IMG/VR virus record: IMGVR_UViG_3300025030_000038
Location: 124,001-188,000 of that record
DNA length: 64,000 bases
Direction: 5' to 3' (one strand)
DNA from: a virus
The notes under the pieces are model-generated. The model made no database searches. It had not been told where the DNA came from and worked only from the letters and a program-made list of their open reading frames with translations. The number at the start of each line of letters is the position of its first letter. The stretch's first letter is position 1. The translations under genes and the position numbers were made by a program. Of this stretch, positions 1 through 64,000 are shown in pieces.

Positions 1-1
1 C

Positions 2-100
2 ACGGCATTTCTGCTGCTTATTCTATATGAGCTGGTGGTTGGGCTGGTTAACCCACGGATCTGCCAACACTGCTATGAAAAGGAAGACGCTGATGAGTAA
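2..100 (+). CDS. C-terminal end of a small membrane protein (5' truncated)
   Basis: An open frame runs in from the window edge and stops at TAA 98-100. The visible 32 residues begin with a hydrophobic stretch (TAFLLLILYELVVGLV) and end with a CxxC pair (ICQHC) and an acidic tail. The next gene starts inside its last codons (ATGAGTAA), the coupling style used throughout the window. A membrane peptide with a cytoplasmic tail is likely; the function is unknown. Confidence 0.5.
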   Translation, partial: TAFLLLILYELVVGLVNPRICQHCYEKEDADE

Positions 101-272
101 CCACTCGAAACGACACTCCATTTTCTGGGAGGAGCTGCTTATTGCTGCCATCCCGGCTATCTTGAGTCCCTTGGTCCACCATGTTGGGGAAGTGATCCGC
201 GATTACATCTCGGACAGGCGGGAATCAAAGGAACCCCAGGAACCTACCGATAAACGTGAAGGCAAGCCGTAG
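93..272 (+). CDS. small protein with amphipathic/membrane segment
   Basis: 59 aa. ATG 93 overlaps the upstream stop codon, so I prefer it to the upstream in-frame ATG at 27, which would bury the upstream gene. Residues about 12-25 are hydrophobic (ELLIAAIPAILSPLV) and the tail is highly charged (DRRESKEPQEPTDKREGK). It resembles many phage single-span peptides. Function unknown. Confidence 0.5.
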   Translation: MSNHSKRHSIFWEELLIAAIPAILSPLVHHVGEVIRDYISDRRESKEPQEPTDKREGKP

Positions 273-495
273 GGATTGCACTTGGGTTGCCTTGCCGTAG
301 GGCTTCCCTGGCATTTTCGCAGAGTGCCCTGGTTCGGCCGCATATCTCGATGGGAGCGCCGTTCGTAGCCGTCGAGGAGGTGCAGTGCCACCACCAGTGG
401 GCATGTGGCCGCAATACATTTTGAGTGGTCGCCAAGGTGTCCCCTGAGCGTAATAGGGACGTGGCCAGCAAGGTAGCAACCAGGAACTTTCGCAT
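244..495 (-). CDS. small secreted protein on the minus strand
   Basis: 83 aa, one of only two minus-strand genes I accept. A strong Shine-Dalgarno (GGAGGT, 5 nt before the ATG) supports the start. The N terminus is a typical signal peptide (MRKFLVATLLATSLL, then a small-residue region ending in LA). The mature part is short, carries three Trp in a row and three Cys before a final Cys-containing tail (WWWHC, EICGRTRALCENA), suggesting a disulphide-bonded periplasmic peptide. It converges on the gene ending at 272, overlapping it by 29 bp. Function unknown. Confidence 0.55.
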   Translation of the reverse strand: MRKFLVATLLATSLLRSGDTLATTQNVLRPHAHWWWHCTSSTATNGAPIEICGRTRALCENAREALRQGNPSAIPTACLHVYR

Positions 496-577
496 GACGG
501 ACCTCCAGGAGAGTGATTCCCATAGCCAGTGCACCGCAACCGTGACCCCCCCTGCCCACGAGGTTCCCTTCTCGTTC

Positions 578-805
578 ATGGGTCGGGGGTGGGTGGCGCT
601 TTTGTGGTGGTGTGACGTGGACCGGGTGTGGGACACCGTGGTCTATGAGGTCCGTCGAAGCCCCAAGGAAGGCCGGGAGCCCGTCATGGAGTGGGTGGCC
701 TCCGGGGTTAGCTGGAACAGGTTTGTCCCAGTACAGTGGCAGTCTGGCAAATGTGAGAGGGCATTCATCAACAAGATCAGCACTGAAACGAAGAGTTTCA
801 AGTAA
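578..805 (+). CDS. hypothetical protein
   Basis: 75 aa from ATG 578. The frame is open further upstream, with an ATG at 494 that would face the minus-strand start at 495. Codon use matches neighbouring plus-strand genes and the sequence is protein-like (YEVRRSPKEGREPVMEWVAS). The RBS is weak. If 578 is right, 496-577 is a short divergent promoter region. No family recognised. Confidence 0.4.
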   Translation: MGRGWVALLWWCDVDRVWDTVVYEVRRSPKEGREPVMEWVASGVSWNRFVPVQWQSGKCERAFINKISTETKSFK

Positions 806-817
806 GCGCAAGTCCAA

Positions 818-1126
818 GTGCTACAGCTGAGAGCTCACTTCAATGGCTCCAAGTGGAGCGTCCAGGCATACGACCTGACGGTGGCCCCAGGGTCAGGCTG
901 GTACGAAGTGGCTGCCCTCACGAATGAGGAGGATGCTAGGTGGCTCAAAGCTACTCTCATACTACACAAGGTGGACCCAATCGATGCCAGGGCTCATATT
1001 GGATTTGCCCTGACTCAACTGGAGTCCCAGTCCATTGCTGATGGATTCCATTCTGGATTTGCGGCTGGCGTCAAGGCGGAAAAGAAACGCCTTCAAGATT
1101 CCCTGAAGGGTGTAAAAGGGCCATGA
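818..1126 (+). CDS. hypothetical protein
   Basis: 102 aa, GTG start with no clear Shine-Dalgarno. It lies in the same frame as the preceding gene, separated by one stop codon (TAA 803-805). The stop overlaps the next ATG (ATGA), which supports the frame. The N-terminal half looks beta-rich (KWSVQAYDLTVAPGSGWYEV); the C-terminal half is helical and charged. Not recognised. Confidence 0.55.
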   Translation: MLQLRAHFNGSKWSVQAYDLTVAPGSGWYEVAALTNEEDARWLKATLILHKVDPIDARAHIGFALTQLESQSIADGFHSGFAAGVKAEKKRLQDSLKGVKGP

Positions 1127-1500
1127 CAAGTCAGCGCAAGTTGGAGATGATCGCCGCAGGCAAGGAGATGGATGACCAGCATGCCCAGAAGCTTCGGGCC
1201 ATTGTGACGGAGCTGGACCCCATGGGACTCCGTGCAATGGGTGCCCCTGAGGGGGAATATAGCCATGAGATCATGATGCTTGCAGGTTCTGAGTACCGTA
1301 TTCGTTCGGCACTCACGGCGGCCCGATGTCTATGGGAGATATTTGAGTACACCTTTAGTGGTGTCCACAAGCACCATCCCGGCTATTATGCAGCTGCGGG
1401 TCGACAGGTCTATCAGGCGTTTCGGGATTACGATGATGCCCTGGCCAAGCTCATTGGCATGCCAACCCATGAACTTCGGCGGATCGCCAAGAGGATTTGA
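1123..1500 (+). CDS. hypothetical protein, DUF1871-like motif
   Basis: 125 aa, coupled to its neighbours by ATGA at the start and TGATG at the end. The segment LDPMGLRAMGAPEGEYSHEI resembles the DP-x-G-L...GAP-x-x-E-Y motif that I associate with DUF1871-type helical proteins; this is a weak recollection. The rest is predicted helical. Function unknown. Confidence 0.65.
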   Translation: MTSQRKLEMIAAGKEMDDQHAQKLRAIVTELDPMGLRAMGAPEGEYSHEIMMLAGSEYRIRSALTAARCLWEIFEYTFSGVHKHHPGYYAAAGRQVYQAFRDYDDALAKLIGMPTHELRRIAKRI

Positions 1501-2333
1501 TGTCCCCTCCCATGCCTCCAGTCATTTTGTTCCGTCCTGGTTGTGTAGGGGAATCCGAAGGGGAGGAAGAGGCAGCCAACCGATACTTCAAGGTAGTTAC
1601 CAGACGATCCCAGGTGCCTCATAAGGCTACCGTGGTTGGGCGCTATTCAGTCCTCCCCTTCTACAAGGAACTGGAGGAGGATCTGAGAGACGCTGGCTCC
1701 ACCCTTATCAACAGCCACCGGGAGCACAGGTTCGTGGCGGACCTACAGAACTACGTGGGTATCCTGGATGAGTTGACCCCTAAGACGTGGACCCAACTAT
1801 CAGATGTTCCTGACTCTGGGGGCCCGTTTGTAGTCAAGGGGGAAACCAATTCCAGAAAAGACAAATGGTCTACCCATTGTTTCGCGCGCAACAAGACCGA
1901 AGCCATTGAGGTGGCCCAAGTGCTCATGGCGGATGGGCTCATTGGGCAACAGCAGATATACGTCCGTCAATTCGTAGAGCTTGAGACGTTTCTGGTGGAC
2001 CCCATCAACAAGCAACCCATCACCCGAGAGTTCCGGTTCTTCTTCCTGCGGGGGAAGCCCCTTGTAGGTGGCTACTACTGGTCCAACTATCTGGAGGACC
2101 TGAACGCGGTGGGTATTGACCCCAAGGCATCGGAGGTCCCCCAGGAGTTCCTGCTTCAGGTAGGGAACCGGGTCAAGGACCATGTAACGTTTGTGGTGGT
2201 GGATGTGGCCAAGACCATGGATGGTCGGTGGATTGTGATTGAGTTGAACGATGGCCAGATGAGTGGGCTGTCGTGTATTCCCCCTGAAGACCTGTACCGG
2301 GCAATGGCCCTGAATCTTACCGAGGAGAAGTAG
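1500..2333 (+). CDS. ATP-grasp (R2K-type) domain protein
   Basis: 277 aa, ATG 1500 overlapping the previous stop. It fits the R2K-type ATP-grasp fold found in phages and conflict systems: nucleotide-binding strand with Lys (PFVVKGETNSRKDKWST, about 118-134), a TREFRFFFLRGK strand near residue 180, and an acidic metal-binding strand with Glu/Asn (WIVIELNDGQMSGL, about 250-263). Such enzymes ligate an amine to an acyl-phosphate; the substrate here is unknown. A second family member lies at 9880-10770. Confidence 0.7.
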   Translation: MSPPMPPVILFRPGCVGESEGEEEAANRYFKVVTRRSQVPHKATVVGRYSVLPFYKELEEDLRDAGSTLINSHREHRFVADLQNYVGILDELTPKTWTQLSDVPDSGGPFVVKGETNSRKDKWSTHCFARNKTEAIEVAQVLMADGLIGQQQIYVRQFVELETFLVDPINKQPITREFRFFFLRGKPLVGGYYWSNYLEDLNAVGIDPKASEVPQEFLLQVGNRVKDHVTFVVVDVAKTMDGRWIVIELNDGQMSGLSCIPPEDLYRAMALNLTEEK

Positions 2334-2336
2334 ACC

Positions 2337-3056
2337 ATGAAGCCACTGTTTGGATGGTTTGGAAATAACGATGAGCAAGAGGCCCAGACCTTGAAGCTCG
2401 AACGCGAACGGAACTCCCTCTACCAGGAGAACCAGAACCTGAAGAACAGCCTTCAAGCGGTTACCGCCGAAAGAGACATGCTACAGGAGGCCCTGACCAA
2501 CAATGCGGGTACCTGCTACGCTGTCCTTCACAGGAAGATTGCGTGGCAGCGTCGGGTCCTCCGGGACCTAACGGACCTCCACAACTGGTCTCAGTCGGGG
2601 TTTCGGATGTTTGACCTCATCCTCAGGCTTCAAAACACCCTGAAACGTTTGGATGGAATGCTGGACCAGTCCCAACAGGGCACCCCAGTCAAGCCCCCTG
2701 TGGCCAAGGCCCCAACGGCAGCAAGTATCGCGGAACCCTTCCTCCCCTTCCTCCCAGGAATCCCCACCATGGATGACCTGACGCGGGCAGCCAAGGCGTC
2801 TGTGTCTCCGCCAGTCATGGTGCGAGCATCCATCAAGCTCGATAAGAACATGTACTCAGAGGTTCTTCCGCATCCGGTGACCATGACGGGGAGACAGCTT
2901 CTGACCCTCGCCAACAAGACCCCTGAGACCCACAAGCTCATTCAGCAACTGCCCAATGGGACCAGGAACATTGAGGCGGATGACACGGTGGAGTTACAGG
3001 GCAACTTCGGGGTGGCCCGGTTCAAAACACTGCCCCGTAGTCAGACCGGGGGGTGA
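2337..3056 (+). CDS. coiled-coil hypothetical protein
   Basis: 239 aa. Residues 12-60 form a clear heptad coiled coil (LERERNSLYQENQNLKNSL). A Pro/Ala-rich linker (about 118-155) follows, then a beta-like C-terminal domain ending LQGNFGVARFKTLPR. It starts 3 nt after the ATP-grasp stop. Possibly a scaffold or oligomerisation protein. Not recognised. Confidence 0.65.
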   Translation: MKPLFGWFGNNDEQEAQTLKLERERNSLYQENQNLKNSLQAVTAERDMLQEALTNNAGTCYAVLHRKIAWQRRVLRDLTDLHNWSQSGFRMFDLILRLQNTLKRLDGMLDQSQQGTPVKPPVAKAPTAASIAEPFLPFLPGIPTMDDLTRAAKASVSPPVMVRASIKLDKNMYSEVLPHPVTMTGRQLLTLANKTPETHKLIQQLPNGTRNIEADDTVELQGNFGVARFKTLPRSQTGG

Positions 3057-3059
3057 CCC

Positions 3060-3569
3060 TTGGCCAACAACCATCCTGGCTACTTCCTGGTAGCTGCAAC
3101 GGGTCATAGGCCGGAAAAAATCGGTGGGTACAGCCTAGAGGTTGCTCTCCGCCTTCGGAGATTTGCCACCCAATGCCTCCGACAGATCCCCGAGACCACC
3201 CACGTCATTAGTGGAATGGCCTTGGGGTGGGACCAAGCCATAGCGGAAGCCGCTCTTGACCTGGGTCTCCCCCTCATCGCAGCCGTACCTTTCTTGGGCC
3301 AGGAATCAATGTGGCCCGCGCAATCGCAGGTCCACTATCACGAATTGCTTGCAAAGGCTACCAGGATCGTGTATGTGTCGGAGCCCGGGTATGGGGCAGA
3401 GAAGCTCCAAAAGCGTAACGTCTGGATGGCCGACCGGTGTGATACCATGTTGGCCTTGTGGGACGGAACCCGGGGCGGGACATTCAATTGTGTCCGGTAC
3501 ACTGAGCGGGTGGGCAAACCCATCGTGAACGTGTGGGACAAGTTCCAAGAATTCCTGAAGGCGGCGTGA
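3060..3569 (+). CDS. SLOG-superfamily nucleotide-binding protein (YpsA/DUF1273-like)
   Basis: 169 aa, probable TTG start (no ATG before residue 54; G-rich RBS overlapping the previous stop). It contains the hallmarks of the YpsA/DUF1273 branch of SLOG Rossmann proteins: ATGHRP at the N terminus, the glycine loop ISGMALGWDQAIAEAAL, FLGQESMWP and the RNVWMADRCDTMLALWDG..GGT motif. SLOG domains bind nucleotide-derived ligands such as NAD or ADP-ribose derivatives, either as sensors or as nucleosidases. In a phage it could be a nucleotide sensor or a sponge against NAD-based defence; that role is inference. Confidence 0.8.
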   Translation: MANNHPGYFLVAATGHRPEKIGGYSLEVALRLRRFATQCLRQIPETTHVISGMALGWDQAIAEAALDLGLPLIAAVPFLGQESMWPAQSQVHYHELLAKATRIVYVSEPGYGAEKLQKRNVWMADRCDTMLALWDGTRGGTFNCVRYTERVGKPIVNVWDKFQEFLKAA

Positions 3570-3572
3570 CCC

Positions 3573-3899
3573 ATGGCAGGCGAGATTGACAAGAGAATAC
3601 AGGAACTGGACCTCTCTGGCTCCCCTACAGCAACCCACACCCCAGCGGGAAGGTTTCTGTACTCCATAGGGGACATTGATGTCTACTCCAAGACAGACAC
3701 CGACCCCCCTTATGTCATTGCCCCTGTAGATGATCCGTGTGCCGTGGAAGCAGCCCTTCCCAAAGGATGGACCATTGGTAATGGTTGGTGGGCATCGGAC
3801 CCAAGCCAGAAGCAACCAGATGGTCGATGGCTTCTCTACTTTGGCACAATTCGCGACTACCTTGCTGGCCCACAGGGATGGAAACTCACCAATGGTTGA
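3573..3899 (+). CDS. hypothetical protein
   Basis: 108 aa, ATG 3 nt after the SLOG stop. Contains beta-rich text (GRFLYSIGDIDVYSKTDTD) and ends by overlapping the next ATG by 8 nt. No family recognised. Its tight spacing suggests co-translation with the SLOG gene. Confidence 0.6.
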   Translation: MAGEIDKRIQELDLSGSPTATHTPAGRFLYSIGDIDVYSKTDTDPPYVIAPVDDPCAVEAALPKGWTIGNGWWASDPSQKQPDGRWLLYFGTIRDYLAGPQGWKLTNG

Positions 3900-4335
3900 C
3901 CACAACTACAAGTCCCTCTATGCATACCAGGACAAGGGCCACTGGGACCGTTGGATGCCCCTGGCAGAATGGCTCCAACGGAACAAGGTGGCTTGGATGC
4001 CAGACATGGAGCCCCTGGAGGGGTTTCTTCGTGAGCTACTGACCCCCCGCACCGCATATGCCCTGGCGGGTTTGATCCACCAACAGTGGCGTCAGGCTGT
4101 TCAAGAGGGAAGGCTTCAAGGGGACCCCGCCTTGCCCGATCTGGCGTGTTTTGAGCACCAGATAGGAGAGATATGTTTGGGGGTTGTTGGTGTTGGTGGG
4201 GAGGATGCCCCGGAGCCCACCCCTGAATGGGATAACACCACTACGGCCCCATGGGCAGAAGAGAAGTTCAGTAACCACGAGGACCCTTGCGTGCGTGAAC
4301 TGTGGGATGAATTCAAGAAGCTCCGGGACCGGTGA
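3892..4335 (+). CDS. hypothetical protein
   Basis: 147 aa. ATG 3892 overlaps the previous stop; the frame is open upstream, but starting earlier would engulf the previous gene. Trp-rich and acidic (WDRWMPLAEWLQRNKVAWMP), with residues 36-68 similar to the generic helical domain phages place in nucleotide-metabolism neighbourhoods. The stop overlaps the GTG of the giant gene. Function unknown. Confidence 0.6.
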   Translation: MVDHNYKSLYAYQDKGHWDRWMPLAEWLQRNKVAWMPDMEPLEGFLRELLTPRTAYALAGLIHQQWRQAVQEGRLQGDPALPDLACFEHQIGEICLGVVGVGGEDAPEPTPEWDNTTTAPWAEEKFSNHEDPCVRELWDEFKKLRDR

Positions 4336-7300
4336 GTCTCGATGATATCACATGTTCCGTATGTGGGGCGGTTAGTGGGGTAGATATGCCCCCTGGCTGT
4401 GCCCATTTTGGACAGGTCAAAACCTTCTCATTTGATGGGCACCCCGCAGACCCAGAGCACAAGATAGGTCAACCTTGGGTCCCCCTACAGACCCCACAGA
4501 CAATGCCCCCCCAAGGGCTCATCATGGAGAAATCCAGGACCAGTGAGTACCGGACCCTACCCAAACTCCCGGGGGAACAGTTCGTTTGGAATGCCCAAGT
4601 GGAAACAGGGAAGTGGCCCGGTGAGTTCATCCTCACGTCTGGGGCTAGGTCCACAGTGTTACATATGACAGATTTGGCCAAGGCCCTGGTGCCAGTAGAG
4701 TCGATGCCCGCTGGGGCAAAGGACTTCGTCGCGGAACTCCCATGGCATCCGCTCTCTGACGATGACACCCAGGTTGGAGACCCAGATCTGTCTCTTGCAA
4801 AGGCCAAGGTTACCAAGCCTGAATCCCGGGTGGTGTCCTCCGTATCAGACTACAAGAAAAAAGTCGACCTGTTGGAAAAAGAAGATGCCAAAGGCATACC
4901 GTCTAAAGTCACAGACTTCATTGGGATGTCTGTACAGTGGTTTGGATGGTCTGGGACTGTCACGGCTGCCAGACCCTACCCGGGACATACTGGGGGCCCT
5001 TTTGTATTGGATGTTGATTGGAAGTCCCTGGATACTGGGGCGAAGATCTACGACGCCGCGACAGCCCATTCCCCAAAATCCACGTGGTTGGATTCCGACT
5101 TGTTGCCTTTCCTGGGGCCAGTGAAGGAAGGGGCTGTTCAGTCCAGTCTAATTGGACGGCGGGTGTCGTTTGCTACCATTCAGGGTACTGTGACTGGTTA
5201 TGCCCGTAATAGCAAATCACGCTACCGAATTTGTTGGGACACCTACAATACCTCTGACTCCCTTTGGACGGAAGCGGAAATCCTACCTTATCTGGTGGGC
5301 CCCAAGAAAGAAGACACACCCATGTCTGATACGCTCGTAACTGATAGCACCACCACCTTTACAATAGGAAGTACCGCTATTTCCAATGGTTATACCCTTC
5401 TGGGCATGGAGCCGAAGAAACCCTATCTTTGGGAAGCTAGCATCAGCAAAGACTACGTCCCTGCCCTCCAGCGGTACATCCACCTTCGCGCCAATTACGA
5501 AGCCAGTAATGCAGAGCGGGAGGCACTAGACCGGGCCTTGTGGGACCTCCATGGCATCTCTCCAGAAGTCTATGTCAATAAGCGGATGGCGGCAGCCAGG
5601 GACAAAAACAAGGGGGACAGCCCCAACCAGATTCTCCAGAAGATGGTCGGGGACCCTATTCACATCGATACCATCAAGGGCATGCAGTCTGACTACTTGG
5701 AAGAACTCCATTCTGTGGGCAAGAAGGAACCAGACAAAGAAGCGGATAAGGAACCCACTCAAGCCGAAGTAACGGAAGCCAAGGAAGTTGCGAACCTACG
5801 GCACCAGTACATTCGCGCTATTGCTGCGGACATCAAAAACGGGGAGCATGCTGGCTGTTTTCACGGAGACTTGACCCAATACATTATTGACTATATCGGC
5901 CCACATGAGGGAGGCACATCCCCCCAAGAGGTGCAGCAGGTACTACTCGCGACACCTGGACTCCTGGAGTGGGCAGTGACAAACGGTGTGAAGACACCTA
6001 CCCAGGAAAGCCTTGCTGGGGTACATATAGCCCAATGGTCCCAGACCGAAAACGAGGCGGGTACCGAAACCCAAGTCGTCCTCAAAGGAGATGGAGAGGG
6101 CCAGAGGGAGGTGCTCCATAGGTTGCAGATTTTCTTGGATCCAGGCACGCCGTGGGAGCCTCAGAAGACTCAAAACCACATTGCTCAAACAGCCCGTGAT
6201 ACCCTGGCTGACCACATCCAGCAGCATATGAAGGAGGCGCTCAAGGACATCCAATTCAACTTTACCTACACCCCAGCCGCCCACGAGAAGATTCAAGCAA
6301 CGGTTAATGAGGTACTCCGGAAGAGGCTCCATTACACGGTCCCCAAAGACACGGATACCGTAAAGTCTCTGGCCAAGGAGATCGCCGTAGCCAGTGCCAA
6401 TGGGAGCCTCAAGGGTCAAGTGCAGACAGACAGCAAAACCTATGAGGAGCTCCTTCAAGATTACATTGATGACCCTACTGAACCAGTAACTTGGGCAGTG
6501 TCGCGGACTGATTTGGGAGCTGAACTCAACTCCAGGGTCGAAGGTCTCATCTACAACGAGCGGGTTAAGAAGGCTATAGGGAAGGCATCCTCAATTGCCT
6601 CTACGCATTCAATGGGGGTTGCTGAAACCAAGCCCAATGCTGTGGCCTTCGATACAGTGGAGTCACTGGCCAATGAAGCCTCCAAGTACTTGAGCACCCC
6701 CGTAGAGACTGCCAAGACATTGATCTTGGAGGACATTACAGGCGTCAAGGTAAACCCCAAGTGGGCATTCCTGCCTAAGGATCTATCTGTTCGGCTGGGC
6801 AATTTCCTGGATCTTGCCTGGGCAATCGGGGCCTTGGATGAGGAGATCGTTAAGTGGCGGACAACGCAGGGGTGGGCATCTCCACTTAGAGAGTTTGGAT
6901 ACGGTGCAGCCATACTGGCCAACATCCAAGCCTGCCACCCCACCCCTCTGGATTGGTCCTACTACTTACCTGCTGATCTGAAGACAAAATTGGATCAGTT
7001 CATCACCCTAGAGCGGGACAAGGTTTGGAAGGGTGTCACAAGTTTTCCCAGGGCAGCCTCCCCCATATTCGCCACGGGAGTCATTTTTGACACGGTGGAA
7101 TCTTTGGCCAATGAGATGGTCAAAGCCAAGGGATATGCGTCCCCCTTCTCCGTGGAACTTGCCAAGGATGAGATCCTTGAGAACATCCAGAAAGACAGGG
7201 ACCGAACGGACTGGGGAACCCTTCCTGTAGAGCTTTCCAAGAGGCTCCAAGCCTTCACAGAACGGGAGCACCGGATCATCTCCCTGGCAGCCGCGAGCCG

Positions 7301-8093
7301 TAGGAAGATATCTGACCTACCCTCAACAGTTCCAACTGCCCCGGTTGAGTCATTCGCCCGTACCATACGTGACAATATCCAGAGGGTCATCCCCTCCCAT
7401 ATTGTCTGGTCGGACAACCTCACCCCCGCCCTGAAGACAGAATTGGATCAGTTCATCACCCAGGAGCGGAACAATGTCTGGGGGCCTTACGCGTTCACCG
7501 AATCCCTCACGAGCAGCCCGGAGACGGGTGTAAGTACCAACAAGCCTCCCGAAACAATTGAGCCCCACAACATGCCCACGAACACCGAGAAGAAGATGCC
7601 GACAACCAAGACCCGAAAAGTTGCAAACACGTTCAAGGCCGAGCTTGGAAGCGCCGCTACCAAGACTGCCGCCCGCCAGCTTGCCAAGGCCGTCCGAGAC
7701 CCCCTCCTGGAGTTCTTGGTCCAGAGCCTGGGGGCCGACAAGCGTAAGGCCACGAAGTTCCTGGCTTCTCCCACAGGCCTTGCCATCACCAAGCTGGTGG
7801 TGGGTTCAGGCCTCGGCGCACTCCCCATGTCCAAGTACGAACAGAACGAAGACGAGCTGATCCCTGCCAACCGGCTGGCCCAGGTAGCCTCTGTAATGCG
7901 CGAGGATGGCCTTGCGGACCTTGGGGATGGCGCCATGGACCTTCTGACGGGCCCCCTCTTCAAGAAGGCTGGTAGCCTCCTGGCGACGATCAACACCATG
8001 GCTGACGAGAAGGTCCGGGTGGATGTTGCTGGGGCTGCGGAAGAGGGCGAAGAGGAAGTGGCCGCCGAAGCTGGGGCTCGGGCACACGCTTAA
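4332..8093 (+). CDS. giant modular protein A (SH3-like domains, ESLA modules, shared C-terminal domain)
   Basis: 1253 aa, GTG start overlapping the previous stop; ATG 4386 is an alternative. Order: a CxxC..C zinc-like N terminus; two SH3/Tudor-like units (about 195-265 and 275-330); a long helical middle; four modules opening D-T-V-x-S-L-A or similar (near residues 674, 773, 919, 1003), each closing with a Leu-Pro-x-Asp-Leu then Arg-Leu-x-x-Phe helix; and a C-terminal domain from about 1097 (RQLAKAVRDPLLEFL, FLASPTGLAITKL, ANRLAQVASVMREDGLADLG) with an acidic tail. The C-terminal domain also ends proteins at 10800 and 52496. No enzymatic motif seen. A structural, membrane-proximal or compartment-associated role is possible but unproven. 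Confidence 0.85.
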   Translation: MSLDDITCSVCGAVSGVDMPPGCAHFGQVKTFSFDGHPADPEHKIGQPWVPLQTPQTMPPQGLIMEKSRTSEYRTLPKLPGEQFVWNAQVETGKWPGEFILTSGARSTVLHMTDLAKALVPVESMPAGAKDFVAELPWHPLSDDDTQVGDPDLSLAKAKVTKPESRVVSSVSDYKKKVDLLEKEDAKGIPSKVTDFIGMSVQWFGWSGTVTAARPYPGHTGGPFVLDVDWKSLDTGAKIYDAATAHSPKSTWLDSDLLPFLGPVKEGAVQSSLIGRRVSFATIQGTVTGYARNSKSRYRICWDTYNTSDSLWTEAEILPYLVGPKKEDTPMSDTLVTDSTTTFTIGSTAISNGYTLLGMEPKKPYLWEASISKDYVPALQRYIHLRANYEASNAEREALDRALWDLHGISPEVYVNKRMAAARDKNKGDSPNQILQKMVGDPIHIDTIKGMQSDYLEELHSVGKKEPDKEADKEPTQAEVTEAKEVANLRHQYIRAIAADIKNGEHAGCFHGDLTQYIIDYIGPHEGGTSPQEVQQVLLATPGLLEWAVTNGVKTPTQESLAGVHIAQWSQTENEAGTETQVVLKGDGEGQREVLHRLQIFLDPGTPWEPQKTQNHIAQTARDTLADHIQQHMKEALKDIQFNFTYTPAAHEKIQATVNEVLRKRLHYTVPKDTDTVKSLAKEIAVASANGSLKGQVQTDSKTYEELLQDYIDDPTEPVTWAVSRTDLGAELNSRVEGLIYNERVKKAIGKASSIASTHSMGVAETKPNAVAFDTVESLANEASKYLSTPVETAKTLILEDITGVKVNPKWAFLPKDLSVRLGNFLDLAWAIGALDEEIVKWRTTQGWASPLREFGYGAAILANIQACHPTPLDWSYYLPADLKTKLDQFITLERDKVWKGVTSFPRAASPIFATGVIFDTVESLANEMVKAKGYASPFSVELAKDEILENIQKDRDRTDWGTLPVELSKRLQAFTEREHRIISLAAASRRKISDLPSTVPTAPVESFARTIRDNIQRVIPSHIVWSDNLTPALKTELDQFITQERNNVWGPYAFTESLTSSPETGVSTNKPPETIEPHNMPTNTEKKMPTTKTRKVANTFKAELGSAATKTAARQLAKAVRDPLLEFLVQSLGADKRKATKFLASPTGLAITKLVVGSGLGALPMSKYEQNEDELIPANRLAQVASVMREDGLADLGDGAMDLLTGPLFKKAGSLLATINTMADEKVRVDVAGAAEEGEEEVAAEAGARAHA

Positions 8094-8278
8094 TGGATCA
8101 CTTCACCTCCCACAAGGTCACTCTCATGACCCCCCACCCCACCCGATCTGGAGTCTGGCAACTCAAACTTGCAGATAGCCGGTGGGTCACCTTGGTTGGG
8201 GTCAGCGAGATGCGGGGTCTGGAGCCACCTTCCTTCCAGATCGAGGCCATCGAACTGGACAAGCATGATTGGGAGTGA
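8093..8278 (+). CDS. hypothetical small protein
   Basis: 61 aa. ATG overlaps the last base of the giant gene's stop codon (TAATG). It reads like one beta-sheet unit (VTLMTPHPTRSGVWQLKLAD..WVTLVG). Not recognised; probably co-translated with the giant protein. Confidence 0.5.
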   Translation: MDHFTSHKVTLMTPHPTRSGVWQLKLADSRWVTLVGVSEMRGLEPPSFQIEAIELDKHDWE

Positions 8279-8280
8279 AG

Positions 8281-9051
8281 ATGACTGCTATCCCATTAGT
8301 TGTGAGGGATCTTCCGAATCCTGCGAACTTCGCTTACGCCTGTGGAAAGTGCTCACGGATCTACGACCATAGCAACAGGGACCTTGCGGACTCCTGTTGT
8401 CAGCCCCGCAAATGTGCCTGTGGGGCATTGGCCAAGGAATACCATATGGTGTGTTCCGACTGTGACGCCAAGGCAACGGCTACCAAGAAGGCAGCCGACT
8501 TCGAGCGAGCCACCAAGCAGCGATACTCATCCGAAATGGGCCCCTGGCTGTGCTGGGAGGATGCTGGAGAGGAGGGGTTTTTCTGCAACGTCGAAGACCT
8601 CTATGATTACTGCTTCCGTAAGGGCCTTGAGGTACCCGAGTGGGTGTGGGGGACCACATCACGCACATTGAGGCTGGATGCTGTTTCCATCCTTGAGAGT
8701 GCCTTGGATGAGCACCACGAAGATGCTATTGATCGGGTAGAGGATATCTCTCTACTCCAGACATTATTGGACCTGTGGTGTGACCGGCAGATCATTGAGA
8801 CATTCGATGAGGACCGGAGCCTTGCCATCTTGATCCCGCCAGACCCAGACAACCGGCAGGAATGTGTTCAAACGGATACCTACAAATGCCGTGGGTGCTC
8901 GCACGAATACGAGGTTGATCGTATCCGACTGCATGGGGAGTCTTGGGAAAACAACTATGACCCCAAGAACTGGGTCTTGTGTGCGCAATCCAAATGCTGG
9001 CTGCCCAAATGCCCCAAGTGTGGTAGGACCCAAGCGAAGAGGACTCCATGA
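8281..9051 (+). CDS. zinc-binding hypothetical protein
   Basis: 256 aa. ATG 8281 is chosen over an in-frame ATG at 8269 that would overlap the previous gene. N-terminal CxxC-type knuckles (CGKCSRIYDH, CCQPRKCACG, CSDCDAK; about 20-65) and a C-terminal pair (CRGCSHEYEVD; CPKCGR) flank an acidic helical middle (LESALDEHHEDAIDRVEDI). A metal-stabilised nucleic-acid or protein adaptor is plausible; no enzyme motif is visible. Coupled by ATGA to the next zinc protein. Confidence 0.7.
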   Translation: MTAIPLVVRDLPNPANFAYACGKCSRIYDHSNRDLADSCCQPRKCACGALAKEYHMVCSDCDAKATATKKAADFERATKQRYSSEMGPWLCWEDAGEEGFFCNVEDLYDYCFRKGLEVPEWVWGTTSRTLRLDAVSILESALDEHHEDAIDRVEDISLLQTLLDLWCDRQIIETFDEDRSLAILIPPDPDNRQECVQTDTYKCRGCSHEYEVDRIRLHGESWENNYDPKNWVLCAQSKCWLPKCPKCGRTQAKRTP

Positions 9052-9869
9052 TTGTCTGTAAAGAGTGCCAGGGCAATGGCTGTGATCCCAAGTGTCCTGA
9101 CGTGGCCTGCCCAGCCTGTGAGGGAATGGGTACATTCTCAGGAACTCCGGGGGCACCACCCGTAGGCCCTCCCTGCGAGGCATGCGACGGAACCGGGCGT
9201 GAAAAGTTGCCCGAGGAGGTCTTCTGCAACCGTTGTGGGAAGACCTGTGACAAGGGAGACATCAATCCCAACCTCAATTTTCCTCCCCGACATGACTCCT
9301 ATGGGCTCATTAAGGCCAAGGTGTCTGGGGGATACCACTCTGACTCCCTGTGTGATATGACCACCTATACCTTCTCGATTTGCGAGGGGTGCCTGAAGGA
9401 ACTGTTTGACTCCTTCAAGATTCCTCCTGCCGTATGGGACGACATGACTGGGTCCCAGGAGGTCTACAATCCCAACTGGAAAGAGGATTCCAACCGACGG
9501 CACGAGGAGTCTTTGGCCAGAGAGAGGGCGACCCTCCTTCCCCTTCTGCCAGAAACGGTACCAGATGTATGGGAAGTGGAAGCTAACCCACGGGGGGGTC
9601 TCTGTGACTACTACTTGAAGGGAGATCCAGGCGGGCTCCATGCGTCCTTGAGTATTGTCTGTGACTCTTTGCTGGTGTCTGTGTCCAGGGACATGGTCAA
9701 CGATGATGACCAGCCCATCACCATGGAGGAGGCAGAAATGGCCCGTCAGGTCTTTGCTCCATGGGCAGTGCTGGACTCAAAACTAGCCAATGTCAGGTTA
9801 ATGCTGTGCAGGGGGGTGGCAGAAGGCCAGTTGGCCCTTGTGGGCTTTGAAAAGCCTCTAGGAGTGTAA
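9048..9869 (+). CDS. protein with DnaJ-type Cys-rich zinc domain but no J domain
   Basis: 273 aa. The first 70 residues hold repeats typical of the DnaJ central zinc domain (CKECQGNGCD, CPACEGMGTF, CEACDGTGRE, CNRCGKTCD). In DnaJ these bind two zinc ions and unfolded substrate. The J domain (HPD) is absent, so it cannot stimulate DnaK in the usual way. The remainder is acidic and unrecognised. It could hold client proteins or simply use the fold structurally. Confidence 0.7.
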   Translation: MIVCKECQGNGCDPKCPDVACPACEGMGTFSGTPGAPPVGPPCEACDGTGREKLPEEVFCNRCGKTCDKGDINPNLNFPPRHDSYGLIKAKVSGGYHSDSLCDMTTYTFSICEGCLKELFDSFKIPPAVWDDMTGSQEVYNPNWKEDSNRRHEESLARERATLLPLLPETVPDVWEVEANPRGGLCDYYLKGDPGGLHASLSIVCDSLLVSVSRDMVNDDDQPITMEEAEMARQVFAPWAVLDSKLANVRLMLCRGVAEGQLALVGFEKPLGV

Positions 9870-9879
9870 CGCCGGGACC

Positions 9880-10770
9880 ATGAGCCGCAAGAAAATTGCT
9901 TTCGTTAGGGCATCTCCCAAAACACGTGGGTTCCCATACCTGCCCGACAAGACTCCAGGGCGTGGGAGGATTCCATACTACAATACAGACCAGAAGGATC
10001 CCGCATACATCCCCTTTGTGGATGTCTGCTGGTGGAGTGACAACTGTGCAGACGCTGCCCAAGGGCTTAGACGGCTAGGATATGAGGTTTGTGCCTTTGA
10101 CTTTGACAGCGATAGGCTACCTGAGCTGCCTCTCTCCAAGCACACAATCGTGAAGGCAGATATTCGCACTACCCGAAAAGCCCTTGACCTTCTGGGGGTC
10201 CGGCAGCCCAAGAACGTGGACCTTCCATGGAGCCTACGCAAGTACCGGCACCGTAAGGTTTGGTCTTCTACTCTTGGGGATGTCCGAAAGGAAGTTGAGG
10301 AAACCAAGACGTCACTGTTCATCAAACCCCTCCGGTGGCAGAAGGCATTCAATGGCCATGTTGTATATTGGGACCCCAACAAGTACAACCCGAGAAATGG
10401 CACCTGGGGTGGGCTATCTTATGATCACGAAACAACCGGGTTCCCCCCTGACTTTCCGGTGATGGTTTCGGATGTGGTCGATATCTCCACATCCCCTGAG
10501 CACCGAATCTACGTGGTCAAGAAGAAGATCCTGCCCACGAGTCTGGGTGGGTGTAGGGGGTTCACTCAAGCCCGTCGGGTAGCCGAGCAGATGGTCCGGG
10601 ACTTCAAAAACCAACCCATCTCCTACGGGTTGGACATCGCCCAAATAGAGGACGGACCCTATGCCCTCGTAGAGGTCAACGACGGCTTCTCGGTAGGCAA
10701 CTACAACCTGTCCTTTACCCGTTACGCCCAAGTTATTGAGGCCCGATGGCGCGAGATGGTGTCAAGCTAG
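9880..10770 (+). CDS. second ATP-grasp (R2K-like) protein
   Basis: 296 aa, ATG after a 10-nt gap. ATP-grasp-like features: an N-terminal Rossmann-like half (CADAAQGLRRLGYEVCAFDFD), a central Lys strand (SLFIKPLRWQKAFNG, about 145-159), EHRIYVVKKKIL (about 207-218) and the C-terminal metal strand YALVEVNDGFSVGNY (about 267-281), matching the E-x-N-D-G signature of the protein at 1500-2333. Probably a carboxylate-amine ligase of unknown substrate. Confidence 0.65.
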   Translation: MSRKKIAFVRASPKTRGFPYLPDKTPGRGRIPYYNTDQKDPAYIPFVDVCWWSDNCADAAQGLRRLGYEVCAFDFDSDRLPELPLSKHTIVKADIRTTRKALDLLGVRQPKNVDLPWSLRKYRHRKVWSSTLGDVRKEVEETKTSLFIKPLRWQKAFNGHVVYWDPNKYNPRNGTWGGLSYDHETTGFPPDFPVMVSDVVDISTSPEHRIYVVKKKILPTSLGGCRGFTQARRVAEQMVRDFKNQPISYGLDIAQIEDGPYALVEVNDGFSVGNYNLSFTRYAQVIEARWREMVSS

Positions 10771-10799
10771 ACCAACTTTAAGGCGTAACCAGTATAATC

Positions 10800-13700
10800 A
10801 TGAATGCTACATGGTCCAAACTGAGAGATGGCTCCAGGGGGGTCAAGGTTGTAGGCACGCGCGAGCAACTTGACAGCCTGAAGAACACCTTGGATGCTGG
10901 TGGGCCCTTTGATATAGTGGTGGTAACCAACCCACCTAGTGAGGCCAGCACTGAGCAACTGGGTCCTGTTGAGGACTTTGCCTTCTCTGGTGACACTGGT
11001 TTTCTTCTGTGCCACGTGCTCAAGAGGGCCGATGATTCCAAAGCTCCGGCCACAGTGAAGACTTTGCCATCATTGGCAGAGTTGCTGGCCAATCACGGGC
11101 CACTATTCATCCAGCCATTATTCATCCAGGATGTCCTAGCGGTGGATACCATCATCTTCTCAGTTACCAGGGACCCGGCGGACATTTTCAAGGTGGACTT
11201 CGTAGCTCTCAGGGCATGGTTGGGGAATCAGATCAGTAGATTTGACGATGGCTCTTGGGCACAATCCGATGAGGCCACACTAACCAAATTGCTCAAAGGG
11301 GTTTTCCCGGGAGGTATTCCGCAATCCATCACCGATTTCAGGGCGGTCGAATCCGATAAGACCTTCCGGAACTGGGAAGCTTACCTAACACAAAACAGGC
11401 TCCTCCTGTTCCCCCGGCAGATGTCCCATGCCGAGGTGAAAGCGGAGATTGAGGCATGGGGAACATGGAAGCAGTCTCAAACCCCGTCTCAGACTCTAAC
11501 GAATCAACAGGCTGCTGCTCTGGTGGGATTTGAACCTCCACGACAGAACTTATTGTCTTCTACGGGGGCCATGGGAATTTCTGAGTGGGGTAGTGTCAGG
11601 GTCACTGATAACTTGGAGTCCCTAGCCAAGGAGTGGGCTGCCCTCAAAGAGAAATCAGCTAATATCAAAAAGTCCCTGTGGGGGTTCTATCGGGATCATT
11701 CGGACATCCTTAATGCCTCAAAGAATTCAGCGGAGATCCTTCAATGGTCGACCAACTGGGTTGGTCATCTTATCAAGAGCCAGGGCGATGCCGGGAAAGC
11801 CATTCAAAAGGTGGGGGCCGATTTGGAAGTGACCCACGATCTGATTACCCGCACTGAAACCTATGTTGCCAAGGAACGGGTCAAGGTGCTCGGTCCGGTA
11901 AAAGAAGACACCTTAACATCTATGGGCAACTACTGGTCAACCGTATGTGGGACGGAGATGGGCCAATGGCTCTCCGGCCTCATCAAGGAGACCACCCCGT
12001 TTCTCGGAACCCCCAAGGATATGGGAGCCCACTACCATGTTCCTGCGGACGCTATTGCCCGCACTGAAGCTTTCATTGCGCGGTCCAAGGAGGAGGCACT
12101 GCCAAGGGTTACCCACATGAGCCCACCTTCCCACAGGCCGCATGTAGAGGCATACATCCAACGGGAACAGAAAAAGCACCCATACCTTAATTCTGATTGG
12201 ATGCGGGAATGGTTCGACTGGCTAATCAAAGGGGAGGCGGAAATCATAAAAGACGGCCAGGGTGGCTTCTATGTACGCGGAAGACCAGGGCGACATTTTG
12301 CCTTGTCTGAGGATGATAATGGGGAGGAGATCCAGGATATTGTCCGCCTCGAAAGGGGAAAGGGGGTAACTAATACACCCATGAGCCCTACCGATACAAT
12401 TGAAGCATTTGCCCAAGAGATTTCCACCGCGGATGCCTTGGTGACCAAAGGGGACCCGCCTCCACTGAGCCACTACTTGGAGCTGATCCAGGATTACATT
12501 GCCACTCCTGCATGGGCAACTTGGACGGAGCTTTCCAAGAATATCCCCAAACATCGGTCCCTAAGGCTGGACACGGTTTGTGCAGAAGAGCGAACTAAGG
12601 CCAGAGTTGCAAAAGATCAAGACCGTGGCCAAGTCCCTCCTGAGGAGACTATTAGGAATTTGGCTAAGGAGATTGCCAAATTCCGTGGGGACAAAAATGA
12701 CGCCTACTATGCTACGGAAATTGAGTGGGACCTCAGTGCCAGAACTTGGCAGTCCTGGGCAGGGACCGCCTCGGATCTTCCGGCAGACCTTCTGACTCGA
12801 ATTGACAGCTTCACTCGTCTACCCTCAGCCCGCGCACATTATATCCGCACAAGCCCGGTTGACAATCTACGGGACCGGATGCTGGCCAAAGGGCATGCCT
12901 TTCGGGCACGAAAGGCTCCTTCCGATGCAAACATTTGGGAATATCAGGTTTGGTCCCCCAAATCTGGCCATGCCCAAACCCAGTGGCTCCGTAACCCCAG
13001 CACTCTCGGCATCAATGAGGTTACTGACTGGGTGCAGGCCCAGCTCCCCTACACTGGGCTGGCCAACTCCCAAGAAGACCTAAAAACCCTGTTGTATGAG
13101 GCACGTAGGTGGTATGCTGGTGGCAAATGGGCTGTTAAGGCCTCCCAGGACTCCATAATGAGCCTGCCCGACATCCTCCGTGAACATCAAGTTGTTATTC
13201 GAGCTGACAAAAACGAAAATGATGTTTCACTGATAGGTCTGTGGGAACCACATACCGGAGTGTGGGTACTCCCGCCGAAGAGGGCCACCTACCTTATACC
13301 CCTGAAGGAATGTCTCCACGCTCAATATGGCGTGGAGTGGATCCCCAGTAATCTGAAACATTTGGATAAGGAGTTGGATAAGGCAATTGAAGACCTGGAG
13401 ATCCGCCAAGGCCTCAAAATGACGGTTACCGGTTTCTTGGCCGAGAATGACCTGATTGTTGAGGCGGTCAAAACCGATACGGGAGATGTCTGGTATGGAC
13501 TGTGGGACCTGGAAACAGAGAAGTACAGTGTGGATCCCTGTAGCCTTCCCAGATTGAAGGATCGGATCCAGCATCTTTGTGGGGAATTCAAATGGTCTGA
13601 CATCTCTGACGAAGGTCTGACCAATGAAGACCAGCTATCCGATGAAATAGAGTTTGCAGAAACCAAGCTGAAGAAAGCCATCCAACAGGCTCAAGTGTAC

Positions 13701-14354
13701 ATGGGGACCGCCAACCCCTCCTGTGAGCCTGCCACAGGGATTGCCCAACAAGTAGCCAAAAAGACCAAAACTCAACGGGTCATGGCGACGGCCAAGACTG
13801 AAGCCGGTAGGGCAGCTAACAGGGTGGCAGCAAGGCAGCTCGCCAAGGCGGTCAGAGACCCGCTACTGGAGTTCCTGACACAGGTCCTGGGGGCCAATAA
13901 GCGCAAGGCGATGGCCTTCCTGGCCAGCCCCTCCGGACTCGCAATCACCAAGCTCCTGCTGGGTACAGGACTGGGCATGCTTCCCATGTCCCAATATCAG
14001 GACACTGGGGACGCCTTCCTGCCTGCCAACAAACTGGCCCTCATTGCCTCCGTGATGCGTGACGATGGCATGGCCGACCTTGGAGACAACGCCCTGGACC
14101 TGATCACCAGCCCCCTGTTCAAGCGTGCAGGTGTCCTGTTGGCCACCATCAATGCTATGGCCGATGAGCCCGCTGTCGGGGGTGAGAAGGCAGTTGAGAA
14201 GGCAGTTGAGAAGATTAGGGTAAGTGTGGCTTCCGAGGATGCCCCAGCCAAGAAGACCAAGCGGGTTCGAGTCAAGGTCGAGCCTAAGGTTGAGGAACCC
14301 GAGCTGGAATTCGACGAGATTGAAGTGGAACTAGGGGAAATGCAGGCATCCTAG
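10800..14354 (+). CDS. giant modular protein B
   Basis: 1184 aa. ATG 10800; no clear RBS, and TATAAT (10793-10798) lies immediately upstream, which is probably coincidence. It carries ESLA-type modules near residues 270, 370, 532 and 616 (DNLESLAKEW, DTLTSMGNYW, DTIEAFAQEI, ETIRNLAKEI) and three beta-alpha repeats around Y-x-L-W between about 690 and 960 (YQVWSPKSG, GLWEPHTGVW, YGLWDLETEK). The C-terminal domain from about 995 matches proteins A and C (RQLAKAVRDPLLEFL, FLASPSGLAITKL). A tandem VEKAVEKAVEKI run near the end is encoded by a short DNA repeat. Function unknown. Confidence 0.85.
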   Translation: MNATWSKLRDGSRGVKVVGTREQLDSLKNTLDAGGPFDIVVVTNPPSEASTEQLGPVEDFAFSGDTGFLLCHVLKRADDSKAPATVKTLPSLAELLANHGPLFIQPLFIQDVLAVDTIIFSVTRDPADIFKVDFVALRAWLGNQISRFDDGSWAQSDEATLTKLLKGVFPGGIPQSITDFRAVESDKTFRNWEAYLTQNRLLLFPRQMSHAEVKAEIEAWGTWKQSQTPSQTLTNQQAAALVGFEPPRQNLLSSTGAMGISEWGSVRVTDNLESLAKEWAALKEKSANIKKSLWGFYRDHSDILNASKNSAEILQWSTNWVGHLIKSQGDAGKAIQKVGADLEVTHDLITRTETYVAKERVKVLGPVKEDTLTSMGNYWSTVCGTEMGQWLSGLIKETTPFLGTPKDMGAHYHVPADAIARTEAFIARSKEEALPRVTHMSPPSHRPHVEAYIQREQKKHPYLNSDWMREWFDWLIKGEAEIIKDGQGGFYVRGRPGRHFALSEDDNGEEIQDIVRLERGKGVTNTPMSPTDTIEAFAQEISTADALVTKGDPPPLSHYLELIQDYIATPAWATWTELSKNIPKHRSLRLDTVCAEERTKARVAKDQDRGQVPPEETIRNLAKEIAKFRGDKNDAYYATEIEWDLSARTWQSWAGTASDLPADLLTRIDSFTRLPSARAHYIRTSPVDNLRDRMLAKGHAFRARKAPSDANIWEYQVWSPKSGHAQTQWLRNPSTLGINEVTDWVQAQLPYTGLANSQEDLKTLLYEARRWYAGGKWAVKASQDSIMSLPDILREHQVVIRADKNENDVSLIGLWEPHTGVWVLPPKRATYLIPLKECLHAQYGVEWIPSNLKHLDKELDKAIEDLEIRQGLKMTVTGFLAENDLIVEAVKTDTGDVWYGLWDLETEKYSVDPCSLPRLKDRIQHLCGEFKWSDISDEGLTNEDQLSDEIEFAETKLKKAIQQAQVYMGTANPSCEPATGIAQQVAKKTKTQRVMATAKTEAGRAANRVAARQLAKAVRDPLLEFLTQVLGANKRKAMAFLASPSGLAITKLLLGTGLGMLPMSQYQDTGDAFLPANKLALIASVMRDDGMADLGDNALDLITSPLFKRAGVLLATINAMADEPAVGGEKAVEKAVEKIRVSVASEDAPAKKTKRVRVKVEPKVEEPELEFDEIEVELGEMQAS

Positions 14355-14362
14355 GATTTCCC

Positions 14363-14389
14363 TAAAAAGTTGTCTTCTCGTGCCGATAG
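14363..14389 (+). promoter_or_regulatory. sigma-28 type promoter 1
   Basis: -35 TAAAAAGT (14363-14370), 11-nt spacer, -10 GCCGATAG (14382-14389), with a conserved upstream extension GGATTTCCC. It matches the FliA/SigD consensus TAAAGTTT-N11-GCCGATAA. It sits just after giant gene B and drives the gene at 14425 and, probably, the RNA ligase. Confidence 0.85.
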
Positions 14390-14424
14390 GGGGTGTAAGG
14401 ATCATCACCCAAGGACCACGGCAC

Positions 14425-14829
14425 ATGCGAAGCTATGAACCGATCTTGACCCCAGCCCAGGCCATCTCCCTTACCGAGAAGGAAGAGGAGACCCTCGCCA
14501 GTGAAATCCAGACCATCAACATGACCCTGCGCAAGCGGTTCAACGGCATGGATCCGGTGGACGTCACGTTTACGTCCCATTCCTACCGGGTGCGGGACCA
14601 TCTGGAAAACTGGATCACAAGTTCGGGCCACTGGGCCATCACCAAAATGGTGTATGACCACATGGAACCCAACATGACCCGTGAGCCCACGGACATGGTT
14701 CTGGGCCAGGGAGTTGGCGGCCCCTACCGGCAAGGGCCTCCGGGACCCCGGGATGGGGCCGCCCCCCACGCTCGTGTCACCCTCACGGCCCTCAACCCCG
14801 TGGACGTGGTGGGCTGTGGGATGGGCTGA
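14425..14829 (+). CDS. hypothetical protein, first gene of a sigma-28 unit
   Basis: 134 aa. ATG 14425 is chosen because the upstream in-frame GTG (14380) lies inside the promoter; AAGGA at 14411 fits as RBS. The N-terminal half is helical, charged and Thr-rich (LTEKEEETLASEIQTINMTL); the C-terminal third is Gly/Pro-rich. Not recognised. Confidence 0.65.
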   Translation: MRSYEPILTPAQAISLTEKEEETLASEIQTINMTLRKRFNGMDPVDVTFTSHSYRVRDHLENWITSSGHWAITKMVYDHMEPNMTREPTDMVLGQGVGGPYRQGPPGPRDGAAPHARVTLTALNPVDVVGCGMG

Positions 14830-14844
14830 AACCAGGAGAAACCA

Positions 14845-15720
14845 ATGTCATACATGCATTTGACCAATCTATACCGACCCGAGGGTCAGACCATCCTGCT
14901 GTTCCGCGAGTGCTATTCCATGGAAAAAATCCATGGAACTTCAGCACATATCTCGTGGAAGGAAGGGAAGCTCCACTTCTCGTCAGGTGGGGAGTCCCAC
15001 AACAAGTTCGTTTCCCTGTTCGAGGAGGTGGCTCTGGTGGCAGCCTTCGAGGCCATGGGGCATCCGGAGGTGGTTGTGTTTGGGGAAGCCTACGGGGGCA
15101 ACCAACAGGGACAATCGTGGCGCTATGGGCCGAACTCCAAGTTCATTGCCTTTGAGGTCAAGGTAGGTGACAGCTGGTTGTCGGTCCCCTCCGCGGATGA
15201 TGTGGCCAAGAAGCTGAGCCTGGAGTTCGTCCACTATGTGAAGATCTCCACAGACCTAGCTGCCATCGATGCAGAGAGGGACGCACCCTCCGAGCAGGCC
15301 CGGCGCAACGGAGTCGTTGGTGACCAGCCTCGGGAGGGAGTAGTGCTGCGCCCGCTGGTTGAGGTGACCCTGAACGATGGCGAGCGGGTAATGGCCAAGC
15401 ACAAGCGAGATGCCGAGCGGGAAACCACCAAAATCCGTAAGGTTGTGGACCCTTCCCAGCTTGAGGTCCTGACCAAGGCCACCGAGATCGCCGAGGAATG
15501 GGTCACCCCCACCCGTCTTCAGCATGTCCTGGACAAGCTCCCACAGGGTATTGGGATCGAGAAGACTGGGGATGTGATCGCGGCCATGATCGAGGATGTC
15601 ATCCGGGAGGCCAAGGGGGAGATTGTGGACAGCAAAGAAGCCCGCAAGGCCATTGGCCAGAAATCAGCCCAGCTTTTCAAGGCTCTGTGCAAGGAATCTC
15701 TAGAAAAGTTCCGAGCTTAG
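14845..15720 (+). CDS. RNA ligase, Rnl2-like
   Basis: 291 aa with a good RBS (CCAGGAG). Nucleotidyltransferase motifs are in order: motif I MEKIHGTSAH with adenylated Lys28, motif III/IIIa VVVFGEAYGG and SKFIAFEVKV, motif IV REGVVLRP, and motif V-like MAKHKRD. The C-terminal third is helical, as in Rnl2-family ligases. These enzymes seal 3'-OH/5'-PO4 nicks in RNA; phages use them to repair tRNAs cut by host anticodon nucleases. The tRNA-like element at 47.8 kb is one conceivable substrate (inference). Confidence 0.9.
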   Translation: MSYMHLTNLYRPEGQTILLFRECYSMEKIHGTSAHISWKEGKLHFSSGGESHNKFVSLFEEVALVAAFEAMGHPEVVVFGEAYGGNQQGQSWRYGPNSKFIAFEVKVGDSWLSVPSADDVAKKLSLEFVHYVKISTDLAAIDAERDAPSEQARRNGVVGDQPREGVVLRPLVEVTLNDGERVMAKHKRDAERETTKIRKVVDPSQLEVLTKATEIAEEWVTPTRLQHVLDKLPQGIGIEKTGDVIAAMIEDVIREAKGEIVDSKEARKAIGQKSAQLFKALCKESLEKFRA

Positions 15721-15733
15721 GTGTAAGTAGAGC

Positions 15734-15976
15734 ATGAAAGCTCAAGTTACACTGCCCGTTACAGCCACTCGAATCCAAGGATCCTCACGGTATTCCATCC
15801 GCCTAGGTGGCCTCAAGGTTGCTGAGGTATCCAGGGATCCGGATACAGGCTGGTTCTGGGACTATTCCTTCTACAGAAGCCGATGCATTGCCTGGGAAGA
15901 AGAGCAAATGGGTTCCTTGGTGGACGCCATCCATGTGGCCATGGGGTCCACATCGGTGCAACGGAACGACTGGTAA
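15734..15976 (+). CDS. hypothetical small protein
   Basis: 80 aa, 13 nt after the RNA ligase. A beta-rich single domain (RYSIRLGGLKVAEVSRDP) ending in helical text; it resembles in style the protein at 818-1126. No family recognised. Confidence 0.55.
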   Translation: MKAQVTLPVTATRIQGSSRYSIRLGGLKVAEVSRDPDTGWFWDYSFYRSRCIAWEEEQMGSLVDAIHVAMGSTSVQRNDW

Positions 15977-15992
15977 GCCTTGGGGGAATGCC

Positions 15993-16241
15993 ATGACTGA
16001 GCAACACATTTTCCTGGCAGCCATATTCCTGAGTCTTGTCGTGGTTTTGATCCCCTGGCAGGTGTCAAATCACATCTCCAAGCGACTGATCCAACAGGAA
16101 ACAGAGCACCTGGACCAGTGGGGTGCCACCTGGGGCGTGTCCCGATTCCTGGATGAGCCAAACGACAGCTACCGCCACCGGATTCTTGTATACATTCTGT
16201 GGGGTTCCAACCCACCTGACTACACGAAGAGGATATCATGA
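15993..16241 (+). CDS. small single-span membrane protein
   Basis: 82 aa from ATG 15993, with a G-rich RBS (TTGGGGG). Residues about 4-22 are a transmembrane helix (HIFLAAIFLSLVVVLIPW), followed by a charged cytoplasmic domain. Coupled by ATGA to the next gene. Could be a holin-like or envelope peptide, but nothing specific shows this. Confidence 0.6.
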   Translation: MTEQHIFLAAIFLSLVVVLIPWQVSNHISKRLIQQETEHLDQWGATWGVSRFLDEPNDSYRHRILVYILWGSNPPDYTKRIS

Positions 16242-16549
16242 GCTACGAAGGCTATGTCCAATGCATTTGTAAGTCCGGCCACTACGAAGAGCAGCCGGAG
16301 CCTTACGGGGAAGAACTGGCCCCCTGCTGCGTCTGTGAGGCGGATATCGCTTGGGCCAACAGGGTGGACCAGACCAACTGCGACAACTATGGGGAAATCC
16401 CCTTCCGGGTCATCCATGAAAAGTTCCTGGTTTGTTCTGCAATCACGCAGACTTGCAACCTGGGGCACAAACATGTGATCTCCGAGGAGGTGTTTCGGGT
16501 CCCGACCCAGGACGAAACGGACCCCCTTCGGGTCTATTCGGCCGATTGA
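16238..16549 (+). CDS. zinc-binding hypothetical protein
   Basis: 103 aa, ATGA-coupled. Possible metal ligands: CICKSGH, CCVCEAD and CNLGHKH. Acidic overall. The gene ends 3 nt before promoter 2. Function unknown. Confidence 0.6.
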   Translation: MSYEGYVQCICKSGHYEEQPEPYGEELAPCCVCEADIAWANRVDQTNCDNYGEIPFRVIHEKFLVCSAITQTCNLGHKHVISEEVFRVPTQDETDPLRVYSAD

Positions 16550-16551
16550 AC

Positions 16552-16578
16552 TAAAAAGTTGCCTCCCCGTGCCGATAG
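16552..16578 (+). promoter_or_regulatory. sigma-28 type promoter 2
   Basis: -35 TAAAAAGT (16552-16559), 11-nt spacer, -10 GCCGATAG (16571-16578). The predicted leader is only about 10-15 nt and its TAGGAG serves as the RBS for the ATG at 16596. Confidence 0.87.
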
Positions 16579-16595
16579 GGGGTGTAGGAGAGCAC

Positions 16596-17033
16596 ATGAC
16601 GACGTTGCAGGTACTGGTTCGCAAGACCAACGAGGGAGTGACATTCACGCTGATTGGCAAGCGGGGCAAGTCCCTGCGGACCAACACAGATGTGCGTCAG
16701 CGGGCCGTCTCGCTTGCGGAGGCCCGATGGCGGGAGGGTGCCCTGAAGGCCGCCGCGGAGCTGGGCATCGCGGACTCCGGCTACATCACGGACTTGAGCA
16801 AAGGCCGTTACCGTCATCTGTCCAACAGCTGTGGCCATACCCTGGCACTGGAGCCCTGGGGGTTCGCCCGCAAGCGCGAGGATGGCACCATCGGCATGAA
16901 CGACACAGGCTCAACCCCCACGGACTTCCGGGCCCGTGTGCTCCTCGCCTGGGAGGCTCCCCTCACCGAAATTGAGGTGGAGCCCAGGTGCTACAAGTTC
17001 GAGTCCGTCTGGGACATCGAGGCGCCCTCGTGA
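16596..17033 (+). CDS. hypothetical protein
   Basis: 145 aa, first gene after promoter 2, RBS TAGGAG. Basic N terminus (LVRKTNEGVTFTLIGKRGKS), helical middle, aromatic C terminus. No motif recognised. Probably heads the transcript that also carries the 697-aa protein. Confidence 0.65.
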   Translation: MTTLQVLVRKTNEGVTFTLIGKRGKSLRTNTDVRQRAVSLAEARWREGALKAAAELGIADSGYITDLSKGRYRHLSNSCGHTLALEPWGFARKREDGTIGMNDTGSTPTDFRARVLLAWEAPLTEIEVEPRCYKFESVWDIEAPS

Positions 17034-17131
17034 AATTCGGAACCGAGGTACTGGTCATCCGGGCTCACCTCTCTTTTGCCAAACAGGCGGAGAAGATGGT
17101 GCGTGAGCACATCTGGACATGGGCCAAGTAG
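17030..17131 (+). CDS. 33-aa peptide
   Basis: GTG overlaps the previous stop (GTGA) and the frame closes 2 nt before the next ATG. The peptide starts VKFGTEVLVIRAHLSFA and is amphipathic. It may be a genuine coupled mini-gene or simply bridge translation to the 697-aa gene. Confidence 0.35.
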   Translation: MKFGTEVLVIRAHLSFAKQAEKMVREHIWTWAK

Positions 17132-17133
17132 CC

Positions 17134-19227
17134 ATGCTTGATCCCATCATCCATCAACTCCTCAACGAGGCGGCCACCAAGTGGATGGCCGTCACAGGAA
17201 CGAACCCTGACCGAACTTCTTTCCGGGTCCGTTTCGATGGGGGTTGGGATGACCTGGACCTTGACCACTTCTTGAAGGACATCAATCAGGCCCAAGAGCT
17301 GGACCCGTCTGGAATCACCACCTTCATGCTCCTCAGGGGTGCCGCCGAGTCCTACCTGAAGGACCTCAACATCTCGGCCATGGACTTTCTCACCAAGCCC
17401 CTGGAGGTTGAGGCCAAAGTGGCCCCCCTCCGTGAACTGCGGGAACTCCTTGAGAACGAGCATGTGATCCAGACCATTGAAGACTTCATGGGCTGGATCC
17501 GGGCTGCCTCCGCCCACTATGGTCTGTCTGAGCAGCACAACAAGGCCCTTGACAAGCTCATGGCCAACAAGCTGCAACTGGCCTATGTGCGTCGGGATGC
17601 CCTCCGCTCCATCGAGACACTACAGGCCAACCAATTCGTGCACGGGAAGGCCGACACCAAGGACCTCAAGTACAATCCTGGGGTCTATGAGTTCTGGAAC
17701 GTCAACAGCCTCGTCAAGGCCATGCAAGCGCAGCTGCTGTCCGGGATCACCCTCTGTATGGTTCGGGACCCAGGGGAGCCCATGTTCTCGTTCTTCTGTA
17801 TTGCCATCCGGAACGGGCAGAGCCTGACGGTTCTCTGTGACCAGGAGTCCCTCCCGCACCCAGGGGCCAAGCGGATGTCCAGGCGACCAGACCGAATACT
17901 TAGCAAACGAGCAGAGCGGCACCGGTTCCCCTATGATCTCCTGGACCTTCAGACCCCCGCTGATGGCAAGGACCAGTACATCAAGGACTCGAAGGAACTG
18001 GTCCCCATCAATGTCACTGGGGTCAAACTGACTTCTCTTGGGGAGCTGCACCCGGACACCTTTGTCTGGCTGACGATGCTCTTCGAGCTGATCAAGGAGC
18101 GGTATGGGACCCAGAACCTCCAGCTTCCAGAGACATCCTACACTGGAGAGATGATTGTGAACCCCCATGCCCTTGTGGACACACATGGGGCACTTGTGAA
18201 GGACGGGCAGTACCAGCCCATTGAACTCCCACCCCTCCGGGGGGAAGATGTTACGGCCGAGACTACGGCGGACCAGTGGGTAGAGGAGCCCCGGCACTAC
18301 AATCGATGGATGATGGAGCGGTATGCCAGTCAGGTCCCGGAGGCTGTTCTCAACCCGGTTGGGGCTGAGCAACTGCTGACTTTGGGATCTGGAGAGACTG
18401 GGCTCACTTTCTCCAAGTCGGAAGAGACCGGACACAATACCCTTGAGGGTGGGCACCTCAATGGGTCTTGCCTTCAACGGTACCCAGTGGAGTTCGAGAC
18501 CATGGACCCCATCACATTCGGGACCAAAGAAACGCTGGTCCGGGATCGCCTCTGGGTGGCCAGGATGAACCAAGTCAAGGTTGTTGAGGCCTTGGCCCTG
18601 AAGGAGTTTGACGAGACCAAGGATGCTGTTCTCCAGTGGTACCAAAAGGCGGTTGCCAAGAATGTTGGGCCCCTAGTTGAGGCTGCGGTGCGGGGGACGT
18701 TTGTGCTGCCATCACTGCAACCTAAGAACGGTGAGTGGGCCTGGGCACGGGATTTGGTTATGGTAACCCGAGAGTGCTTGGATCAAGGAACCCGCAAGAA
18801 CATGCACTTCCATGCCTACAGCAAAGTGGGCATGGACAAGGGGTGCCACCTGTCCAGGTACAACAGTGGATCCCTGTTCATTTGTGGTGGGTCCAGGAAT
18901 CCCTATTCTGGAGCCACCAACTTCTACTGTTATGGGGAGGGTCTCACGGTTGCTTCGGTGTACACCAAGATCAAACCAGATTGCCCTGAGGCTCTTGCGG
19001 TCCTGTGTGGGCTGTCCTCGGTGGAGGAACTCCCCTGGCAGCTTCGACATTGGAGCACCGAAGAGCCTTACGTTGGGAACCCCATCCTGAACCGGTTGGA
19101 CCCCGAGGAGTGGAACCTCGACAACCCATGGAAGAGCCTTGAGCTCGAAATCTGGATCATGCTGAGCAAGAACTACATTCACAGCCAGCGCAAGGCATTG
19201 GGATTGCCACGAGCGACGTGGGGGTAA
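17134..19227 (+). CDS. large hypothetical protein
   Basis: 697 aa from ATG 17134; an in-frame ATG at 17119 would overlap the mini-gene. Codon use and length leave no doubt it is real. Helical N-terminal region (about 1-180), then mixed alpha/beta (VKAMQAQLLSGITLCMVRDPGEPMFSFF in part). The C-terminal third has scattered Cys/His (GCHLSR, FICGGS). No known fold recognised; no membrane segments or P-loop. Under sigma-28 promoter 2. Confidence 0.8.
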   Translation: MLDPIIHQLLNEAATKWMAVTGTNPDRTSFRVRFDGGWDDLDLDHFLKDINQAQELDPSGITTFMLLRGAAESYLKDLNISAMDFLTKPLEVEAKVAPLRELRELLENEHVIQTIEDFMGWIRAASAHYGLSEQHNKALDKLMANKLQLAYVRRDALRSIETLQANQFVHGKADTKDLKYNPGVYEFWNVNSLVKAMQAQLLSGITLCMVRDPGEPMFSFFCIAIRNGQSLTVLCDQESLPHPGAKRMSRRPDRILSKRAERHRFPYDLLDLQTPADGKDQYIKDSKELVPINVTGVKLTSLGELHPDTFVWLTMLFELIKERYGTQNLQLPETSYTGEMIVNPHALVDTHGALVKDGQYQPIELPPLRGEDVTAETTADQWVEEPRHYNRWMMERYASQVPEAVLNPVGAEQLLTLGSGETGLTFSKSEETGHNTLEGGHLNGSCLQRYPVEFETMDPITFGTKETLVRDRLWVARMNQVKVVEALALKEFDETKDAVLQWYQKAVAKNVGPLVEAAVRGTFVLPSLQPKNGEWAWARDLVMVTRECLDQGTRKNMHFHAYSKVGMDKGCHLSRYNSGSLFICGGSRNPYSGATNFYCYGEGLTVASVYTKIKPDCPEALAVLCGLSSVEELPWQLRHWSTEEPYVGNPILNRLDPEEWNLDNPWKSLELEIWIMLSKNYIHSQRKALGLPRATWG

Positions 19228-19230
19228 CAC

Positions 19231-19452
19231 ATGGCTGACGAACACAAGCATAACTGGAAGCCAGTCCCGAACGAGTTTCGTTGCTACACCTGTAACTGTG
19301 GTAAAACTGGCTTCCGGCGCAGTCTCGGGGAGCCAATTCGGGAACACAAGAAGCCCCGTGATTACCATAGACTTGGGCAAACCCACATCAGCAGTACAGC
19401 ACTGGCCACTGGGGCGAACCGCACAGGTAAACGCGGTCCTGGCGGCTGGTAG
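19231..19452 (+). CDS. small zinc-finger-like protein
   Basis: 73 aa. H-x-W...C-x-x-C-x-C pattern (HKHNWKPVPNEFRCYTCNCG), common in small phage zinc proteins, and a basic Gly-rich tail. It is the first of three similar mini zinc proteins in a row. Possibly binds nucleic acid; not shown. Confidence 0.55.
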   Translation: MADEHKHNWKPVPNEFRCYTCNCGKTGFRRSLGEPIREHKKPRDYHRLGQTHISSTALATGANRTGKRGPGGW

Positions 19453-19469
19453 AGAAGAGGTTACCGCCT

Positions 19470-19670
19470 ATGGCCCACCAGCACCAATGGAAGTTCCAGG
19501 TCTCCTTGTTTGTTGAACTGCCAGCAGAGGCATTTCACCATGTCAACAAAGGCCAACTGAGACTCAAGGCAACGAAGATTCTTGGTGCTGGATGGGATAG
19601 GGTCACCATCGCCTATTGCGATTGTGGGAAGGCCACAAAAGACCTCTCCGTGCTGTGTAAGGGCAAATGA
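19470..19670 (+). CDS. small zinc-finger-like protein
   Basis: 66 aa. Opens HQHQWKF and ends with CDCGKATKDLSVLC, the same H..W / C-x-C layout as the preceding gene, suggesting an old duplication. ATGA-coupled to the next gene. Function unknown. Confidence 0.55.
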   Translation: MAHQHQWKFQVSLFVELPAEAFHHVNKGQLRLKATKILGAGWDRVTIAYCDCGKATKDLSVLCKGK

Positions 19671-19936
19671 TGCGCGACCTGTGTGCATGTGGTCGCCAGA
19701 TTTACTCCCGTTGGTTCAAGCGCCATGTCCGCAAATGCACGGCGGCTCTGGTACGCATAGGCCTCGCGGGCGGTGGGAACAGTGTTGCATATTGTGATGA
19801 GCGGCTCCTTCACAACAGGCCAGTGGGCTGTACCTGTGGGGCTGTTGACTGGGAAGGAATCGCAGTTCCCCGACCCTGTTCAGTGTGCGTTGCAAGCGTG
19901 GGGGAAACCAAACAATCATGGGCAAGGTCACTATGA
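19667..19936 (+). CDS. Cys-rich small protein
   Basis: 89 aa. Zinc knuckle near the start (CACGRQIYSRWFKRHVRKC) and a second cluster (CTCGAVDWEG..CSVC). The first knuckle with basic residues resembles a C2HC finger. It overlaps the start of the HAD gene by 19 nt. Confidence 0.5.
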   Translation: MMRDLCACGRQIYSRWFKRHVRKCTAALVRIGLAGGGNSVAYCDERLLHNRPVGCTCGAVDWEGIAVPRPCSVCVASVGETKQSWARSL

Positions 19937-20441
19937 AGACTGACAAGGTAGAAAAGGTTTGCTTGTTCGATATGGACGGGACCCTGGTGGGCTACAGTCA
20001 GCAGATGCTGTTGGACCTACAGAAGCTGGCGTTCCCCGGGGAACCCCCACCCCAACTGGACTGGGCCATGATGGGTCCCAAGGGAACGGTGGGGGCAGAG
20101 ATGCCCCCTACCTGGAGAACCGGATCCGGCTCATCAAGTCACAGAGGGATTGGTGGTTCAACCTCCCACGAATTGAGTCAGGCTTCAAGGTCTTGGACAT
20201 GGCCCGAGAGATTGGGTTCAAAATCCGCATCCTGACCAAGGGCCCCCGCCACACCCCACAGGCATGGGCCGAGAAGCTCCTGTGGTGCCAGAAGAACATC
20301 GGGATCATGCCGAGCACCGAATACAACCAGCATTTCACCCACAGGAACTTGGTCAAGTATCCCCAGGGGCCTACACAATATGATGCTCCATACTGGCTTG
20401 CTGTGCAGAAAAGACTCCAAGCAGCCTACGATAGGGAGTAA
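19918..20441 (+). pseudogene. HAD-family phosphatase, split by a one-base frame jump
   Basis: ATG 19918 opens with the HAD motif CLFDMDGTLVG (nucleophile Asp18, acid Asp20). After MPP the frame closes early (TGA at about 20233-20235), while the -1 frame continues with IRLIKSQRDWW, then motif II IRILTKGP, and stops at TAA 20439-20441. One extra C in the run near 20103 (5 to 6 C) would give a single protein of about 174 aa, similar in length to 5'(3')-deoxyribonucleotidases and other phage HAD phosphatases. Either an assembly indel or a true mutation. Substrate unknown, a nucleotide being likeliest. Confidence 0.65.
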
Positions 20442-20484
20442 CATTCAACATAAACACGAAGCACCCTGAACCCAAGGAAACCAC

Positions 20485-21222
20485 ATGAGGATGACCGAAT
20501 TGGTTCCCGGGACCAACATTGTTGTAAATGAGAGCTGTGCAATCACAGAGCTGAGGGGGCGACGAGGAATCGTATTTTCAGCCTCCACTTGGGCTGATTG
20601 TGTAAAGGTGTCATTTGATGAGGGCCCTCCGGTGTGGAGCCTATGCGCGACAAGTCTTGATTCAGACTCCCCGGAGCAGCGGGGGATCGTTCCGTATGTC
20701 ACCACCCCAGGTGGAGAGTCCCTCCAGTATATCCCTACTATGGAGGTGAAGCTGGTGACGATCAAATCTAAGCCCAACAAGAATGGGGACGTTTTCCCGG
20801 GGATACACGTTTTCCCCCCCGTGGACAACCCCATCACTCGACTATATGAAAACCTCCGCTGCACCTTCAAAAGTGTGGCCAGAATTGACTCAATCCCAGT
20901 GATTGATGCCCTAAATCGGACCCACAAAAGCCTGAGGGCTCTTGCCAAGTCCCTGGACGTGCCCTGGATTGTAGCATCCTTTTCGCCCCCAGAGAGTATG
21001 GACATGACGGTGTCCAAGCTACTTGGATTTGTTGCCAATCGTGGGAACCAGATCGGCCCATGCTCAGGTAGGGCCTATGGGCTTCCATATCGGGAACTGG
21101 CATCCCTGCTCACAGCCATCAATGACCTCAACGTTGCTGTAGCGGCTATGCTGCCTCCAACCCTCCCACCGACACGAGTGGAAGAACCGGGCCTTCGGTT
21201 TGACCTACAGGTCGAGGACTAA
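20485..21222 (+). CDS. hypothetical protein
   Basis: 245 aa after a 43-nt gap with no clear promoter; RBS AAGGAAA. The N-terminal third resembles an SH3/KOW-like barrel (RRGIVFSASTWADCVKVSF). The C-terminal half is helical (LRALAKSLDVPWIVAS). No family recognised. Confidence 0.65.
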   Translation: MRMTELVPGTNIVVNESCAITELRGRRGIVFSASTWADCVKVSFDEGPPVWSLCATSLDSDSPEQRGIVPYVTTPGGESLQYIPTMEVKLVTIKSKPNKNGDVFPGIHVFPPVDNPITRLYENLRCTFKSVARIDSIPVIDALNRTHKSLRALAKSLDVPWIVASFSPPESMDMTVSKLLGFVANRGNQIGPCSGRAYGLPYRELASLLTAINDLNVAVAAMLPPTLPPTRVEEPGLRFDLQVED

Positions 21223-21225
21223 TCA

Positions 21226-21924
21226 GTGAAAAACCCCTTCCAAATCCCCAACATCCCCCATGCACTCCCGATGCGCCCCTGGTGCGAGAAAGGGGAATTG
21301 ACCTGGGAGGACTTCTACGCTGAGGCCAAGAAGAAGTACCCCGTCCGCTACTTCCTGTCCCATGACTTGCCTCACTGGTGGCGGGTGCATGTAAGCCTCC
21401 CCATCGAGCACTTCACCGATTGGGTGGTGTGCCATGTCGTTCCTAGCAGGCGCTTCCACATGCTGGACCTGAGACAGCCCAAGGATGAGGAAGGCTATCC
21501 GTATCGGTATGGGTGGATTGACTCAGATCGCCAGATCCTCTATAGCTGCTTCAATATCCTCGTGCGGTTCATCGAGAGGGAGCATGGCGGAAAAGACAAG
21601 TACCTAGAGTACATTGCATTCCAGGAGGAAGACTGTAGCCAGGAGTTTCCCGAGTGGCAAGAGAAGTGTCGGAACCAGCGGGAGATCCTTGACATCTACC
21701 TGTGGTGGAAGGAGACCCGTCCTGCCACCAACAAGGCAATCAGTGAGGCTCTGACGAAGTGGCATGATCTGTATAGGCCCGTACAGTCTAAGGAAGAGGC
21801 AGAAGTTACTCCTGGACTTGCTGAGGCGGACAAACTCCACAAGGACCTTGAGGCAGCTTACGAGGTTGCGGAGACCAAAAGGCTCGCCCGCCTGATTGAA
21901 CTCCGCCACCTACTCTGGACATAG
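21226..21924 (+). CDS. conserved-looking hypothetical protein
   Basis: 232 aa, GTG start. Aromatic alpha/beta protein (GWIDSDRQILYSCFNILVRFIERE) with W-W pairs. The Y-x-W-x-D-x-D-x-x-x-L-Y pattern recalls a hypothetical protein I have seen in several large phages, but I cannot name it. The coiled-coil tail runs from about 195. Confidence 0.7.
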   Translation: MKNPFQIPNIPHALPMRPWCEKGELTWEDFYAEAKKKYPVRYFLSHDLPHWWRVHVSLPIEHFTDWVVCHVVPSRRFHMLDLRQPKDEEGYPYRYGWIDSDRQILYSCFNILVRFIEREHGGKDKYLEYIAFQEEDCSQEFPEWQEKCRNQREILDIYLWWKETRPATNKAISEALTKWHDLYRPVQSKEEAEVTPGLAEADKLHKDLEAAYEVAETKRLARLIELRHLLWT

Positions 21925-21928
21925 GCAT

Positions 21929-22144
21929 ATGACCCCCTGGCAGGAAATGTTGGGCAAAACCCGGGAAGAAGTTGTTGCCCTCCTTGGAGAGCCTCAGCAC
22001 AAGGGGGCCACGTCGAGGAAGTACCCCACCCCCTCCTGCTACCAGTATGGAAACATGGAACTGCACTTCCAGCCGTGGAAAACGGGCACCTGTGTCTTCG
22101 TGTTTGATCTGGAAAACCATCATGATGGCCTTAAATGGGGGTAA
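21929..22144 (+). CDS. small BamE/SmpA-like fold protein (tentative)
   Basis: 71 aa. GKTREEVVALLGEP, then YQYGNMELHF and TCVFVF, matches the helix-then-three-strand pattern of SmpA/BamE-like and related small domains; the resemblance is of fold only. No signal peptide, so cytoplasmic. RBS weak. Precedes the NAD-type nucleotidyltransferase gene by 7 nt. Confidence 0.6.
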   Translation: MTPWQEMLGKTREEVVALLGEPQHKGATSRKYPTPSCYQYGNMELHFQPWKTGTCVFVFDLENHHDGLKWG

Positions 22145-22151
22145 CTGAGAC

Positions 22152-23303
22152 ATGAGCGACCGAATTGAATATGAGAAGCGAGCCCTGCCCTATATCCAGA
22201 CATTGCTGGACCAACAGGAGCCCCCACGGCTTTACGCGATCTGCACTGGGGCATGCGCGGGTCTCCAGAAAACCCTATGGTCCGTTCCAGGGATCTCAGG
22301 GCTCCTGGTTGGGGCATCCTTCCCCTACGACATCGCCGCAACGACTGAGACTCTTGGATACATCCCCGAATCGTATGTCTCCGCGGAGACCGCAATGGGA
22401 CTGGCCCACACCGCCTACATGAAGGCGCTTGCCTCCCCCCGGACAGGAACCCCCATTGGTCTTGGGGTGACAGGTTCAGTGGCTTCCCTTCGAGAGCACC
22501 GTGGGGACCATCGGGCCTGGATTGCCACCACCACCCCTACCCTGGTTGGCCTTCGTTGTCTGACTCTCCCCAAGGGTGTTGGGATGGATGCCCGCTTGGC
22601 CGATGACCTTGCCATTGAGGGGGAAGCCCTCAACTCAGTGCTGGACATGACAGGTAACCATTTTGTCCCTATGCCCAACTATGGGACCCGGACCTTCATG
22701 AATGGAGTAACTCATGGTCCTCGCACCATGACATCGGTCAGTCACGATGTGTTCCACCAGTATCCCATGTTTCACGCCGACGGGAGCCGCTCTAAGGCAC
22801 CAGAGGGCCCCAGTATGCTCCTGTACCCCGGTGCCTTCAATCCTCCCCACAAAGGCCACCTGGGGCTCGCCCGTGAGGCAGAACGAGTGTCTGGTAGGCC
22901 CGTGGTCTTCCATATCACTCAACAGACTCTACACAAGACCGCGTTGACCGTTCCGGAGATGCTCGCCAGAGCCCGTGCCCTCCGGGGTCATGATGTGCTG
23001 TTCGGGTTTGACAATGCCCTCTACATCGAGAAGGCCCGTCAGCATCCAGGTGCTGGCATCGTGCTTGGTGCGGATGCTCTGGCCCGCATGCTGGACCCCC
23101 GATGGTGCCCTGTGGACCCGATGATTGACGAGTTCCTGGCATTGGGAACCCGCTTCTACGTAGCCGGACGAGTCATCGAGGGAAGGCTTGTCCAATTGGA
23201 GAACATTGATATGCCATCCGTATTCAGGGACCTGTGTGTAGCAGTCCCGGGACGATGGGATATCAGCTCGACAGAGATCCGCAACACAAAGGTAAGCCCA
23301 TGA
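22152..23303 (+). CDS. CinA-like / NMNAT-type nucleotidyltransferase fusion
   Basis: 383 aa. Residues 1-170 resemble the CinA C-terminal (PncC, nicotinamide-nucleotide amidase) domain: VPGISGLLVGASFPYD, YVSAETAMGLAHTAY, GLGVTGSVASLREHRGDHRA. The expected catalytic E-S-x-T-G-G is replaced by CTGACAG, so deamidase activity is doubtful. From about 225 a nucleotidyltransferase follows, with PGAFNPPHKGH (HxGH) and ISSTEIR (371-377), signatures of NadD/NMNAT enzymes that adenylate NMN or NaMN. This domain order also exists in some cellular proteins of uncertain role. With the NAPRT-like gene at 38595 it points to phage influence on NAD. Confidence 0.82.
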   Translation: MSDRIEYEKRALPYIQTLLDQQEPPRLYAICTGACAGLQKTLWSVPGISGLLVGASFPYDIAATTETLGYIPESYVSAETAMGLAHTAYMKALASPRTGTPIGLGVTGSVASLREHRGDHRAWIATTTPTLVGLRCLTLPKGVGMDARLADDLAIEGEALNSVLDMTGNHFVPMPNYGTRTFMNGVTHGPRTMTSVSHDVFHQYPMFHADGSRSKAPEGPSMLLYPGAFNPPHKGHLGLAREAERVSGRPVVFHITQQTLHKTALTVPEMLARARALRGHDVLFGFDNALYIEKARQHPGAGIVLGADALARMLDPRWCPVDPMIDEFLALGTRFYVAGRVIEGRLVQLENIDMPSVFRDLCVAVPGRWDISSTEIRNTKVSP

Positions 23304-23794
23304 TCGAGCTAGTATGTGACACCTGTGGAAAACGGGAACCCACCAAACACCTTGAGCGCAACCGCGACTATGATGAGCATGTGAACCTGCATCCTGTGGG
23401 GTGGCTTGGGGTGAGTACTGAAGATATCCGCCTCCCACCGGGACTTCGTGCCTGTTCGGTCAAGTGTGCCCATGATCTGTGTGACAAGTACCCAGACCTC
23501 CTTGTCATCGTGAAAGGACCCGACTATTGGGCGGAGGACTTCGAGGGGGAGCCTATTCCGTTGTGTGAGATGCTGGCCATCATTCCCATGCCTCGCGAGC
23601 AGGATGTTGTCTGGGAGGAACCTTTGCCCAAGGGGCGCTGTGATCTCCGAGTTGGAAATTGGCGTTCCGAGTGGTCCCTCAAGACGGGGGAATCGGTAGA
23701 CGAGGACGACTACTATATTGAGAAGAAGTACCTTCCCCGCTTGCGAGCAACAGATAAGAAGCTCCGAAGGGCCGAAAAGGCAAGTGATGTCTAA
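23300..23794 (+). CDS. zinc-knuckle hypothetical protein
   Basis: 164 aa, ATGA-coupled to the nucleotidyltransferase gene. N-terminal CDTCGKREPTKH plus ACSVKCAHDLC form a probable zinc site. Acidic, charged C terminus. Function unknown, possibly linked to its upstream partner by co-translation. Confidence 0.6.
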   Translation: MIELVCDTCGKREPTKHLERNRDYDEHVNLHPVGWLGVSTEDIRLPPGLRACSVKCAHDLCDKYPDLLVIVKGPDYWAEDFEGEPIPLCEMLAIIPMPREQDVVWEEPLPKGRCDLRVGNWRSEWSLKTGESVDEDDYYIEKKYLPRLRATDKKLRRAEKASDV

Positions 23795-24095
23795 CAAGTG
23801 GATCCAGTTGGGTGATGACTGGTATGCCCGGTCTCTCCGCCAATACCAGGGGACCATTCATGGGATGACCGTAACGGTGACTGAGACCGGAGTGAGTGAT
23901 GAGGAGGGCAACCTGTCCAACTGGAAAATCTCCGTCCACTATCCCGGAGCAACCGTAGAGGCAGTCGAGAGATACGAAACCGTTGAACACATCTTGGAGA
24001 TGGCCAGCAACCTTGCCCGTGAGATGTCCCTTGGGTATGCCGCAGCCCGAAGGGGTGAGAAGTCTCAATATTCCCCAGACGCACCAAAAGTGTAA
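23787..24095 (+). CDS. hypothetical protein
   Basis: 102 aa, start overlapping the previous stop by 8 nt. A beta-rich first half (YQGTIHGMTVTVTETGVS) and a helical second half (YETVEHILEMASNLAREM). Not recognised. Confidence 0.6.
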   Translation: MSNKWIQLGDDWYARSLRQYQGTIHGMTVTVTETGVSDEEGNLSNWKISVHYPGATVEAVERYETVEHILEMASNLAREMSLGYAAARRGEKSQYSPDAPKV

Positions 24096-24103
24096 CTACA
24101 CCA

Positions 24104-24361
24104 ATGACTACTAGACTTACGGATTTCTTGTGCTGGATGCCGGGGCAGGGAGAAGCTCGAACCGATGCTGTCCTGGTTGCGGAGCAAACTGCTGGCATCG
24201 CCGCCGAGACATTTACTAGGAACAGATTCCGAGACCAGGACCCCCCCACTCCTGTGGATCTTCGGGTAGCCGTGTGTGGCGTTGGCGGGTCCGATGTGAC
24301 CTCCCACTACCGAGTCCAAGTCAAAGTGTCGACCACCTACCTAATCCACCGAGAGGATTGA
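24104..24361 (+). CDS. hypothetical protein
   Basis: 85 aa, 8 nt after the previous stop. Contains GIAAETFTRNRFRDQDPP and a C-terminal strand pair; it looks like a small alpha/beta domain. No match recalled. Confidence 0.55.
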   Translation: MTTRLTDFLCWMPGQGEARTDAVLVAEQTAGIAAETFTRNRFRDQDPPTPVDLRVAVCGVGGSDVTSHYRVQVKVSTTYLIHRED

Positions 24362-24363
24362 CA

Positions 24364-24591
24364 ATGCTCATTGCCATGCAGGAACTCAGACAGGAAGTAG
24401 CCGTCTTGCGCGCTGAGGTGGTGAGGCTTCGGGCTATTGTGGAGCCCCCTGCGGTCTTGGTCACTCCAGAAATGGTCAAAGAACTCCGAAAGCGCACCAA
24501 TGTGGGCATTTTGGACTGCAAAAGAGCCCTTGAGAAGTGTAAGGGAGATGTGGATGCGGCGGAAAAAGTACTCCATCGGCCATGTAGGTGA
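24364..24591 (+). CDS. EF-Ts-like UBA domain protein
   Basis: 75 aa from ATG 24364; the longer frame upstream has no better start. A short coiled coil (residues 5-27) precedes a segment very close to the N-terminal UBA domain of elongation factor Ts: VKELRKRTNVGILDCKRALE followed by KCKGDVDAAEKVL. In EF-Ts this domain binds EF-Tu. The nucleotide-exchange core is absent, so the protein might tether or sequester EF-Tu; that is inference. Same cluster as translation-linked genes elsewhere (release factor at 42047). Confidence 0.8.
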   Translation: MLIAMQELRQEVAVLRAEVVRLRAIVEPPAVLVTPEMVKELRKRTNVGILDCKRALEKCKGDVDAAEKVLHRPCR

Positions 24592-24595
24592 TGTG

Positions 24596-24790
24596 ATGGC
24601 TAAGATCAAAAAAGTGACCCCCAAGAATCTCCAGAAGGTCCTGGAAGAGATCCCCAAGCTGATTGCGGCCGGGTACCTCGATGCTGTGATGTTCTGTCCG
24701 GCCTTCAACAATTGGCTGGATGACATGTTGGGGGAGGACATGTTTGGCACCGAGGGACAGAATGATCCCCGCGGGGACCACCGTGAGTGA
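24596..24790 (+). CDS. hypothetical small protein
   Basis: 64 aa, ATG 4 nt after the EF-Ts-like gene. Basic helical N terminus (MAKIKKVTPKNLQKVLEEI), acidic C terminus. Unknown; may act with its neighbour. Confidence 0.55.
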   Translation: MAKIKKVTPKNLQKVLEEIPKLIAAGYLDAVMFCPAFNNWLDDMLGEDMFGTEGQNDPRGDHRE

Positions 24791-25022
24791 ACCTGAACCT
24801 GCTTGTGACCACTTCTGGAAGTCCGACGCCGACTATCCTGGGGCTGGCTGTGCCAATCCTGTGGCCTACGCCTGTGATTGCCGTCGCTGCAAGATAATCG
24901 TCGAAGAGAGGTTCCATGCCTGTGAGGGGCACCTGGGATCCCGGGCCATTCTCGCCCACCACAAGCGAACCTATCCCAATGATGCCATGAACATGATTCG
25001 AATTGGTGTAAAGACACCATGA
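24783..25022 (+). CDS. zinc-binding small protein
   Basis: 79 aa from GTG 24783 overlapping the previous stop; ATG 24762 is the alternative. Cys/His pattern CDHFW..GCANP..CDCRRC..CEGH suggests one or two zinc sites. The next gene starts inside its stop (ATGA). Confidence 0.55.
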   Translation: MSEPEPACDHFWKSDADYPGAGCANPVAYACDCRRCKIIVEERFHACEGHLGSRAILAHHKRTYPNDAMNMIRIGVKTP

Positions 25023-25354
25023 TCAAACTGAGCGGCTACAGTGATGACAATGTTGAAATCGAGGGCGATTATGAGGATGAAATCCTAGCCTATGATCGCG
25101 AGTCCACAGACTTCGTAATCGGGACCCCAGAGGGTGGTGTGAGAGTTGGTATGGCCTATTCAGACCTTGGGGTTTGGATGGCCACGCTGTCTCCCCTCAA
25201 AGAGGGGGTGCCCATTCCTTGGCCCGTACGTATCGAAGCGGGAGGATACACGATTGTTGCCATTGTAGACTGCCCTCCTGGAACCCCCGTCCAGGCATGG
25301 CAGGGGCAGGATGAATTGGTGTGGGAAAATGGCGAGCCTGTGGGGGAAGAATGA
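25019..25354 (+). CDS. hypothetical protein
   Basis: 111 aa, coupled at both ends to neighbours. Acidic and beta-rich (DDNVEIEGDYEDEILAYDRE), with a C-terminal sheet. Precedes the DNA ligase by translational overlap. No family recognised. Confidence 0.6.
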   Translation: MIKLSGYSDDNVEIEGDYEDEILAYDRESTDFVIGTPEGGVRVGMAYSDLGVWMATLSPLKEGVPIPWPVRIEAGGYTIVAIVDCPPGTPVQAWQGQDELVWENGEPVGEE

Positions 25355-26397
25355 TCCACCTCAACGAAGGCGAGTCCATCGAAGTTCAGGGGTCTGGCAA
25401 GAAACCCTATGTGGTGAAGAATTCCGGGGGGGTGGTGAACTGCTCATGCCCCGCCTGGAAAAACCAAAGCCTACCCATCGACCAGCGGATTTGCAAGCAC
25501 ATAAAAGCCAACGTTTCTAATGGAGCTGCTGCCAGCGTCCACCAGAGTGGATCTGTGGTCAATGGAACAGCGCCCAAGACCCCAACTAAACCCAAGAACG
25601 TACCTCCATGTCTCTTAGCCCATACTTGGGACAGGGATGTAGATGTCTCTGGATGGTGGTCCAGCTACAAGCTAGATGGGGTCCGCGCATGGTGGGATGG
25701 GGAACGCTTCTGGAGCCGACTCGGGAATGAGTATTTTGCTCCCCAGTGGTTCAAGGACAAGATGCCAAAAGGGGTGGTCCTTGATGGTGAGTTGTTCGCT
25801 GGAAATGGGAGGTTCCAGAAGACTGTGAGCTATGTCAGGAAGGGAACCCCGGTAGACGCCGAGTGGGAAGAAATCCAGTTCATGGTCTTCGACATGCCCA
25901 ATCACCCAGGGCCCTTTGAGGATCGCTTGGACGCCATGGTCAAACTTCTTCGTGATGAGTTCATGGGCTACTATGTCCCTCGAAAAGGGGCCCTGGTCAA
26001 TCTCCTTGACCAATCTCCGGTCAAGGACAACAAACGTGCTTTGGAGTGGGACTTGGCTCTGGCTACGAAGTACGGATATGAGGGGATCATGCTCCGGCAG
26101 CCAGGGAGCCTCTATGAAGCTGGTCGTTCCCATACCCTCCTCAAGGTCAAGGACTTTTTTGACTGTGAGGTAACCGTCACCGGCTACAAGAAGGGCAAAG
26201 GGAAGCACAAGGACCGAGTGGGCTCCCTTGATGTGGTCATGGATAATGGCATTACCCTCAACGTGGGGACTGGGCTCTCAGACCATGAGCGGGAGAACCC
26301 ACCCTCAATCGGGTCCCGAGTGACCATCTCTTACCAGGAGCTTTCCAAGGACGGGGTTCCAAGATTTCCGGCCTACCTGAGGATATATCCGACATGA
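25351..26397 (+). CDS. ATP-dependent DNA ligase with SWIM zinc finger
   Basis: 348 aa. ATG 25351 overlaps the previous stop. Residues 31-50 form a SWIM finger (C31, C33, C48, H50). The nucleotidyltransferase core follows: motif I YKLDGVRA (adenylated Lys107), motif III LDGELFAG, motif IV EGIMLRQP, motif V LLKVKDFFD, then an OB fold ending PAYLRIYPT. It seals nicks in duplex DNA. The SWIM domain, usually a DNA- or protein-binding finger, replaces the helical DNA-binding domain seen in larger ligases. A short form, close to phage and bacterial LigD-like minimal ligases. Confidence 0.9.
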   Translation: MIHLNEGESIEVQGSGKKPYVVKNSGGVVNCSCPAWKNQSLPIDQRICKHIKANVSNGAAASVHQSGSVVNGTAPKTPTKPKNVPPCLLAHTWDRDVDVSGWWSSYKLDGVRAWWDGERFWSRLGNEYFAPQWFKDKMPKGVVLDGELFAGNGRFQKTVSYVRKGTPVDAEWEEIQFMVFDMPNHPGPFEDRLDAMVKLLRDEFMGYYVPRKGALVNLLDQSPVKDNKRALEWDLALATKYGYEGIMLRQPGSLYEAGRSHTLLKVKDFFDCEVTVTGYKKGKGKHKDRVGSLDVVMDNGITLNVGTGLSDHERENPPSIGSRVTISYQELSKDGVPRFPAYLRIYPT

Positions 26398-26921
26398 GAC
26401 TCTACAAAGGCATCTCTCGACTCCGATACCACCGTCTGTTCAACAAGTACAACATTGCCCTGCTCAAGTGGGCCGTGGCCCTGAAGCCCGGTGACCTGAT
26501 CAGCGGGTGCACCACATGGCCATTCAACACCATTGTCAAGAGCATTGAGATTGACCGAAACCAGCCCTGGCAGGGCAAGGGCAGTTTCGTCTCCGAGGTA
26601 GTCGTGCAGACTACAGACGGATACCAACACACCTGTCCTGGAGGGGGATGTGTGTCCCGACCCCTAACCCCCGAACAGGTCCGGGAGGTACTCCAGTGTA
26701 GGCACCTGACCGAACAGGCGTACATCGAGGGTCTTGACCGAGCCATCACTGAAGGTTGGCGTACCGCGGGGTGGAAGGTTCCACAGCTGGACCTGTACCA
26801 CCGCGCCCACGATGGCCGACCCGTGTGTGATGAGATGGGCCAGCGGCTACCTGACGACCTGAAGGCATACATCGAGGAAAATGACCGCTGGTACGCTGCC
26901 CAGCGGGCCAAAAATTCCTGA
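26394..26921 (+). CDS. hypothetical protein
   Basis: 175 aa, ATGA-coupled to the ligase. The pattern GDLISGCTTWPFNTIVKSIE, then TCPGGGC, looks like a compact beta domain, followed by helices rich in Arg. This arrangement (domain about motion in or out of a sheet) recalls hypothetical proteins of large phages. Function unknown; last gene before promoter 3. Confidence 0.6.
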   Translation: MRLYKGISRLRYHRLFNKYNIALLKWAVALKPGDLISGCTTWPFNTIVKSIEIDRNQPWQGKGSFVSEVVVQTTDGYQHTCPGGGCVSRPLTPEQVREVLQCRHLTEQAYIEGLDRAITEGWRTAGWKVPQLDLYHRAHDGRPVCDEMGQRLPDDLKAYIEENDRWYAAQRAKNS

Positions 26922-26936
26922 CGGGTATGATTTCGC

Positions 26937-26963
26937 TAAAAATGGCCTTTCTCGTGCCGATAG
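26937..26963 (+). promoter_or_regulatory. sigma-28 type promoter 3
   Basis: -35 TAAAAATG (26937-26944), 11-nt spacer, -10 GCCGATAG (26956-26963), upstream extension TGATTTCGC. Gene start 22 nt downstream. Confidence 0.85.
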
Positions 26964-26984
26964 GGTATTGAGAGTGAGACCAAC

Positions 26985-27215
26985 ATGAAGACCCAAGCAG
27001 TCTGCCACGTCTGTGGCTCAAATCCCTGCTACCTGATCTGCCCGATGCAGGACCCCTACGCGGGCAACCCCCTCGCCGAACACGAGGATCACGAGTTCAA
27101 CTCGCGGTATGACAACGTTCGGGAGATGTACGCTGGTACGGGCGACAACCTGGAAGAGGATCGGGACTTCGAGGCGGGTGAGGCGGAAGCCGAAATGGTC
27201 AACAATGCCGAGTGA
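26985..27215 (+). CDS. small zinc-knuckle acidic protein
   Basis: 76 aa, first gene after promoter 3. CHVCGSNPCYLIC gives a four-Cys knuckle, followed by a very acidic tail (NLEEDRDFEAGEAEAEM). Could be a DNA-mimic-like or adaptor peptide. Unknown. Confidence 0.6.
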   Translation: MKTQAVCHVCGSNPCYLICPMQDPYAGNPLAEHEDHEFNSRYDNVREMYAGTGDNLEEDRDFEAGEAEAEMVNNAE

Positions 27216-27234
27216 TTCCCGAAGGATTTCAGCC

Positions 27235-27450
27235 ATGAGCAAGCCCCAAGATACCGTCGAGTCCCTGTCCCTTGAGATGGCCAAGGCATTCGACTACTAC
27301 GATGCCAAGACCCATGCTAGGTCCCTACGGGACGATATCAACTACGGGTCACGGGTAACCTGGAGTGAGAGGCCGGACGGATGGGGGGACCTTGGGCGCC
27401 GGATCAACCTCGTGGTCCGGGCCGGTCAGGCAGCGAAGAGGAAGACATAA
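27235..27450 (+). CDS. stand-alone ESLA-module protein
   Basis: 71 aa consisting almost only of one module seen repeatedly in the giant proteins: DTVESLSLEMAKA at residues 6-18, a central helix with DDI, a Trp, and a closing GDLGRRINLVV helix. Compare DTVESLANEMVKA in protein A. It shows the module folds by itself and may compete with or assemble onto the giants (inference). One-base overlap with the next ATG. Confidence 0.7.
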   Translation: MSKPQDTVESLSLEMAKAFDYYDAKTHARSLRDDINYGSRVTWSERPDGWGDLGRRINLVVRAGQAAKRKT

Positions 27451-27755
27451 TGTATGCCCCCAACACACCTGTGGTTGCCAGATGTACCTTCCAACAGGAG
27501 GGTGTGGTTGTCAACCATGGTGCTACTGGGGTCATCACCGGGGAGACCTGGACGCAGCAAACCACCACGGGTGCCTTCGGGGTCACTACGGAGTCCACGT
27601 CAGGTGTGGTCACGGTATGCTGGAGGGTGGGGAAACCGCGCCTCAAGGATCTCCACACCACCCACCCGATCGGTCGGGACGGGTTCCAAATGAGTTCCCA
27701 GGTTCAGGTCCGGGACACTTGGCGTGAGGTCAAGTGGTCCGACGGGCGTAAGTAA
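27450..27755 (+). CDS. hypothetical beta-rich protein
   Basis: 101 aa. SH3-like text with repeated Thr/Val (GVVVNHGATGVITGETWTQQ), a basic patch and acidic ends. Similar in style to the KOW/SH3-like proteins at 35707 and 42950. Not recognised. Confidence 0.55.
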   Translation: MYAPNTPVVARCTFQQEGVVVNHGATGVITGETWTQQTTTGAFGVTTESTSGVVTVCWRVGKPRLKDLHTTHPIGRDGFQMSSQVQVRDTWREVKWSDGRK

Positions 27756-27769
27756 ACAGGAGATTGACC

Positions 27770-27979
27770 ATGAAGAAGACCGACGTCGTCAATGTCATTG
27801 TGGTCCTTGTGGGGTTCCTGATGTTCCTGACGGGGTGGCCTATGCTGGCCTGGATGACGAGTCCCTGGACTCTGGCCTACCTGATTGTGGGCTGGGCACT
27901 GGGAGGATTCGGAAGTCTCATTGGCCTGTGCCGACTTGGAGAAGAACGCCACCAGCAATGGCTCAAAAGAAAAGAATGA
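27770..27979 (+). CDS. two-span membrane protein
   Basis: 69 aa, RBS CAGGAG. Two hydrophobic helices (VNVIVVLVGFLMFLTGW and WTLAYLIVGWALGGFGSLIG) with charged ends (MKKTD; RHQQWLKRKE). Topology fits a small holin-like or envelope protein, but no lysis partner was recognised. Confidence 0.6.
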   Translation: MKKTDVVNVIVVLVGFLMFLTGWPMLAWMTSPWTLAYLIVGWALGGFGSLIGLCRLGEERHQQWLKRKE

Positions 27980-28182
27980 CCCCGCTGGACAAGGCCATCA
28001 AACTCCGCCGACAGGCTGCCCACCTGTGTGAGCTGGCTCTGGCCGGGATCAAACCTATGGAAGGGTTTCGTCGTCTGGACGCCCAGGCTACCGCGGCATA
28101 CCTTGAACTGGAGCCTGACGATGCCCGGACATTCATCCGACGATGCAGAATGGAACTGCTGACAACAAAGGGTGCCAAATGA
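27958..28182 (+). CDS. small helical protein
   Basis: 74 aa, start overlapping the membrane gene by 22 nt. Basic N terminus (MAQKKRM), then helices (LDKAIKLRRQAAHLCELAL). ATGA overlap with the next gene. Possibly DNA-binding; unproven. Confidence 0.5.
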   Translation: MAQKKRMTPLDKAIKLRRQAAHLCELALAGIKPMEGFRRLDAQATAAYLELEPDDARTFIRRCRMELLTTKGAK

Positions 28183-28793
28183 ACTTGAAGGAACTTGCAG
28201 ACCAGTTGCGAACGATGATTGAGTCCCTGAACCGTGGGGACCCCAATGACGACCCCGATGATGCAACCCAGGCATCCCTTCGGGCAGTTGCCATGGCTGC
28301 ACTCCGGCTCTCCACCCCCTACCCGGGTGTCCAACTCATTGGCAAAATCGAGTGGTGGGATGGCTGTAACTGCCATGGCTCTGATATGCACACGGAACTT
28401 GAATGGGAGACCCTTGAGGAGATGGGTCGCGCCATTGCCTCCCATGGCCATGGGGAAGTCTCAGACCTTCAGGATGTTAAGTGGTCAATTCCCCTCAGTG
28501 AAAACGAGCGGAGCACCCTATTTGAAGCCTTTGAGCGGGGTCAAAAACAAACGGCGACCCGGAAGGTGCTCAGGGATGCCCTGGAAAAAGCCAACAAGGA
28601 ACATGGGTCCGCTGTCATGGCCATGACCCGTATCTCCAAAGAGATTCAAGATGGCCGGTCGGACTTCAATGATGTGGCTCTGGCCAGAAAACTGGGGGAA
28701 CTCACCATCGCTGATACCCTGGTAATCGCCTGTGCGGCCCGTAGGCATGAGGCTGAGAAGGCTCTGGTACGTCTCGAACAGGAGGTCGATTGA
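28179..28793 (+). CDS. hypothetical protein
   Basis: 204 aa. Start at ATGA overlap. Helical N terminus, an HGSDMHTELEW segment in the middle, then a long helical C terminus with Leu heptads (ADTLVIACAARRHEAEKALV). Its 3' end carries a strong AGGAGGT RBS for the next gene. Confidence 0.6.
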   Translation: MNLKELADQLRTMIESLNRGDPNDDPDDATQASLRAVAMAALRLSTPYPGVQLIGKIEWWDGCNCHGSDMHTELEWETLEEMGRAIASHGHGEVSDLQDVKWSIPLSENERSTLFEAFERGQKQTATRKVLRDALEKANKEHGSAVMAMTRISKEIQDGRSDFNDVALARKLGELTIADTLVIACAARRHEAEKALVRLEQEVD

Positions 28794-28820
28794 TGCCCTA
28801 CCGATTCCCCCCTAGAGACT

Positions 28821-29504
28821 TTGCCGGTCAAGCTCAGTTTCCTTGACCATCTTCGGTGTCACAAGCTGGGATGGCACAAGTACCAGACCACTCCGATGCC
28901 ATGGGTCATGCGGGCCGGTATGACCGACCAAGAGGTTCTGTGGGAATGTTGGTCCGCCAAATGTGAGCGGTGTGGCAAGCCCATTGCCATGAAAAACTGG
29001 TATGCACAAGCATCCTTTTCCGATTTGAAACAGGGCGACTTCGCACCCACCAACGCATGCAGGTGTATAATGACCAAATCCAAGACCACCAACGTCAAGC
29101 CAAACAACGCCCGTGACCCACTCATGCGGGAACTCAAGAAGCTCTACATGTCCCTCGAAGAGGACTCTCGTATGGGGGAAGAGGACCTCCGTGACATGTA
29201 CCGAGAGGATGCCAAGGATACCAAAATAGTCTATGAGCTGCTCCTACAGGGCAAGTATGGCGAAGCCCACCGGTTCTGGGGGCACATGGACACGGCTCCT
29301 CGGGATTCCCTCCCGGAAGGGATTCGGTGGGCCATGCGGGCTGCGGAGTCTGCAAAGATCGAATTCAGCAACAAGCCACCTACTCATGTGTACCGGGTGA
29401 TCCAGCAAGCGGTTTTGGAGGAGAAGATCCGAGACCTTGAGAAGACCTTGGCTGTGACCCGTGCCGAATATCGCAAGTACGGTGGTAGGATCCCACACAA
29501 GTGA
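28821..29504 (+). CDS. hypothetical protein; true start probably 28793
   Basis: 227 aa from TTG 28821. However, ATG 28793 has a near-perfect RBS (AGGAGGT) and stop/start coupling; its frame closes after 17 codons. Removing one C from the six-C run at about 28806 would join MPYRFPLETL to this frame. N-terminal zinc-like sites (LRCHKLGWHKY, CWSAKCERCGK); the rest is helical and charged. Function unknown. Confidence 0.6.
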   Translation: MPVKLSFLDHLRCHKLGWHKYQTTPMPWVMRAGMTDQEVLWECWSAKCERCGKPIAMKNWYAQASFSDLKQGDFAPTNACRCIMTKSKTTNVKPNNARDPLMRELKKLYMSLEEDSRMGEEDLRDMYREDAKDTKIVYELLLQGKYGEAHRFWGHMDTAPRDSLPEGIRWAMRAAESAKIEFSNKPPTHVYRVIQQAVLEEKIRDLEKTLAVTRAEYRKYGGRIPHK

Positions 29505-29713
29505 AGTTCTCTCGAATCGTTGAGGAGACGAGACGTGGGTTCCAGTACAGGTATCCAGCTCATTGCATTCTCTTTTTCGTCCTCAACTACATCCACCAGC
29601 CCAAAGCAACGTGGTTCAAGTACTATGCCTGGGTCAAGGACCTGGACAGGTTACACAAACGTCCTCGCCGTGGGTACATCCCCTGCCCTATTTGTGCCCT
29701 GCTAGGCACTTGA
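29501..29713 (+). CDS. small basic aromatic protein
   Basis: 70 aa, GTG overlapping the previous stop. Basic with a hydrophobic patch (HCILFFVLNYIH) and a terminal CPICALL. Function unknown. Confidence 0.5.
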   Translation: MKFSRIVEETRRGFQYRYPAHCILFFVLNYIHQPKATWFKYYAWVKDLDRLHKRPRRGYIPCPICALLGT

Positions 29714-29736
29714 AAGGGTAATGTCTGGCATCCAAG

Positions 29737-30255
29737 ATGACGACTCAGACGCTTGTGTACCGAGACGATGTGACCCGCTACTTCCTGGACACCGAGTTCA
29801 TGGAGGACGGCAAGACCATTGACCTGATATCCATTGGTCTAGTCTGCGAAGATGGTCGTGAGTATTATGCGATCAATCAAGAGGCCAAGCTCCACAAGGC
29901 CAACCCGTGGGTCAGGCAGAATGTCCTACCACAACTGCCCAAGCACGGGGACCCAATGTGGAAGTCCAAGGCCACCATTGCTGCTGAGGTGCTGTTGTTC
30001 CTAACTCCCCTCCACAAGTACCAGCCAGAACTTTGGGCCTATTATGCGGATTACGATTGGGTAGTGTTCTGCCAGCTCTACGGTCGGATGATCGACCTAC
30101 CGTCCAAACTCCCCATGTATTGCATGGACCTGAAACAACATTCGGTCATGCTTGGGAGCCCTACTCATCCCACCCAGCCAGCCGACAAAGCCCATGATGC
30201 CTTGGAGGATGCCCGGTGGAACGCTAGCCTTTTCAAGTTCCTCAAGGCCCCATGA
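29737..30255 (+). CDS. 3'-5' exoribonuclease, Rv2179c-like DEDDh family
   Basis: 172 aa. RNase T-superfamily motifs: FLDTEF (Asp18, Glu20) with DLISIGLVCEDGREYYAINQ, the second acidic motif YADYDWVVFCQLYG, and HDALEDARWNASL as motif III with the general-base His. Length equals stand-alone members of the Rv2179c-like family (about 170 aa). Likely trims RNA 3' ends. Coupled to the membrane gene after it by ATGA. Confidence 0.82.
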   Translation: MTTQTLVYRDDVTRYFLDTEFMEDGKTIDLISIGLVCEDGREYYAINQEAKLHKANPWVRQNVLPQLPKHGDPMWKSKATIAAEVLLFLTPLHKYQPELWAYYADYDWVVFCQLYGRMIDLPSKLPMYCMDLKQHSVMLGSPTHPTQPADKAHDALEDARWNASLFKFLKAP

Positions 30256-30491
30256 ACCGACTGCCCTATTTGGCTCTCATGTTGAGTGTCCCCATCCTAC
30301 TAGCGGCGTGGGTATACAACAGGTCCCAGTGGCTCAGTTCCGTGTATCTCATGTTTGCCGCATGGGACGTATACTACATCTGGCAACAACTCCGAATTGA
30401 CAAGGCCCGTGATCTTGAGGCAAATCGCGCCCGTTGGCGAGCGGCCAACAAGGCACTAGAACACGAGCGGGAAGATGCTTCGAAAGAGTAA
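30252..30491 (+). CDS. two-span membrane protein
   Basis: 79 aa, ATGA-coupled. Two hydrophobic helices (LPYLALMLSVPILLAAWVY; SSVYLMFAAWDVYYIW) and a charged helical tail. Same layout as the gene at 30500. Unknown. Confidence 0.6.
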   Translation: MNRLPYLALMLSVPILLAAWVYNRSQWLSSVYLMFAAWDVYYIWQQLRIDKARDLEANRARWRAANKALEHEREDASKE

Positions 30492-30499
30492 CACGGTCC

Positions 30500-30676
30500 A
30501 TGAAAAAGCGACACGATTGGAACTCCTTCCTAGCAGGACTGAATACTTGGGCAGCCATCCACAGCTTTCAGCAGCACCATATGTGGTGGGTGGGCTTCAG
30601 TGTCGGGATTGCCGTGTGGTGTGCCCTGGACGCTATTAGCAATGCCCTCATGGCCTCACATGGCAAGGATACCTGA
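30500..30676 (+). CDS. small membrane protein
   Basis: 58 aa. Basic N terminus (MKKRHDW) and a hydrophobic helix (MWWVGFSVGIAVWCALDAI). Eight nt after the previous gene. No family. Confidence 0.55.
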   Translation: MKKRHDWNSFLAGLNTWAAIHSFQQHHMWWVGFSVGIAVWCALDAISNALMASHGKDT

Positions 30677-30679
30677 CCA

Positions 30680-31147
30680 ATGGCCACACTCGATGATTGC
30701 CTCCAGCTAATGAAGTCCATGGGCATGTTCGACAGGATCCTAGTCTGTCCGGCCGAATCCTGTGTAGGCATTTACATCCGTACCGAGACAAGTAACCAAA
30801 CCGTCATACGCCAAGGGGTCCCTTTGCACGCCACGGCCCCAACTGCGGAAGATGCAATGGCTGAACTACACAAATTGCTGGTCCGTGCTATAGAGAAACA
30901 AGCATCCGAGCTCCAAGACAAAACCGACAAGCTATGGAGGGCGGTCGGCCGAACCCCTTTCAAAGTAGGCGACCGAGTCCGACTCAAGGGGGCCCAATCC
31001 GGTGGTGTCATCACTGACCTCCCCAAGATCGCCACAATCACCTACTCACAAGGATCCGACAAAGGTGGGACTGTACGGGTCGCCTTAGAAGACCTGGAAG
31101 AAGACACCAGTCCCATGCCCACAGACCTTCCCTTTGGTGACATATGA
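30680..31147 (+). CDS. coiled-coil plus SH3/KOW-like protein (paralogue family)
   Basis: 155 aa. Residues 1-95 match an N-terminal domain shared with the proteins at 45328, 46307 and 51525: L-D-x-C-x-x-L-M-x-x-x-G, a beta sheet, TAEDAMAELHKLLVRAIEKQ and a short coiled coil. From about 97 comes an SH3/KOW-like unit (FKVGDRVRLKGAQSGG). Function unknown; KOW-like units often bind RNA or ribosomal partners. Confidence 0.65.
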   Translation: MATLDDCLQLMKSMGMFDRILVCPAESCVGIYIRTETSNQTVIRQGVPLHATAPTAEDAMAELHKLLVRAIEKQASELQDKTDKLWRAVGRTPFKVGDRVRLKGAQSGGVITDLPKIATITYSQGSDKGGTVRVALEDLEEDTSPMPTDLPFGDI

Positions 31148-31215
31148 CCGCCCTAATTGGTGGGTTCATGTTCATGGTCGTTATTGCCTACCTGATTGAT
31201 GACTGGTTCCAATAG
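31144..31215 (+). CDS. 23-aa membrane peptide
   Basis: ATGA-coupled mini-gene, almost wholly one transmembrane helix (GGFMFMVVIAYLIDDW). Too short for routine gene calling. The hydrophobicity and coupling favour a real peptide. The sigma-70 promoter begins 10 nt after the stop. Confidence 0.45.
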   Translation: MTALIGGFMFMVVIAYLIDDWFQ

Positions 31216-31225
31216 CCCCAATGCC

Positions 31226-31253
31226 TTGACAGGCCCCAAGCCTGTGCTATATT
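31226..31253 (+). promoter_or_regulatory. sigma-70 promoter of the sigma-factor gene
   Basis: Perfect -35 TTGACA (31226-31231), 16-nt spacer, -10 TATATT (31248-31253). It lies 31 nt before the sigma-like gene, so this gene can be read by the host housekeeping polymerase. The only clear sigma-70 promoter noticed in the window. Confidence 0.75.
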
Positions 31254-31284
31254 CCCCAATCCCCGCCGTTTCCAGGAGTGTGCT

Positions 31285-32019
31285 ATGCCAGAACCAATCG
31301 AGCTTTCCACGGTAGAACCAATCTGGACCACTTGGGCGGGTGAAGCAAGAAGCCAAAGCCGGTATGTCTACCGTCCCGTTCGATACATTCGACATACTCA
31401 GCGCCGGGTCCGGGTCCTACCAGGGAATCCATCTCTGCCCTTGCGAGTCATGCTGAAGGAACTCTCAACCGACCGTAACATGCGCCCAAATGGTGGCCTC
31501 AATGGCAGCCCCCTCGGTATCGATTTAGAGCTTCGCGGACACGAGGTGAGGAAGCTGATCTATGCGGGGGGTGGGTTCACATCTGTGCTGGCCAAAGAGG
31601 GTATAGATATCGAGGACTTCATCCAGGAACTGTTCCGAGCCATACTTGTGAGGAATAGGGGCACATGTAGGTGGGACCATAAGAAGTCCTCTATGGGGCA
31701 CATGGTGCATTTAATTGCTAGGTGTGTCATCTCCAATATGCTTCGCCGGGACCGTCGGCGCACGTCAATTGAGAGTCTAACAGAAAATGGCGATGCCCCG
31801 GAGTTGCTCGTGGGAACTGATGATGAGGAAGTTATCCTTCAACGTGAAGATCTGCTCACGCGTGCCTTCCCCATGGAGGAGGAACAACAGCGTGCAGGCA
31901 GGTTCCTAATGCTCCTGGAGGCAGGCTACAGCCGTCGAGATGCCCTGGAAACCCTGGAGGAGTCAGCTACTTGGGGGGACGGGGTGATCCGGAAGCTTCG
32001 GGAAAAATTCCGAGAGTAG
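31285..32019 (+). CDS. sigma-70-family-like factor
   Basis: 244 aa, RBS CCAGGAG. Residues about 107-160 look like sigma region 2: EDFIQELFRAIL (2.2 helix), then WDHKKSSMGHMVHLIARCVI and LRRDRRR (2.3/2.4). The C-terminal LEAGYSRRDALETLEESATW is a poor but possible region 4 helix-turn-helix. The first 100 residues are basic and unrecognised. It would direct RNA polymerase to phage promoters; the eight sigma-28 type sites are candidate targets, although host FliA could also use them. Transcribed from the sigma-70 promoter just upstream. Confidence 0.7.
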   Translation: MPEPIELSTVEPIWTTWAGEARSQSRYVYRPVRYIRHTQRRVRVLPGNPSLPLRVMLKELSTDRNMRPNGGLNGSPLGIDLELRGHEVRKLIYAGGGFTSVLAKEGIDIEDFIQELFRAILVRNRGTCRWDHKKSSMGHMVHLIARCVISNMLRRDRRRTSIESLTENGDAPELLVGTDDEEVILQREDLLTRAFPMEEEQQRAGRFLMLLEAGYSRRDALETLEESATWGDGVIRKLREKFRE

Positions 32020-32031
32020 GTAACGGGGGAA

Positions 32032-32055
32032 CATGCCCGTGGTATAGTGGGCATG
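32032..32055. repeat. short inverted repeat over the HNH-gene start
   Basis: CATGCCC (32032-32038) and GGGCATG (32049-32055) are perfect 7-bp arms with a 10-nt loop; the ATG at 32053 is in the right arm. As RNA it would hide the start codon; as DNA it could be an operator. Confidence 0.4.
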
Positions 32056-33372
32056 CCCACCGAAAAGACATGTACCAAGTGTGGGGCTACAAAGCCCACC
32101 AATGAATTCTACGCAGACCCAACCTCACGAGATGGATACAAGACCCACTGCAAGGTTTGTGTACGAGTTAGATCCAAGTCCTGGCGGGAGGACCATCCAG
32201 AAGAGGTAGCTGCCAGGGGCAAGCTACGATATGAGGTAGACATCTCTCAGGAGGGGTCCAAGTGTTGTGCTGCCTGTGGAAGGATAGATGTTGAGTTCTA
32301 CCGGGACTCAACCAAACTGGGAGGACTGGACGTCTACTGTAAGGCATGCAAAAAGACCAAGCGAGATGCTAGGCTCGAAAAGCTCAAAACGGAAGCCCCT
32401 GAGGAGGCGGAAGCCCTCAAAGCTAGAAACCTAGACAACAACAGGGCTTGGAGGAAGAATAATGCCACTCGGGACCAAGCTGCAAGAAGAGCCTGGAGGG
32501 AAAAGAATTCCGAGAAATTGGCCGCCCAACATGTGGCTTGGGTAGAGGCAAACCCTGAGAAGTATGAAGAACTTCAGGAGAGAAAAAAGATCAAGGACAA
32601 GGCCAAAAGGGCTGCCCGTAGAACGGAACGGGAGGCAGACCACATTGCCAATCCACCCACCCCCAAGCCCCCACCCACCGAAAAGGTATGCCTGGGGTGT
32701 CACCTACTGAAGCCAATTGCGGCTTTTGGAAAACACAGTGAGAAGGGGCACACGGCCAGATGCCGGGCTTGCCTCAATGCCGCCCGTAACCCAGACCCAA
32801 CCATTGTCGAGGCAATGGCCCAACGGAAGGCCTTGCGGGCATTAGGTATGAAGATGTGTAATGGATGTGGGGTCCAGAAACCCCTTGAAGAGTTCTCACC
32901 AGACGCCAGATCCAATAAGAGGCAGCCACGCTGTAAGGAATGTGCCATTGCGTGGCAGAAAAAATACCGGGATACTCCCATTGGGGCGGCTAGGTCTAAG
33001 GCAGTCGGAGAAGCTTGGCGTGCTGCCCACCCGGATGAAATCAAGGCCATGGGCATTGCCTATCGGAAAGCCAACCCAGAGAAGATAGCGGCCCACAACA
33101 CACGACGCATGGCCCGACTCAACGATGTGGAGGACACCCTCACCCCAGATGAAGTCAAACTGATCCTCAAGGAATCGAAGGCGTCTGGGGACCTGTGCAC
33201 CTACTGTGGCAAACCGTGTGGTAAGAGGGTCACCCTGGACCACATTTTCCCCCTTGCCAAGGGTGGCCCCAACACCGCTGAGAACCTCACTGTGGCTTGC
33301 AAGTCTGCAATTCCAAGAAGCATGCCCGGTCTGTCCTCACGATGGTATCTCCGACCTGTCTCCTCATCGTAG
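32053..33372 (+). CDS. HNH endonuclease with four zinc repeats, frame jump near the C terminus
   Basis: 439 aa as read (ATG 32053; GTG 32047 possible). Four zinc repeats of the form C-x-x-C...F...C-x-x-C: CTKCGATKPTNEFY, CAACGRIDVEFY, CLGCHLLKPIAAF and CNGCGVQKPLEEF. They are separated by highly basic helices. The C terminus is an HNH core, CTYCGKPCGKRVTLDHIFPL then NLTVACKS. The expected CNSKKHAR follows in the -1 frame (from 33309), which continues to TGA 33435-33437 just before promoter 4. One missing base near 33306 restores it. Probably a DNA-nicking homing-type or phage endonuclease. Confidence 0.75.
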   Translation: MPTEKTCTKCGATKPTNEFYADPTSRDGYKTHCKVCVRVRSKSWREDHPEEVAARGKLRYEVDISQEGSKCCAACGRIDVEFYRDSTKLGGLDVYCKACKKTKRDARLEKLKTEAPEEAEALKARNLDNNRAWRKNNATRDQAARRAWREKNSEKLAAQHVAWVEANPEKYEELQERKKIKDKAKRAARRTEREADHIANPPTPKPPPTEKVCLGCHLLKPIAAFGKHSEKGHTARCRACLNAARNPDPTIVEAMAQRKALRALGMKMCNGCGVQKPLEEFSPDARSNKRQPRCKECAIAWQKKYRDTPIGAARSKAVGEAWRAAHPDEIKAMGIAYRKANPEKIAAHNTRRMARLNDVEDTLTPDEVKLILKESKASGDLCTYCGKPCGKRVTLDHIFPLAKGGPNTAENLTVACKSAIPRSMPGLSSRWYLRPVSSS

Positions 33373-33446
33373 CTTTTCAGACGGGCGACCCTGACATCAT
33401 ACGTATGGTCATGTACCCGGAAAATGACCCCGAGTGACGATTTCCC

Positions 33447-33473
33447 TAAACGTTGCCCATCCTGTGCCGATAG
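33447..33473 (+). promoter_or_regulatory. sigma-28 type promoter 4
   Basis: -35 TAAACGTT (33447-33454), 11-nt spacer, -10 GCCGATAG (33466-33473). Extension CGATTTCCC upstream. GTGAGGA after the -10 doubles as RBS for the ATG at 33492. Confidence 0.85.
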
Positions 33474-33491
33474 GGTTGTGAGGACAGGAAC

Positions 33492-33719
33492 ATGACCACA
33501 CCCATGAGACGTACGGACTGTTGCTGGAACACGGATCTAGAGGCCCGGTTTGGCACATGGTGGGCGGTTGAGGTTCGAGATCAGTGGGGTTGGCGGTACC
33601 TCGATTGGGCGAGGTTTACCACTGCGGAGCTGGCCTTGGCCCATCATGCCACGCTGACCGAGACACGACCCATGCGGGTTGTGGAATGCCCTGCGGACAA
33701 CGATCGTCGAACTGCCTAG
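33492..33719 (+). CDS. small hypothetical protein (monocistronic unit)
   Basis: 75 aa between two sigma-28 promoters, so probably its own transcript. Trp-rich beta-like core (FGTWWAVEVRDQWGWRYLDW) and a helix-containing C terminus. Unknown. Confidence 0.65.
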   Translation: MTTPMRRTDCCWNTDLEARFGTWWAVEVRDQWGWRYLDWARFTTAELALAHHATLTETRPMRVVECPADNDRRTA

Positions 33720-33729
33720 GCGATTTTGC

Positions 33730-33756
33730 TAAAACTTGCCTCCCCTGTGCCGATAA
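33730..33756 (+). promoter_or_regulatory. sigma-28 type promoter 5
   Basis: -35 TAAAACTT (33730-33737), 11-nt spacer, -10 GCCGATAA (33749-33756), the exact FliA -10 octamer. Extension CGATTTTGC. ATG 16 nt downstream. Confidence 0.88.
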
Positions 33757-33771
33757 GGTGGTGTAAGACCC

Positions 33772-33975
33772 ATGCACGACCATGAATACGTCAAGCGTTG
33801 CACCTGCTGTGGTGCCCTCTACACCTTGACAGCATGGCGGGAACTCCCCCTGTTGGGTCACCAGGACGATGAGGATGCCCAGTTGGAGCTTCGCAACTGC
33901 CCCTGCCCTGCTGGGGCCACCCTCTACCTTAGGGTTGACCAGGATGGCAAACCCGTACCCGACCCAGAGGTGTAA
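33772..33975 (+). CDS. small zinc-finger-like protein
   Basis: 67 aa, first gene after promoter 5. Knuckle CTCCGALYT-like (CTCCGA near residue 11) paired with CPCPAG near residue 47, a layout of small zinc ribbons. Unknown function. Confidence 0.6.
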   Translation: MHDHEYVKRCTCCGALYTLTAWRELPLLGHQDDEDAQLELRNCPCPAGATLYLRVDQDGKPVPDPEV

Positions 33976-33976
33976 C

Positions 33977-34231
33977 ATGATCGTTGTGACATGGGATATT
34001 GAGACCTGGGAACAGTTGGACCTGGACCGAGAAGTTGCGTTGGTAGTGTCCAAGTTCGTATGTGGAACCCACATGTGGATTACAGCCATGGACACTGCGA
34101 AGGTCAAGGCAACCGTGAAGGAGCGGGAACTGAAGTTCTGGCCAACCAAACAAGGTGAGAACGATGCCGTCCAACTCGGGGCCGAGCTTGAGAAACTGGG
34201 CTTCACAGTAGATATCAACACAAAGGGCTAG
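33977..34231 (+). CDS. hypothetical small protein
   Basis: 84 aa, 1 nt after the previous stop. Alternating beta and helical segments (MIVVTWDIETWEQLDLDREV). No family recognised. Confidence 0.6.
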   Translation: MIVVTWDIETWEQLDLDREVALVVSKFVCGTHMWITAMDTAKVKATVKERELKFWPTKQGENDAVQLGAELEKLGFTVDINTKG

Positions 34232-34234
34232 GAC

Positions 34235-34477
34235 ATGAGAGACATCTATGATCACTCACGTCCAAGTAGGCAAACGGTACGGGTTCGACCTGACCGTTCC
34301 TGGCAGCCGTGGATTACCCCCTTCAAGGGGATGGTGTACGGGCTGGTGATGGATAAAGTTGAGGCCCTGACTGAAGAGGGGCGCTTCCATCCAGCTCTCG
34401 AATTGGGCTCAACCTACATTATCCTGGATGGTGCGCGGGCCCTAAATCTGAAGCACGTCACCAGGGTGGTGGGCTAA
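34235..34477 (+). CDS. hypothetical small protein
   Basis: 80 aa, 3 nt after the previous gene. Basic N terminus, then YGLVMDKVEALTEEGRFHPA and a terminal LNLKHVTRVVG. Not recognised. Confidence 0.55.
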   Translation: MRDIYDHSRPSRQTVRVRPDRSWQPWITPFKGMVYGLVMDKVEALTEEGRFHPALELGSTYIILDGARALNLKHVTRVVG

Positions 34478-34503
34478 CTGCCCCGAAAGGGCGTAACAGA
34501 ACC

Positions 34504-34830
34504 ATGAAGACCAAAACCGACCCAACCGAGAACGACGTGATCCTTCCCGTGGTCTACGTGACCAAGTATGCCCTCACCCAGGGTATCCTGGTGTGTCACA
34601 ATGCCACGCACTGTCGAAACGTCTCCGAGAAGATGATTGAGGCGAGGCTGGGCCAGTACAAGTCCTACTTCCACCGACCGGACTGGCACACCACGGAAGC
34701 TGAAGCCCTGGCGCGGGCCGAAGAGATGCGCCGGGCCAAGATCAAGTCGATCCAGAAGCAGCAGCTGAAGATGGAAAAGATGCAGTTCAAGTTCGTGACT
34801 ACACACATTCCTCGCAACGGGGATGACTGA
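34504..34830 (+). CDS. conserved-looking hypothetical protein
   Basis: 108 aa. The pattern VVYVTKYALTQGIL, HRPDWHTTEAEALARAEEM and a basic coiled tail (KIKSIQKQQLKMEKMQF) resembles a small protein common in phages and integrative elements, whose role I do not know. TGATG coupling to the next gene. Confidence 0.65.
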   Translation: MKTKTDPTENDVILPVVYVTKYALTQGILVCHNATHCRNVSEKMIEARLGQYKSYFHRPDWHTTEAEALARAEEMRRAKIKSIQKQQLKMEKMQFKFVTTHIPRNGDD

Positions 34831-35123
34831 TGGGAAATCGAATCGCTGTGGTGTATGGGGTGGCGTACCACCGGAACGGGTCAGGCGGCGTGGGCTTCTA
34901 TGCCGTGCATTTCAAGGGCACAACCCAAGTTGACTCGCATGAATTTCTTGCGACCGTGTTCAAGGAACAGGGCTGTTGTGCGGTCATTGCCCTGGACCTT
35001 GTCCCTACGGAAGGTGTTGGGCATGGCAACAAGTGGCGGGGGGATGCTTTCGAGCCGGAGCTGCGCCGGGCAATCAAGACGTGGGAAGACGCAGAAGATC
35101 ATCGTCTCGGACTTGATGTGTAG
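34830..35123 (+). CDS. hypothetical protein
   Basis: 97 aa. Small alpha/beta domain with a conserved-looking GNRIAVVYGVAYHRNGSGG start and terminal charged helix. Last gene before promoter 6. Confidence 0.6.
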   Translation: MGNRIAVVYGVAYHRNGSGGVGFYAVHFKGTTQVDSHEFLATVFKEQGCCAVIALDLVPTEGVGHGNKWRGDAFEPELRRAIKTWEDAEDHRLGLDV

Positions 35124-35134
35124 GCTGATTTCAC

Positions 35135-35161
35135 TAAAACTTGCCCTGGCTGTGCCGATAG
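35135..35161 (+). promoter_or_regulatory. sigma-28 type promoter 6
   Basis: -35 TAAAACTT (35135-35142), 11-nt spacer, -10 GCCGATAG (35154-35161), extension TGATTTCAC. RBS TAGGA follows; ATG at 35181. Confidence 0.87.
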
Positions 35162-35180
35162 GGTGTGTAGGAAGTCGAAC

Positions 35181-35690
35181 ATGAGCACCACCACTGCCAA
35201 CGAACGTATCACCCAGGTCCGAGTGGCCCTTATTGCCACCCTCACCACAAATGGCCACAAGGTGGAGGTTGACGATTGGCGTGGGGTCACCGTTGACGGA
35301 ATCAACATCCAGTTCCAACTCAAGGAGGACCAAAGTACCAGCTGGCCCTACCGGGGCAAGGACAAGCTTCGGATCCACTTCGGGTGTTATGGCAGCAAGC
35401 GCATGTTTCCGGAGCCCAAGACGGGGTTCAACGTCCCCAAGATCGTCGGGGAGACCGAGCAGTTCGTAGCCAGCGAGTTGGCCAAAAGGGCCATGAACCA
35501 GAAGGCCGCTGATGCCAGAATGACTGTCGCGCCCCTTGTGGCTGCCCTCAACAAGGAGTTTGCCGGGGGCAGGGGAAACACCTGTATCGACAGCCAGGGA
35601 GAAATGGCCATCGAAGTCCGACACACCCGGTGTACTGAGGAACAGGCCCGCAAGCTCCATGAAGCACTCCGAGACATCTTCGGAGCGTAA
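35181..35690 (+). CDS. hypothetical protein
   Basis: 169 aa, first gene after promoter 6. Helix, then sheet (NGHKVEVDDWRGVTVDGINI), then helical C terminus (EEQARKLHEALRDIFGA). Basic centre (KDKLRIHFGCYGSKR) might bind nucleic acid. Unknown. Confidence 0.65.
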   Translation: MSTTTANERITQVRVALIATLTTNGHKVEVDDWRGVTVDGINIQFQLKEDQSTSWPYRGKDKLRIHFGCYGSKRMFPEPKTGFNVPKIVGETEQFVASELAKRAMNQKAADARMTVAPLVAALNKEFAGGRGNTCIDSQGEMAIEVRHTRCTEEQARKLHEALRDIFGA

Positions 35691-35706
35691 TTGAAAGGGA
35701 TTGGAA

Positions 35707-36123
35707 ATGTCGAAGAAGATCAAGGCATTCAAGTTCACTGTTGGGGATCAGGTATGCTTGAGCGACCTGGACCATAGTGGGACCGTCTACAGCGGAGACT
35801 TGACCGTAGGAGATATTGGGACCATCACAAAGGTTGAGCCCACTTCAGTTTGTGTCAGGTTCCCGATGGGACTGGGGGTGTTTAACCCGGGATGCCTGGA
35901 GTTGGTGAAGAAGGCTCCCAAGGTGCTCACACTGGGCTGGGCTCGCAAGCAGGTAGCCAAGGTCAAGCGCCTCAAGAACGATTCCGAGGCCGCCCATGGG
36001 GTTGAAGATGACATGCGAGAGGAGTTTCTCAAGGCCCTGGCAGTTGGGGCAGTCACGGACTCCGCCGGGATTGCCAAAATCCTGCTGAAGACCTCCAAGA
36101 TTGGCTCACGGTGGTTCGCGTGA
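35707..36123 (+). CDS. SH3/KOW-like protein with helical tail
   Basis: 138 aa from ATG 35707. FTVGDQVCLSDLDHSGTVYS, then GDIGTITKVEPTSVCVRF, is a KOW/SH3-like barrel (about 8-60); a basic helical tail follows. Member of the many barrel proteins here. Unknown partner. Confidence 0.6.
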   Translation: MSKKIKAFKFTVGDQVCLSDLDHSGTVYSGDLTVGDIGTITKVEPTSVCVRFPMGLGVFNPGCLELVKKAPKVLTLGWARKQVAKVKRLKNDSEAAHGVEDDMREEFLKALAVGAVTDSAGIAKILLKTSKIGSRWFA

Positions 36124-36359
36124 GTCCCTGGGAAAAGTTTGCCAAGGGACATTGGCAAACAGAAATGCCCGGCAAAGTGGGTAACTACCCCACGGCCGAC
36201 AGACTTAGGGAGAGGGCCAGAGATCAAGCTGTGGTCCAGGACCCAAGAAATCCCTTGGTGGTCGTCTCGGTGTTTGAGCTGATCCATCAGGGCCGTCAAT
36301 GGGCGGGCTGGTGGTGGTCCGAGCCCTATCCCGAACTTCCAACCCCACCAAAGTGGTAA
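36120..36359 (+). CDS. hypothetical protein
   Basis: 79 aa, GTG overlapping the previous stop (GTGA). Aromatic-rich C terminus with WWW (QWAGWWWSEPYPELP). Not recognised. Confidence 0.55.
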   Translation: MSPWEKFAKGHWQTEMPGKVGNYPTADRLRERARDQAVVQDPRNPLVVVSVFELIHQGRQWAGWWWSEPYPELPTPPKW

Positions 36360-36366
36360 CAAAACG

Positions 36367-36576
36367 ATGAGTTTTCTGATTGAACGCAAAGACCGGGGCC
36401 GTTCCGAGTGGTGGTGCAGCGACGATGAGGGGGTTGCTTCTGAGTGGGTCCGAGACCTTGATGAGGCAGACCAGTACCACATCCGCAGTGCAGCGGAGAA
36501 GGACTGTGCAATGGTCCAAGCCAAGACCAAGGCTACCCTGACCGTGGTGGAACGCCCTGTCAAGAAGGGTAAGTAG
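36367..36576 (+). CDS. hypothetical small protein
   Basis: 69 aa. Begins with a sheet (SFLIERKDRGRSEWWCSDDE) and ends in a strand with VVERPVKKGK. No family recognised. Confidence 0.55.
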   Translation: MSFLIERKDRGRSEWWCSDDEGVASEWVRDLDEADQYHIRSAAEKDCAMVQAKTKATLTVVERPVKKGK

Positions 36577-36578
36577 CC

Positions 36579-37028
36579 GTGGGGCCGTGGGATAATCCGT
36601 GGAACCTAACGGTTTGGTTGTGGCATCATCGTGTGGGCTCCCTCCTGGTGCTTGCCTTCTATGTGATGTCAGCCCATGCTAGCTTCAGGGTCTACGAGCG
36701 TTGTGACATGACTTTTGGCGAACCTGACAGAGCCAATGTGCATGTAGACCGTATCTTCATGGCCCTTTTCTGGCCCATAGCACCCATTTATGGGGTCTGC
36801 ACCTTGCTCTACAAGGTGGGATGCTGGTTGGTCCTGGGGGGACTCGCCTTTCTGGTGTTCACGGCACCCCGGTGGATTGTGGTGCATGTTGACATGGGGG
36901 TAACCTATCTGGTCCGAAAGGCCCGGTTCTGGTTTGAGAAGGTTCAGAAGATGCCCGGCCAGGGTCCCTACCGGTCACCTCCGCACCATGGGGACAAGGA
37001 CGAACCCAATATCCCCAAGCAGGAGTAA
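36579..37028 (+). CDS. multi-span membrane protein
   Basis: 149 aa, GTG start. Opens with GPWDNPWNLTVWLWHHRVGS, then three or so hydrophobic helices (LLVLAFYVMSAHASFRVY; IFMALFWPIAPIYGVCTLLY; WLVLGGLAFLVFTAPRWIV) and a proline-rich charged tail. The protein at 49100 is a probable relative (same spacing of helices and PW/LPHR features). Likely in the inner membrane; function unknown. Confidence 0.65.
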   Translation: MGPWDNPWNLTVWLWHHRVGSLLVLAFYVMSAHASFRVYERCDMTFGEPDRANVHVDRIFMALFWPIAPIYGVCTLLYKVGCWLVLGGLAFLVFTAPRWIVVHVDMGVTYLVRKARFWFEKVQKMPGQGPYRSPPHHGDKDEPNIPKQE

Positions 37029-37065
37029 TATTGACAATCTATATCTGCCAAGGAGTAAGTAACGC

Positions 37066-37317
37066 ATGCTCGCTTTTCCAGGAATGCTAGTTGGCGTCGC
37101 TGAGGATGCCGGGATGCTGGTCCCACCGGACCCTGACAACTTCGACCGTGAGGCATTTCCGCACTTCTTCATCTTCACGGAGCTTCAGCTTGGGCGCCGC
37201 ATGAGCTCCCCAAGTGAGCACTCCGACAATGCCAAGGTCATTGCCCCAATCCCTGTGGACCGCCTCAAGACGATGACCTTGCAAGACTTCATTGACGCCG
37301 GTCTTCAGTTGTGCTGA
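37066..37317 (+). CDS. hypothetical small protein
   Basis: 83 aa, RBS AAGGAG about 10 nt before ATG. TTGACA lies upstream (37032) without a proper -10. Contains DFIDAGLQLC at the end and FFIFTELQLGRR inside. Unknown. Confidence 0.55.
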   Translation: MLAFPGMLVGVAEDAGMLVPPDPDNFDREAFPHFFIFTELQLGRRMSSPSEHSDNAKVIAPIPVDRLKTMTLQDFIDAGLQLC

Positions 37318-37325
37318 GGGGAGAC

Positions 37326-37441
37326 ATGAGATTGAGCCAACTGGGGCCATTGACCGGAAGCTCATGATCAAGCAGCTCAAATCCCTCCTAGCTCAACAGG
37401 AGCTGGCTCTAATCTGGGACGCGCAGAGTAATATCGCATGA
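37326..37441 (+). pseudogene. small gene with one-base frame jump at the second codon
   Basis: AGGGGAGAC precedes ATG 37326 as a good RBS, but the ATG frame closes after 13 codons. The frame beginning ATT 37331 reads IEPTGAIDRKLMIKQLKSLL and stops at TGA 37439-37441, overlapping the next ATG as ATGA. One missing A or G after the ATG would give a clean 38-aa protein. Confidence 0.45.
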
Positions 37442-37770
37442 TCCCCCCCAACGAACCAATCTACTATGGCCACAAGGACACAAGCCAAGAGGGCAAGGTG
37501 TGGTACTTCCACCTGAGCCCCAATCAGTGGTGGGTAGAGATCCATGGGGTGAACAAGCCCATTGTTCCCTTGCGGGTTCGTGAGCGGATAGATGGCGACC
37601 CGGAGTCCAACTACTGGGGCTGGTTGGACACGAAGAAACCAGACACATACACAATGATTTGGCCCTCCAAAATGCAACTTGACATGTGCTTCCCGTATGG
37701 TCCGGATGCCGAAACAGCTCTGGGCCGAGGGCGGTGTGTAAACCTGATGGTTGAGGAGATTGAGGAATGA
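37438..37770 (+). CDS. hypothetical protein
   Basis: 110 aa, ATGA overlap at both ends. Beta-rich N terminus (KVWYFHLSPNQWWVEIHG) and acidic C terminus (LMVEEIEE). Co-translated with the MazG-like gene after it. Confidence 0.6.
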   Translation: MIPPNEPIYYGHKDTSQEGKVWYFHLSPNQWWVEIHGVNKPIVPLRVRERIDGDPESNYWGWLDTKKPDTYTMIWPSKMQLDMCFPYGPDAETALGRGRCVNLMVEEIEE

Positions 37771-38321
37771 ATCCAAAAGTACATCACTTCGCTTCGGCAA
37801 TAGAGGTCGCCATGGACCGCAATGCACGCAAGCCGGGGGATAGCTATGAGCATCTCCTGGGGCGGGTATCAGACAAGCTGTTTGACCTTCGAGGCGCGGT
37901 CCATGTTGGGGATGCCAACCGGATCCTGGAAGAGGCGGCCAACGTTGCCGTCTTCCTGCTGTTCGTGGCGGACGCCAAAGGGGAGCTCAGTGCTCCGGAC
38001 GCAGAATCCCACAGTCCCAAAAGCGACGGGCTTGGCTTGCAGGCCCCCAAGAAGTCAGACGATGTGACCAGCTGGGACTTGGCCGAGGAAATGATGGATC
38101 ACCGCCCAACCGGAAAAGAGTTGCGCATCCAATACTATGTTGATCTGATTGAGGAGGACATTGCCAGCCACGAAGAGCCCACCAAATGGTCGGACCTTAC
38201 GGACCTACCACTGGAATATGCACAACGACTCGACGCCTATACGGCACGGCGTCGGGCCAAACGAATGACACGAATGACCAACTTCGATCCTAGCATCCTT
38301 CTCGAAGAGGACTCGCCCTGA
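37767..38321 (+). CDS. MazG-like domain fused to an ESLA module
   Basis: 184 aa. Residues 1-70 resemble phage-type MazG-like proteins (FASAIEVAMDRNARKPGDSY, then ILEEAANVAVFLLFVAD); MazG enzymes hydrolyse nucleoside triphosphates, but the usual E-x-x-E..E-x-x-D set is only partly visible, so activity is uncertain. Residues 100-175 are one ESLA-type module (TSWDLAEEMMD, YYVDLIEEDIASHEEPTKW, DLPLEYAQRLDAYTARRR). Links nucleotide metabolism to the module family. Confidence 0.65.
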   Translation: MNPKVHHFASAIEVAMDRNARKPGDSYEHLLGRVSDKLFDLRGAVHVGDANRILEEAANVAVFLLFVADAKGELSAPDAESHSPKSDGLGLQAPKKSDDVTSWDLAEEMMDHRPTGKELRIQYYVDLIEEDIASHEEPTKWSDLTDLPLEYAQRLDAYTARRRAKRMTRMTNFDPSILLEEDSP

Positions 38322-38346
38322 GCCCTATCCGCTGTAGAGTACAGGC

Positions 38347-38535
38347 ATGACCAAGCCAGATGACATCGTTCAATACTGCCAAGCCTGTGGGGCCATCTAT
38401 GCGGCCACGCAAGGTCCTCAATGCTGGCTCTGTAAGAGCCCGAATCAAGTTGAGGGATCAGCAAAAGAGGCTTGGCAGATAGCCAATGCACGAACTGCGA
38501 TCAAACAACTCCGCAAGAACCCGAAACTGAACTGA
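38347..38535 (+). CDS. small zinc-ribbon protein
   Basis: 62 aa. CQACGAIYAATQGPQCWLC gives a standard two-CxxC ribbon, then a basic helix (NARTAIKQLRKN). Likely metal-stabilised nucleic-acid or protein contact. Unknown function. Confidence 0.65.
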   Translation: MTKPDDIVQYCQACGAIYAATQGPQCWLCKSPNQVEGSAKEAWQIANARTAIKQLRKNPKLN

Positions 38536-38594
38536 TAGCCTTCCCAGCGAGCTGGATGACGTAACCTGACCCACCCTGAACGGAATTGTTGAAC

Positions 38595-39527
38595 ATGCAT
38601 TCTGCGTTGATGACGGACCGATACGAACTGGCCATGCTTGGTGCCTACTTGCGCGAGGGGATCGCGGACAGGCGAGCAGTCTTCGAGCTTTACGTACGCA
38701 AGCTCCCCAAGCACCGCAACTTCATGCTGGTAGTGGGCATTGACAGGATCTCTGACTACATCTGGCATCTTGGGTTCGATGAACAGGACATCGACTACCT
38801 GTGTGGGGCACCTGGGCTCAAGGATGTGATGACCACAGAGATGGTCAGCTACCTCCGCCACTACCGGTTCACTGGGAACGTTGACTCGATGCTGGAGGGG
38901 CAGATTGCCTTCGGGGGGGAGCCTATCCTGCGCGTGGAGGCCTCCCTGGGGGAGGCACAGATCCTCGAAACCTTCATGCTCGGTGTGATCAACCACGAGA
39001 CCAAGGTCGCCAGCAAAGCTGCCCGTGTAGTCCTGGCCGCACAGGGACTTCCCGTGTCCGAGTTTGGTGCCCGTCGAATTGACCCGGCTGCGGCCGAGTA
39101 TGCCTCCAGAGCCGCCTACATTGCCGGGTGCAAAAACACCTCCTTTGAGGATGCTGGGTACCTGTATGGGATCCCCGTGTCGGGGACATGTGCCCACAGC
39201 TACATGCTGGCCCATGTGGATGGGCCTGACCGGGAGCAGGACGCCTTCAACAAGTTCGCGGAAGCCTTCCCATCCGGGACACGGCCAGCACTCGACTTGC
39301 TGCCCTGCGTGCTGAGGGATGGACGGTTGCTGTCCACAATGACTACCACGAGAAGGGAATTCCACACATTCTGGTTGCTGACCCACCCATGTGGGAAGTG
39401 GGTCAAGGGCGAGGGGGCTACCGATGAAGAGGCATTGCGCCTTGCCCTCACCCACAGTGAACAGCACCTAGCTTCCCTGAAGGAAGACAACGAAAAGTTG
39501 ATGGCAACCGCCAAGGTGGTTCCATGA
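38595..39527 (+). CDS. pncB-like: nicotinate phosphoribosyltransferase-like protein, C-terminally truncated
   Basis: 310 aa from ATG 38595. Residues 1-215 follow NAPRT closely: MTDRYELAMLGAYL, ASLGEAQILETFMLGVINHE, VSEFGARR, YASRAAYIAGCKNTSFEDAG and GIPVSGTCAHSYML. Normal NAPRTs are about 390-480 aa; here the later barrel half with the PRPP-binding LDSGD-type segment is missing and replaced by an unrelated 65-residue tail (HTFWLLTHPCGKWVKGEG). If active it would make NaMN from nicotinate; more likely it binds a nicotinate compound, or forms a subunit. ATGA overlap with the next gene argues the end is genuine. Confidence 0.8.
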   Translation: MHSALMTDRYELAMLGAYLREGIADRRAVFELYVRKLPKHRNFMLVVGIDRISDYIWHLGFDEQDIDYLCGAPGLKDVMTTEMVSYLRHYRFTGNVDSMLEGQIAFGGEPILRVEASLGEAQILETFMLGVINHETKVASKAARVVLAAQGLPVSEFGARRIDPAAAEYASRAAYIAGCKNTSFEDAGYLYGIPVSGTCAHSYMLAHVDGPDREQDAFNKFAEAFPSGTRPALDLLPCVLRDGRLLSTMTTTRREFHTFWLLTHPCGKWVKGEGATDEEALRLALTHSEQHLASLKEDNEKLMATAKVVP

Positions 39528-40393
39528 GCCACGTTGAGATCTATGCCATTAGACACAATGGAGAGGTATGCTTCTATGATGGGGATGTCCACAATGCATG
39601 TGCTGGAGCCCTGCATATCTGGGAATGCCTGAGTCAGAAACACACCCCCAAAGCCAACCTGATGAATGGCTACAAGGAACTTTTCCAACTCCCTGCCAGA
39701 CAAATGGAGGAGTGGGAGCACATCGCCCTGGACTTCACGAGGGATGGCACCTGGATCAAGCGAGAGAACCTCTCCCGAGTGTGTGCGGCCCTGGACACCT
39801 TCTGGGAGCACCACCATCAAGCCACATCCAAGTACACGGGCGAGAAATGGAAGGTCACTGCCACCATTCCAGGTATTGTCAGTGTTCTGCGAAAACTGGC
39901 ACAGGACACTTCATTTCGTGGGGCTTGTTTCAACCAGACCTCCGTAAACACTAACCCGTGGCAGGTGCGGATTAATGATGACGGGGAGGAGGACGCAGAG
40001 TACCGTCCCTACAACTTCGACATGGATGTGGGAAGGCCAAACCTGTTTGGAAAGGTTCCTGTAGAGATATTCGAGCACGAGAACCTTAAACCAACCACAA
40101 CATTGGAATGGGAGGATGTCTCCCGGCCACCCTCCGATGGCTTTCCAGAGCACCGGAGGTACCAAGCCATCATGGATGAGGACCTGAATCTGGAGGTATA
40201 TAGCTCAGGAGAATTCTGGTTCTGGCGTTGCCGTACGGGCACCTGGGATGCTGGATCCAGCGTCACCTTCCCCGACAAGGAGGAAGCCATGCTGGAAGTA
40301 GAAGCATTTGCCTCTCTGCGTCAGAGGCTACAAGCCACCAAAAGGGAACAGGACTTGGAACGTCGTATAGAGGTTTTGGAGAGGCGCCGCTAA
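39524..40393 (+). CDS. hypothetical protein
   Basis: 289 aa, ATGA-coupled to the NAPRT-like gene. Starts with VEIYAIRHNGEVCFYDGDVH, contains DTFWEHHHQA, ends in a Glu/Arg coiled coil (KREQDLERRIEVLERR). It meets the minus-strand protease gene tail-to-tail with a 4-bp overlap. No fold recognised. Confidence 0.7.
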   Translation: MSHVEIYAIRHNGEVCFYDGDVHNACAGALHIWECLSQKHTPKANLMNGYKELFQLPARQMEEWEHIALDFTRDGTWIKRENLSRVCAALDTFWEHHHQATSKYTGEKWKVTATIPGIVSVLRKLAQDTSFRGACFNQTSVNTNPWQVRINDDGEEDAEYRPYNFDMDVGRPNLFGKVPVEIFEHENLKPTTTLEWEDVSRPPSDGFPEHRRYQAIMDEDLNLEVYSSGEFWFWRCRTGTWDAGSSVTFPDKEEAMLEVEAFASLRQRLQATKREQDLERRIEVLERRR

Positions 40394-41469
40394 ACCAGGG
40401 CCTCATCCAGACACTGCTGAAACGACTCGGCTAGATCCGGTTTGAGCTTGCCCATTGTGAAGAATGCGAAGCACTCTGAGAAGAACTCCTCAGGGTCCTT
40501 GGAGGCATAGCTGGAGGGGAAGTGGGCTGAGTTCCTGGCATTCTGCTTTAGCAGTTGCATCATGGAATCTCGTTTGACAGACCCACCAGTTGAGATCCCT
40601 ACTGTGTTCCCCTCCATGCTGGTAATGGTAATGACCTTCCCCTTCAGGCCATGGATGGGCAAAGGGAAGATGTCCCCCACCTTGGGCTCCTCTACCTCAA
40701 CTGATTTGTAGGACAACCTTGAGAACAGCCTGTGGACCATTGACCGCTGGACAGGGGTTGTGAACCGCTTGAAGTACCTGTGACCTAGCTCGTGGATCAA
40801 GCTCTGTAGGTCGTCCACGCCCTTCTTGGCCATAGACCGGAGGTACACATCGTCCCCTTTGATGTTGTACCAAGCTGCATAGCGGGAACTGGCTATCTGA
40901 CCCACCACAAACACGTCCCCATAAAGGGTCTTCTTGAAGTCTCGGGTTGTGTTCAATGCCTTGGCAGCACTCTCAACTAGACCTTGTAGCTCCTTGAACT
41001 GCTTTGCATCTGCCCCAATGGTGTTGTGGACCTTGAACGGTCCCACCATGGCTAGCTCCAACCCACCCTCTGCACTGGCATCCTTCTCTCCCCATGAGGC
41101 TGCCTCAGTCAGGAAGGCCAACGCCTTCTGGTTTTTCTCGAACCAGCCCGGGACATCTGAGGTACGTTGGGCATTGAAGACCCTGGCCGTCAACTCAAGG
41201 GCCTTGGTCTTCCCCGCCGGGATCGACCGGGTCTGGATCACCCACTCGGACAAGGCCCTGCCCGCCCGAATCACTCGTTGCCAGTAGTGCCCCACAATGA
41301 GTCTCCGACGGGGCTCCGCCAGGGACAGTGGTACCTCTTTCCGTAAATCCTCCAAGGCCATCTGGTATGCCTCAAACAGGCCCCTGGGGTCTGTGAATTC
41401 CTTGGCGGTCAGGAACCGGTCCGCAACCTTGATGGCTCCAATATATCGGTCTACAAGGTTGGTTGACAT
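40390..41469 (-). CDS. minus-strand zinc metalloprotease-like protein
   Basis: 359 aa on the minus strand. Zincin motif LIHELGHRYFKRF (H226, E227, H230), with a likely third ligand Glu in EEFFSECFAFF near residue 330. Between them sits an SH3/KOW-like insert (KVGDIFPLPIHGLKGKVITI). The N-terminal MSTNLVDRYIGAIKVADRFL is basic-amphipathic, a style seen in virion proteins of large phages. It could be a virion-borne or maturation protease; that is inference. Opposite orientation suggests separate timing. Confidence 0.75.
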   Translation of the reverse strand: MSTNLVDRYIGAIKVADRFLTAKEFTDPRGLFEAYQMALEDLRKEVPLSLAEPRRRLIVGHYWQRVIRAGRALSEWVIQTRSIPAGKTKALELTARVFNAQRTSDVPGWFEKNQKALAFLTEAASWGEKDASAEGGLELAMVGPFKVHNTIGADAKQFKELQGLVESAAKALNTTRDFKKTLYGDVFVVGQIASSRYAAWYNIKGDDVYLRSMAKKGVDDLQSLIHELGHRYFKRFTTPVQRSMVHRLFSRLSYKSVEVEEPKVGDIFPLPIHGLKGKVITITSMEGNTVGISTGGSVKRDSMMQLLKQNARNSAHFPSSYASKDPEEFFSECFAFFTMGKLKPDLAESFQQCLDEALV

Positions 41470-41518
41470 GGTCTCTACGTAGGGGTGGGTATAAACCGAG
41501 GATTGGCGTAACTGCCAC

Positions 41519-42037
41519 GTGAACCACCCCTACCGAGACCCATCTCACCAACCCCCCAAGAGAATCCCTTGGTGGTGCCGTGTATTCGGGCACAAGACAG
41601 ACAGGGGGGATTATTGGCCTGACAGCCCATTTCAATACCAATATCCCAACTGCCCAAGGTGTGGTACCCAGCTTCTCTTCCCGGAGCTAGAGCCAGCCCC
41701 AGAGGAACCAGAGGCCCAAGCCACAGAATACATCACGGATAGGACCACAACCTACACCGAGCGAACCACAACCTCATGGGTCATTGACCAGGAGTCCCTC
41801 CAAGCATTCCCGAAGAAATGGCAGGAGTTCTCCAACCACATAAACATCACGTCAGCCACCTTCTTCCAGGAGGCCCAAGCCACCTTTGACAAACTCTTCA
41901 CGGGATCCACAGAGGTTCTCAAATCAGCACAGGAACTACTCAAACATTGCCACGCCTGTCAGGCATGCCAGAAGGGTACTTTGTGCCCTGAGGGCCAACA
42001 ACTCAGTAAGCTGACTATCGAAACCCGGGTAAAGTAA
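41519..42037 (+). CDS. zinc-finger plus helical protein
   Basis: 172 aa, GTG start, 49 bp from the divergent protease gene; that gap must hold both promoters. N-terminal basic zinc site (WWCRVFGHKTDRGDYW..CPRCG) followed by a Thr-rich linker (TDRTTTYTERTTTSWV) and a helical domain with terminal CHACQACQKGTLC. Unknown. Confidence 0.55.
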   Translation: MNHPYRDPSHQPPKRIPWWCRVFGHKTDRGDYWPDSPFQYQYPNCPRCGTQLLFPELEPAPEEPEAQATEYITDRTTTYTERTTTSWVIDQESLQAFPKKWQEFSNHINITSATFFQEAQATFDKLFTGSTEVLKSAQELLKHCHACQACQKGTLCPEGQQLSKLTIETRVK

Positions 42038-42046
42038 GGACACACC

Positions 42047-42704
42047 ATGGAAACCATCATTGTTGAAATCAGAGCGGCCGAAGGTGGCTCAGACGCCAAG
42101 GACTTAGTGAATGTGTACCTCGGCATCTATACCAAGCGGGGGCTGCGGAGGGGTCTTTGACCTTGCTATCATTGAGCAATCCCCAGGGCTGTGCATCATA
42201 GAGGTATCAGGGAAGGGCGCCAAGGATGCCTTCGCCAATGAGGCAGGTGGCCACAGGGTGCAGCGGACCAGCAATGGGAGAATCCACAGTAGCACAATTA
42301 CGGTGGCAACCCTTGAACCTCCGAACGAGACCCAACTCGTGATTCGGCCCCAGGATATTGAATGGGCAGCTACGAGAGCGAGCGGATGTGGCGGACAAGG
42401 AGTCAACACTACTGATAGCGCCGTACAAGTAAGACATTTGCCTACAGGGCTCATGGTTCGATGCCAGACCGAGCGTAGCCAGAAGCAGAACTTGGCATCT
42501 GCCCTGTCCCTACTACGGGCACGCCTCTGGGAGGCTGCGAACACCCAGGCCACGTCAACCCGGGCAGCCGACCGTAAGCAACAGGTTGGGGCGGGATCCA
42601 AAGCGGATAAGAGAAGGACAGTCAGGATGCAGGACGGAGTTGTAACGGATCACATTCTTGGTACCAAATGGAACCTGAAGGCATACATGCGGGGTGAATG
42701 GTGA
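42047..42704 (+). CDS. prfB/prfH-like: class-I peptide-chain release factor, expressed by +1 frameshift
   Basis: ATG 42047 opens METIIVEIRAAEGGSDAKDL, the RF domain-2 start, but UGA follows codon 37 (42158-42160). The +1 frame continues DLAIIEQSPG and covers the rest, giving 218 aa: HRVQRTSNGRIHSSTITVA, the catalytic SGCGGQGVN (GGQ at 115-117), RCQTERSQKQN and VTDHILGTKWNL. The shift site is the RF2 type (separate entry). Compared with RF1/RF2 (about 360 aa) domain 1 is absent, as in PrfH, and the codon-reading PxT/SPF loop between VQR and GRIH is deleted. It may release stalled ribosomes or act without normal codon choice. Confidence 0.85.
42147..42161 (+). promoter_or_regulatory. RF2-type programmed +1 frameshift site
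   Basis: GGAGG (42147-42151), a 3-nt gap, then CTT TGA C (42155-42161). In E. coli prfB the Shine-Dalgarno-like AGGGGG, 3-nt gap and CUU-UGA-C drive +1 shifting when RF2 is scarce. Here it would make the phage factor autoregulated by UGA-reading RF. Confidence 0.8.
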
Positions 42705-42946
42705 TAGACCGTTGGGACTGGTACGACCTGAATGACTTGCTCCAGGAGTCTGCCACCGAGGTTAGGGCCCTAACCGCAACCAAAGAGCGTGACACCACAC
42801 GTATGGTCATCAATAGGCCACCGGAGTCACGCCGGGTCAAACCCTACTGCATCGAATGTGACGCCCCTCCCCCAAGGAGCAAGGGCTGGGAACAGGTCTG
42901 CTTGGTGCATTCGTGGCCCAACTCTGGGGTGTCGGGGCGTAAGTAA
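42698..42946 (+). CDS. hypothetical small protein with zinc-like Cys pair
   Basis: 82 aa, ATG 42698 overlapping the release-factor stop (GTG 42701 alternative). Helical N terminus, then YCIECDAPPPRSKGWEQVC giving a four-Cys site. Unknown. Confidence 0.55.
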   Translation: MVIDRWDWYDLNDLLQESATEVRALTATKERDTTRMVINRPPESRRVKPYCIECDAPPPRSKGWEQVCLVHSWPNSGVSGRK

Positions 42947-42949
42947 GGC

Positions 42950-43822
42950 ATGGCCCACAAGATAGGTGACCAAGTTAGGTTCCATGTTGAGCATTGGCCT
43001 CGACCCACCTACACTGGCAAAGTGACCGCCCTCCGGGGTGAGATGGTGCAGGTCGAGTGGCGTGAGCTTGTAGGACCAGTCACGGTGTGGCTCCATGAGT
43101 CCAAGGTGGAACCTGTACTGGAGGGCATCACCAATGACACCGAGCATGCGGCGGCGCTTCATGAGGTAGAACGCCTCTGGGAGGCCCCTCCAGGCACGCC
43201 AGCCTTCGAGCGTCTACAGATCCTTGCTGAAGTGGTGGACGCCTACGAGAAGGTTCACCATCCTATCCCTGAGCCCAGTCCTGAGTCCGCCAAGGCATTC
43301 CGGGAGGAACAGATGGGCGGGGAGCCATGTGGCTGTGGGCACACATCTGATGAGACTCCGGGGTGTGGTGGGCTACAATGCTTGACTGAACTCCGCAAGG
43401 ATCTCAATGCCGCCCTTCAGGCCAAAGACCGACATGAACAGGCCAGCTATGCAGTACTGGTCCTGCCGAGAATCCCATCCCTTCTTGCAAATCTTGAGAG
43501 CATGACGTGGCGTGCGGAGGCGAGTGAGGGATCCCTTGCAATGGCGCGGGGTGAGAGAAACCTGCTTCGCAAAGATGTCGCACGACTCACGCAAGAGCTT
43601 GAGGCAGCCCGAACCGAAATCCATGTCTGGTCCGGCAAAGCATGTGAGGAGGAGCAGGCAGCAGGGAACGGCCCCTGTGGGGCCTGTCGGTATTGCCTAC
43701 CAAGGCAGTATGATGACCTGGACATTGCCAATTTGAGGATCCAGAGGTACGAAAAAATGCTGGCCAACTACGAACGGGAATTGCAGGAGTTGCGTAATGA
43801 ACGGAATGCCCAAGATGCCTGA
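42950..43822 (+). CDS. SH3/KOW-like plus coiled-coil protein
   Basis: 290 aa, 3 nt after the previous gene. KIGDQVRFHVEHWPRPTYTG begins a barrel (about 4-60). A Cys cluster (CGCGHTSDETPGC, about 125-137) and C-x-x-C near 241-245 follow, with long helices between and a coiled-coil tail (YEKMLANYERELQELRNE). Overlaps the next gene by 26 nt. Unknown. Confidence 0.65.
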   Translation: MAHKIGDQVRFHVEHWPRPTYTGKVTALRGEMVQVEWRELVGPVTVWLHESKVEPVLEGITNDTEHAAALHEVERLWEAPPGTPAFERLQILAEVVDAYEKVHHPIPEPSPESAKAFREEQMGGEPCGCGHTSDETPGCGGLQCLTELRKDLNAALQAKDRHEQASYAVLVLPRIPSLLANLESMTWRAEASEGSLAMARGERNLLRKDVARLTQELEAARTEIHVWSGKACEEEQAAGNGPCGACRYCLPRQYDDLDIANLRIQRYEKMLANYERELQELRNERNAQDA

Positions 43823-44201
43823 TCCATTTGCTCCCTTCAAGGAACCAGTGGTGACACTCCAGATCCCCTTTGTCCCCAACCAGGAAATCGTTCAAGCAGC
43901 GGAACGCCTGACACGGGCTCCAGCAATGCTGTCCCATGAGGAGTTCCTGATTGCACTGGCCCGGGAGGCAATGCACAAGCAGAAGGAAGCCGCCAGCAAT
44001 GCCGAGTTCTTTGACCACTTGGAGCACCATGAGGACCCAATCGTCAACGCACGTAGGGAAGAGACCCGCCTCAATCACCTGAACCAAGCCAAGGTGTGGT
44101 GCCGGGTTGCTGGTACGATCTGCCACCACCTAGCCATCCTCGGTGTCAGGTGGGACACCACCCTTCCGGCTACTGTAACCGTCCTGGGAGATCCACTATG
44201 A
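43797..44201 (+). CDS. helical hypothetical protein
   Basis: 134 aa, ATG inside the previous 3' end. Mainly helical (NQEIVQAAERLTRAPAML), His-rich centre (FFDHLEHHEDP), C terminus beta. Not recognised. Confidence 0.55.
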   Translation: MNGMPKMPDPFAPFKEPVVTLQIPFVPNQEIVQAAERLTRAPAMLSHEEFLIALAREAMHKQKEAASNAEFFDHLEHHEDPIVNARREETRLNHLNQAKVWCRVAGTICHHLAILGVRWDTTLPATVTVLGDPL

Positions 44202-44312
44202 CGACATCCCAACTTCATCTCATATGCCAGGATGGATGTTCCCACCATGGCCGCCAATGAAGTGGCCAGAATCAGGGAACTAAAAGAAGCCCAAGCGCAC
44301 GACCATACGTGA
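44198..44312 (+). pseudogene. possible mini-gene with one-base frame jump
   Basis: ATG 44198 (ATGA coupling) closes after 20 codons. The +1 frame holds MDVPTMAANEVARIRELKEA (ATG 44232) and stops at 44312. Removing one C from the CCC at about 44208 would fuse both into a 37-aa peptide. Weak evidence. Confidence 0.3.
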
Positions 44313-44329
44313 CCCCATATCGATTTCTC

Positions 44330-44356
44330 TAAAAATTGGTGCCCCCATGCCGATAG
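44330..44356 (+). promoter_or_regulatory. sigma-28 type promoter 7
   Basis: -35 TAAAAATT (44330-44337), 11-nt spacer, -10 GCCGATAG (44349-44356), extension CGATTTCTC. Leader of about 40 nt before ATG 44407. Confidence 0.86.
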
Positions 44357-44406
44357 GGTGTAAGGAACTGGCCCTGCGGGCCGGAACACCCACCCAGGAG
44401 ACCACG

Positions 44407-44835
44407 ATGGATGCCTCGACCGTTGACAATGACCCACCCAAGACCCGCCGCACCTACCGGCTCAACAACATCACCGCGCTCGCCACCCCCTGCACCGGAT
44501 GCGACTGCGTGCCGTGCGAGTGCGCCTGTGATGGATGTGGCGCCCCGACACCGGGCGAGTGTGAGTGCAGCGCGATTCGCGGCGAGGGCGACGATGACGC
44601 TATGGCCCCCATGCACTGCGCACCCAGGCCATGTGGCCAAGCCGACTGTGCCGTCTCATCAGGTATCCACGAGGGCCTGACCTTCGGATGCGGGCACCTG
44701 GATCGAAATGGCTACTGGGAGCGTCCCTGTCGGACATGTGCGGCAGCGTGGGATGCAGCCAATCCCAACTCCGAGTATGGCCCGGCTTGGCCTTTCGATA
44801 GAGGCGGGGTTCCTCAGAAGTTTGGTGGCCCGTGA
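44407..44835 (+). CDS. extremely Cys-rich protein
   Basis: 142 aa, first gene after promoter 7. Residues 27-58 contain CTGCDCVPCECACDGCG and CECS, a density typical of metallothionein-like or multi-zinc proteins; a second cluster follows (CAPRPCGQADC, FGCGH, CRTC). The start is ATG 44407, preceded by AGGAGACCACG. Likely binds several metal ions. Whether it buffers zinc, protects against redox stress or binds a partner is unknown. Confidence 0.65.
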   Translation: MDASTVDNDPPKTRRTYRLNNITALATPCTGCDCVPCECACDGCGAPTPGECECSAIRGEGDDDAMAPMHCAPRPCGQADCAVSSGIHEGLTFGCGHLDRNGYWERPCRTCAAAWDAANPNSEYGPAWPFDRGGVPQKFGGP

Positions 44836-45041
44836 CCCTAGAAGAAACAATCCGTGCCTTCCTGGCCTTCTGGAAGACCCACTCCAACTTCGACATGAGC
44901 TACGATGCTGCGTCGGGGCTGTTGATCACGAAGGGCTGTGATGGCAAGTTTGGAACCTGTTGTGCGAAATCTTACGACCTGGATGGGCTGGCGGAGTCCC
45001 TTGAGGATCTCGCTGGGACACCGAAGGGGAAGGAACCATGA
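44832..45041 (+). CDS. hypothetical small protein
   Basis: 69 aa, GTG overlapping the previous stop. Helical with one CxxC-like pair (CDGKFGTCC). Coupled by ATGA downstream. Unknown. Confidence 0.55.
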   Translation: MTLEETIRAFLAFWKTHSNFDMSYDAASGLLITKGCDGKFGTCCAKSYDLDGLAESLEDLAGTPKGKEP

Positions 45042-45328
45042 GAGGGTCCAAGTCAGTGAAACAATACGCCTTCTGGAAACATGACGTGTACCCCTACGTA
45101 TTGGGAGGGGAGGTCACTGAAATGAGCGACGAGGGGCACGTAAGGGCCCATGGGTGGGGGAGTTACTGGTTTAAGCCCTTCAAAATCGTACCCCTACGAG
45201 CGGGGAGGATCTTCAAGCGCGCGCTGGAGAAGCTCCAGGACGGGGAGCGGAAGGCACAAAAGGTACATGGACATGAGTGGACAGCAAAGGTGGCAGCACT
45301 TTTCCCAGAAAGATTCGAGTGCAAGTGA
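45038..45328 (+). CDS. hypothetical protein
   Basis: 96 aa, ATGA-coupled. Contains a barrel-like stretch (VYPYVLGGEVTEMSDEGHVR) followed by a basic helix (RIFKRALEKLQDGERKAQK). Possibly an SH3-like RNA binder. Unknown. Confidence 0.55.
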   Translation: MRGSKSVKQYAFWKHDVYPYVLGGEVTEMSDEGHVRAHGWGSYWFKPFKIVPLRAGRIFKRALEKLQDGERKAQKVHGHEWTAKVAALFPERFECK

Positions 45329-46314
45329 TGAAAACGCTTGAGAAAACATGTTTTGCCCTCATCGAGGGAATGGGATTCACGGGAGGCATCCTCAAGAAGG
45401 AGATGCTACTCGCCGATGGCACCTCTACCTATTGGGTGTCAGCCGGGGACATGACGTCCAAGAAACATCCCACCCCGGAAGCCTCACTTGAGGAGCTGGT
45501 CCGGCTCCTGACCAAGCGGGTGGATGCCAAGGTCAAGACCTTGGAGACCCAAATCGCCAAGCTGAGATCAATCACAGCCCCAACTGGTGCTGCGGGACCC
45601 CATGGTGGGGGTACCTGTCCTGGTTGTGCGGCTGGGGCTGGCGATGAGTGTACCTGCTCTATCCGAACCCCAGCCTACAAAGTGGGGGACCGGGTTCGCC
45701 TTGCCCGCAAGACCAGGGGTACCAACTTGGAGCACCGGTTCATAGGTCTTACGGGGACCGTGACAAGCACTACCCCAAACGCATATGAGGAACTCGAATT
45801 TATGGTGAGCTTCGATGGGGGTGCCAAGGCAGGATGGTACATCGCTGGTGACCTTGATCCTGCCTCTGCCTGTGTGGCTGCCTGTGAGAGGACCCCGGAA
45901 CCAGGGAGCCTGACTGGATTCAAGATTGGGGACCGGGTCAAAGTGGCACGGGGCCGGTACCAACACATTGATGAGACTGGAACCGTGATTGGTCCTTGCG
46001 GACCCCACGAGGTTTGCGTGGGATTCTCCAGTAGTAGGGGTACCGGTACCAGCGCGTATACAGGATACTACATGACCGAGCACCTGGACCATGTGGAGGA
46101 AGAGGAGTTGGCCCGTGGTCCCTGGGGCCGCGGGTCAATCAAAAAGGGCGACATAGTTCGTGCAGACAGGGGTTGGGTGAGCACCACCGAAAAGGGCGAA
46201 GTGGTGGACGTTGGCCCCACTACTTGCTTAGTACTTTTCCCCTCACAGCCCGAACCTGTGGCGCTTCCACATGGGGACCTGAGACGAACGACGTGTGGAG
46301 CAGACAATGAATAG
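45328..46314 (+). CDS. coiled-coil plus triple SH3/KOW-like protein
   Basis: 328 aa, ATG overlapping the previous stop. The N-terminal domain and coiled coil (about 1-90, TLEKTCFALIEGMGFTGGIL, then SLEELVRLLTKRVDAKVKTL) match the family at 30680, 46307 and 51525. A Cys linker (CPGCAAGAGDECTC) follows, then three SH3/KOW-like repeats starting YKVGDRVRLARK, FKIGDRVKVARG and IKKGDIVRADRG. Repeated barrels suggest multivalent binding, perhaps to RNA or ribosomes (inference). Confidence 0.7.
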   Translation: MKTLEKTCFALIEGMGFTGGILKKEMLLADGTSTYWVSAGDMTSKKHPTPEASLEELVRLLTKRVDAKVKTLETQIAKLRSITAPTGAAGPHGGGTCPGCAAGAGDECTCSIRTPAYKVGDRVRLARKTRGTNLEHRFIGLTGTVTSTTPNAYEELEFMVSFDGGAKAGWYIAGDLDPASACVAACERTPEPGSLTGFKIGDRVKVARGRYQHIDETGTVIGPCGPHEVCVGFSSSRGTGTSAYTGYYMTEHLDHVEEEELARGPWGRGSIKKGDIVRADRGWVSTTEKGEVVDVGPTTCLVLFPSQPEPVALPHGDLRRTTCGADNE

Positions 46315-46909
46315 GCAACGGACAACAGGCGAGTGTTTCCTTCTCATGCGATTCTTGGGGCATGATACCCGAATTGAGATCAGCGACAACAAGGCTGACG
46401 GGGGTGTTTTTGCAAATGTTGGGTCCCCTGTCATCAGGCACCGAGGCATCCCCCTCTCGTCAGGACAGCCTGTCAAAACTGGGGAGGCTGCCCTCAACCT
46501 TCTCTATGGGACTTTGGTCCAGGCAATCCAGAAGGACATTGGGGATTTGGAGTCCCAAATTGGGAAGCTCCGCAAAGCCATTGGGGTAGACGCCCCGGTG
46601 GACCCCCCGTCTGAACGGGCAGGTGCCCTGAACGCCATCGCGGAGCCCCTGGGGATCAAGCGGGTGGGGCCGGATGCCATCAAGGTATTGGCCAAGGACC
46701 TCAATGCCGGGGACGTGGTGGTTGGAGTCCTGGGGGGCCGCCACATGTTCGTGGGGTCCCTTCCGTGCCCGGCATCCGAAAAAGTCCTGGTGGTGATCAA
46801 AAAGGATCAGGACGAGTCAGATGATGAGGAGTCCGCCTACCGGGTGGACGTCTGCTTTCCAGAGGACCAGTACATACTGGCCGAGCCAGACGAAGATGTG
46901 GTCACGTAG
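46307..46909 (+). CDS. coiled-coil family protein
   Basis: 200 aa, start overlapping the previous stop by 8 nt. The N-terminal domain (ECFLLMRFLGHDTRIEI, then ALNLLYGTLVQAIQKDI and a coiled coil DLESQIGKLRKAI) is paralogous to its upstream neighbour. The C-terminal half is an acidic beta domain (VVIKKDQDESDDEESAYRVD). Tandem duplication is likely. Last gene before the noncoding region. Confidence 0.65.
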   Translation: MNRQRTTGECFLLMRFLGHDTRIEISDNKADGGVFANVGSPVIRHRGIPLSSGQPVKTGEAALNLLYGTLVQAIQKDIGDLESQIGKLRKAIGVDAPVDPPSERAGALNAIAEPLGIKRVGPDAIKVLAKDLNAGDVVVGVLGGRHMFVGSLPCPASEKVLVVIKKDQDESDDEESAYRVDVCFPEDQYILAEPDEDVVT

Positions 46910-46925
46910 GGTCATACGAATTTGC

Positions 46926-46952
46926 TAAAAATTGGTCTTCTTGTGCCGATAG
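46926..46952 (+). promoter_or_regulatory. sigma-28 type promoter 8, ahead of the noncoding RNA
   Basis: -35 TAAAAATT (46926-46933), 11-nt spacer, -10 GCCGATAG (46945-46952), extension CGAATTTGC. Start of transcription expected near 46960. Unlike the other seven it is followed by about 1 kb without a credible gene. Confidence 0.87.
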
Positions 46953-46959
46953 GGTGTGT

Positions 46960-47806
46960 AAGGAACAGAGAAGAGTCCCAGCCAACAAGGCACCAGTAAA
47001 CGTACGCAGAGGAACCCTACAATGATGAAAAACGCAAGAGCCCCGCCGAGTTAGATCCCACCCAACTTACGCCCTACGGGGCACCCCATGTGTGGATTGA
47101 GTCGGATTGATCGATGAAGTTAGATTGATGTCGGAGGGTAAGCAGTTCCAATGGCGAACCAGAAGCGATAACTGGGCAGGTATGCGAGACAACCGCCCGG
47201 TCGCTGAAAGATGTAGCGCAAGGAGGATGCCGGTGGGCGCCCCCCCAAGTGAAATGTCCGGGCCCCAGTATTGGCCTGGATCAACCCACCAACAGCTTAT
47301 TCCTCTCCAGGTAGCCAGGGTTTAGTTCCTGGCATAGCGCGCAGGGAGAGAGGGAAGCGGAATAGAGTGCGCGTACTTCCGCAATGATGCCTTGTGTTGT
47401 CGTTACAGTTGGTCCAAGGTCCCAGTGAAGATTCTTGGGGCAGTCTGAGGGCAGCACAGGATGGAGTTAGCGGTGGCCTGGGTAGACGTGGGAGGCATTC
47501 CACTGACTGGGTCGAGTCTCAAACGGATGAAGCGGGGCCTCCCGTGGACAATGAGACACCTGCTAGCGAAAGGTCACCCAAAAGGCGCAGTTGGACCCGT
47601 CCCGTGGAAATTGCTGCACGGGGTTAATGTTTGGGCAGAGTGTGGTCTGTGTCAGGGAATACCCCGGCGGGGTCCACAAACTGCCTCAATCGTGATGGTG
47701 GCTAGCGTTAGTGGTTATGTCCCACGCCACCCAGTACGGCCTAACGGTGTGTAGTCGCATTACCCAGAATGGTGGGAGGCCCGGGGCAGAACCGGGTAGG
47801 GGCCTG
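46960..47806 (+). ncRNA. candidate large structured noncoding RNA (about 850-950 nt with its tRNA-like end)
   Basis: No frame here has coding character. Helices seen: AGCGA 47164-47168 with TCGCT 47201-47205, enclosing GGGC/GCCC (47174-47177, 47195-47198); GGTGGG 47232-47237 with CCCACC 47285-47290; GCCAGG/CCTGGC (47314-47319, 47328-47333); GCGGAA/TTCCGC (47357-47362, 47377-47382); GGCAG/CTGCC (47634-47638, 47681-47685) enclosing TGTGG/CCACA (47641-47645, 47674-47678) and ACCCC-ggc-GGGGT; CGTTAG/CTAACG (47706-47711, 47741-47746); CCCGG/CCGGG (47780-47784, 47792-47796). Size, phage setting and adjoining tRNA-like element recall GOLLD and ROOL RNAs. I cannot confirm the class. Confidence 0.65.
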
Positions 47807-47914
47807 AACTTGTTGGTGCAAGACTGGTTAGCACATGGTGAGAGTTGGAAGGTGTTCTAGACCCCACCCCCAACTCTTGCCGGGATCTGGGTTCAAATCC
47901 CAGGCAAGTTGCCA
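47807..47914 (+). tRNA. tRNA-like gene with encoded CCA and an oversized anticodon-side arm
   Basis: Acceptor strands AACTTGT (47807-47813) and GCAAGTT (47904-47910), discriminator G, then CCA. D arm GTGC/GCAC with a GG-containing loop (47816-47834). T arm CTGGG-TTCAAAT-CCCAG (47887-47903), a textbook T loop. Between D and T arms are 52 nt rather than about 23: a 13-bp helix, with three G-T wobbles (47836-47848 with 47870-47882), whose inner loop holds GGTGT-TCTAG-ACCCC. I cannot assign an anticodon; CTA in TTCTAGA is one possibility. Probably a tRNA mimic or the 3' end of the RNA upstream. Confidence 0.65.
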
Positions 47915-47966
47915 AAATGAGAGGATTGAAGCATGTACCACCCCTTGAAGGTGTAAGAGAAACAAC

Positions 47967-48596
47967 ATGTCCATAACCACCCACACGATAATCTCCCCCC
48001 ACAAGGCCGAAGGCCGAATCTTGCGCAGGGTCTACAACACCTTCGACTGGATCCCTCAGACTGCCTGTACCATGGTGCCGGACGGGGACCACCTTGGGAA
48101 CTTCAAAGTACATGGTACAGGCTCCAACCCCATCAACCTGCTGGTTCTGGACAACTATGGCAACGAGAGGCTGCCCGACAAGTTCGCGGGAGCTATCTGG
48201 GGTGGTAGGGTCAAGCAATTCAGCTACACCCTGGCCATCAACACGGACACGGGACAGACATACTTCGCCAACTTTGGGTTGGAAGGGGATGACCTGATCC
48301 TCATCCTCACCGAGGACTACCTCCCCAAGGTGCCAAAGGCCATGCTTCCCCGACTGGACGCGCTGCTTTCTCGAAAGCGTCCCTTCTGGTTCGAGCTTCA
48401 GGAGGCTTTTCTGCGCAGCTACATCTCTCGGTGGGTGGGTTTGGAAAGAGCGTCCGAATTCATCATGGTGGGACTGGACCTTGGCCGCACACCCCAGGTA
48501 CCGGGATCCCCCCTGAAGCGATGCTCCTTATACCTATGGGGGGAGGATACCAGCTATCGTTTTGTTGACGACTGGAAGGATGCAAAAACCACATGA
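47967..48596 (+). CDS. hypothetical protein
   Basis: 209 aa, first gene after the noncoding RNA; RBS is weak (GTAAGAGAAACAAC). Alpha/beta protein (MSITTHTIISPHKAEGRILR; YTLAINTDTGQTYFANFG; YLPKVPKAMLPRLDALLS). No known family. May be read by transcription through the RNA region. Confidence 0.65.
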   Translation: MSITTHTIISPHKAEGRILRRVYNTFDWIPQTACTMVPDGDHLGNFKVHGTGSNPINLLVLDNYGNERLPDKFAGAIWGGRVKQFSYTLAINTDTGQTYFANFGLEGDDLILILTEDYLPKVPKAMLPRLDALLSRKRPFWFELQEAFLRSYISRWVGLERASEFIMVGLDLGRTPQVPGSPLKRCSLYLWGEDTSYRFVDDWKDAKTT

Positions 48597-49030
48597 GTTG
48601 CATGAATTGTCACAATATCCACGGAGGCCCCTGTTCAGATTGTGAACCAGGAGGATACTGCGAAGCCATGCGGGACACACAAGCTGAGACCGAGTTGAAG
48701 AGGCAACTCCGTGAGCTTCGTGACCAGTACACCCACGAGCGGGACGCCCATGACGTTGATGGCCGAGCCCTCCTGAGGGCTACCAGGGAACTGAGGGCCA
48801 TCCAGGATGACAACAATCACCTGCGGGAGTGCATGGCCAACAATGTGCTGAGTGAGGACACGGTCCGGTTGATCCTGTTTCTGCTGGCCAATTCGATGGG
48901 GTACACCAATGCCAGTGAGCTGGTGGACAATTTCCTGGATGGGATGGACGTGACCCCCAAGATCGGGTCCCATGGGGTGTACCGTCTCAATGCGATGCTG
49001 GAAGTGATCCGGCCGAAGCCGAGGACCTGA
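48593..49030 (+). CDS. zinc-knuckle and helical protein
   Basis: 145 aa, ATGA-coupled. N-terminal CMNCHNIHGGPCSDC..GYC forms one or two zinc sites; a long charged coiled coil follows (TELKRQLRELRDQYTHERDA). C-terminal helices. Unknown. Confidence 0.6.
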   Translation: MSCMNCHNIHGGPCSDCEPGGYCEAMRDTQAETELKRQLRELRDQYTHERDAHDVDGRALLRATRELRAIQDDNNHLRECMANNVLSEDTVRLILFLLANSMGYTNASELVDNFLDGMDVTPKIGSHGVYRLNAMLEVIRPKPRT

Positions 49031-49176
49031 TGGGCTGCCAGAACTGCAAACATGCGGGTATGGGCTGGAAGAGTGTGAACGCCTACGGGAGGGTGTGTGA
49101 TGGGAACTTTTGGTTGCATTGTTGGGCTGATCTTCCTCTATGTGCTGTTTGCACACTTTGCATCCAGGCTGTTTGA
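49030..49176 (+). CDS. overlapping 48-aa Cys-rich peptide
   Basis: ATG overlaps the previous stop (TGATG). Opens MGCQNCKHAGMGWKS and has CAVCTLC near the end. It overlaps the membrane gene at 49100 by 77 nt in another frame, so only its first 23 codons are free. May be real or a coupling leader. Confidence 0.35.
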   Translation: MGCQNCKHAGMGWKSVNAYGRVCDGNFWLHCWADLPLCAVCTLCIQAV

Positions 49177-49453
49177 GCGATTCGACCCCTCCTCCGCCTA
49201 CAGTAATCAGAGTCCTGGCACGTGGCGTTCTGAGCATGACCACAAGGACTATCCCAAAATGAGTCCCTGTGACTGGCATGCCGCATACATCATCTTCGGT
49301 TCCGTACTCTGGCCAGCGTCCCTTTCGATATGGACTGTAGGGTTTATCCTGTGGACCTTGCCCCATCGCATAGTCTTGAGGGTCGAACGGTACGGACCGG
49401 ACCAAAGAGGAGTCCAAGGCGGGAACGGGAATGGGCGTTTATCGAAAAGGTAA
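49100..49453 (+). CDS. membrane protein
   Basis: 117 aa, RBS GGGAGG before ATG 49100. Hydrophobic helices at the N terminus (FGCIVGLIFLYVLFAHFA) and middle (YIIFGSVLWPASLSIWTVGF). Its layout resembles the membrane protein at 36579. Charged basic tail. Unknown. Confidence 0.6.
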   Translation: MGTFGCIVGLIFLYVLFAHFASRLFERFDPSSAYSNQSPGTWRSEHDHKDYPKMSPCDWHAAYIIFGSVLWPASLSIWTVGFILWTLPHRIVLRVERYGPDQRGVQGGNGNGRLSKR

Positions 49454-49459
49454 GATGTA

Positions 49460-50368
49460 GTGAAGAACCTACCGGATTGCTGGTGTGGCAGCCAGGACTG
49501 GCAAGAGCGTGGGGGGTCGTTTGGTGGGATGAGCCAGACCAACTATCGCTGCAACCGATGCCAGCGGTGTGCAATTGAGTTGTACATGAATGGCTGTGGC
49601 CTTTTTCATGTCCAGACCAACTCCTCAGTAGACGATGAGGGTCTCGCCTCTGACCCCCACATTCAGTACATCAACCGAGTGCTTCTCTCCGTGTGGCGTG
49701 ACTGGCATGCTCGGGTAGAAGCTGCGCGTGCGCCTCTGAGTCTTGCCAATTACCACGATGTCAATGCCCAACTGGGCCTGCCAGTTGACGCCAAAGACAT
49801 CCCCAAGGAAGTCTATGGGAAATGGAGCGACCTTCTGAATGAGTTTCGTCGCAGCAAGAAATACAAGTACCCGAAAGGGTTTGACCGCCTCCCTGTGCCC
49901 CCCCAGATGCCCCCAAACATGTTTGCCTACATGTGGCAACCTACGGGATGGGAGCGGGTGGTTCCCTCCGACACCAAACACCTGCCCATCCCTCCGGACC
50001 CAATTCGTGTGCGTCACGATGCAGAGTTCCTGGGCATCTTCGAGGAACTGTCCTCCAATGATGTCTGTATCCGGCCCCAGGAGATCCCAAACCAATACTA
50101 CAAGGACGAGTTCAACCTAGAACCGTGGTACACCTTCCCAATGCGTGGGGCACAAATCACCATGGGGCCCCGCAAACGCGTGATCTCCATTCAAGCCACC
50201 CGGGGCACCCCTTTTGACGTGGGGGCTCTGGCGGAACTTGCCAAGGCAGATGGGGTGACTTTTGACGCCGACAGTACCCTGGTCACGAATGTCCTCATTC
50301 ATGCCTGGACGCCTGCCAAGACCGTTGAGTACCTTGACCTGATCTTCAAGGCATTGAGTGCCCCATGA
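49460..50368 (+). CDS. zinc-site hypothetical protein
   Basis: 302 aa, GTG start. CWCGSQDWQ, then CNRCQRC in the first 35 residues suggests a zinc ribbon. The middle has a Pro-rich segment (RLPVPPQMPPNMFAY) and the C terminus is an alpha/beta domain with FDVGALAELAKADGVTFDAD. Not recognised. Confidence 0.65.
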   Translation: MKNLPDCWCGSQDWQERGGSFGGMSQTNYRCNRCQRCAIELYMNGCGLFHVQTNSSVDDEGLASDPHIQYINRVLLSVWRDWHARVEAARAPLSLANYHDVNAQLGLPVDAKDIPKEVYGKWSDLLNEFRRSKKYKYPKGFDRLPVPPQMPPNMFAYMWQPTGWERVVPSDTKHLPIPPDPIRVRHDAEFLGIFEELSSNDVCIRPQEIPNQYYKDEFNLEPWYTFPMRGAQITMGPRKRVISIQATRGTPFDVGALAELAKADGVTFDADSTLVTNVLIHAWTPAKTVEYLDLIFKALSAP

Positions 50369-50781
50369 GGCTCCAGCACCAGACCACATTCGGTGGCGTA
50401 GATGACCCACCCGAACAAGTCGGTAACTGCTATGCTACATGCCTCGCCTCACTGCTAGACTTGGATGTCGCCAATGTGCCCAACTTCTGCGCCATCAAAG
50501 ATAACAGCTGGTTCTCACAGTCTCAGCAATGGCTGGCCGAGCGTGGATTGATGTCCATGAACTTCAGATTCAATCCATTCGAGGACCCAGCCTACCACCA
50601 TGGAATTTCCATTGCCGCCGGGCCCGGTCCCCGTGGGCACCAACATGCTGTGCTGTGGCAGGGAACAAAGCTGTTTCACGACCCACACCCGTCGGGGGCC
50701 GGGTTACTCAAAGCTACCGAGTGGGAAGTGCTGGTCGTGGCAGACCTGAGCATGCTCCTTCGCAAATGGGGCCAATCATGA
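50365..50781 (+). CDS. papain/C39-like cysteine peptidase fold protein
   Basis: 138 aa, ATGA-coupled. GNCYATCLASLLDLDVANVP places Cys at a helix start as in papain/C39-like folds; HQHAVLW gives the His strand and FHDPHPSG the Asp/His segment. Similar small phage proteins are known as predicted peptidases. It might cleave a phage or host protein, or be an amidase; active Cys, His and Asp all appear present. Confidence 0.65.
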   Translation: MRLQHQTTFGGVDDPPEQVGNCYATCLASLLDLDVANVPNFCAIKDNSWFSQSQQWLAERGLMSMNFRFNPFEDPAYHHGISIAAGPGPRGHQHAVLWQGTKLFHDPHPSGAGLLKATEWEVLVVADLSMLLRKWGQS

Positions 50782-51131
50782 CCTGTCAGCAATGTGAAGA
50801 ATGGGCCATACGGGACAAGAGTTTTCGTGATGTAATGATCGTATTGCATACACGAATTGCCACCTTGGAGGCTGCCCTGCACCGAGACCAGACGGGTCTG
50901 GCATCCGCCTTGGAAGAGGTCCTCAATATCACCCGCGGCTATGGGTGGGCCACCACCAGTCGTGGTCCCTATACCTACGATGATGAGGAGTACCGGCTGG
51001 AGTTTGGCCGTTGCTTGGACGCCATCGCAGGAGTCACCCACACAGCCCTCGTAGCTAGCGGGGATCTCGCCCACCCCCATTGCTGTAGTCTACAACAGGG
51101 GCACCTCCCCGATATCAACCCAAAAGAGTAA
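50778..51131 (+). CDS. hypothetical protein with zinc-like ends
   Basis: 117 aa, ATGA-coupled. N-terminal CQQCEEW, helices (LEAALHRDQTGLASALEEVL) and C-terminal HPHCCSLQQGH. Unknown function. Ends just before the structured element at 51132. Confidence 0.55.
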   Translation: MTCQQCEEWAIRDKSFRDVMIVLHTRIATLEAALHRDQTGLASALEEVLNITRGYGWATTSRGPYTYDDEEYRLEFGRCLDAIAGVTHTALVASGDLAHPHCCSLQQGHLPDINPKE

Positions 51132-51195
51132 GACCCTGGTGGCTCACCTGCCTAGACGCATGGCATCGTAAGTGCCTAGACGTGTGGGCAGGGTC
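51132..51195 (+). promoter_or_regulatory. structured leader element
   Basis: Nested pairings: CTGCC 51148-51152 with GGCAG 51187-51191, inner GGCA/TGCC hairpin (51162-51165, 51173-51176), and an alternative GACCCTG 51132-51138 with CAGGGTC 51189-51195, sharing CAG. A direct repeat TGCCTAGACG occurs twice on opposite sides. Two mutually exclusive folds hint at a switch or protein site before the gene at 51225. Confidence 0.45.
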
Positions 51196-51224
51196 CCCAA
51201 TTTGAACAACTTGGAGATGACCCC

Positions 51225-51518
51225 ATGACCCGCACCCCTATTGGTTCCCATGTTGTCTACGTAGATGCCTATGGCAATGAGCACCCAGCCATCGTCATCG
51301 AGTCACCCACATCTGGAGAACAGCCAGCGTGGTGCTTCGACAAGACATGGGCAACCATGGTTACCTTAGAGTATTTTGAAGAGGGGTGTGCTACCGTCAA
51401 GCCAAGAGTATCCCTAGGCGTAACAGGGCAGCGGCACATCTATCTGAATCCCCAGCCACTCCAGCAGGACCCGAAGCCAGCGGAAGACAATGGGCTGGCC
51501 GGACTACTCGGACTTTGA
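51225..51518 (+). CDS. hypothetical protein
   Basis: 97 aa, RBS TTGGAGATG. Beta-rich (IGSHVVYVDAYGNEHPAIVI), possible SH3-like barrel, Pro/Gln tail. Preceded by the structured leader. Same operon as the FHA-like gene. Confidence 0.6.
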   Translation: MTRTPIGSHVVYVDAYGNEHPAIVIESPTSGEQPAWCFDKTWATMVTLEYFEEGCATVKPRVSLGVTGQRHIYLNPQPLQQDPKPAEDNGLAGLLGL

Positions 51519-51524
51519 GGAACC

Positions 51525-52136
51525 ATGATCAAAAGCTTCACGAATCCCAAGAACCAGATCACCCCCATCACCTTCGTGTGCTCACGGAGGGGGTCCGGCA
51601 TCCACCAGACCAAGACCATTACCCAACAGGTAATCCGCATTGGGGAAGACCCAAAAAGCCACCTCGTCATCTCGGGGACGGAGGGACGGAGACTAATCAT
51701 TGAAAACAGGGTGGGTAAGGAAATCTGGGCCCTTGAGTACGTGAATGACGCTGTGGTCAACAGGTGGTATCCCCGCTCAGATGATACCATCCACATCGGC
51801 CAAATAGATGTCCAACTCGGGTTTGCCAAACCTGTTAACATCCCAGCCGACGATGAGCTTGCCTTGATCCAACTGGCTGGCAAGCTCCCGAGCCAGCCCT
51901 CAACCCTGGACCGGTGCTTCACAATCATGCGCCAGCTAGGGGAAGATACTCTCACCATTACTGAGGGGAACGAGGGCATTTACCGAGTGCAGGTAGGCGG
52001 TCGTTTGGATTGCGAGGGCATCAAAGGGGCACCTGAGGATGCCCTTCAGAAGACCCTATCCAACCTGACCCTGGCCTTGAAGGAAAAGGTCGATGCCATG
52101 CAGGCTCAAGTGGACGCCCTGAAAGGACTTCTATGA
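51525..52136 (+). CDS. FHA-like domain plus coiled-coil family protein
   Basis: 203 aa. Residues about 25-105 fit an FHA-like beta sandwich (VIRIGEDPKSHLVISG, RRLIIENRVG, DDTIHIGQIDVQLG), though the canonical SxxH and N-G residues are weak, so phosphothreonine binding is unsure. From about 128 comes the shared family domain (LDRCFTIMRQLGEDTLTI, then PEDALQKTLSNLTLALKEKV and a coiled coil). Links the family at 30680, 45328 and 46307 to a signalling-type fold. Confidence 0.6.
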   Translation: MIKSFTNPKNQITPITFVCSRRGSGIHQTKTITQQVIRIGEDPKSHLVISGTEGRRLIIENRVGKEIWALEYVNDAVVNRWYPRSDDTIHIGQIDVQLGFAKPVNIPADDELALIQLAGKLPSQPSTLDRCFTIMRQLGEDTLTITEGNEGIYRVQVGGRLDCEGIKGAPEDALQKTLSNLTLALKEKVDAMQAQVDALKGLL

Positions 52137-52299
52137 GGTACCTCGCCATGGGGCTTATGGCCCATTCGGAGCCATCCTCTCCCTGTATCTCTTGCTGGTC
52201 TCCGGAGACCCCCTCCTGGGGCTCATCCTGGCTGGCTGGATCACAGTGGGTATTATCCAGGTTTGGAATCACATCCAGAGAAGTGGGGGAATGACATGA
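52133..52299 (+). pseudogene. membrane peptide gene with one-base frame jump
   Basis: ATG 52133 (RBS AAAGGA) reads MRYLAMGLMA, then the natural protein-like frame continues one base back as FGAILSLYLLLVSGDPLLG, a transmembrane helix, and stops at TGA 52297-52299, overlapping the next ATG. One missing C in the GCCCA run at about 52162 would give a 54-55 aa two-helix protein. Confidence 0.5.
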
Positions 52300-52463
52300 A
52301 AACTTGGCACAAGCATTGTATTGCGTCCATCTGGCTTGGAATATTGGCCACCCTCATTGGTTTTTCCACCTTCCCTGGGGCACTCAATCTGGCTGCCTTC
52401 ATGGTAGTCACCTGCGCGGGATACTGGTTTCGTGCCATACATTCGGCCAATCAGGATCAGTAG
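52296..52463 (+). CDS. small membrane protein
   Basis: 55 aa, ATGA-coupled. Two hydrophobic segments (IASIWLGILATLIGFS; ALNLAAFMVVTCAGYWF). Precedes giant gene C by 32 nt. Unknown. Confidence 0.6.
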   Translation: MKTWHKHCIASIWLGILATLIGFSTFPGALNLAAFMVVTCAGYWFRAIHSANQDQ

Positions 52464-52495
52464 ATGCCATACCGTCAACCGGCTCTGAATTCTAA

Positions 52496-55400
52496 ATGAT
52501 CCCTTCCGTTCCATTGCCTGAGTTCCGACGCCCTCTCAAAATAGACGGGCTAGAGGACCTTATTGTAGACCTGCGCAATGCCCTTGGTAGGTCTCCAGCG
52601 CAATGGAGACAGGACTTCTTTGACGATATTGTAGGTTGCTACGCAGACCGTCCAACGGGGATAATTGTACCCAACCTGGGTTCTGGAACAGCCCGCCGAG
52701 ATCTCGAAGATCGGGTCATCAAACTGATCGAATTTGGTAAGGCCACCATTCCCGCGACCCATTCATTCACGTTGACCGGCTATCTGTTAGACGCAAGTAC
52801 GGGGAGGATATCCTATGGGATAAGCCGAACAGGGGATCCTCACACAACCCGACACCCCATACAGTTCAGCAACCTACTCGCCGCCAAAGAGTGGATGTCG
52901 AGCCACTGGAAAATCCTTTGGACACCGGACAATGAGAAGCTACTTCAAAACGTTGTCTCGGACATTGCCAAAGGCTGTGAACAAACACAAACCGAGCCTA
53001 GGACAGCCCAGGCCACCTTTACCCACCACTTCACGGACCCCAACAAAGCTAGCTTCACAGTCACCTTGAAGGGTGCTCTTGACTCTACATATGACCTGAC
53101 CTACTCCCTCGATGGTAGAGGTGAGACCGATCTCCGAACCTCAACTGGGGTCCGTTTATGCAAAGAGATCCAGGACCTAATGACCCGCCACTGGGGGGCA
53201 GAGTGGACCCACGACAACCTTGATGCCCTGCACCAAGCTGTTGATTCCGTCGATGACTGTATCCTAAAAGGGCAGCACGCAGCTGAGACAGCTGAAGCTG
53301 CCCCTAAACTCGACCATTTTGAATATCTGAGCCATATACAGCGGCAAATTGCCCGAAGCGGCTATAGAGTCAACGTGGTGAGTGCTGACCGGAGGGCGGG
53401 GAAAACCACTCTCGCCGTAGCGGTTGCCAACGCAGCCCTGGCTGAGGGCAAACGAGTCCTCTACTTGTCTCCCAGTACCACGGACCCCCCTGAGGTCATC
53501 AGCAAAGGGACTTTTAGTAGCAAGTTCTATGCGGGTGAAGAGTTCGATCTGGTCATCGCCGATGAGGCGGAGCACCTACATCCTGAGGTACGTCAATCCC
53601 TGAAAGACCATAAAGGTAAGCTTCTCATAACCCTATCCACCCCCGCCTTCGAGGGCTGGTGGAATGACAAAGCATTGGTGGACAAAGCCTCATGGACCCT
53701 CCCCCTCTCCAGCAACCCCAGTATCTCTCAGGAAACATTCCGTCAACTCAAAACGGAGAAGAACTCCAAATCCGAGTCGGCCGTATCCTCCCGGTTGGCC
53801 ACCAGGGCCATAGATACCTTGGAATCCTTGGCAAGAGAGTGGCTGAAGGCCAAACCATCCTCCTATTGGAGCAAGGAGGAGGGCCCCAAGGAATGGCTCC
53901 TCGGGCTGCTATCCAAAGACACCAGCCACTCATGGGTGGCACCCGCTGAGATGTTTGTGTCGAAGGAGGCTGATGGGCTGGATCACAATTGGATCCCATT
54001 GAACAAAATCGGTACGATAGGGCCACACTTTTTCACCTCTTCTGCTGACCTTGTGACTCGTACCGAGGCTTGGATACAGGATGCCGCTCGTGCGCAGGAA
54101 AAGGGACCCATGACTACCGAGACCAAAGATACCCTGGAATCCCTAGCAGCCGAGTGGAAGGAAGCATATCCGGAAGGCTATACAGGGAGCTACCACCCGA
54201 CAGTCTGGCTCGAAGGGCTAGCTAAAAGGGATTCTACATGGGCGCCGACAAACCAGATGGCCAAGGCCTCCCGAGCCAAAGTATCCCCAGACCTCCTCGC
54301 CCGTACCGAGACATGGCTTGCACAGCAATGGTCGAAGCAACCTGCCCCCAAGGATGATGGATCCCTGCCCCCAACCGTGTCTGTTAAAGACCTGTTGACG
54401 GGGATTAAGGTGGAGGCAAACGCCACAAAAGACTGCTGGACCTACAGGCTTACTTATCGAATCACCGTGACTCCAGCCATGACCAACGTAACCAACGTGG
54501 AGACCCTGACCAAATGGATGCCCTTTAGCGACCTTGTAGGGTGGCTGGAGGGGCACACTGGCTACCTGTGGACCAAGCCATCCGCGGGCACCGGCATCCC
54601 AATCCTAGGCCTCACCGTAGCACAGCAGGAGGAACTGGATGACATCCTACGCCAAGCCAGGAACCAAGCCCGTACCAAGAATCCTGAGAATGAGAATATA
54701 TCTGCCGACATGAATCGCTTGTCCCCCCAGGCCACCGCTATCTCGGGCGGAGATCACCATAAGGAGGAGTTGGCCGTGGGGACATCTTTCCTGATTTGGC
54801 TTACCAAAAACAACCTATCCCTCCGGGCACGCTTTGACGAAGGTGCCGATAAGGAAACCTGGGAGTACGCCCTCTGGAACACCAAACAGGCCGACTACCG
54901 CCACCTGGGGCCCCGTATATGGCTGAAGGACCCAATCCCATATATCTCCAATGCTGTCTACCCAAAAATAGACGAGAAGACCTTCTGGAACCCCATTGAC
55001 GCAGCCGACCTGAACACGCTCATGCGGGACGCCAGGAAACGCTATGATGACGAGGATGGGTATGATCCCGACGAAGAAGGGACAGTGGATGCCATTGAGG
55101 GGTGCCCCATTGCCCTCGCGCAAGACTTCAAAGGAACAGACCTAGCCTCCTACATGATCCACGAGGGCTGGTCTCTTGACGTGGGGATGTGGTCCTTTGA
55201 TACAATTGGTACAACTGTGACCGGTTACCAAGTGTGGTCTACCAAGACATCTTCCTGGGTATCCCATCGGGGACCCATGAACCTCCATGACTTGGAGGCC
55301 TGGGTGGTGGCCACATGGGGGTCGGCACTGACATCTGGCTGGAGAGAGGAGCTGCACAACATTGTAGACATCTACTCGAAGCACCCAAAGACTACCCCCC

Positions 55401-56038
55401 TGGCTAACCTGATGCCCAAGGTGGGCGTCCTCCACGCCCCAGCCACTGCCACGACGACCCAACGCCTCAAGGCACGGGCCAAAACCGAAGCCAAGTCAGC
55501 CATGGTAACCGTCGCTGGTAGACAGCTCGCCAAGGCGGCTAGGGACCCCCTTGTGGAGTTCCTGACCCAAACCCTGGGGGCCAATAGGGGCAAGGCACTC
55601 AAGTTCCTGGCGGGCCCTCAGGGGCTCGCCCTGACTAAGGTCCTGGGAGGTGTTGGACTCGCCTCAACCCCTTGGGCTAAGCACTCAACAATGGCAACCC
55701 GCAACTCAACTCCCGACTCAGGGTACCTTTCGGACCCTGATGCCGTGGGCCCGAAGCTTTTTGACATGAGCTATGAACCAAGCAGCAAACTCGCCTCCAT
55801 TGCCCAATCAATGCGGGAAGATGGCCTAGCCGATCTTGGTGACTCCCTGGCGGATCTGGTCACTAAACCGGCCCTCAGGCTAGTCATGGACATGGTCTCA
55901 GGAATGGCTGACGAGAAGGTCCGGGTGGATGTGGGGGAGCCAGCCCGGAAGCTAACCAGGGTCGATGAGACTGAGGGGGCCGAAGTTGAGGTTGATGTGC
56001 CCAACACGACCGAGAGGGGAGTAAATCACCTGCCATGA
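52496..56038 (+). CDS. giant modular protein C with P-loop
   Basis: 1180 aa. N-terminal half has beta-alpha repeats (LTGYLLDASTGRISYGIS; VTLKGALDSTYDLTYSLDGR). A P-loop NTPase insert follows: Walker A ADRRAGKT (297-304) and Walker B LVIADEAEH (D356, E357), then LLITLSTPAFEGWW; it is compact, like a terminase- or helicase-type core with no obvious C-terminal RecA half. ESLA modules start near 441 and 546 (DTLESLAREW, DTLESLAAEW). Three further Y-x-L-W repeats run about 630-950. C-terminal domain from about 994 as in proteins A and B. Could be an ATP-driven DNA-handling or packaging-associated protein; unproven. Confidence 0.85.
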   Translation: MIPSVPLPEFRRPLKIDGLEDLIVDLRNALGRSPAQWRQDFFDDIVGCYADRPTGIIVPNLGSGTARRDLEDRVIKLIEFGKATIPATHSFTLTGYLLDASTGRISYGISRTGDPHTTRHPIQFSNLLAAKEWMSSHWKILWTPDNEKLLQNVVSDIAKGCEQTQTEPRTAQATFTHHFTDPNKASFTVTLKGALDSTYDLTYSLDGRGETDLRTSTGVRLCKEIQDLMTRHWGAEWTHDNLDALHQAVDSVDDCILKGQHAAETAEAAPKLDHFEYLSHIQRQIARSGYRVNVVSADRRAGKTTLAVAVANAALAEGKRVLYLSPSTTDPPEVISKGTFSSKFYAGEEFDLVIADEAEHLHPEVRQSLKDHKGKLLITLSTPAFEGWWNDKALVDKASWTLPLSSNPSISQETFRQLKTEKNSKSESAVSSRLATRAIDTLESLAREWLKAKPSSYWSKEEGPKEWLLGLLSKDTSHSWVAPAEMFVSKEADGLDHNWIPLNKIGTIGPHFFTSSADLVTRTEAWIQDAARAQEKGPMTTETKDTLESLAAEWKEAYPEGYTGSYHPTVWLEGLAKRDSTWAPTNQMAKASRAKVSPDLLARTETWLAQQWSKQPAPKDDGSLPPTVSVKDLLTGIKVEANATKDCWTYRLTYRITVTPAMTNVTNVETLTKWMPFSDLVGWLEGHTGYLWTKPSAGTGIPILGLTVAQQEELDDILRQARNQARTKNPENENISADMNRLSPQATAISGGDHHKEELAVGTSFLIWLTKNNLSLRARFDEGADKETWEYALWNTKQADYRHLGPRIWLKDPIPYISNAVYPKIDEKTFWNPIDAADLNTLMRDARKRYDDEDGYDPDEEGTVDAIEGCPIALAQDFKGTDLASYMIHEGWSLDVGMWSFDTIGTTVTGYQVWSTKTSSWVSHRGPMNLHDLEAWVVATWGSALTSGWREELHNIVDIYSKHPKTTPLANLMPKVGVLHAPATATTTQRLKARAKTEAKSAMVTVAGRQLAKAARDPLVEFLTQTLGANRGKALKFLAGPQGLALTKVLGGVGLASTPWAKHSTMATRNSTPDSGYLSDPDAVGPKLFDMSYEPSSKLASIAQSMREDGLADLGDSLADLVTKPALRLVMDMVSGMADEKVRVDVGEPARKLTRVDETEGAEVEVDVPNTTERGVNHLP

Positions 56039-56066
56039 CCGCCGCTCGGACGGGTGTAACAGGACC

Positions 56067-56402
56067 ATGAAACTCGATCAGCCAAAGCTAATCCAGGACC
56101 TTCAAGCCGCCAAGGAAGCAGCCCTAAAGACCGCCAGGGACAACCCGGGTGATGGGGGCACCTGCAATATGGACCGTGCAATCCTGTTTCTCCCCAAGGG
56201 AGTCAGGGTCGCCCAGGTGGCGGGAGCAGTCACGAGAGCAGGACTGAGCGGCCATGGCAGTACTTGGTTGGGTGCCCGTGTCTACTTCATCCACGCCCCC
56301 ATTGGGGGACAGGGTGACCTGAACACCAGACAGGCTGAAGCCATCTCCTGGACCCTTAAGACGGCCGGTTGGGGCACTGCTGTTTACTACCAGATGGATT
56401 GA
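56067..56402 (+). CDS. hypothetical protein
   Basis: 111 aa, 28 nt after giant C; RBS CAGGA. Alpha/beta protein (FLPKGVRVAQVAGAVTRAGL, ISWTLKTAGWGTAVYYQ). Not recognised. Confidence 0.6.
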   Translation: MKLDQPKLIQDLQAAKEAALKTARDNPGDGGTCNMDRAILFLPKGVRVAQVAGAVTRAGLSGHGSTWLGARVYFIHAPIGGQGDLNTRQAEAISWTLKTAGWGTAVYYQMD

Positions 56403-56409
56403 GCCCGAT

Positions 56410-56715
56410 ATGCTACTTGAAGACACCACCAGCCCAAAGACCGATTGGGAGCGGGTCAACCACCTGACCCGAGCCATCCTCAATATTGTGATCCTGGTCT
56501 CCCTTGTGGCATCTTTTGTCCTGGTGGTATGGAACCATTTCAAGAAACTGAAGGGCAAGTGGAGTTGGAAACGCTTCTTTCTCCACGACCTGTTCGATCT
56601 ACTCCGTGTCGGCACTTCCCAATGGAACAATCTCCCAGATGCCAATGACACCACCGTAGGATCTTCTCTGAAGACAGTCGGTGTACCACCCCACCATCCT
56701 CGCCACAGTCAATAG
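56410..56715 (+). CDS. membrane-anchored protein, perhaps frame-continuous with the AAA+ piece
   Basis: 101 aa. One transmembrane helix (ILNIVILVSLVASFVLVVW, about 23-41) then basic region. Its last 15 codons read an unlikely PP-rich tail; dropping one G at about 56680 would join it, after SSLKTV, to the AAA+ frame starting at 56681. That would give one membrane-anchored AAA-like protein. Confidence 0.5.
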   Translation: MLLEDTTSPKTDWERVNHLTRAILNIVILVSLVASFVLVVWNHFKKLKGKWSWKRFFLHDLFDLLRVGTSQWNNLPDANDTTVGSSLKTVGVPPHHPRHSQ

Positions 56716-57067
56716 CTTGGCCCCTTTGGGGTATGCAATGCTCCGTCCAGGGAGGTTCGATGACATCTTCACCTTCAACCTACCCAACGCCAATGACCGT
56801 AAACGGTTCATTGACCTGTTCCTGGCCCAAAACACCACCACCCTCTCGCCCGAGAAGGTCCTGGAGATGGCAGAGCTAACCGAGGGGTTCTCACAGGCCT
56901 ACTTGAAGGACTTCTGCCTCAGGCTGGCCTATGATGAGGACATTGGGGTCCTGTTCCGAAGGATTGGCATGACCCGAGATATCCTCCAAACGGTAGGGCT
57001 AGATGAGTTCCCCAGACCCCGCAAATTTGGTGGCGCCAAATACCCTAGAAGCATAGCAGAACCATGA
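56681..57067 (+). CDS. AAA+ ATPase C-terminal fragment without Walker motifs
   Basis: 128 aa (GTG 56681; ATG 56738 possible). Matches the second half of an FtsH/BCS1-like AAA+ module: sensor-1 ILATVNSLAPLG, arginine-finger region AMLRPGRFD, then LPNANDRKRFIDLF and the lid helix ELTEGFSQAYLKDFC. Walker A and B are not found upstream in any frame, so it cannot bind ATP alone. Either decay or a regulatory partner of a host AAA+ protein. See the previous entry for the possible fusion. Confidence 0.6.
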   Translation: MYHPTILATVNSLAPLGYAMLRPGRFDDIFTFNLPNANDRKRFIDLFLAQNTTTLSPEKVLEMAELTEGFSQAYLKDFCLRLAYDEDIGVLFRRIGMTRDILQTVGLDEFPRPRKFGGAKYPRSIAEP

Positions 57068-57282
57068 GAACCACTGATATTGAAGACTTCCCGGTAGAAC
57101 TTCAGGATGCCTTGCGAGAATTGCCCCGTGAGCGTCTGGCTGAATTGAAAGAGATGATTGACCATATGTCGATGGCTCAATCCCATCTCGATGAGGGGGA
57201 AACCAAACTTGTCAACGAGGCAGAAAAATGGATGAGGGCATATCGGGCCATTTGGAAGAAATTGTTGCCATCAAAGGCGTAA
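57064..57282 (+). CDS. small helical protein
   Basis: 72 aa, ATGA-coupled. Wholly helical and charged (DALRELPRERLAELKEMIDH), possible dimerising coiled coil. Unknown. Confidence 0.55.
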   Translation: MRTTDIEDFPVELQDALRELPRERLAELKEMIDHMSMAQSHLDEGETKLVNEAEKWMRAYRAIWKKLLPSKA

Positions 57283-57289
57283 CCACACC

Positions 57290-57472
57290 ATGACCACCGT
57301 TGACAATCAGGTAACCCATGTGCCCTGCCCCCACTGCCAATTCTCCATGCCCCTTGTCCCAGTGACCACCCCCGTCATCGCCCCAAATGACCCACATTGG
57401 TGGCACCTCATCCAATTGAGGTGCCACCAATGTGGGAAATCTTCAATGTTTGCCAGAAGGACCCTCCAGTGA
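57290..57472 (+). CDS. small zinc-ribbon protein
   Basis: 60 aa. CPHCQFSMPL and CHQCGKSSMFA give two CxxC pairs 25 residues apart, a classic ribbon. The DNA of its second half contains the perfect 20-bp inverted repeat at 57391-57436. GTGA coupling to the next gene. Confidence 0.6.
   Translation: MTTVDNQVTHVPCPHCQFSMPLVPVTTPVIAPNDPHWWHLIQLRCHQCGKSSMFARRTLQ
57391..57436. repeat. perfect 20-bp inverted repeat inside a zinc-ribbon gene
   Basis: Left arm 57391-57410 (begins CCCACATTGG), loop TCCAAT (57411-57416), right arm 57417-57436, exact complement. No following T run, so not a classic terminator. As RNA it makes a 20-bp hairpin in coding sequence. Confidence 0.8.
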
Positions 57473-57825
57473 CCACCACCCTGCCCACACCCATTCAAGT
57501 GTCTTTGAACGGCCAAAAGGTCTCCGCCATGCTGGTCTCCATGACCGGAGACTACTTCTCAGGCAACCTCCGATTCGTGCTTGACATGGATTGGCCTGTA
57601 GGTGTGCCCATGGAGGACTTCCAGACACGACCCCCACAGAATGCCACGGACTTCAATGGCTTCATGGTCTATGAGATCAGTCCCCCAAGGCATTCCCTGT
57701 CTTTTGAAGCTGGAAACCACCTGTACACATGCTCCATTGAGAACCCCGAGGGACGGACCCTCACGGTGGTCCCCCACTATGCCGCCAACCTCCGGGCACT
57801 CAACAAGATTCAGTCTTGCAAATGA
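57469..57825 (+). CDS. hypothetical beta-rich protein
   Basis: 118 aa from GTG 57469. Long beta-rich protein (VSLNGQKVSAMLVSMTGDYF; SLSFEAGNHLYTCSIENP). No family recognised. Its translation begins 33 nt after the 20-bp hairpin, which could modulate coupling. Confidence 0.55.
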   Translation: MTTTLPTPIQVSLNGQKVSAMLVSMTGDYFSGNLRFVLDMDWPVGVPMEDFQTRPPQNATDFNGFMVYEISPPRHSLSFEAGNHLYTCSIENPEGRTLTVVPHYAANLRALNKIQSCK

Positions 57826-57835
57826 AAGACCCACA

Positions 57836-58021
57836 ATGAGCAACAGCCCACCCATTGACATCCACACCATCAAACAACGCGCCAAGCGGGCCACGAACTG
57901 GACCCCAGAGAAATGCCACCATGAAACCGCACAGGTAGGCTTCTGGGTCGCCTGGGCTGCCATGTTCCTTCTGGGACTCATCACCAGCCCGTTCCGGGCT
58001 ACTACCAAGTCAAAGGATTGA
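57836..58021 (+). CDS. small single-span membrane protein
   Basis: 61 aa. Charged N terminus with KCHHE and one helix near the C terminus (VGFWVAWAAMFLLGLITSP), then a basic tail. Tail-anchored style. Unknown. Confidence 0.55.
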   Translation: MSNSPPIDIHTIKQRAKRATNWTPEKCHHETAQVGFWVAWAAMFLLGLITSPFRATTKSKD

Positions 58022-58023
58022 AC

Positions 58024-59337
58024 ATGGGCAGCTCCAGCTTCACTTGTGCAATCTCAGGCCTCCCCATCCATTGTGGAGACCGAGTCCAATACATGCTCCT
58101 GACTCGCTCCCCCTACTACCAGGGCAAGGAAGCCGGGGGAGCCATGGCTACTATCACGGGAGGGTGGTTCCCCCGTACCTTCCCCCTCCAAGGCACCTAC
58201 AACGACTACGGAGGGGTTGAACACCTTGAGGGCGTTGCCCAACAGGCTGCCTGGAAGGAAATGTTCAACCAGGACCTCATCGAACGGGGCTGGGGCGACA
58301 ACTCCGTCCATGATGTCCCCACCACCAAGGACATGCCCCTCGAAGACCTCATCGATGCCATCCACGGGGGACGCCTCCTCGTGAGTGACAACGTTGACCC
58401 CTACCCCCCCTTGAAGGAACTGCTAGCCAAAGTAACTGGAAAGCCTGTCAAAAAGAACCTCATCCCAAGCTGGGTCCCTACCCGTAAGCGGGTCGAAAAG
58501 GCCCTCAAAGCCCTTGGCTATGAACTCGGTGGGAATGCCATCATGGTCACCAAGATCAACCGGATGACCATCCGGGTTGTCGCCTCCTACATGATGGCAC
58601 CCAAGTTCCAAAACGAGAATGGCCATACATGTACATCACCGGCCGGGGAAGCCAACATCCTGACTACCATCCGTGACCAGCTGGCCAACAAATGGGCAGG
58701 TATGGTTGTGGCCGGTAGAGGGGGGCAGAGACGGGCGGAACTCCACCTATCCATCCTGCCCGATACCGAGTATGGGGACAAGGACGAGCACCGAAACTTC
58801 TACGGACAAGGGGCATCCAAGGGCCGTCACCCCCTCCCAGTCACGGCCATCATGATCCGTGATGATGTTTGGAGAACCCTGGTCAACCTGCCAACAACTG
58901 GCAACTGGGACGGGAAGACCCAAAATATCGAGACCCTGTATGGGCTGGTCAAGACCGAATGGGACAAGGCAATTGCGGGCTTCAAGGGGACTGACCCACT
59001 CTTCTCCCGTGCCTTGTGGCACCTTGGCAATGACCTCCTGTCCCAGTCCTTCAAACGAGTCCCCTTCACGGTAGGCCTGTTCGAGAACTGGAACGCTATG
59101 GTCGAAGCTGCCGCCAAAGGGAACGTCACCCCCCAAGAGGCCAAAGACTTCCTGACCACCGTGGCCCAATATGTCCACGTCATGAACTGGCTAGGCTCAA
59201 TCCGCATTGACCTCAAGCCAGCCGCCTCTGGCCCCCAGTTTGGAGACTTTCAGGCACACCACCAATACCTCAAGGCAATGACCCAACTGGCCTACGTGGA
59301 AGCCCGCAAGCAGGCCACGGAACGAGAGAACTGGTAA
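58024..59337 (+). CDS. large hypothetical protein with treble-clef-like N terminus
   Basis: 437 aa from ATG 58024. Residues 5-22 (SFTCAISGLPIHCGDRVQYM) are a zinc-like ISGLPI pocket that I recall from proteins of jumbo phages of unknown function. The rest is alpha/beta with a helical C terminus (FLTTVAQYVHVMNWLGSI). No catalytic motif seen. Well-conserved-looking and probably important. Confidence 0.7.
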   Translation: MGSSSFTCAISGLPIHCGDRVQYMLLTRSPYYQGKEAGGAMATITGGWFPRTFPLQGTYNDYGGVEHLEGVAQQAAWKEMFNQDLIERGWGDNSVHDVPTTKDMPLEDLIDAIHGGRLLVSDNVDPYPPLKELLAKVTGKPVKKNLIPSWVPTRKRVEKALKALGYELGGNAIMVTKINRMTIRVVASYMMAPKFQNENGHTCTSPAGEANILTTIRDQLANKWAGMVVAGRGGQRRAELHLSILPDTEYGDKDEHRNFYGQGASKGRHPLPVTAIMIRDDVWRTLVNLPTTGNWDGKTQNIETLYGLVKTEWDKAIAGFKGTDPLFSRALWHLGNDLLSQSFKRVPFTVGLFENWNAMVEAAAKGNVTPQEAKDFLTTVAQYVHVMNWLGSIRIDLKPAASGPQFGDFQAHHQYLKAMTQLAYVEARKQATERENW

Positions 59338-59342
59338 ATCCC

Positions 59343-59612
59343 GTGGTAAGTGATGCCATCGAACGCCTTCGCCCAGCTGTGGAAAATCTGAGTGACGTGG
59401 CCAATAGTGCCCAGAAGTCCTACGGCCCCAACCCAGGTCTGGAAAGTCAGGTGGCCGAAGTGGTCCAGGACTTTGAGGCCCTTGCTGCCCAGGTCACCGC
59501 CGGAACCATCATACCCGACTTCAAGGCACCCTTAAGAGCCTTTTTTGCCAAACTCAAGGCAGCTATGCATGCCTACGAGATTCAATACTGGACCACACCA
59601 CCAAAGAAGTGA
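59343..59612 (+). CDS. small helical protein
   Basis: 89 aa, GTG start 5 nt after the previous gene. Helical with Leu/Val heptads (QVAEVVQDFEALAAQVTAG). Unknown; may pair with the 437-aa protein. Confidence 0.55.
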   Translation: MVSDAIERLRPAVENLSDVANSAQKSYGPNPGLESQVAEVVQDFEALAAQVTAGTIIPDFKAPLRAFFAKLKAAMHAYEIQYWTTPPKK

Positions 59613-59618
59613 TTGACC

Positions 59619-59921
59619 ATGACCCCTGTTGGCCCCAATAATGACCTCACCGAAGCAATCGCCGACTTTGAGAAGATTACAGGGATCCCCGTAGCCGTTA
59701 GCTATGCCCCCGACGGAGTCCTGATGGCATCCGCTTACCCCAACAAGTCCCAAGAGCCCATCTCTCCACGAGTGTCTGACAGCACCCTCCTAGCCATCTG
59801 GATCTATGCCTTCTTGCTAGGTTGGAACTACCACCTGAAGACTGAATACCTCTCCAACCATTGCTGCCCAAGGTGTGGCTATGACACCAAGAACGGCTCA
59901 TGCTGTAGCGGGTGCCGGTAA
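59619..59921 (+). CDS. hypothetical protein with C-terminal zinc ribbon
   Basis: 100 aa. Begins alpha/beta (NDLTEAIADFEKITGIPVAV), has a short hydrophobic helix (LLAIWIYAFLLGWNYHL) and ends with HCCPRCGYDTKNGSCCSGC. Unknown. Confidence 0.55.
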   Translation: MTPVGPNNDLTEAIADFEKITGIPVAVSYAPDGVLMASAYPNKSQEPISPRVSDSTLLAIWIYAFLLGWNYHLKTEYLSNHCCPRCGYDTKNGSCCSGCR

Positions 59922-59923
59922 CC

Positions 59924-60013
59924 ATGAAGAGCTACTACTTGGTCTGGCTCTCTACGGCCATCTTCGGGTGGGACACATGCGAGATATGGAGGGCCCTGTG
60001 TCCCCCAAGGTAA
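59924..60013 (+). CDS. 29-aa hydrophobic peptide
   Basis: ATG 59924, 2 nt after the previous stop. Reads MKSYYLVWLSTAIFGWDTCE, a short membrane-like helix. It overlaps the following gene in another frame. Plausible but unproven. Confidence 0.3.
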   Translation: MKSYYLVWLSTAIFGWDTCEIWRALCPPR

Positions 60014-60282
60014 CCCATCGATACACCTCAATAAACAAGCAAACTGGGGCCCAAACCACACTCTTTGAAGGGGTCCTTGAACGGGAATATGACAAGGCCA
60101 AGGGGCATAGCCACATCACATGCCCGTTTGGCTATGCCAATCAGGTCCACCATTACCTGGATGGCACCGAGATCGTCTTCCAATGGTATGTGGTGGATAC
60201 TCAAGGGCAAATGATTGAATGTGAGGGACCCAACTGGGAGAAGCTTCAGAATAACTGCTTTGGAAGGACCGAAAGCAAATGA
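59977..60282 (+). CDS. hypothetical protein
   Basis: 101 aa (ATG 59977; ATG 59986 possible). Beta-rich (TIGAQ-like KQTGAQTTLFEG; GTEIVFQWYVVDTQGQMIE). ATGA coupling to the next gene. Not recognised. Confidence 0.55.
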   Translation: MRDMEGPVSPKVTHRYTSINKQTGAQTTLFEGVLEREYDKAKGHSHITCPFGYANQVHHYLDGTEIVFQWYVVDTQGQMIECEGPNWEKLQNNCFGRTESK

Positions 60283-60464
60283 GAGTCCCCGACCCACACC
60301 TGGACGAACTGAACCACCGCATCACCCTGATGCAAGGGGCACTCACGCAGATTGCCTCGCTGGGGTGTAAATACAAGGGAACAGGCTGCGTTTATGGACA
60401 CCCAAATCCCTGTACCCCATGCCTCGCCCTCGAAGCGGCATCCATGAAAGATGAGCATGACTGA
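60279..60464 (+). CDS. small Cys-containing helical protein
   Basis: 61 aa, ATGA-coupled. Helix (LDELNHRITLMQGALTQIAS) and C-terminal CKYKGTGCVYGHPNPCTPC, a compact metal or disulphide cluster. Unknown. Confidence 0.55.
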   Translation: MRVPDPHLDELNHRITLMQGALTQIASLGCKYKGTGCVYGHPNPCTPCLALEAASMKDEHD

Positions 60465-61200
60465 CACCCAGATCGATGGCAACCACTCCTGTGGCCGCTG
60501 CAAAGCCGCCAACCTGTCCTCTTGGACCACCATCTACACCGGGGATACCAAAAGTGAGAACCCCAAGGTCCAGGAAGTCATCTGCAATGCATGCCGGAAC
60601 GATGACACCCTCCGTGAATGGGACCAGGACCATCGCCTCCACTCCCATGCCACCCTGGAAGCAGCCCTCAAGACCTACAGGTGGCGCAACGACCCCCCTA
60701 ACAAGTTCGTGGACCTTCGCTGGACCGCCATCAACGAAGCGTCCAACCGTGTTCACGATTACGTCAAAGCCAACTTTGAGCCCTCCGTCTGGTTCGGCCA
60801 CGGTGGACACCCATTCACCAAGACTGAGGACAAATGGGGAAGCCCCACCTGTGGGTTCGGAACGGCCGTGTGTGAGCCGATGGCCAAGGTCATCCGAGCC
60901 TCCAAGGCATCCTGGATGGTCTCTAAGGAAACCGACAGGGCCTCGCGTCTCTTTTCAGTTCTGCCTCGACTACACGACTACACCCTCAAGACTTGGTGTA
61001 CCGCTGGACGGTGCCTGATCGAACTCGAAAACCCCAAGGCTCGCATCACCCTCATCACAGCCGAAAATGAAGACGCCATGCGGATGGGCATCCAGGGAAT
61101 TGATGCTACCGAAATGCAAGCCATCGGCCTGCTTGATTGGGCTGAAAAGGCATGGACCGAAGGGGCAATCACCCTGGTCGATAAGGTGCCAACCCCATGA
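60451..61200 (+). CDS. zinc-knuckle hypothetical protein
   Basis: 249 aa, start overlapping the previous gene by 14 nt; ATG 60457 is also possible. N-terminal CGRCKAANLS and CNACRND pair form a zinc site. The rest is alpha/beta (WTAINEASNRVHDYVKANF; EMQAIGLLDWAEKAWTEGA). ATGA coupling downstream. Unknown. Confidence 0.65.
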   Translation: MSMTDTQIDGNHSCGRCKAANLSSWTTIYTGDTKSENPKVQEVICNACRNDDTLREWDQDHRLHSHATLEAALKTYRWRNDPPNKFVDLRWTAINEASNRVHDYVKANFEPSVWFGHGGHPFTKTEDKWGSPTCGFGTAVCEPMAKVIRASKASWMVSKETDRASRLFSVLPRLHDYTLKTWCTAGRCLIELENPKARITLITAENEDAMRMGIQGIDATEMQAIGLLDWAEKAWTEGAITLVDKVPTP

Positions 61201-61415
61201 CATCCCCACTCCAGGTCTACAAGACCACTACCACCGAACACAGGGTGGTCCTTCCCAACGATGGCGTCGTTGTTTGGACCCGCATTGAGTCCACCACCGG
61301 GAAAACCACCTACAAACTCTCTGTCATAGACGACACAAACAACACCTGTGCTAGCACCTTCCTCGATGAGGAACAGAGAAAAGCCCTGGTTGCTCTGCTC
61401 ATGGGAAACCAATGA
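61197..61415 (+). CDS. small beta-rich protein
   Basis: 72 aa, ATGA-coupled at both ends. Reads YKTTTTEHRVVLPNDGVVVW and TYKLSVIDDTNNT, a compact sheet, then a short helix. Unknown. Confidence 0.55.
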   Translation: MTSPLQVYKTTTTEHRVVLPNDGVVVWTRIESTTGKTTYKLSVIDDTNNTCASTFLDEEQRKALVALLMGNQ

Positions 61416-61576
61416 GCAACTCAACTCGAAGATTGCTACTGGCAGGAGTATGGGGGCTTATTGCACTAAGCACCATCCTCGTCCATGACCTGGGGTGGTG
61501 GGGTGCCCTTGCTTGCCTCCAAACATTCCTCGGGGGGATCTACGTGGAACGCGCCATACCAGGAGAAACTAATTGA
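61412..61576 (+). CDS. 54-aa membrane protein
   Basis: ATGA-coupled. Two hydrophobic stretches (LLLAGVWGLIALSTILV; WWGALACLQTFLGGIYV) with basic N terminus (SNSTRR). Too short for many gene finders. Good codon use and TTGA coupling to the next gene support it. Confidence 0.55.
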   Translation: MSNSTRRLLLAGVWGLIALSTILVHDLGWWGALACLQTFLGGIYVERAIPGETN

Positions 61577-62028
61577 CCCCCACCAACTTGGCCACCTGTG
61601 GCGAACGCAACAAAGATGGGCTAATGTGTACCCTTTCCCCACACCATCGAGATAACCACGCCTGCAACACCCGCGTGACCTGGAAGCCCAAAAAGACACC
61701 ACGACCCCGTAAGCCCAGAGGTGCCAGCAAGCTCATGACCCTCAAAGCACCCAAGACCCCCGACTACAAATTCGACTTCGACTGGACCCCCTGTGGCTGT
61801 GGTTGCAAGGGGCTGCGCCCAATAGTCCTGACCGGAGGAGGGCAGAGAAACACCCTGGGGGTATGGCTCTATGGGGCCGGACGGCTGTTCCTCATGTACA
61901 CCCATGACAACCCACGTACCGATATCCCCTGTGTCTCCAACTTCTTCAATCTAAGTGAAGCGGAAGACCTACTCCGTAGCCAGCTGGAACACCACCTGTC
62001 CAAAACACTACCAGCTGGAACTAAATGA
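61573..62028 (+). CDS. zinc-site hypothetical protein
   Basis: 151 aa, TTG start in TTGA overlap. CGERNKDGLMCTL..HHRDNH is a zinc pattern; a basic Pro-rich linker (KPKKTPRPRKPRGAS) follows; CGCGCKG in the middle. C-terminal helix. Possibly nucleic-acid binding. Confidence 0.6.
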   Translation: MTPTNLATCGERNKDGLMCTLSPHHRDNHACNTRVTWKPKKTPRPRKPRGASKLMTLKAPKTPDYKFDFDWTPCGCGCKGLRPIVLTGGGQRNTLGVWLYGAGRLFLMYTHDNPRTDIPCVSNFFNLSEAEDLLRSQLEHHLSKTLPAGTK

Positions 62029-62029
62029 T

Positions 62030-62296
62030 ATGGACGACCCCACAGACCCCCTCAAAACCTACCGGAACCTCCAATGCCAACTATGGGACATCCGGGCCAA
62101 AGAAGCCTCCCTCGATGACCCATCCTTCCATGGCACAAGAACCACCACCGCCCGTCAGGCTGACATGGAACTGGAAGACGACATCCTTGACCAGATGGAT
62201 GCAGCTTGGGACGCCCTCACCAAAGACCAACGACAGATCCTCAACTCCCAAGGCCCCCAATGTTGGCCAGACATCCCAAGACCCCCAGAGCAATGA
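62030..62296 (+). CDS. acidic helical protein
   Basis: 88 aa. Acidic (MDDPTDP; DMELEDDILDQMDAAWDAL), mainly helical. Ends in an ATGA overlap with a short frame that probably belongs to the next gene. Unknown. Confidence 0.55.
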   Translation: MDDPTDPLKTYRNLQCQLWDIRAKEASLDDPSFHGTRTTTARQADMELEDDILDQMDAAWDALTKDQRQILNSQGPQCWPDIPRPPEQ

Positions 62297-62318
62297 CCCC
62301 ACCCAACTACCGCCAACC

Positions 62319-62525
62319 ATGGGTCCCACCACCCCCCAAACACCCAATGACCAGGGCCGCTCAAACGTGTGGAACGAAGACTGGCCCTCCTACATAGGCT
62401 TTGGCATCCTCCTCGCCATCATCTTTGGCTCGGGTGTGTGGGCACTCCTCATCTGCACTACACGCCAAGTCTGCGATGAATGGGTATCCCTAAGACCGAC
62501 AACCCCAAGTACTTGGACCCATTAA
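62319..62525 (+). CDS. single-span membrane protein; true start may be 62293
   Basis: 68 aa from ATG 62319. Helix YIGFGILLAIIFGSGVWALL after WNEDWP. ATG 62293 in ATGA overlap closes in another frame, and adding one C to the six-C run at about 62331 would join MTPPNYRQPWVPPPP to this frame. Same architecture as the protein at 62949 (NPWEFIFLTLAAIALG), a probable paralogue. Confidence 0.5.
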   Translation: MGPTTPQTPNDQGRSNVWNEDWPSYIGFGILLAIIFGSGVWALLICTTRQVCDEWVSLRPTTPSTWTH

Positions 62526-62948
62526 TAGAACACCTTGGTGACTAAGTCCCCTTAACCTATCAGGTAACAGGACTGGTCCAAAATGGACCACCCACTAGCC
62601 GTTGGGAAACCCCTCTGGGACCCCACAAGTTATTGAAACTCAAATACATTCAAACGATTCCAATTGGGACAAATCGTTTCAAGCGATTCGCTCGAAACGA
62701 ATCGCTTGAAACGATTTCAAAACTCAGGGTTGCCACAAACCCACAATATAGGACCCCTCCCATAAGGACCCACAATCCCAAAAACCCCACCCCCAACCAC
62801 CCCGTCATGCTCCACGGGGCCAAAACCACACCCGAATAGAGACCACCTACTATAGCCCACTACGAAATCATTGGACAATTTGCCGAGAATCCAGAAGGTG
62901 TCGGTTTTGGGGGGGTCTGGAACAACTACAGGAGGGGTAACTAAACCC
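62526..62948. other. 423-bp intergenic region, no convincing gene
   Basis: Richer in A/T than its surroundings. Holds hairpin GGTCCA-aaa-TGGACC (62575-62589), the sequence TATTGAAACTCAAAT (62631), and the perfect 20-bp inverted repeat (62671-62717). The only frame here is interrupted by the repeat and is not protein-like. Candidate regulatory, replication or recombination region; no iterons or DnaA-type boxes noticed. Confidence 0.5.
62671..62717. repeat. perfect 20-bp inverted repeat in intergenic DNA
   Basis: Left arm 62671-62690, loop CTCGAAA (62691-62697), right arm 62698-62717. The arms contain repeated CGTTTC/GAAACG and GCGATTCG motifs. No T run after it. Could be an operator, a transcription terminator of unusual type, or an initiation or recombination site. 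Confidence 0.8.
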
Positions 62949-63188
62949 ATGACTGAGACACACCCAAATGACCCTTGGGACAACCCCTGGGAGTTCATCT
63001 TCCTGACCCTGGCTGCCATCGCCCTGGGTGCCATGATCACCGTAGCTGTCCTGGCACCCACACCCCCACGTAAGGCCACCCTCAAGGCACCTACAGCTTG
63101 GCAGACCCTCCCAGAAGACCGCCACCTGGACCCAAATGACCCTACCTTTGACGGGGACTGCGGTGCTCCCATCCTGGTGAGCCCATGA
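62949..63188 (+). CDS. single-span membrane protein
   Basis: 79 aa from ATG 62949, preceded by GGAGGGGTAACTAAACCC. Acidic N terminus with DPWDNPWEF, one helix (FIFLTLAAIALGAMITVAVLA), then cytosolic or periplasmic tail. Paralogue-like to the gene at 62319. ATGA overlap with next. Confidence 0.6.
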   Translation: MTETHPNDPWDNPWEFIFLTLAAIALGAMITVAVLAPTPPRKATLKAPTAWQTLPEDRHLDPNDPTFDGDCGAPILVSP

Positions 63189-63388
63189 TTGTACTACGTG
63201 AAGGAACAAGACCCCAAGATGCAATCTGCCACGGTACCTGCCAGTACTGTTTGACCTTGGTCGAGTTCCAGGTGTGGGAATCGTCCCATACCCTTGGAGA
63301 GTGTGCGGCAGGCCCAAGTGAGTATCTGGTCCAATGCCCTACTTGTAAAGAGATCATCATCGGAACCCTAGGAAGAGCAAGTAGGTAA
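63185..63388 (+). CDS. small zinc-ribbon protein
   Basis: 67 aa. CQYCLTLVEFQVWE and VQCPTCKEIIIGTLG form a four-Cys ribbon, a common phage and plasmid mini-protein. ATGA-coupled. Unknown. Confidence 0.65.
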   Translation: MIVLREGTRPQDAICHGTCQYCLTLVEFQVWESSHTLGECAAGPSEYLVQCPTCKEIIIGTLGRASR

Positions 63389-63694
63389 ATGACCCTCGTC
63401 TCATGCGCCCGCTGTGGAACCCAACAGATTCGGCCTCACATGAAGGCAGCTTCCCCAATTACCCATCCGGGTCAGTTCATTTGCATGGATCACATTCCCT
63501 GTGAAGACCGGGCACTAGAACAGGGCAAACAAGACCCCTCTTGCCAGATTAACCCCGTCCTGTCCTGCGTGTGCCCCCTAGGAACCAAGTCCTGTGGGCT
63601 CATCCATGGAGCCACAACGGGGTGGGACATCAGGGTCCCTTCGAGGGATGGGGAGGACCCTACCGACGCCGGAGAGCGAGGGTCGGGTCGGTAG
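63389..63694 (+). CDS. Cys-rich small protein
   Basis: 101 aa, directly abutting the previous stop. CARCGTQQIRPHMK, CEDRALEQGKQDPSC and CVCPLGTKSC indicate one or more metal sites. Low-complexity charged C terminus. Unknown. Confidence 0.5.
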   Translation: MTLVSCARCGTQQIRPHMKAASPITHPGQFICMDHIPCEDRALEQGKQDPSCQINPVLSCVCPLGTKSCGLIHGATTGWDIRVPSRDGEDPTDAGERGSGR

Positions 63695-63868
63695 GAGTCA
63701 AATAGTTAAAGCCCCAATGATTTTGGACCCAAAAATATTGAAACTGAAATCCCGGCCAATACTTTGGCCCTCAACTCAACCTGACTTGGGCTCTCCGGCC
63801 AGAGTCAGTCCCGAACTCCACAGTCTCCAGCCAGTCCCTTACCAAACATCACAAACAAAGGAACCACA
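63695..63868. other. 174-bp leader region, possible sigma-70-like promoter
   Basis: No gene. TTGAAA (63738-63743), 16 nt, TACTTT (63760-63765) is a moderate sigma-70-like pair. The TATTGAAACT-AAAT string repeats the one at 62631 with one mismatch. An A-rich stretch with AAAGGAAC precedes the next ATG. Confidence 0.4.
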
Positions 63869-64000
63869 ATGAGTTATGAGAAGCTGACATTGGATGAAGT
63901 GGAGATACTGCTCAAGGATTCCCGGGTTTCGGGATTGGCCCTCCAGCAATTAGGGAGGGAGCGATTTGGGGCTACGGCTTCTCAGGTGAGTGTATCCCGA
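63869..64000 (+). CDS. hypothetical protein, cut by the window edge
   Basis: At least 44 aa. Starts with RBS AAAGGAAC. MSYEKLTLDEVEILLKDSRV, then LALQQLGRERFGATASQVSV, resembles a helix-turn-helix of the sigma-region-4 or response-regulator type (A-L-x-x-L-G-x-E-x-F-G). It may be a DNA-binding regulator; incomplete. Confidence 0.5.
   Translation, partial: MSYEKLTLDEVEILLKDSRVSGLALQQLGRERFGATASQVSVSR

What the first reader, a model, noticed from the sequence alone, without database searches (positions are those of the whole stretch)
46926..47914. About 1-kb noncoding RNA with its own promoter and a tRNA-like 3' end
The last sigma-28 promoter is followed by 1 kb with no gene, many perfect helices (listed in the feature) and a tRNA-like 3' part. 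Large structured phage RNAs such as GOLLD and ROOL have this size, tRNA association and phage location. It could be a new class or a divergent member, perhaps forming multimers.
Basis: partly seen in the sequence, partly recalled or inferred. Interest (0 to 1): 0.9.

Follow-up and report, generated by a model that had tools for sequence, protein, structure and literature searches.

The report
New pseudoknotted RNA of phage tRNA arrays
Inside a 1-kb gene-free stretch of a 485-kb phage lies an 84-letter knotted RNA of a kind not in the RNA family library, and the same RNA sits among the tRNA genes of many unrelated phages but was not found in cellular genomes.

Summary
The 1-kb stretch is really noncoding. 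It starts with one of 33 sigma-28-like promoters of this 485-kb phage and ends in a genuine tRNA-like structure with a CCA end and a roughly 13-bp arm in place of the anticodon arm. GOLLD and ROOL are not there. The 'many perfect helices' are at chance level, and the 1-kb unit as a whole has no detectable relatives. Covariance and pattern searches find it in Myxococcus phage Mx1, Streptomyces phages (Boydwoodruffvirinae) and eight other IMG/VR phage contigs, usually in tRNA arrays, often 2-6 nt from a tRNA end. Helices covary strongly (19 of 27 pairs change on both sides; 0 of 500 shuffles reach the score). No Rfam family matches, and the patterns used found no true match in 84,980 bacterial and archaeal genomes. 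Best reading: a new phage-specific stable small RNA, made and trimmed like a tRNA, acting in trans. Its molecular function is unknown. The context resembles T4 RNA C/D; the sequence and fold do not.

The parts
46926..46952 (+). sigma-28 (FliA)-like promoter TAAAAATT-N11-GCCGATAG, one copy of a phage-wide promoter family
   Evidence: 33 genome copies against 0.6 expected in first-order Markov sequence; similarity to other genome places
46955..47914 (+). presumed noncoding transcript (start and end inferred)
   Evidence: no coding signal in six frames; among the longest such stretches of the genome; transcription itself not tested
47300..47383 (+). conserved ~84-nt pseudoknotted RNA (the core), new family
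   Evidence: model R1 hit 96.8 bits, E 1.6e-19; covariation; no Rfam match
47302..47308 (+). core helix P1, 5' strand CCTCTCC (partner 47347-47353)
   Evidence: 5 of 7 pairs with compensatory changes
47314..47333 (+). core hairpin P2 GCCAGG/CCTGGC with loop GTTTAGTT
   Evidence: 5 of 6 pairs with compensatory changes among the rows that have it; loop RUUNAGUU also seen in Streptomyces phage Tomas
47337..47343 (+). pseudoknot strand a GCGCGCA (partner 47368-47374 TGCGCGT)
   Evidence: paired in all members, two pairs with compensatory changes
47347..47353 (+). core helix P1, 3' strand AGAGAGG, preceded by invariant GGG
47357..47382 (+). core hairpin P3 GCGGAA/TTCCGC; its loop TAGAG-TGCGCGT-AC carries pseudoknot strand b at 47368-47374
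   Evidence: all 7 P3 pairs with compensatory changes
47807..47914 (+). tRNA-like structure: acceptor 47807-47813/47904-47910, D arm 47816-47834, extended arm 47837-47848/47870-47881, T arm 47887-47903, GCCA 47911-47914
   Evidence: sequence and fold; scan and 10-Mb control; not called by ARAGORN, with or without introns, at default thresholds

Best explanation
The region is a phage RNA gene cluster rather than a single 1-kb ornate RNA. A sigma-28-like phage promoter makes a noncoding transcript (inferred). It carries two RNA modules: a new ~84-nt pseudoknotted small RNA (shown by homologs and covariation) and, 420 nt further on, a tRNA-like structure with a CCA end (shown from the sequence). 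In other phages the same small RNA lies between or beside tRNA genes at 2-6 nt spacing, so RNase P and the tRNA 3'-end enzymes would cut it out as a stable ~85-90 nt RNA (inferred). I propose that it works in trans as a compact ligand or scaffold RNA: its invariant unpaired letters (GGG, UAGAG, and the RUUNAGUU loop of most type I members) would be recognised by a host or phage protein of translation or RNA metabolism during infection (inferred; target unknown).
For: Homologs in Mx1, Streptomyces phages and eight other IMG/VR contigs; covariation score 0.396 against 0.130 in shuffles, 0 of 500, and at most 0.127 when partners are slid; 7-bp pseudoknot intact in every member against 0-6 pairs in 131 other motif occurrences; position beside tRNAs: -1 to 5 nt after a tRNA in four lineages and 2-6 nt before one in five records; own promoter TTGACA..TAGAGT in Streptomyces phages; carriers share few genes with the window's phage; strict pattern absent from 84,980 cellular genomes.
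Against: No transcript data. In the window the core is not next to a tRNA, so its release there is unexplained. In L012 it lies just upstream of an ORF, which fits a cis element as well. No protein partner was identified. Members were fetched by DNA patterns over the pseudoknot core, so the invariance of those letters is partly built in.
Confidence: 0.5

Rival explanations
1. The core is a self-cleaving ribozyme that separates tRNAs in phage arrays, working like the theta ribozymes but with another fold.
For: Compact pseudoknotted RNA with invariant unpaired letters, placed at tRNA ends in phages; theta ribozymes set the precedent (PMC10879173).
Against: Spacing to the tRNA varies (-1 to 5 nt) and the flanking letters are not conserved. 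In most Streptomyces phages it opens the transcript with no tRNA upstream and more than 100 nt to the next one. In the window there is no tRNA end at the core.
Confidence: 0.14
2. The core is a cis-acting block to a 5'-to-3' exoribonuclease such as RNase J: a knot that protects the RNA downstream of it.
For: Close to the transcript start in Streptomyces phages, just 3' of tRNA cut sites elsewhere, and in a presumed 5' leader in L012. Knotted folds are known to do this in RNA viruses (own knowledge).
Against: Topology was not compared with known resistant RNAs. In the window about 345 nt precede it. Nothing downstream is common to all carriers.
Confidence: 0.1
3. The whole 1 kb is one large structured RNA that works like GOLLD or ROOL, with the core and the tRNA-like part as domains.
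For: Size, promoter, gene-free stretch and tRNA-like end.
Against: In relatives the core stands alone with 2-6 nt to flanking tRNAs. The rest of the 1 kb shows no conservation, and folding is at chance level. No GOLLD or ROOL match.
Confidence: 0.12
4. The region is a decayed tRNA array: the tRNA-like end is a broken tRNA and only the core is still functional.
For: Other carriers have full arrays. The rest of the 1 kb shows no conservation. Odd tRNA-like elements also occur beside the cores of L011 and L071.
Against: Acceptor, D arm, T arm and CCA are intact and the extended arm is an unbroken 12-bp helix including two G-U pairs, which decay would not readily leave. This phage keeps its tRNAs elsewhere.
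Confidence: 0.14

Closest known systems
T4 RNA C and RNA D (species 1 and 2 stable RNAs)
   Same: Small stable phage RNAs of unknown function inside a tRNA cluster, 1-6 nt from their neighbours; late RNAs seen by Northern blot (PMC9697503). RNA C ends in a tRNA-like part with a T arm, as the window's 3' element does.
   Different: Model R1 finds nothing in the T4 tRNA region; sizes are 139 and 119 nt and the sequences differ.
GOLLD (RF02032) and ROOL (RF03087)
   Same: Noncoding, of unknown function, in phages and prophages, often near tRNA islands (PMC12286853).
   Different: No Rfam match; the conserved part is 84 nt, not 600-800 nt or more; the fold has no counterpart.
Theta ribozymes (minimal HDV-like)
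   Same: Small pseudoknotted RNAs at tRNA 3' ends in phages (PMC10879173).
   Different: Helix order here is P1a-P2-PKa-P1b-P3a-PKb-P3b, not the nested double pseudoknot of HDV; no match to any Rfam family, the HDV-like ones included.
YrlA / bacterial Y RNA (RF02553)
   Same: A weak YrlA match with a permuted tRNA-like module lies directly upstream of the core in L012 (29.3 bits); Ro60-type proteins in 3 of 10 carriers, one of them below the family cut-off.
   Different: The core itself does not match YrlA. The huge phage has no TROVE protein at Pfam sensitivity. Ro60 also occurs in mycobacteriophages in which the core was not found.

Membership tests
GOLLD / ROOL | match to the Rfam covariance model | tested here: not met
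   no hit at gathering score in the window, none to E 1 in 44000-50000, and none to these families up to E 10 in 46900-47960
GOLLD / ROOL | large (about 600-800 nt or more) conserved structured RNA | tested here: not met
   only ~84 nt of the 1 kb is conserved; helices and energy at chance level
GOLLD / ROOL | assembles into multimeric nanocages | not testable with these tools
   needs cryo-EM or native gels
theta / HDV-like ribozyme | nested double-pseudoknot topology with catalytic C in J4/2 | tested here: not met
   covariation-supported order of helices differs; no Rfam HDV-like match
theta / HDV-like ribozyme | self-cleavage at the tRNA 3' end | not testable with these tools
   needs an in vitro assay
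T4 RNA C / RNA D | sequence and structure homology | tested here: not met
   model R1 finds nothing in L077
T4 RNA C / RNA D | place inside a phage tRNA cluster, abutting tRNAs | tested here: met
   true of most relatives of the core, not of the window copy itself
tRNA (for 47807-47914) | acceptor, D and T arms, NCCA end | tested here: met
   sequence, fold and scan
tRNA (for 47807-47914) | 7-nt anticodon loop on a 5-bp stem | tested here: not met
   replaced by a 12-13 bp arm; ARAGORN, also in intron mode, calls nothing at default thresholds
YrlA (Y RNA) | match of the core to RF02553 | tested here: not met
   no match in the window; the hit in L012 (29.3 bits, below the 69-bit cut-off) is the stretch upstream of the core

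The most novel reading that the evidence does not exclude
The core is a new functional class of viral RNA with a biochemical activity of its own (a new self-cleaving or exonuclease-blocking fold, or an RNA that inhibits a host defence or RNA-decay protein), shared across unrelated phages through their tRNA arrays.
Probability: 0.3. Interest if true: 0.88.

Novelty: new variant of a known kind. Interest (0 to 1): 0.66.

Why it matters
Phage tRNA arrays have long been known to carry stable RNAs of unknown function (T4 RNA C and D, GOLLD, ROOL). This adds a compact RNA family with strong covariation, shared by unrelated phages that include culturable Streptomyces phages and Myxococcus phage Mx1, so its function can be tested by deletion, probing and pull-down in laboratory strains. 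It overlaps a presumed protein gene in Mx1 and lies unannotated, or under a short hypothetical protein, in the Streptomyces phages, so it has been overlooked in public genomes.

Tried and rejected
GOLLD/ROOL or any Rfam family: no match. One ornate 1-kb RNA by folding energy or helix count: at chance level. Protein-coding explanation: codon scores negative. tRNA with an intron for the 3' end: ARAGORN intron mode finds nothing at default thresholds. Further copies of the core in the own genome: none. Homologs in bacterial and archaeal genomes: strict pattern 0, looser pattern 4 hits that fail the model; cells were searched only by pattern, not with the model. Plasmids: only chance blastn hits. 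Looser viral patterns: about 120 new loci, 99 of them (0.92 Mb) run through the model at E up to 2 with no match, so they serve as a specificity control. The Ro60/Y-RNA link was considered and not adopted: the huge phage lacks TROVE and Ro60 is common in mycobacteriophages in which the core was not found. A phage sigma factor was not found. The conserved letters of the core were not found printed in any paper of the library. One script failed on an id parse; the check was redone.

Full report
What the window is. The window is bases 124001-188000 of a 485,040-bp virus record that matches LR745208.1, an unannotated 'uncultured phage' record of 485,034 bp. The phage carries about 35 ordinary tRNAs elsewhere but none in this window.

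The observation. The stretch 46926-47914 has no coding signal in any frame, whereas the genes on both sides do; it is one of the longest such stretches of the genome. It begins with TAAAAATT-N11-GCCGATAG, one of 33 sigma-28-like promoter copies against 0.6 expected; most of the others have an ATG within about 45 nt, but this one opens the noncoding stretch. It ends in a tRNA-like structure at 47807-47914: acceptor AACTTGT/GCAAGTT, D arm GTGC..GCAC, a helix of 12-13 bp in place of the anticodon arm, T arm CTGGG-TTCAAAT-CCCAG, and GCCA. A scan for T arm, acceptor and CCA finds this place and six others in the genome, all within tRNAs called by ARAGORN, and none in 10 Mb of simulated sequence. 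The claim of many perfect helices does not hold: 11 helices of 7 bp or more against 12.9 +/- 3.2 in shuffles, and folding-energy z of -1.54 overall.

The real find. A blastn search linked window 47302-47354 to the tRNA cluster of Myxococcus phage Mx1 at 83% identity. Patterns built from the two sequences found further members in IMG/VR phage contigs, and blastn found many Streptomyces phages of Boydwoodruffvirinae. Eight sequences, 66-83% identical to each other, gave a covariance model, R1. R1 scores 91-104 bits on its own members, 67.6 bits on L065, and 42-50 bits on the Streptomyces-type members and L071, none of which were used to build it. It finds nothing in 99 loci (0.92 Mb) fetched with looser patterns, nothing else in the phage's own genome and nothing in the T4 tRNA region. 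Because the IMG/VR members were fetched by DNA patterns covering the pseudoknot core, the conservation of those exact letters is partly built in; the covariation in P1, P2 and P3 is not.

Structure. The order is P1a, P2 hairpin, pseudoknot strand a (GCGNNCA), GGG, P1b, P3a, TAGAG, pseudoknot strand b (TGNNCGT), P3b. On 24 distinct sequences 93.7% of cells are paired, 19 of 27 pairs show changes on both sides, and the covariation score is 0.396 against 0.130 in shuffles (0 of 500 reach it) and at most 0.127 when partners are slid. These rows were aligned to the model, which leans towards its structure; the MAFFT alignment of the eight founders gives the same picture (0.397 against 0.169). All members keep the 7-bp pseudoknot; 131 other occurrences of the flanking motif have 0-6 pairs. 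Two pseudoknot variants are compensatory, one of them in the window itself. RNAalifold recovers P1, P2 and P3 without being told. Type II members differ in P2, but Streptomyces phage Tomas keeps the TTAAGTT loop of type I.

Context. In relatives the core is normally part of a tRNA array. It begins within -1 to 5 nt of a tRNA 3' end in four lineages (Mx1, L009, L010, L068), and ends 2-6 nt before the next tRNA in L009, L068, StarPlatinum, LukeCage and Tomas. In Streptomyces phages a TTGACA...TAGAGT promoter lies just upstream and tRNA-Met genes just downstream. In L011 a tRNA-like element with an extended anticodon arm, a GCCA end and a terminator-like hairpin follows directly, much as in the window, where it follows after 420 nt. 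In L012 a weak Y-RNA (YrlA) match with a permuted tRNA-like module lies just upstream. Loci around the core in the carriers share few genes with the window's phage, and a large window protein has no match in ten carrier records, so the conserved core is not explained by close kinship. A strict DNA pattern for the core finds nothing in 84,980 bacterial and archaeal genomes, and the four hits of a looser pattern fail the model. The model itself could not be run over all those genomes, so a divergent cellular homolog is not excluded.

Known families. No Rfam match for the window or for the cores of relatives. GOLLD and ROOL share only the phage and tRNA-island setting. Theta ribozymes share the tRNA-end setting but have another topology. 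T4 RNA C and D are the closest in kind: stable, of unknown function, 1-6 nt from their neighbours in a tRNA cluster, and RNA C ends in a tRNA-like part; they are not homologous to the core by the model.

Mechanism. Shown: the core exists, is conserved, structured and located in tRNA arrays, and in the searches made it was seen only in phages. Inferred: it is transcribed, released by the tRNA-processing enzymes or from its own promoter, and acts in trans through its invariant unpaired letters. Ribozyme, exonuclease-block, one-large-RNA and relic readings are kept as rivals. Transcription, processing, partner and function need experiments.

Noticed in passing
window 14363, 16552, 26937, 33447, 33730, 35135, 44330, 46926 and 25 further places in the genome: 33 copies of a sigma-28/FliA-like promoter (TAAAAA-N-CGTGCCGATAGGG) mostly just upstream of ATGs, against 0.6 expected, while no Sigma70_r2 protein was found in the phage: it may use a host flagellar-type sigma factor.
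   Followed up: partly
L069 8153-8517 (-): A 363-kb phage contig carries a full-length bacterial class A RNase P RNA (299.5 bits) directly beside tRNA-Trp in its tRNA array.
   Followed up: no
L012 1916-2039 (+): Y-RNA (YrlA)-like element with a permuted tRNA-like module directly upstream of the core, behind a TTGACA..TATACT promoter; 29.3 bits, below the family cut-off.
   Followed up: partly
L011 2644-2749 (-); L071 about 6189-6303 (+): tRNA-like elements with inserted or extended arms next to the core, not called as tRNAs by ARAGORN without introns.
   Followed up: partly
L007 (Myxococcus phage Mx1) 882-1258, 3123-3191, 3534-3609, 5758-5972: tmRNA and several tRNAs (Cys, Pro, three Arg) are absent from the annotation rows shown for Mx1; parts of the tmRNA stretch are annotated as a Hef-like endonuclease.
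   Followed up: no
L017 8563-8637 (-); L021 14664-14740 (-) of the window's own phage: A tRNA with a predicted 8-base anticodon loop (ttta) and a tRNA with stop anticodon tta, possible suppressor tRNAs.
   Followed up: no
L009 1948-2178 (+): Group I intron inside the tRNA array of a 436-kb phage contig.
   Followed up: no
L080 1426-3078 (Samisti12), L083 871-2490, L081 (Mx1): Ro60/TROVE proteins in three core-carrying phages; TROVE is also widespread in mycobacteriophages.
   Followed up: partly
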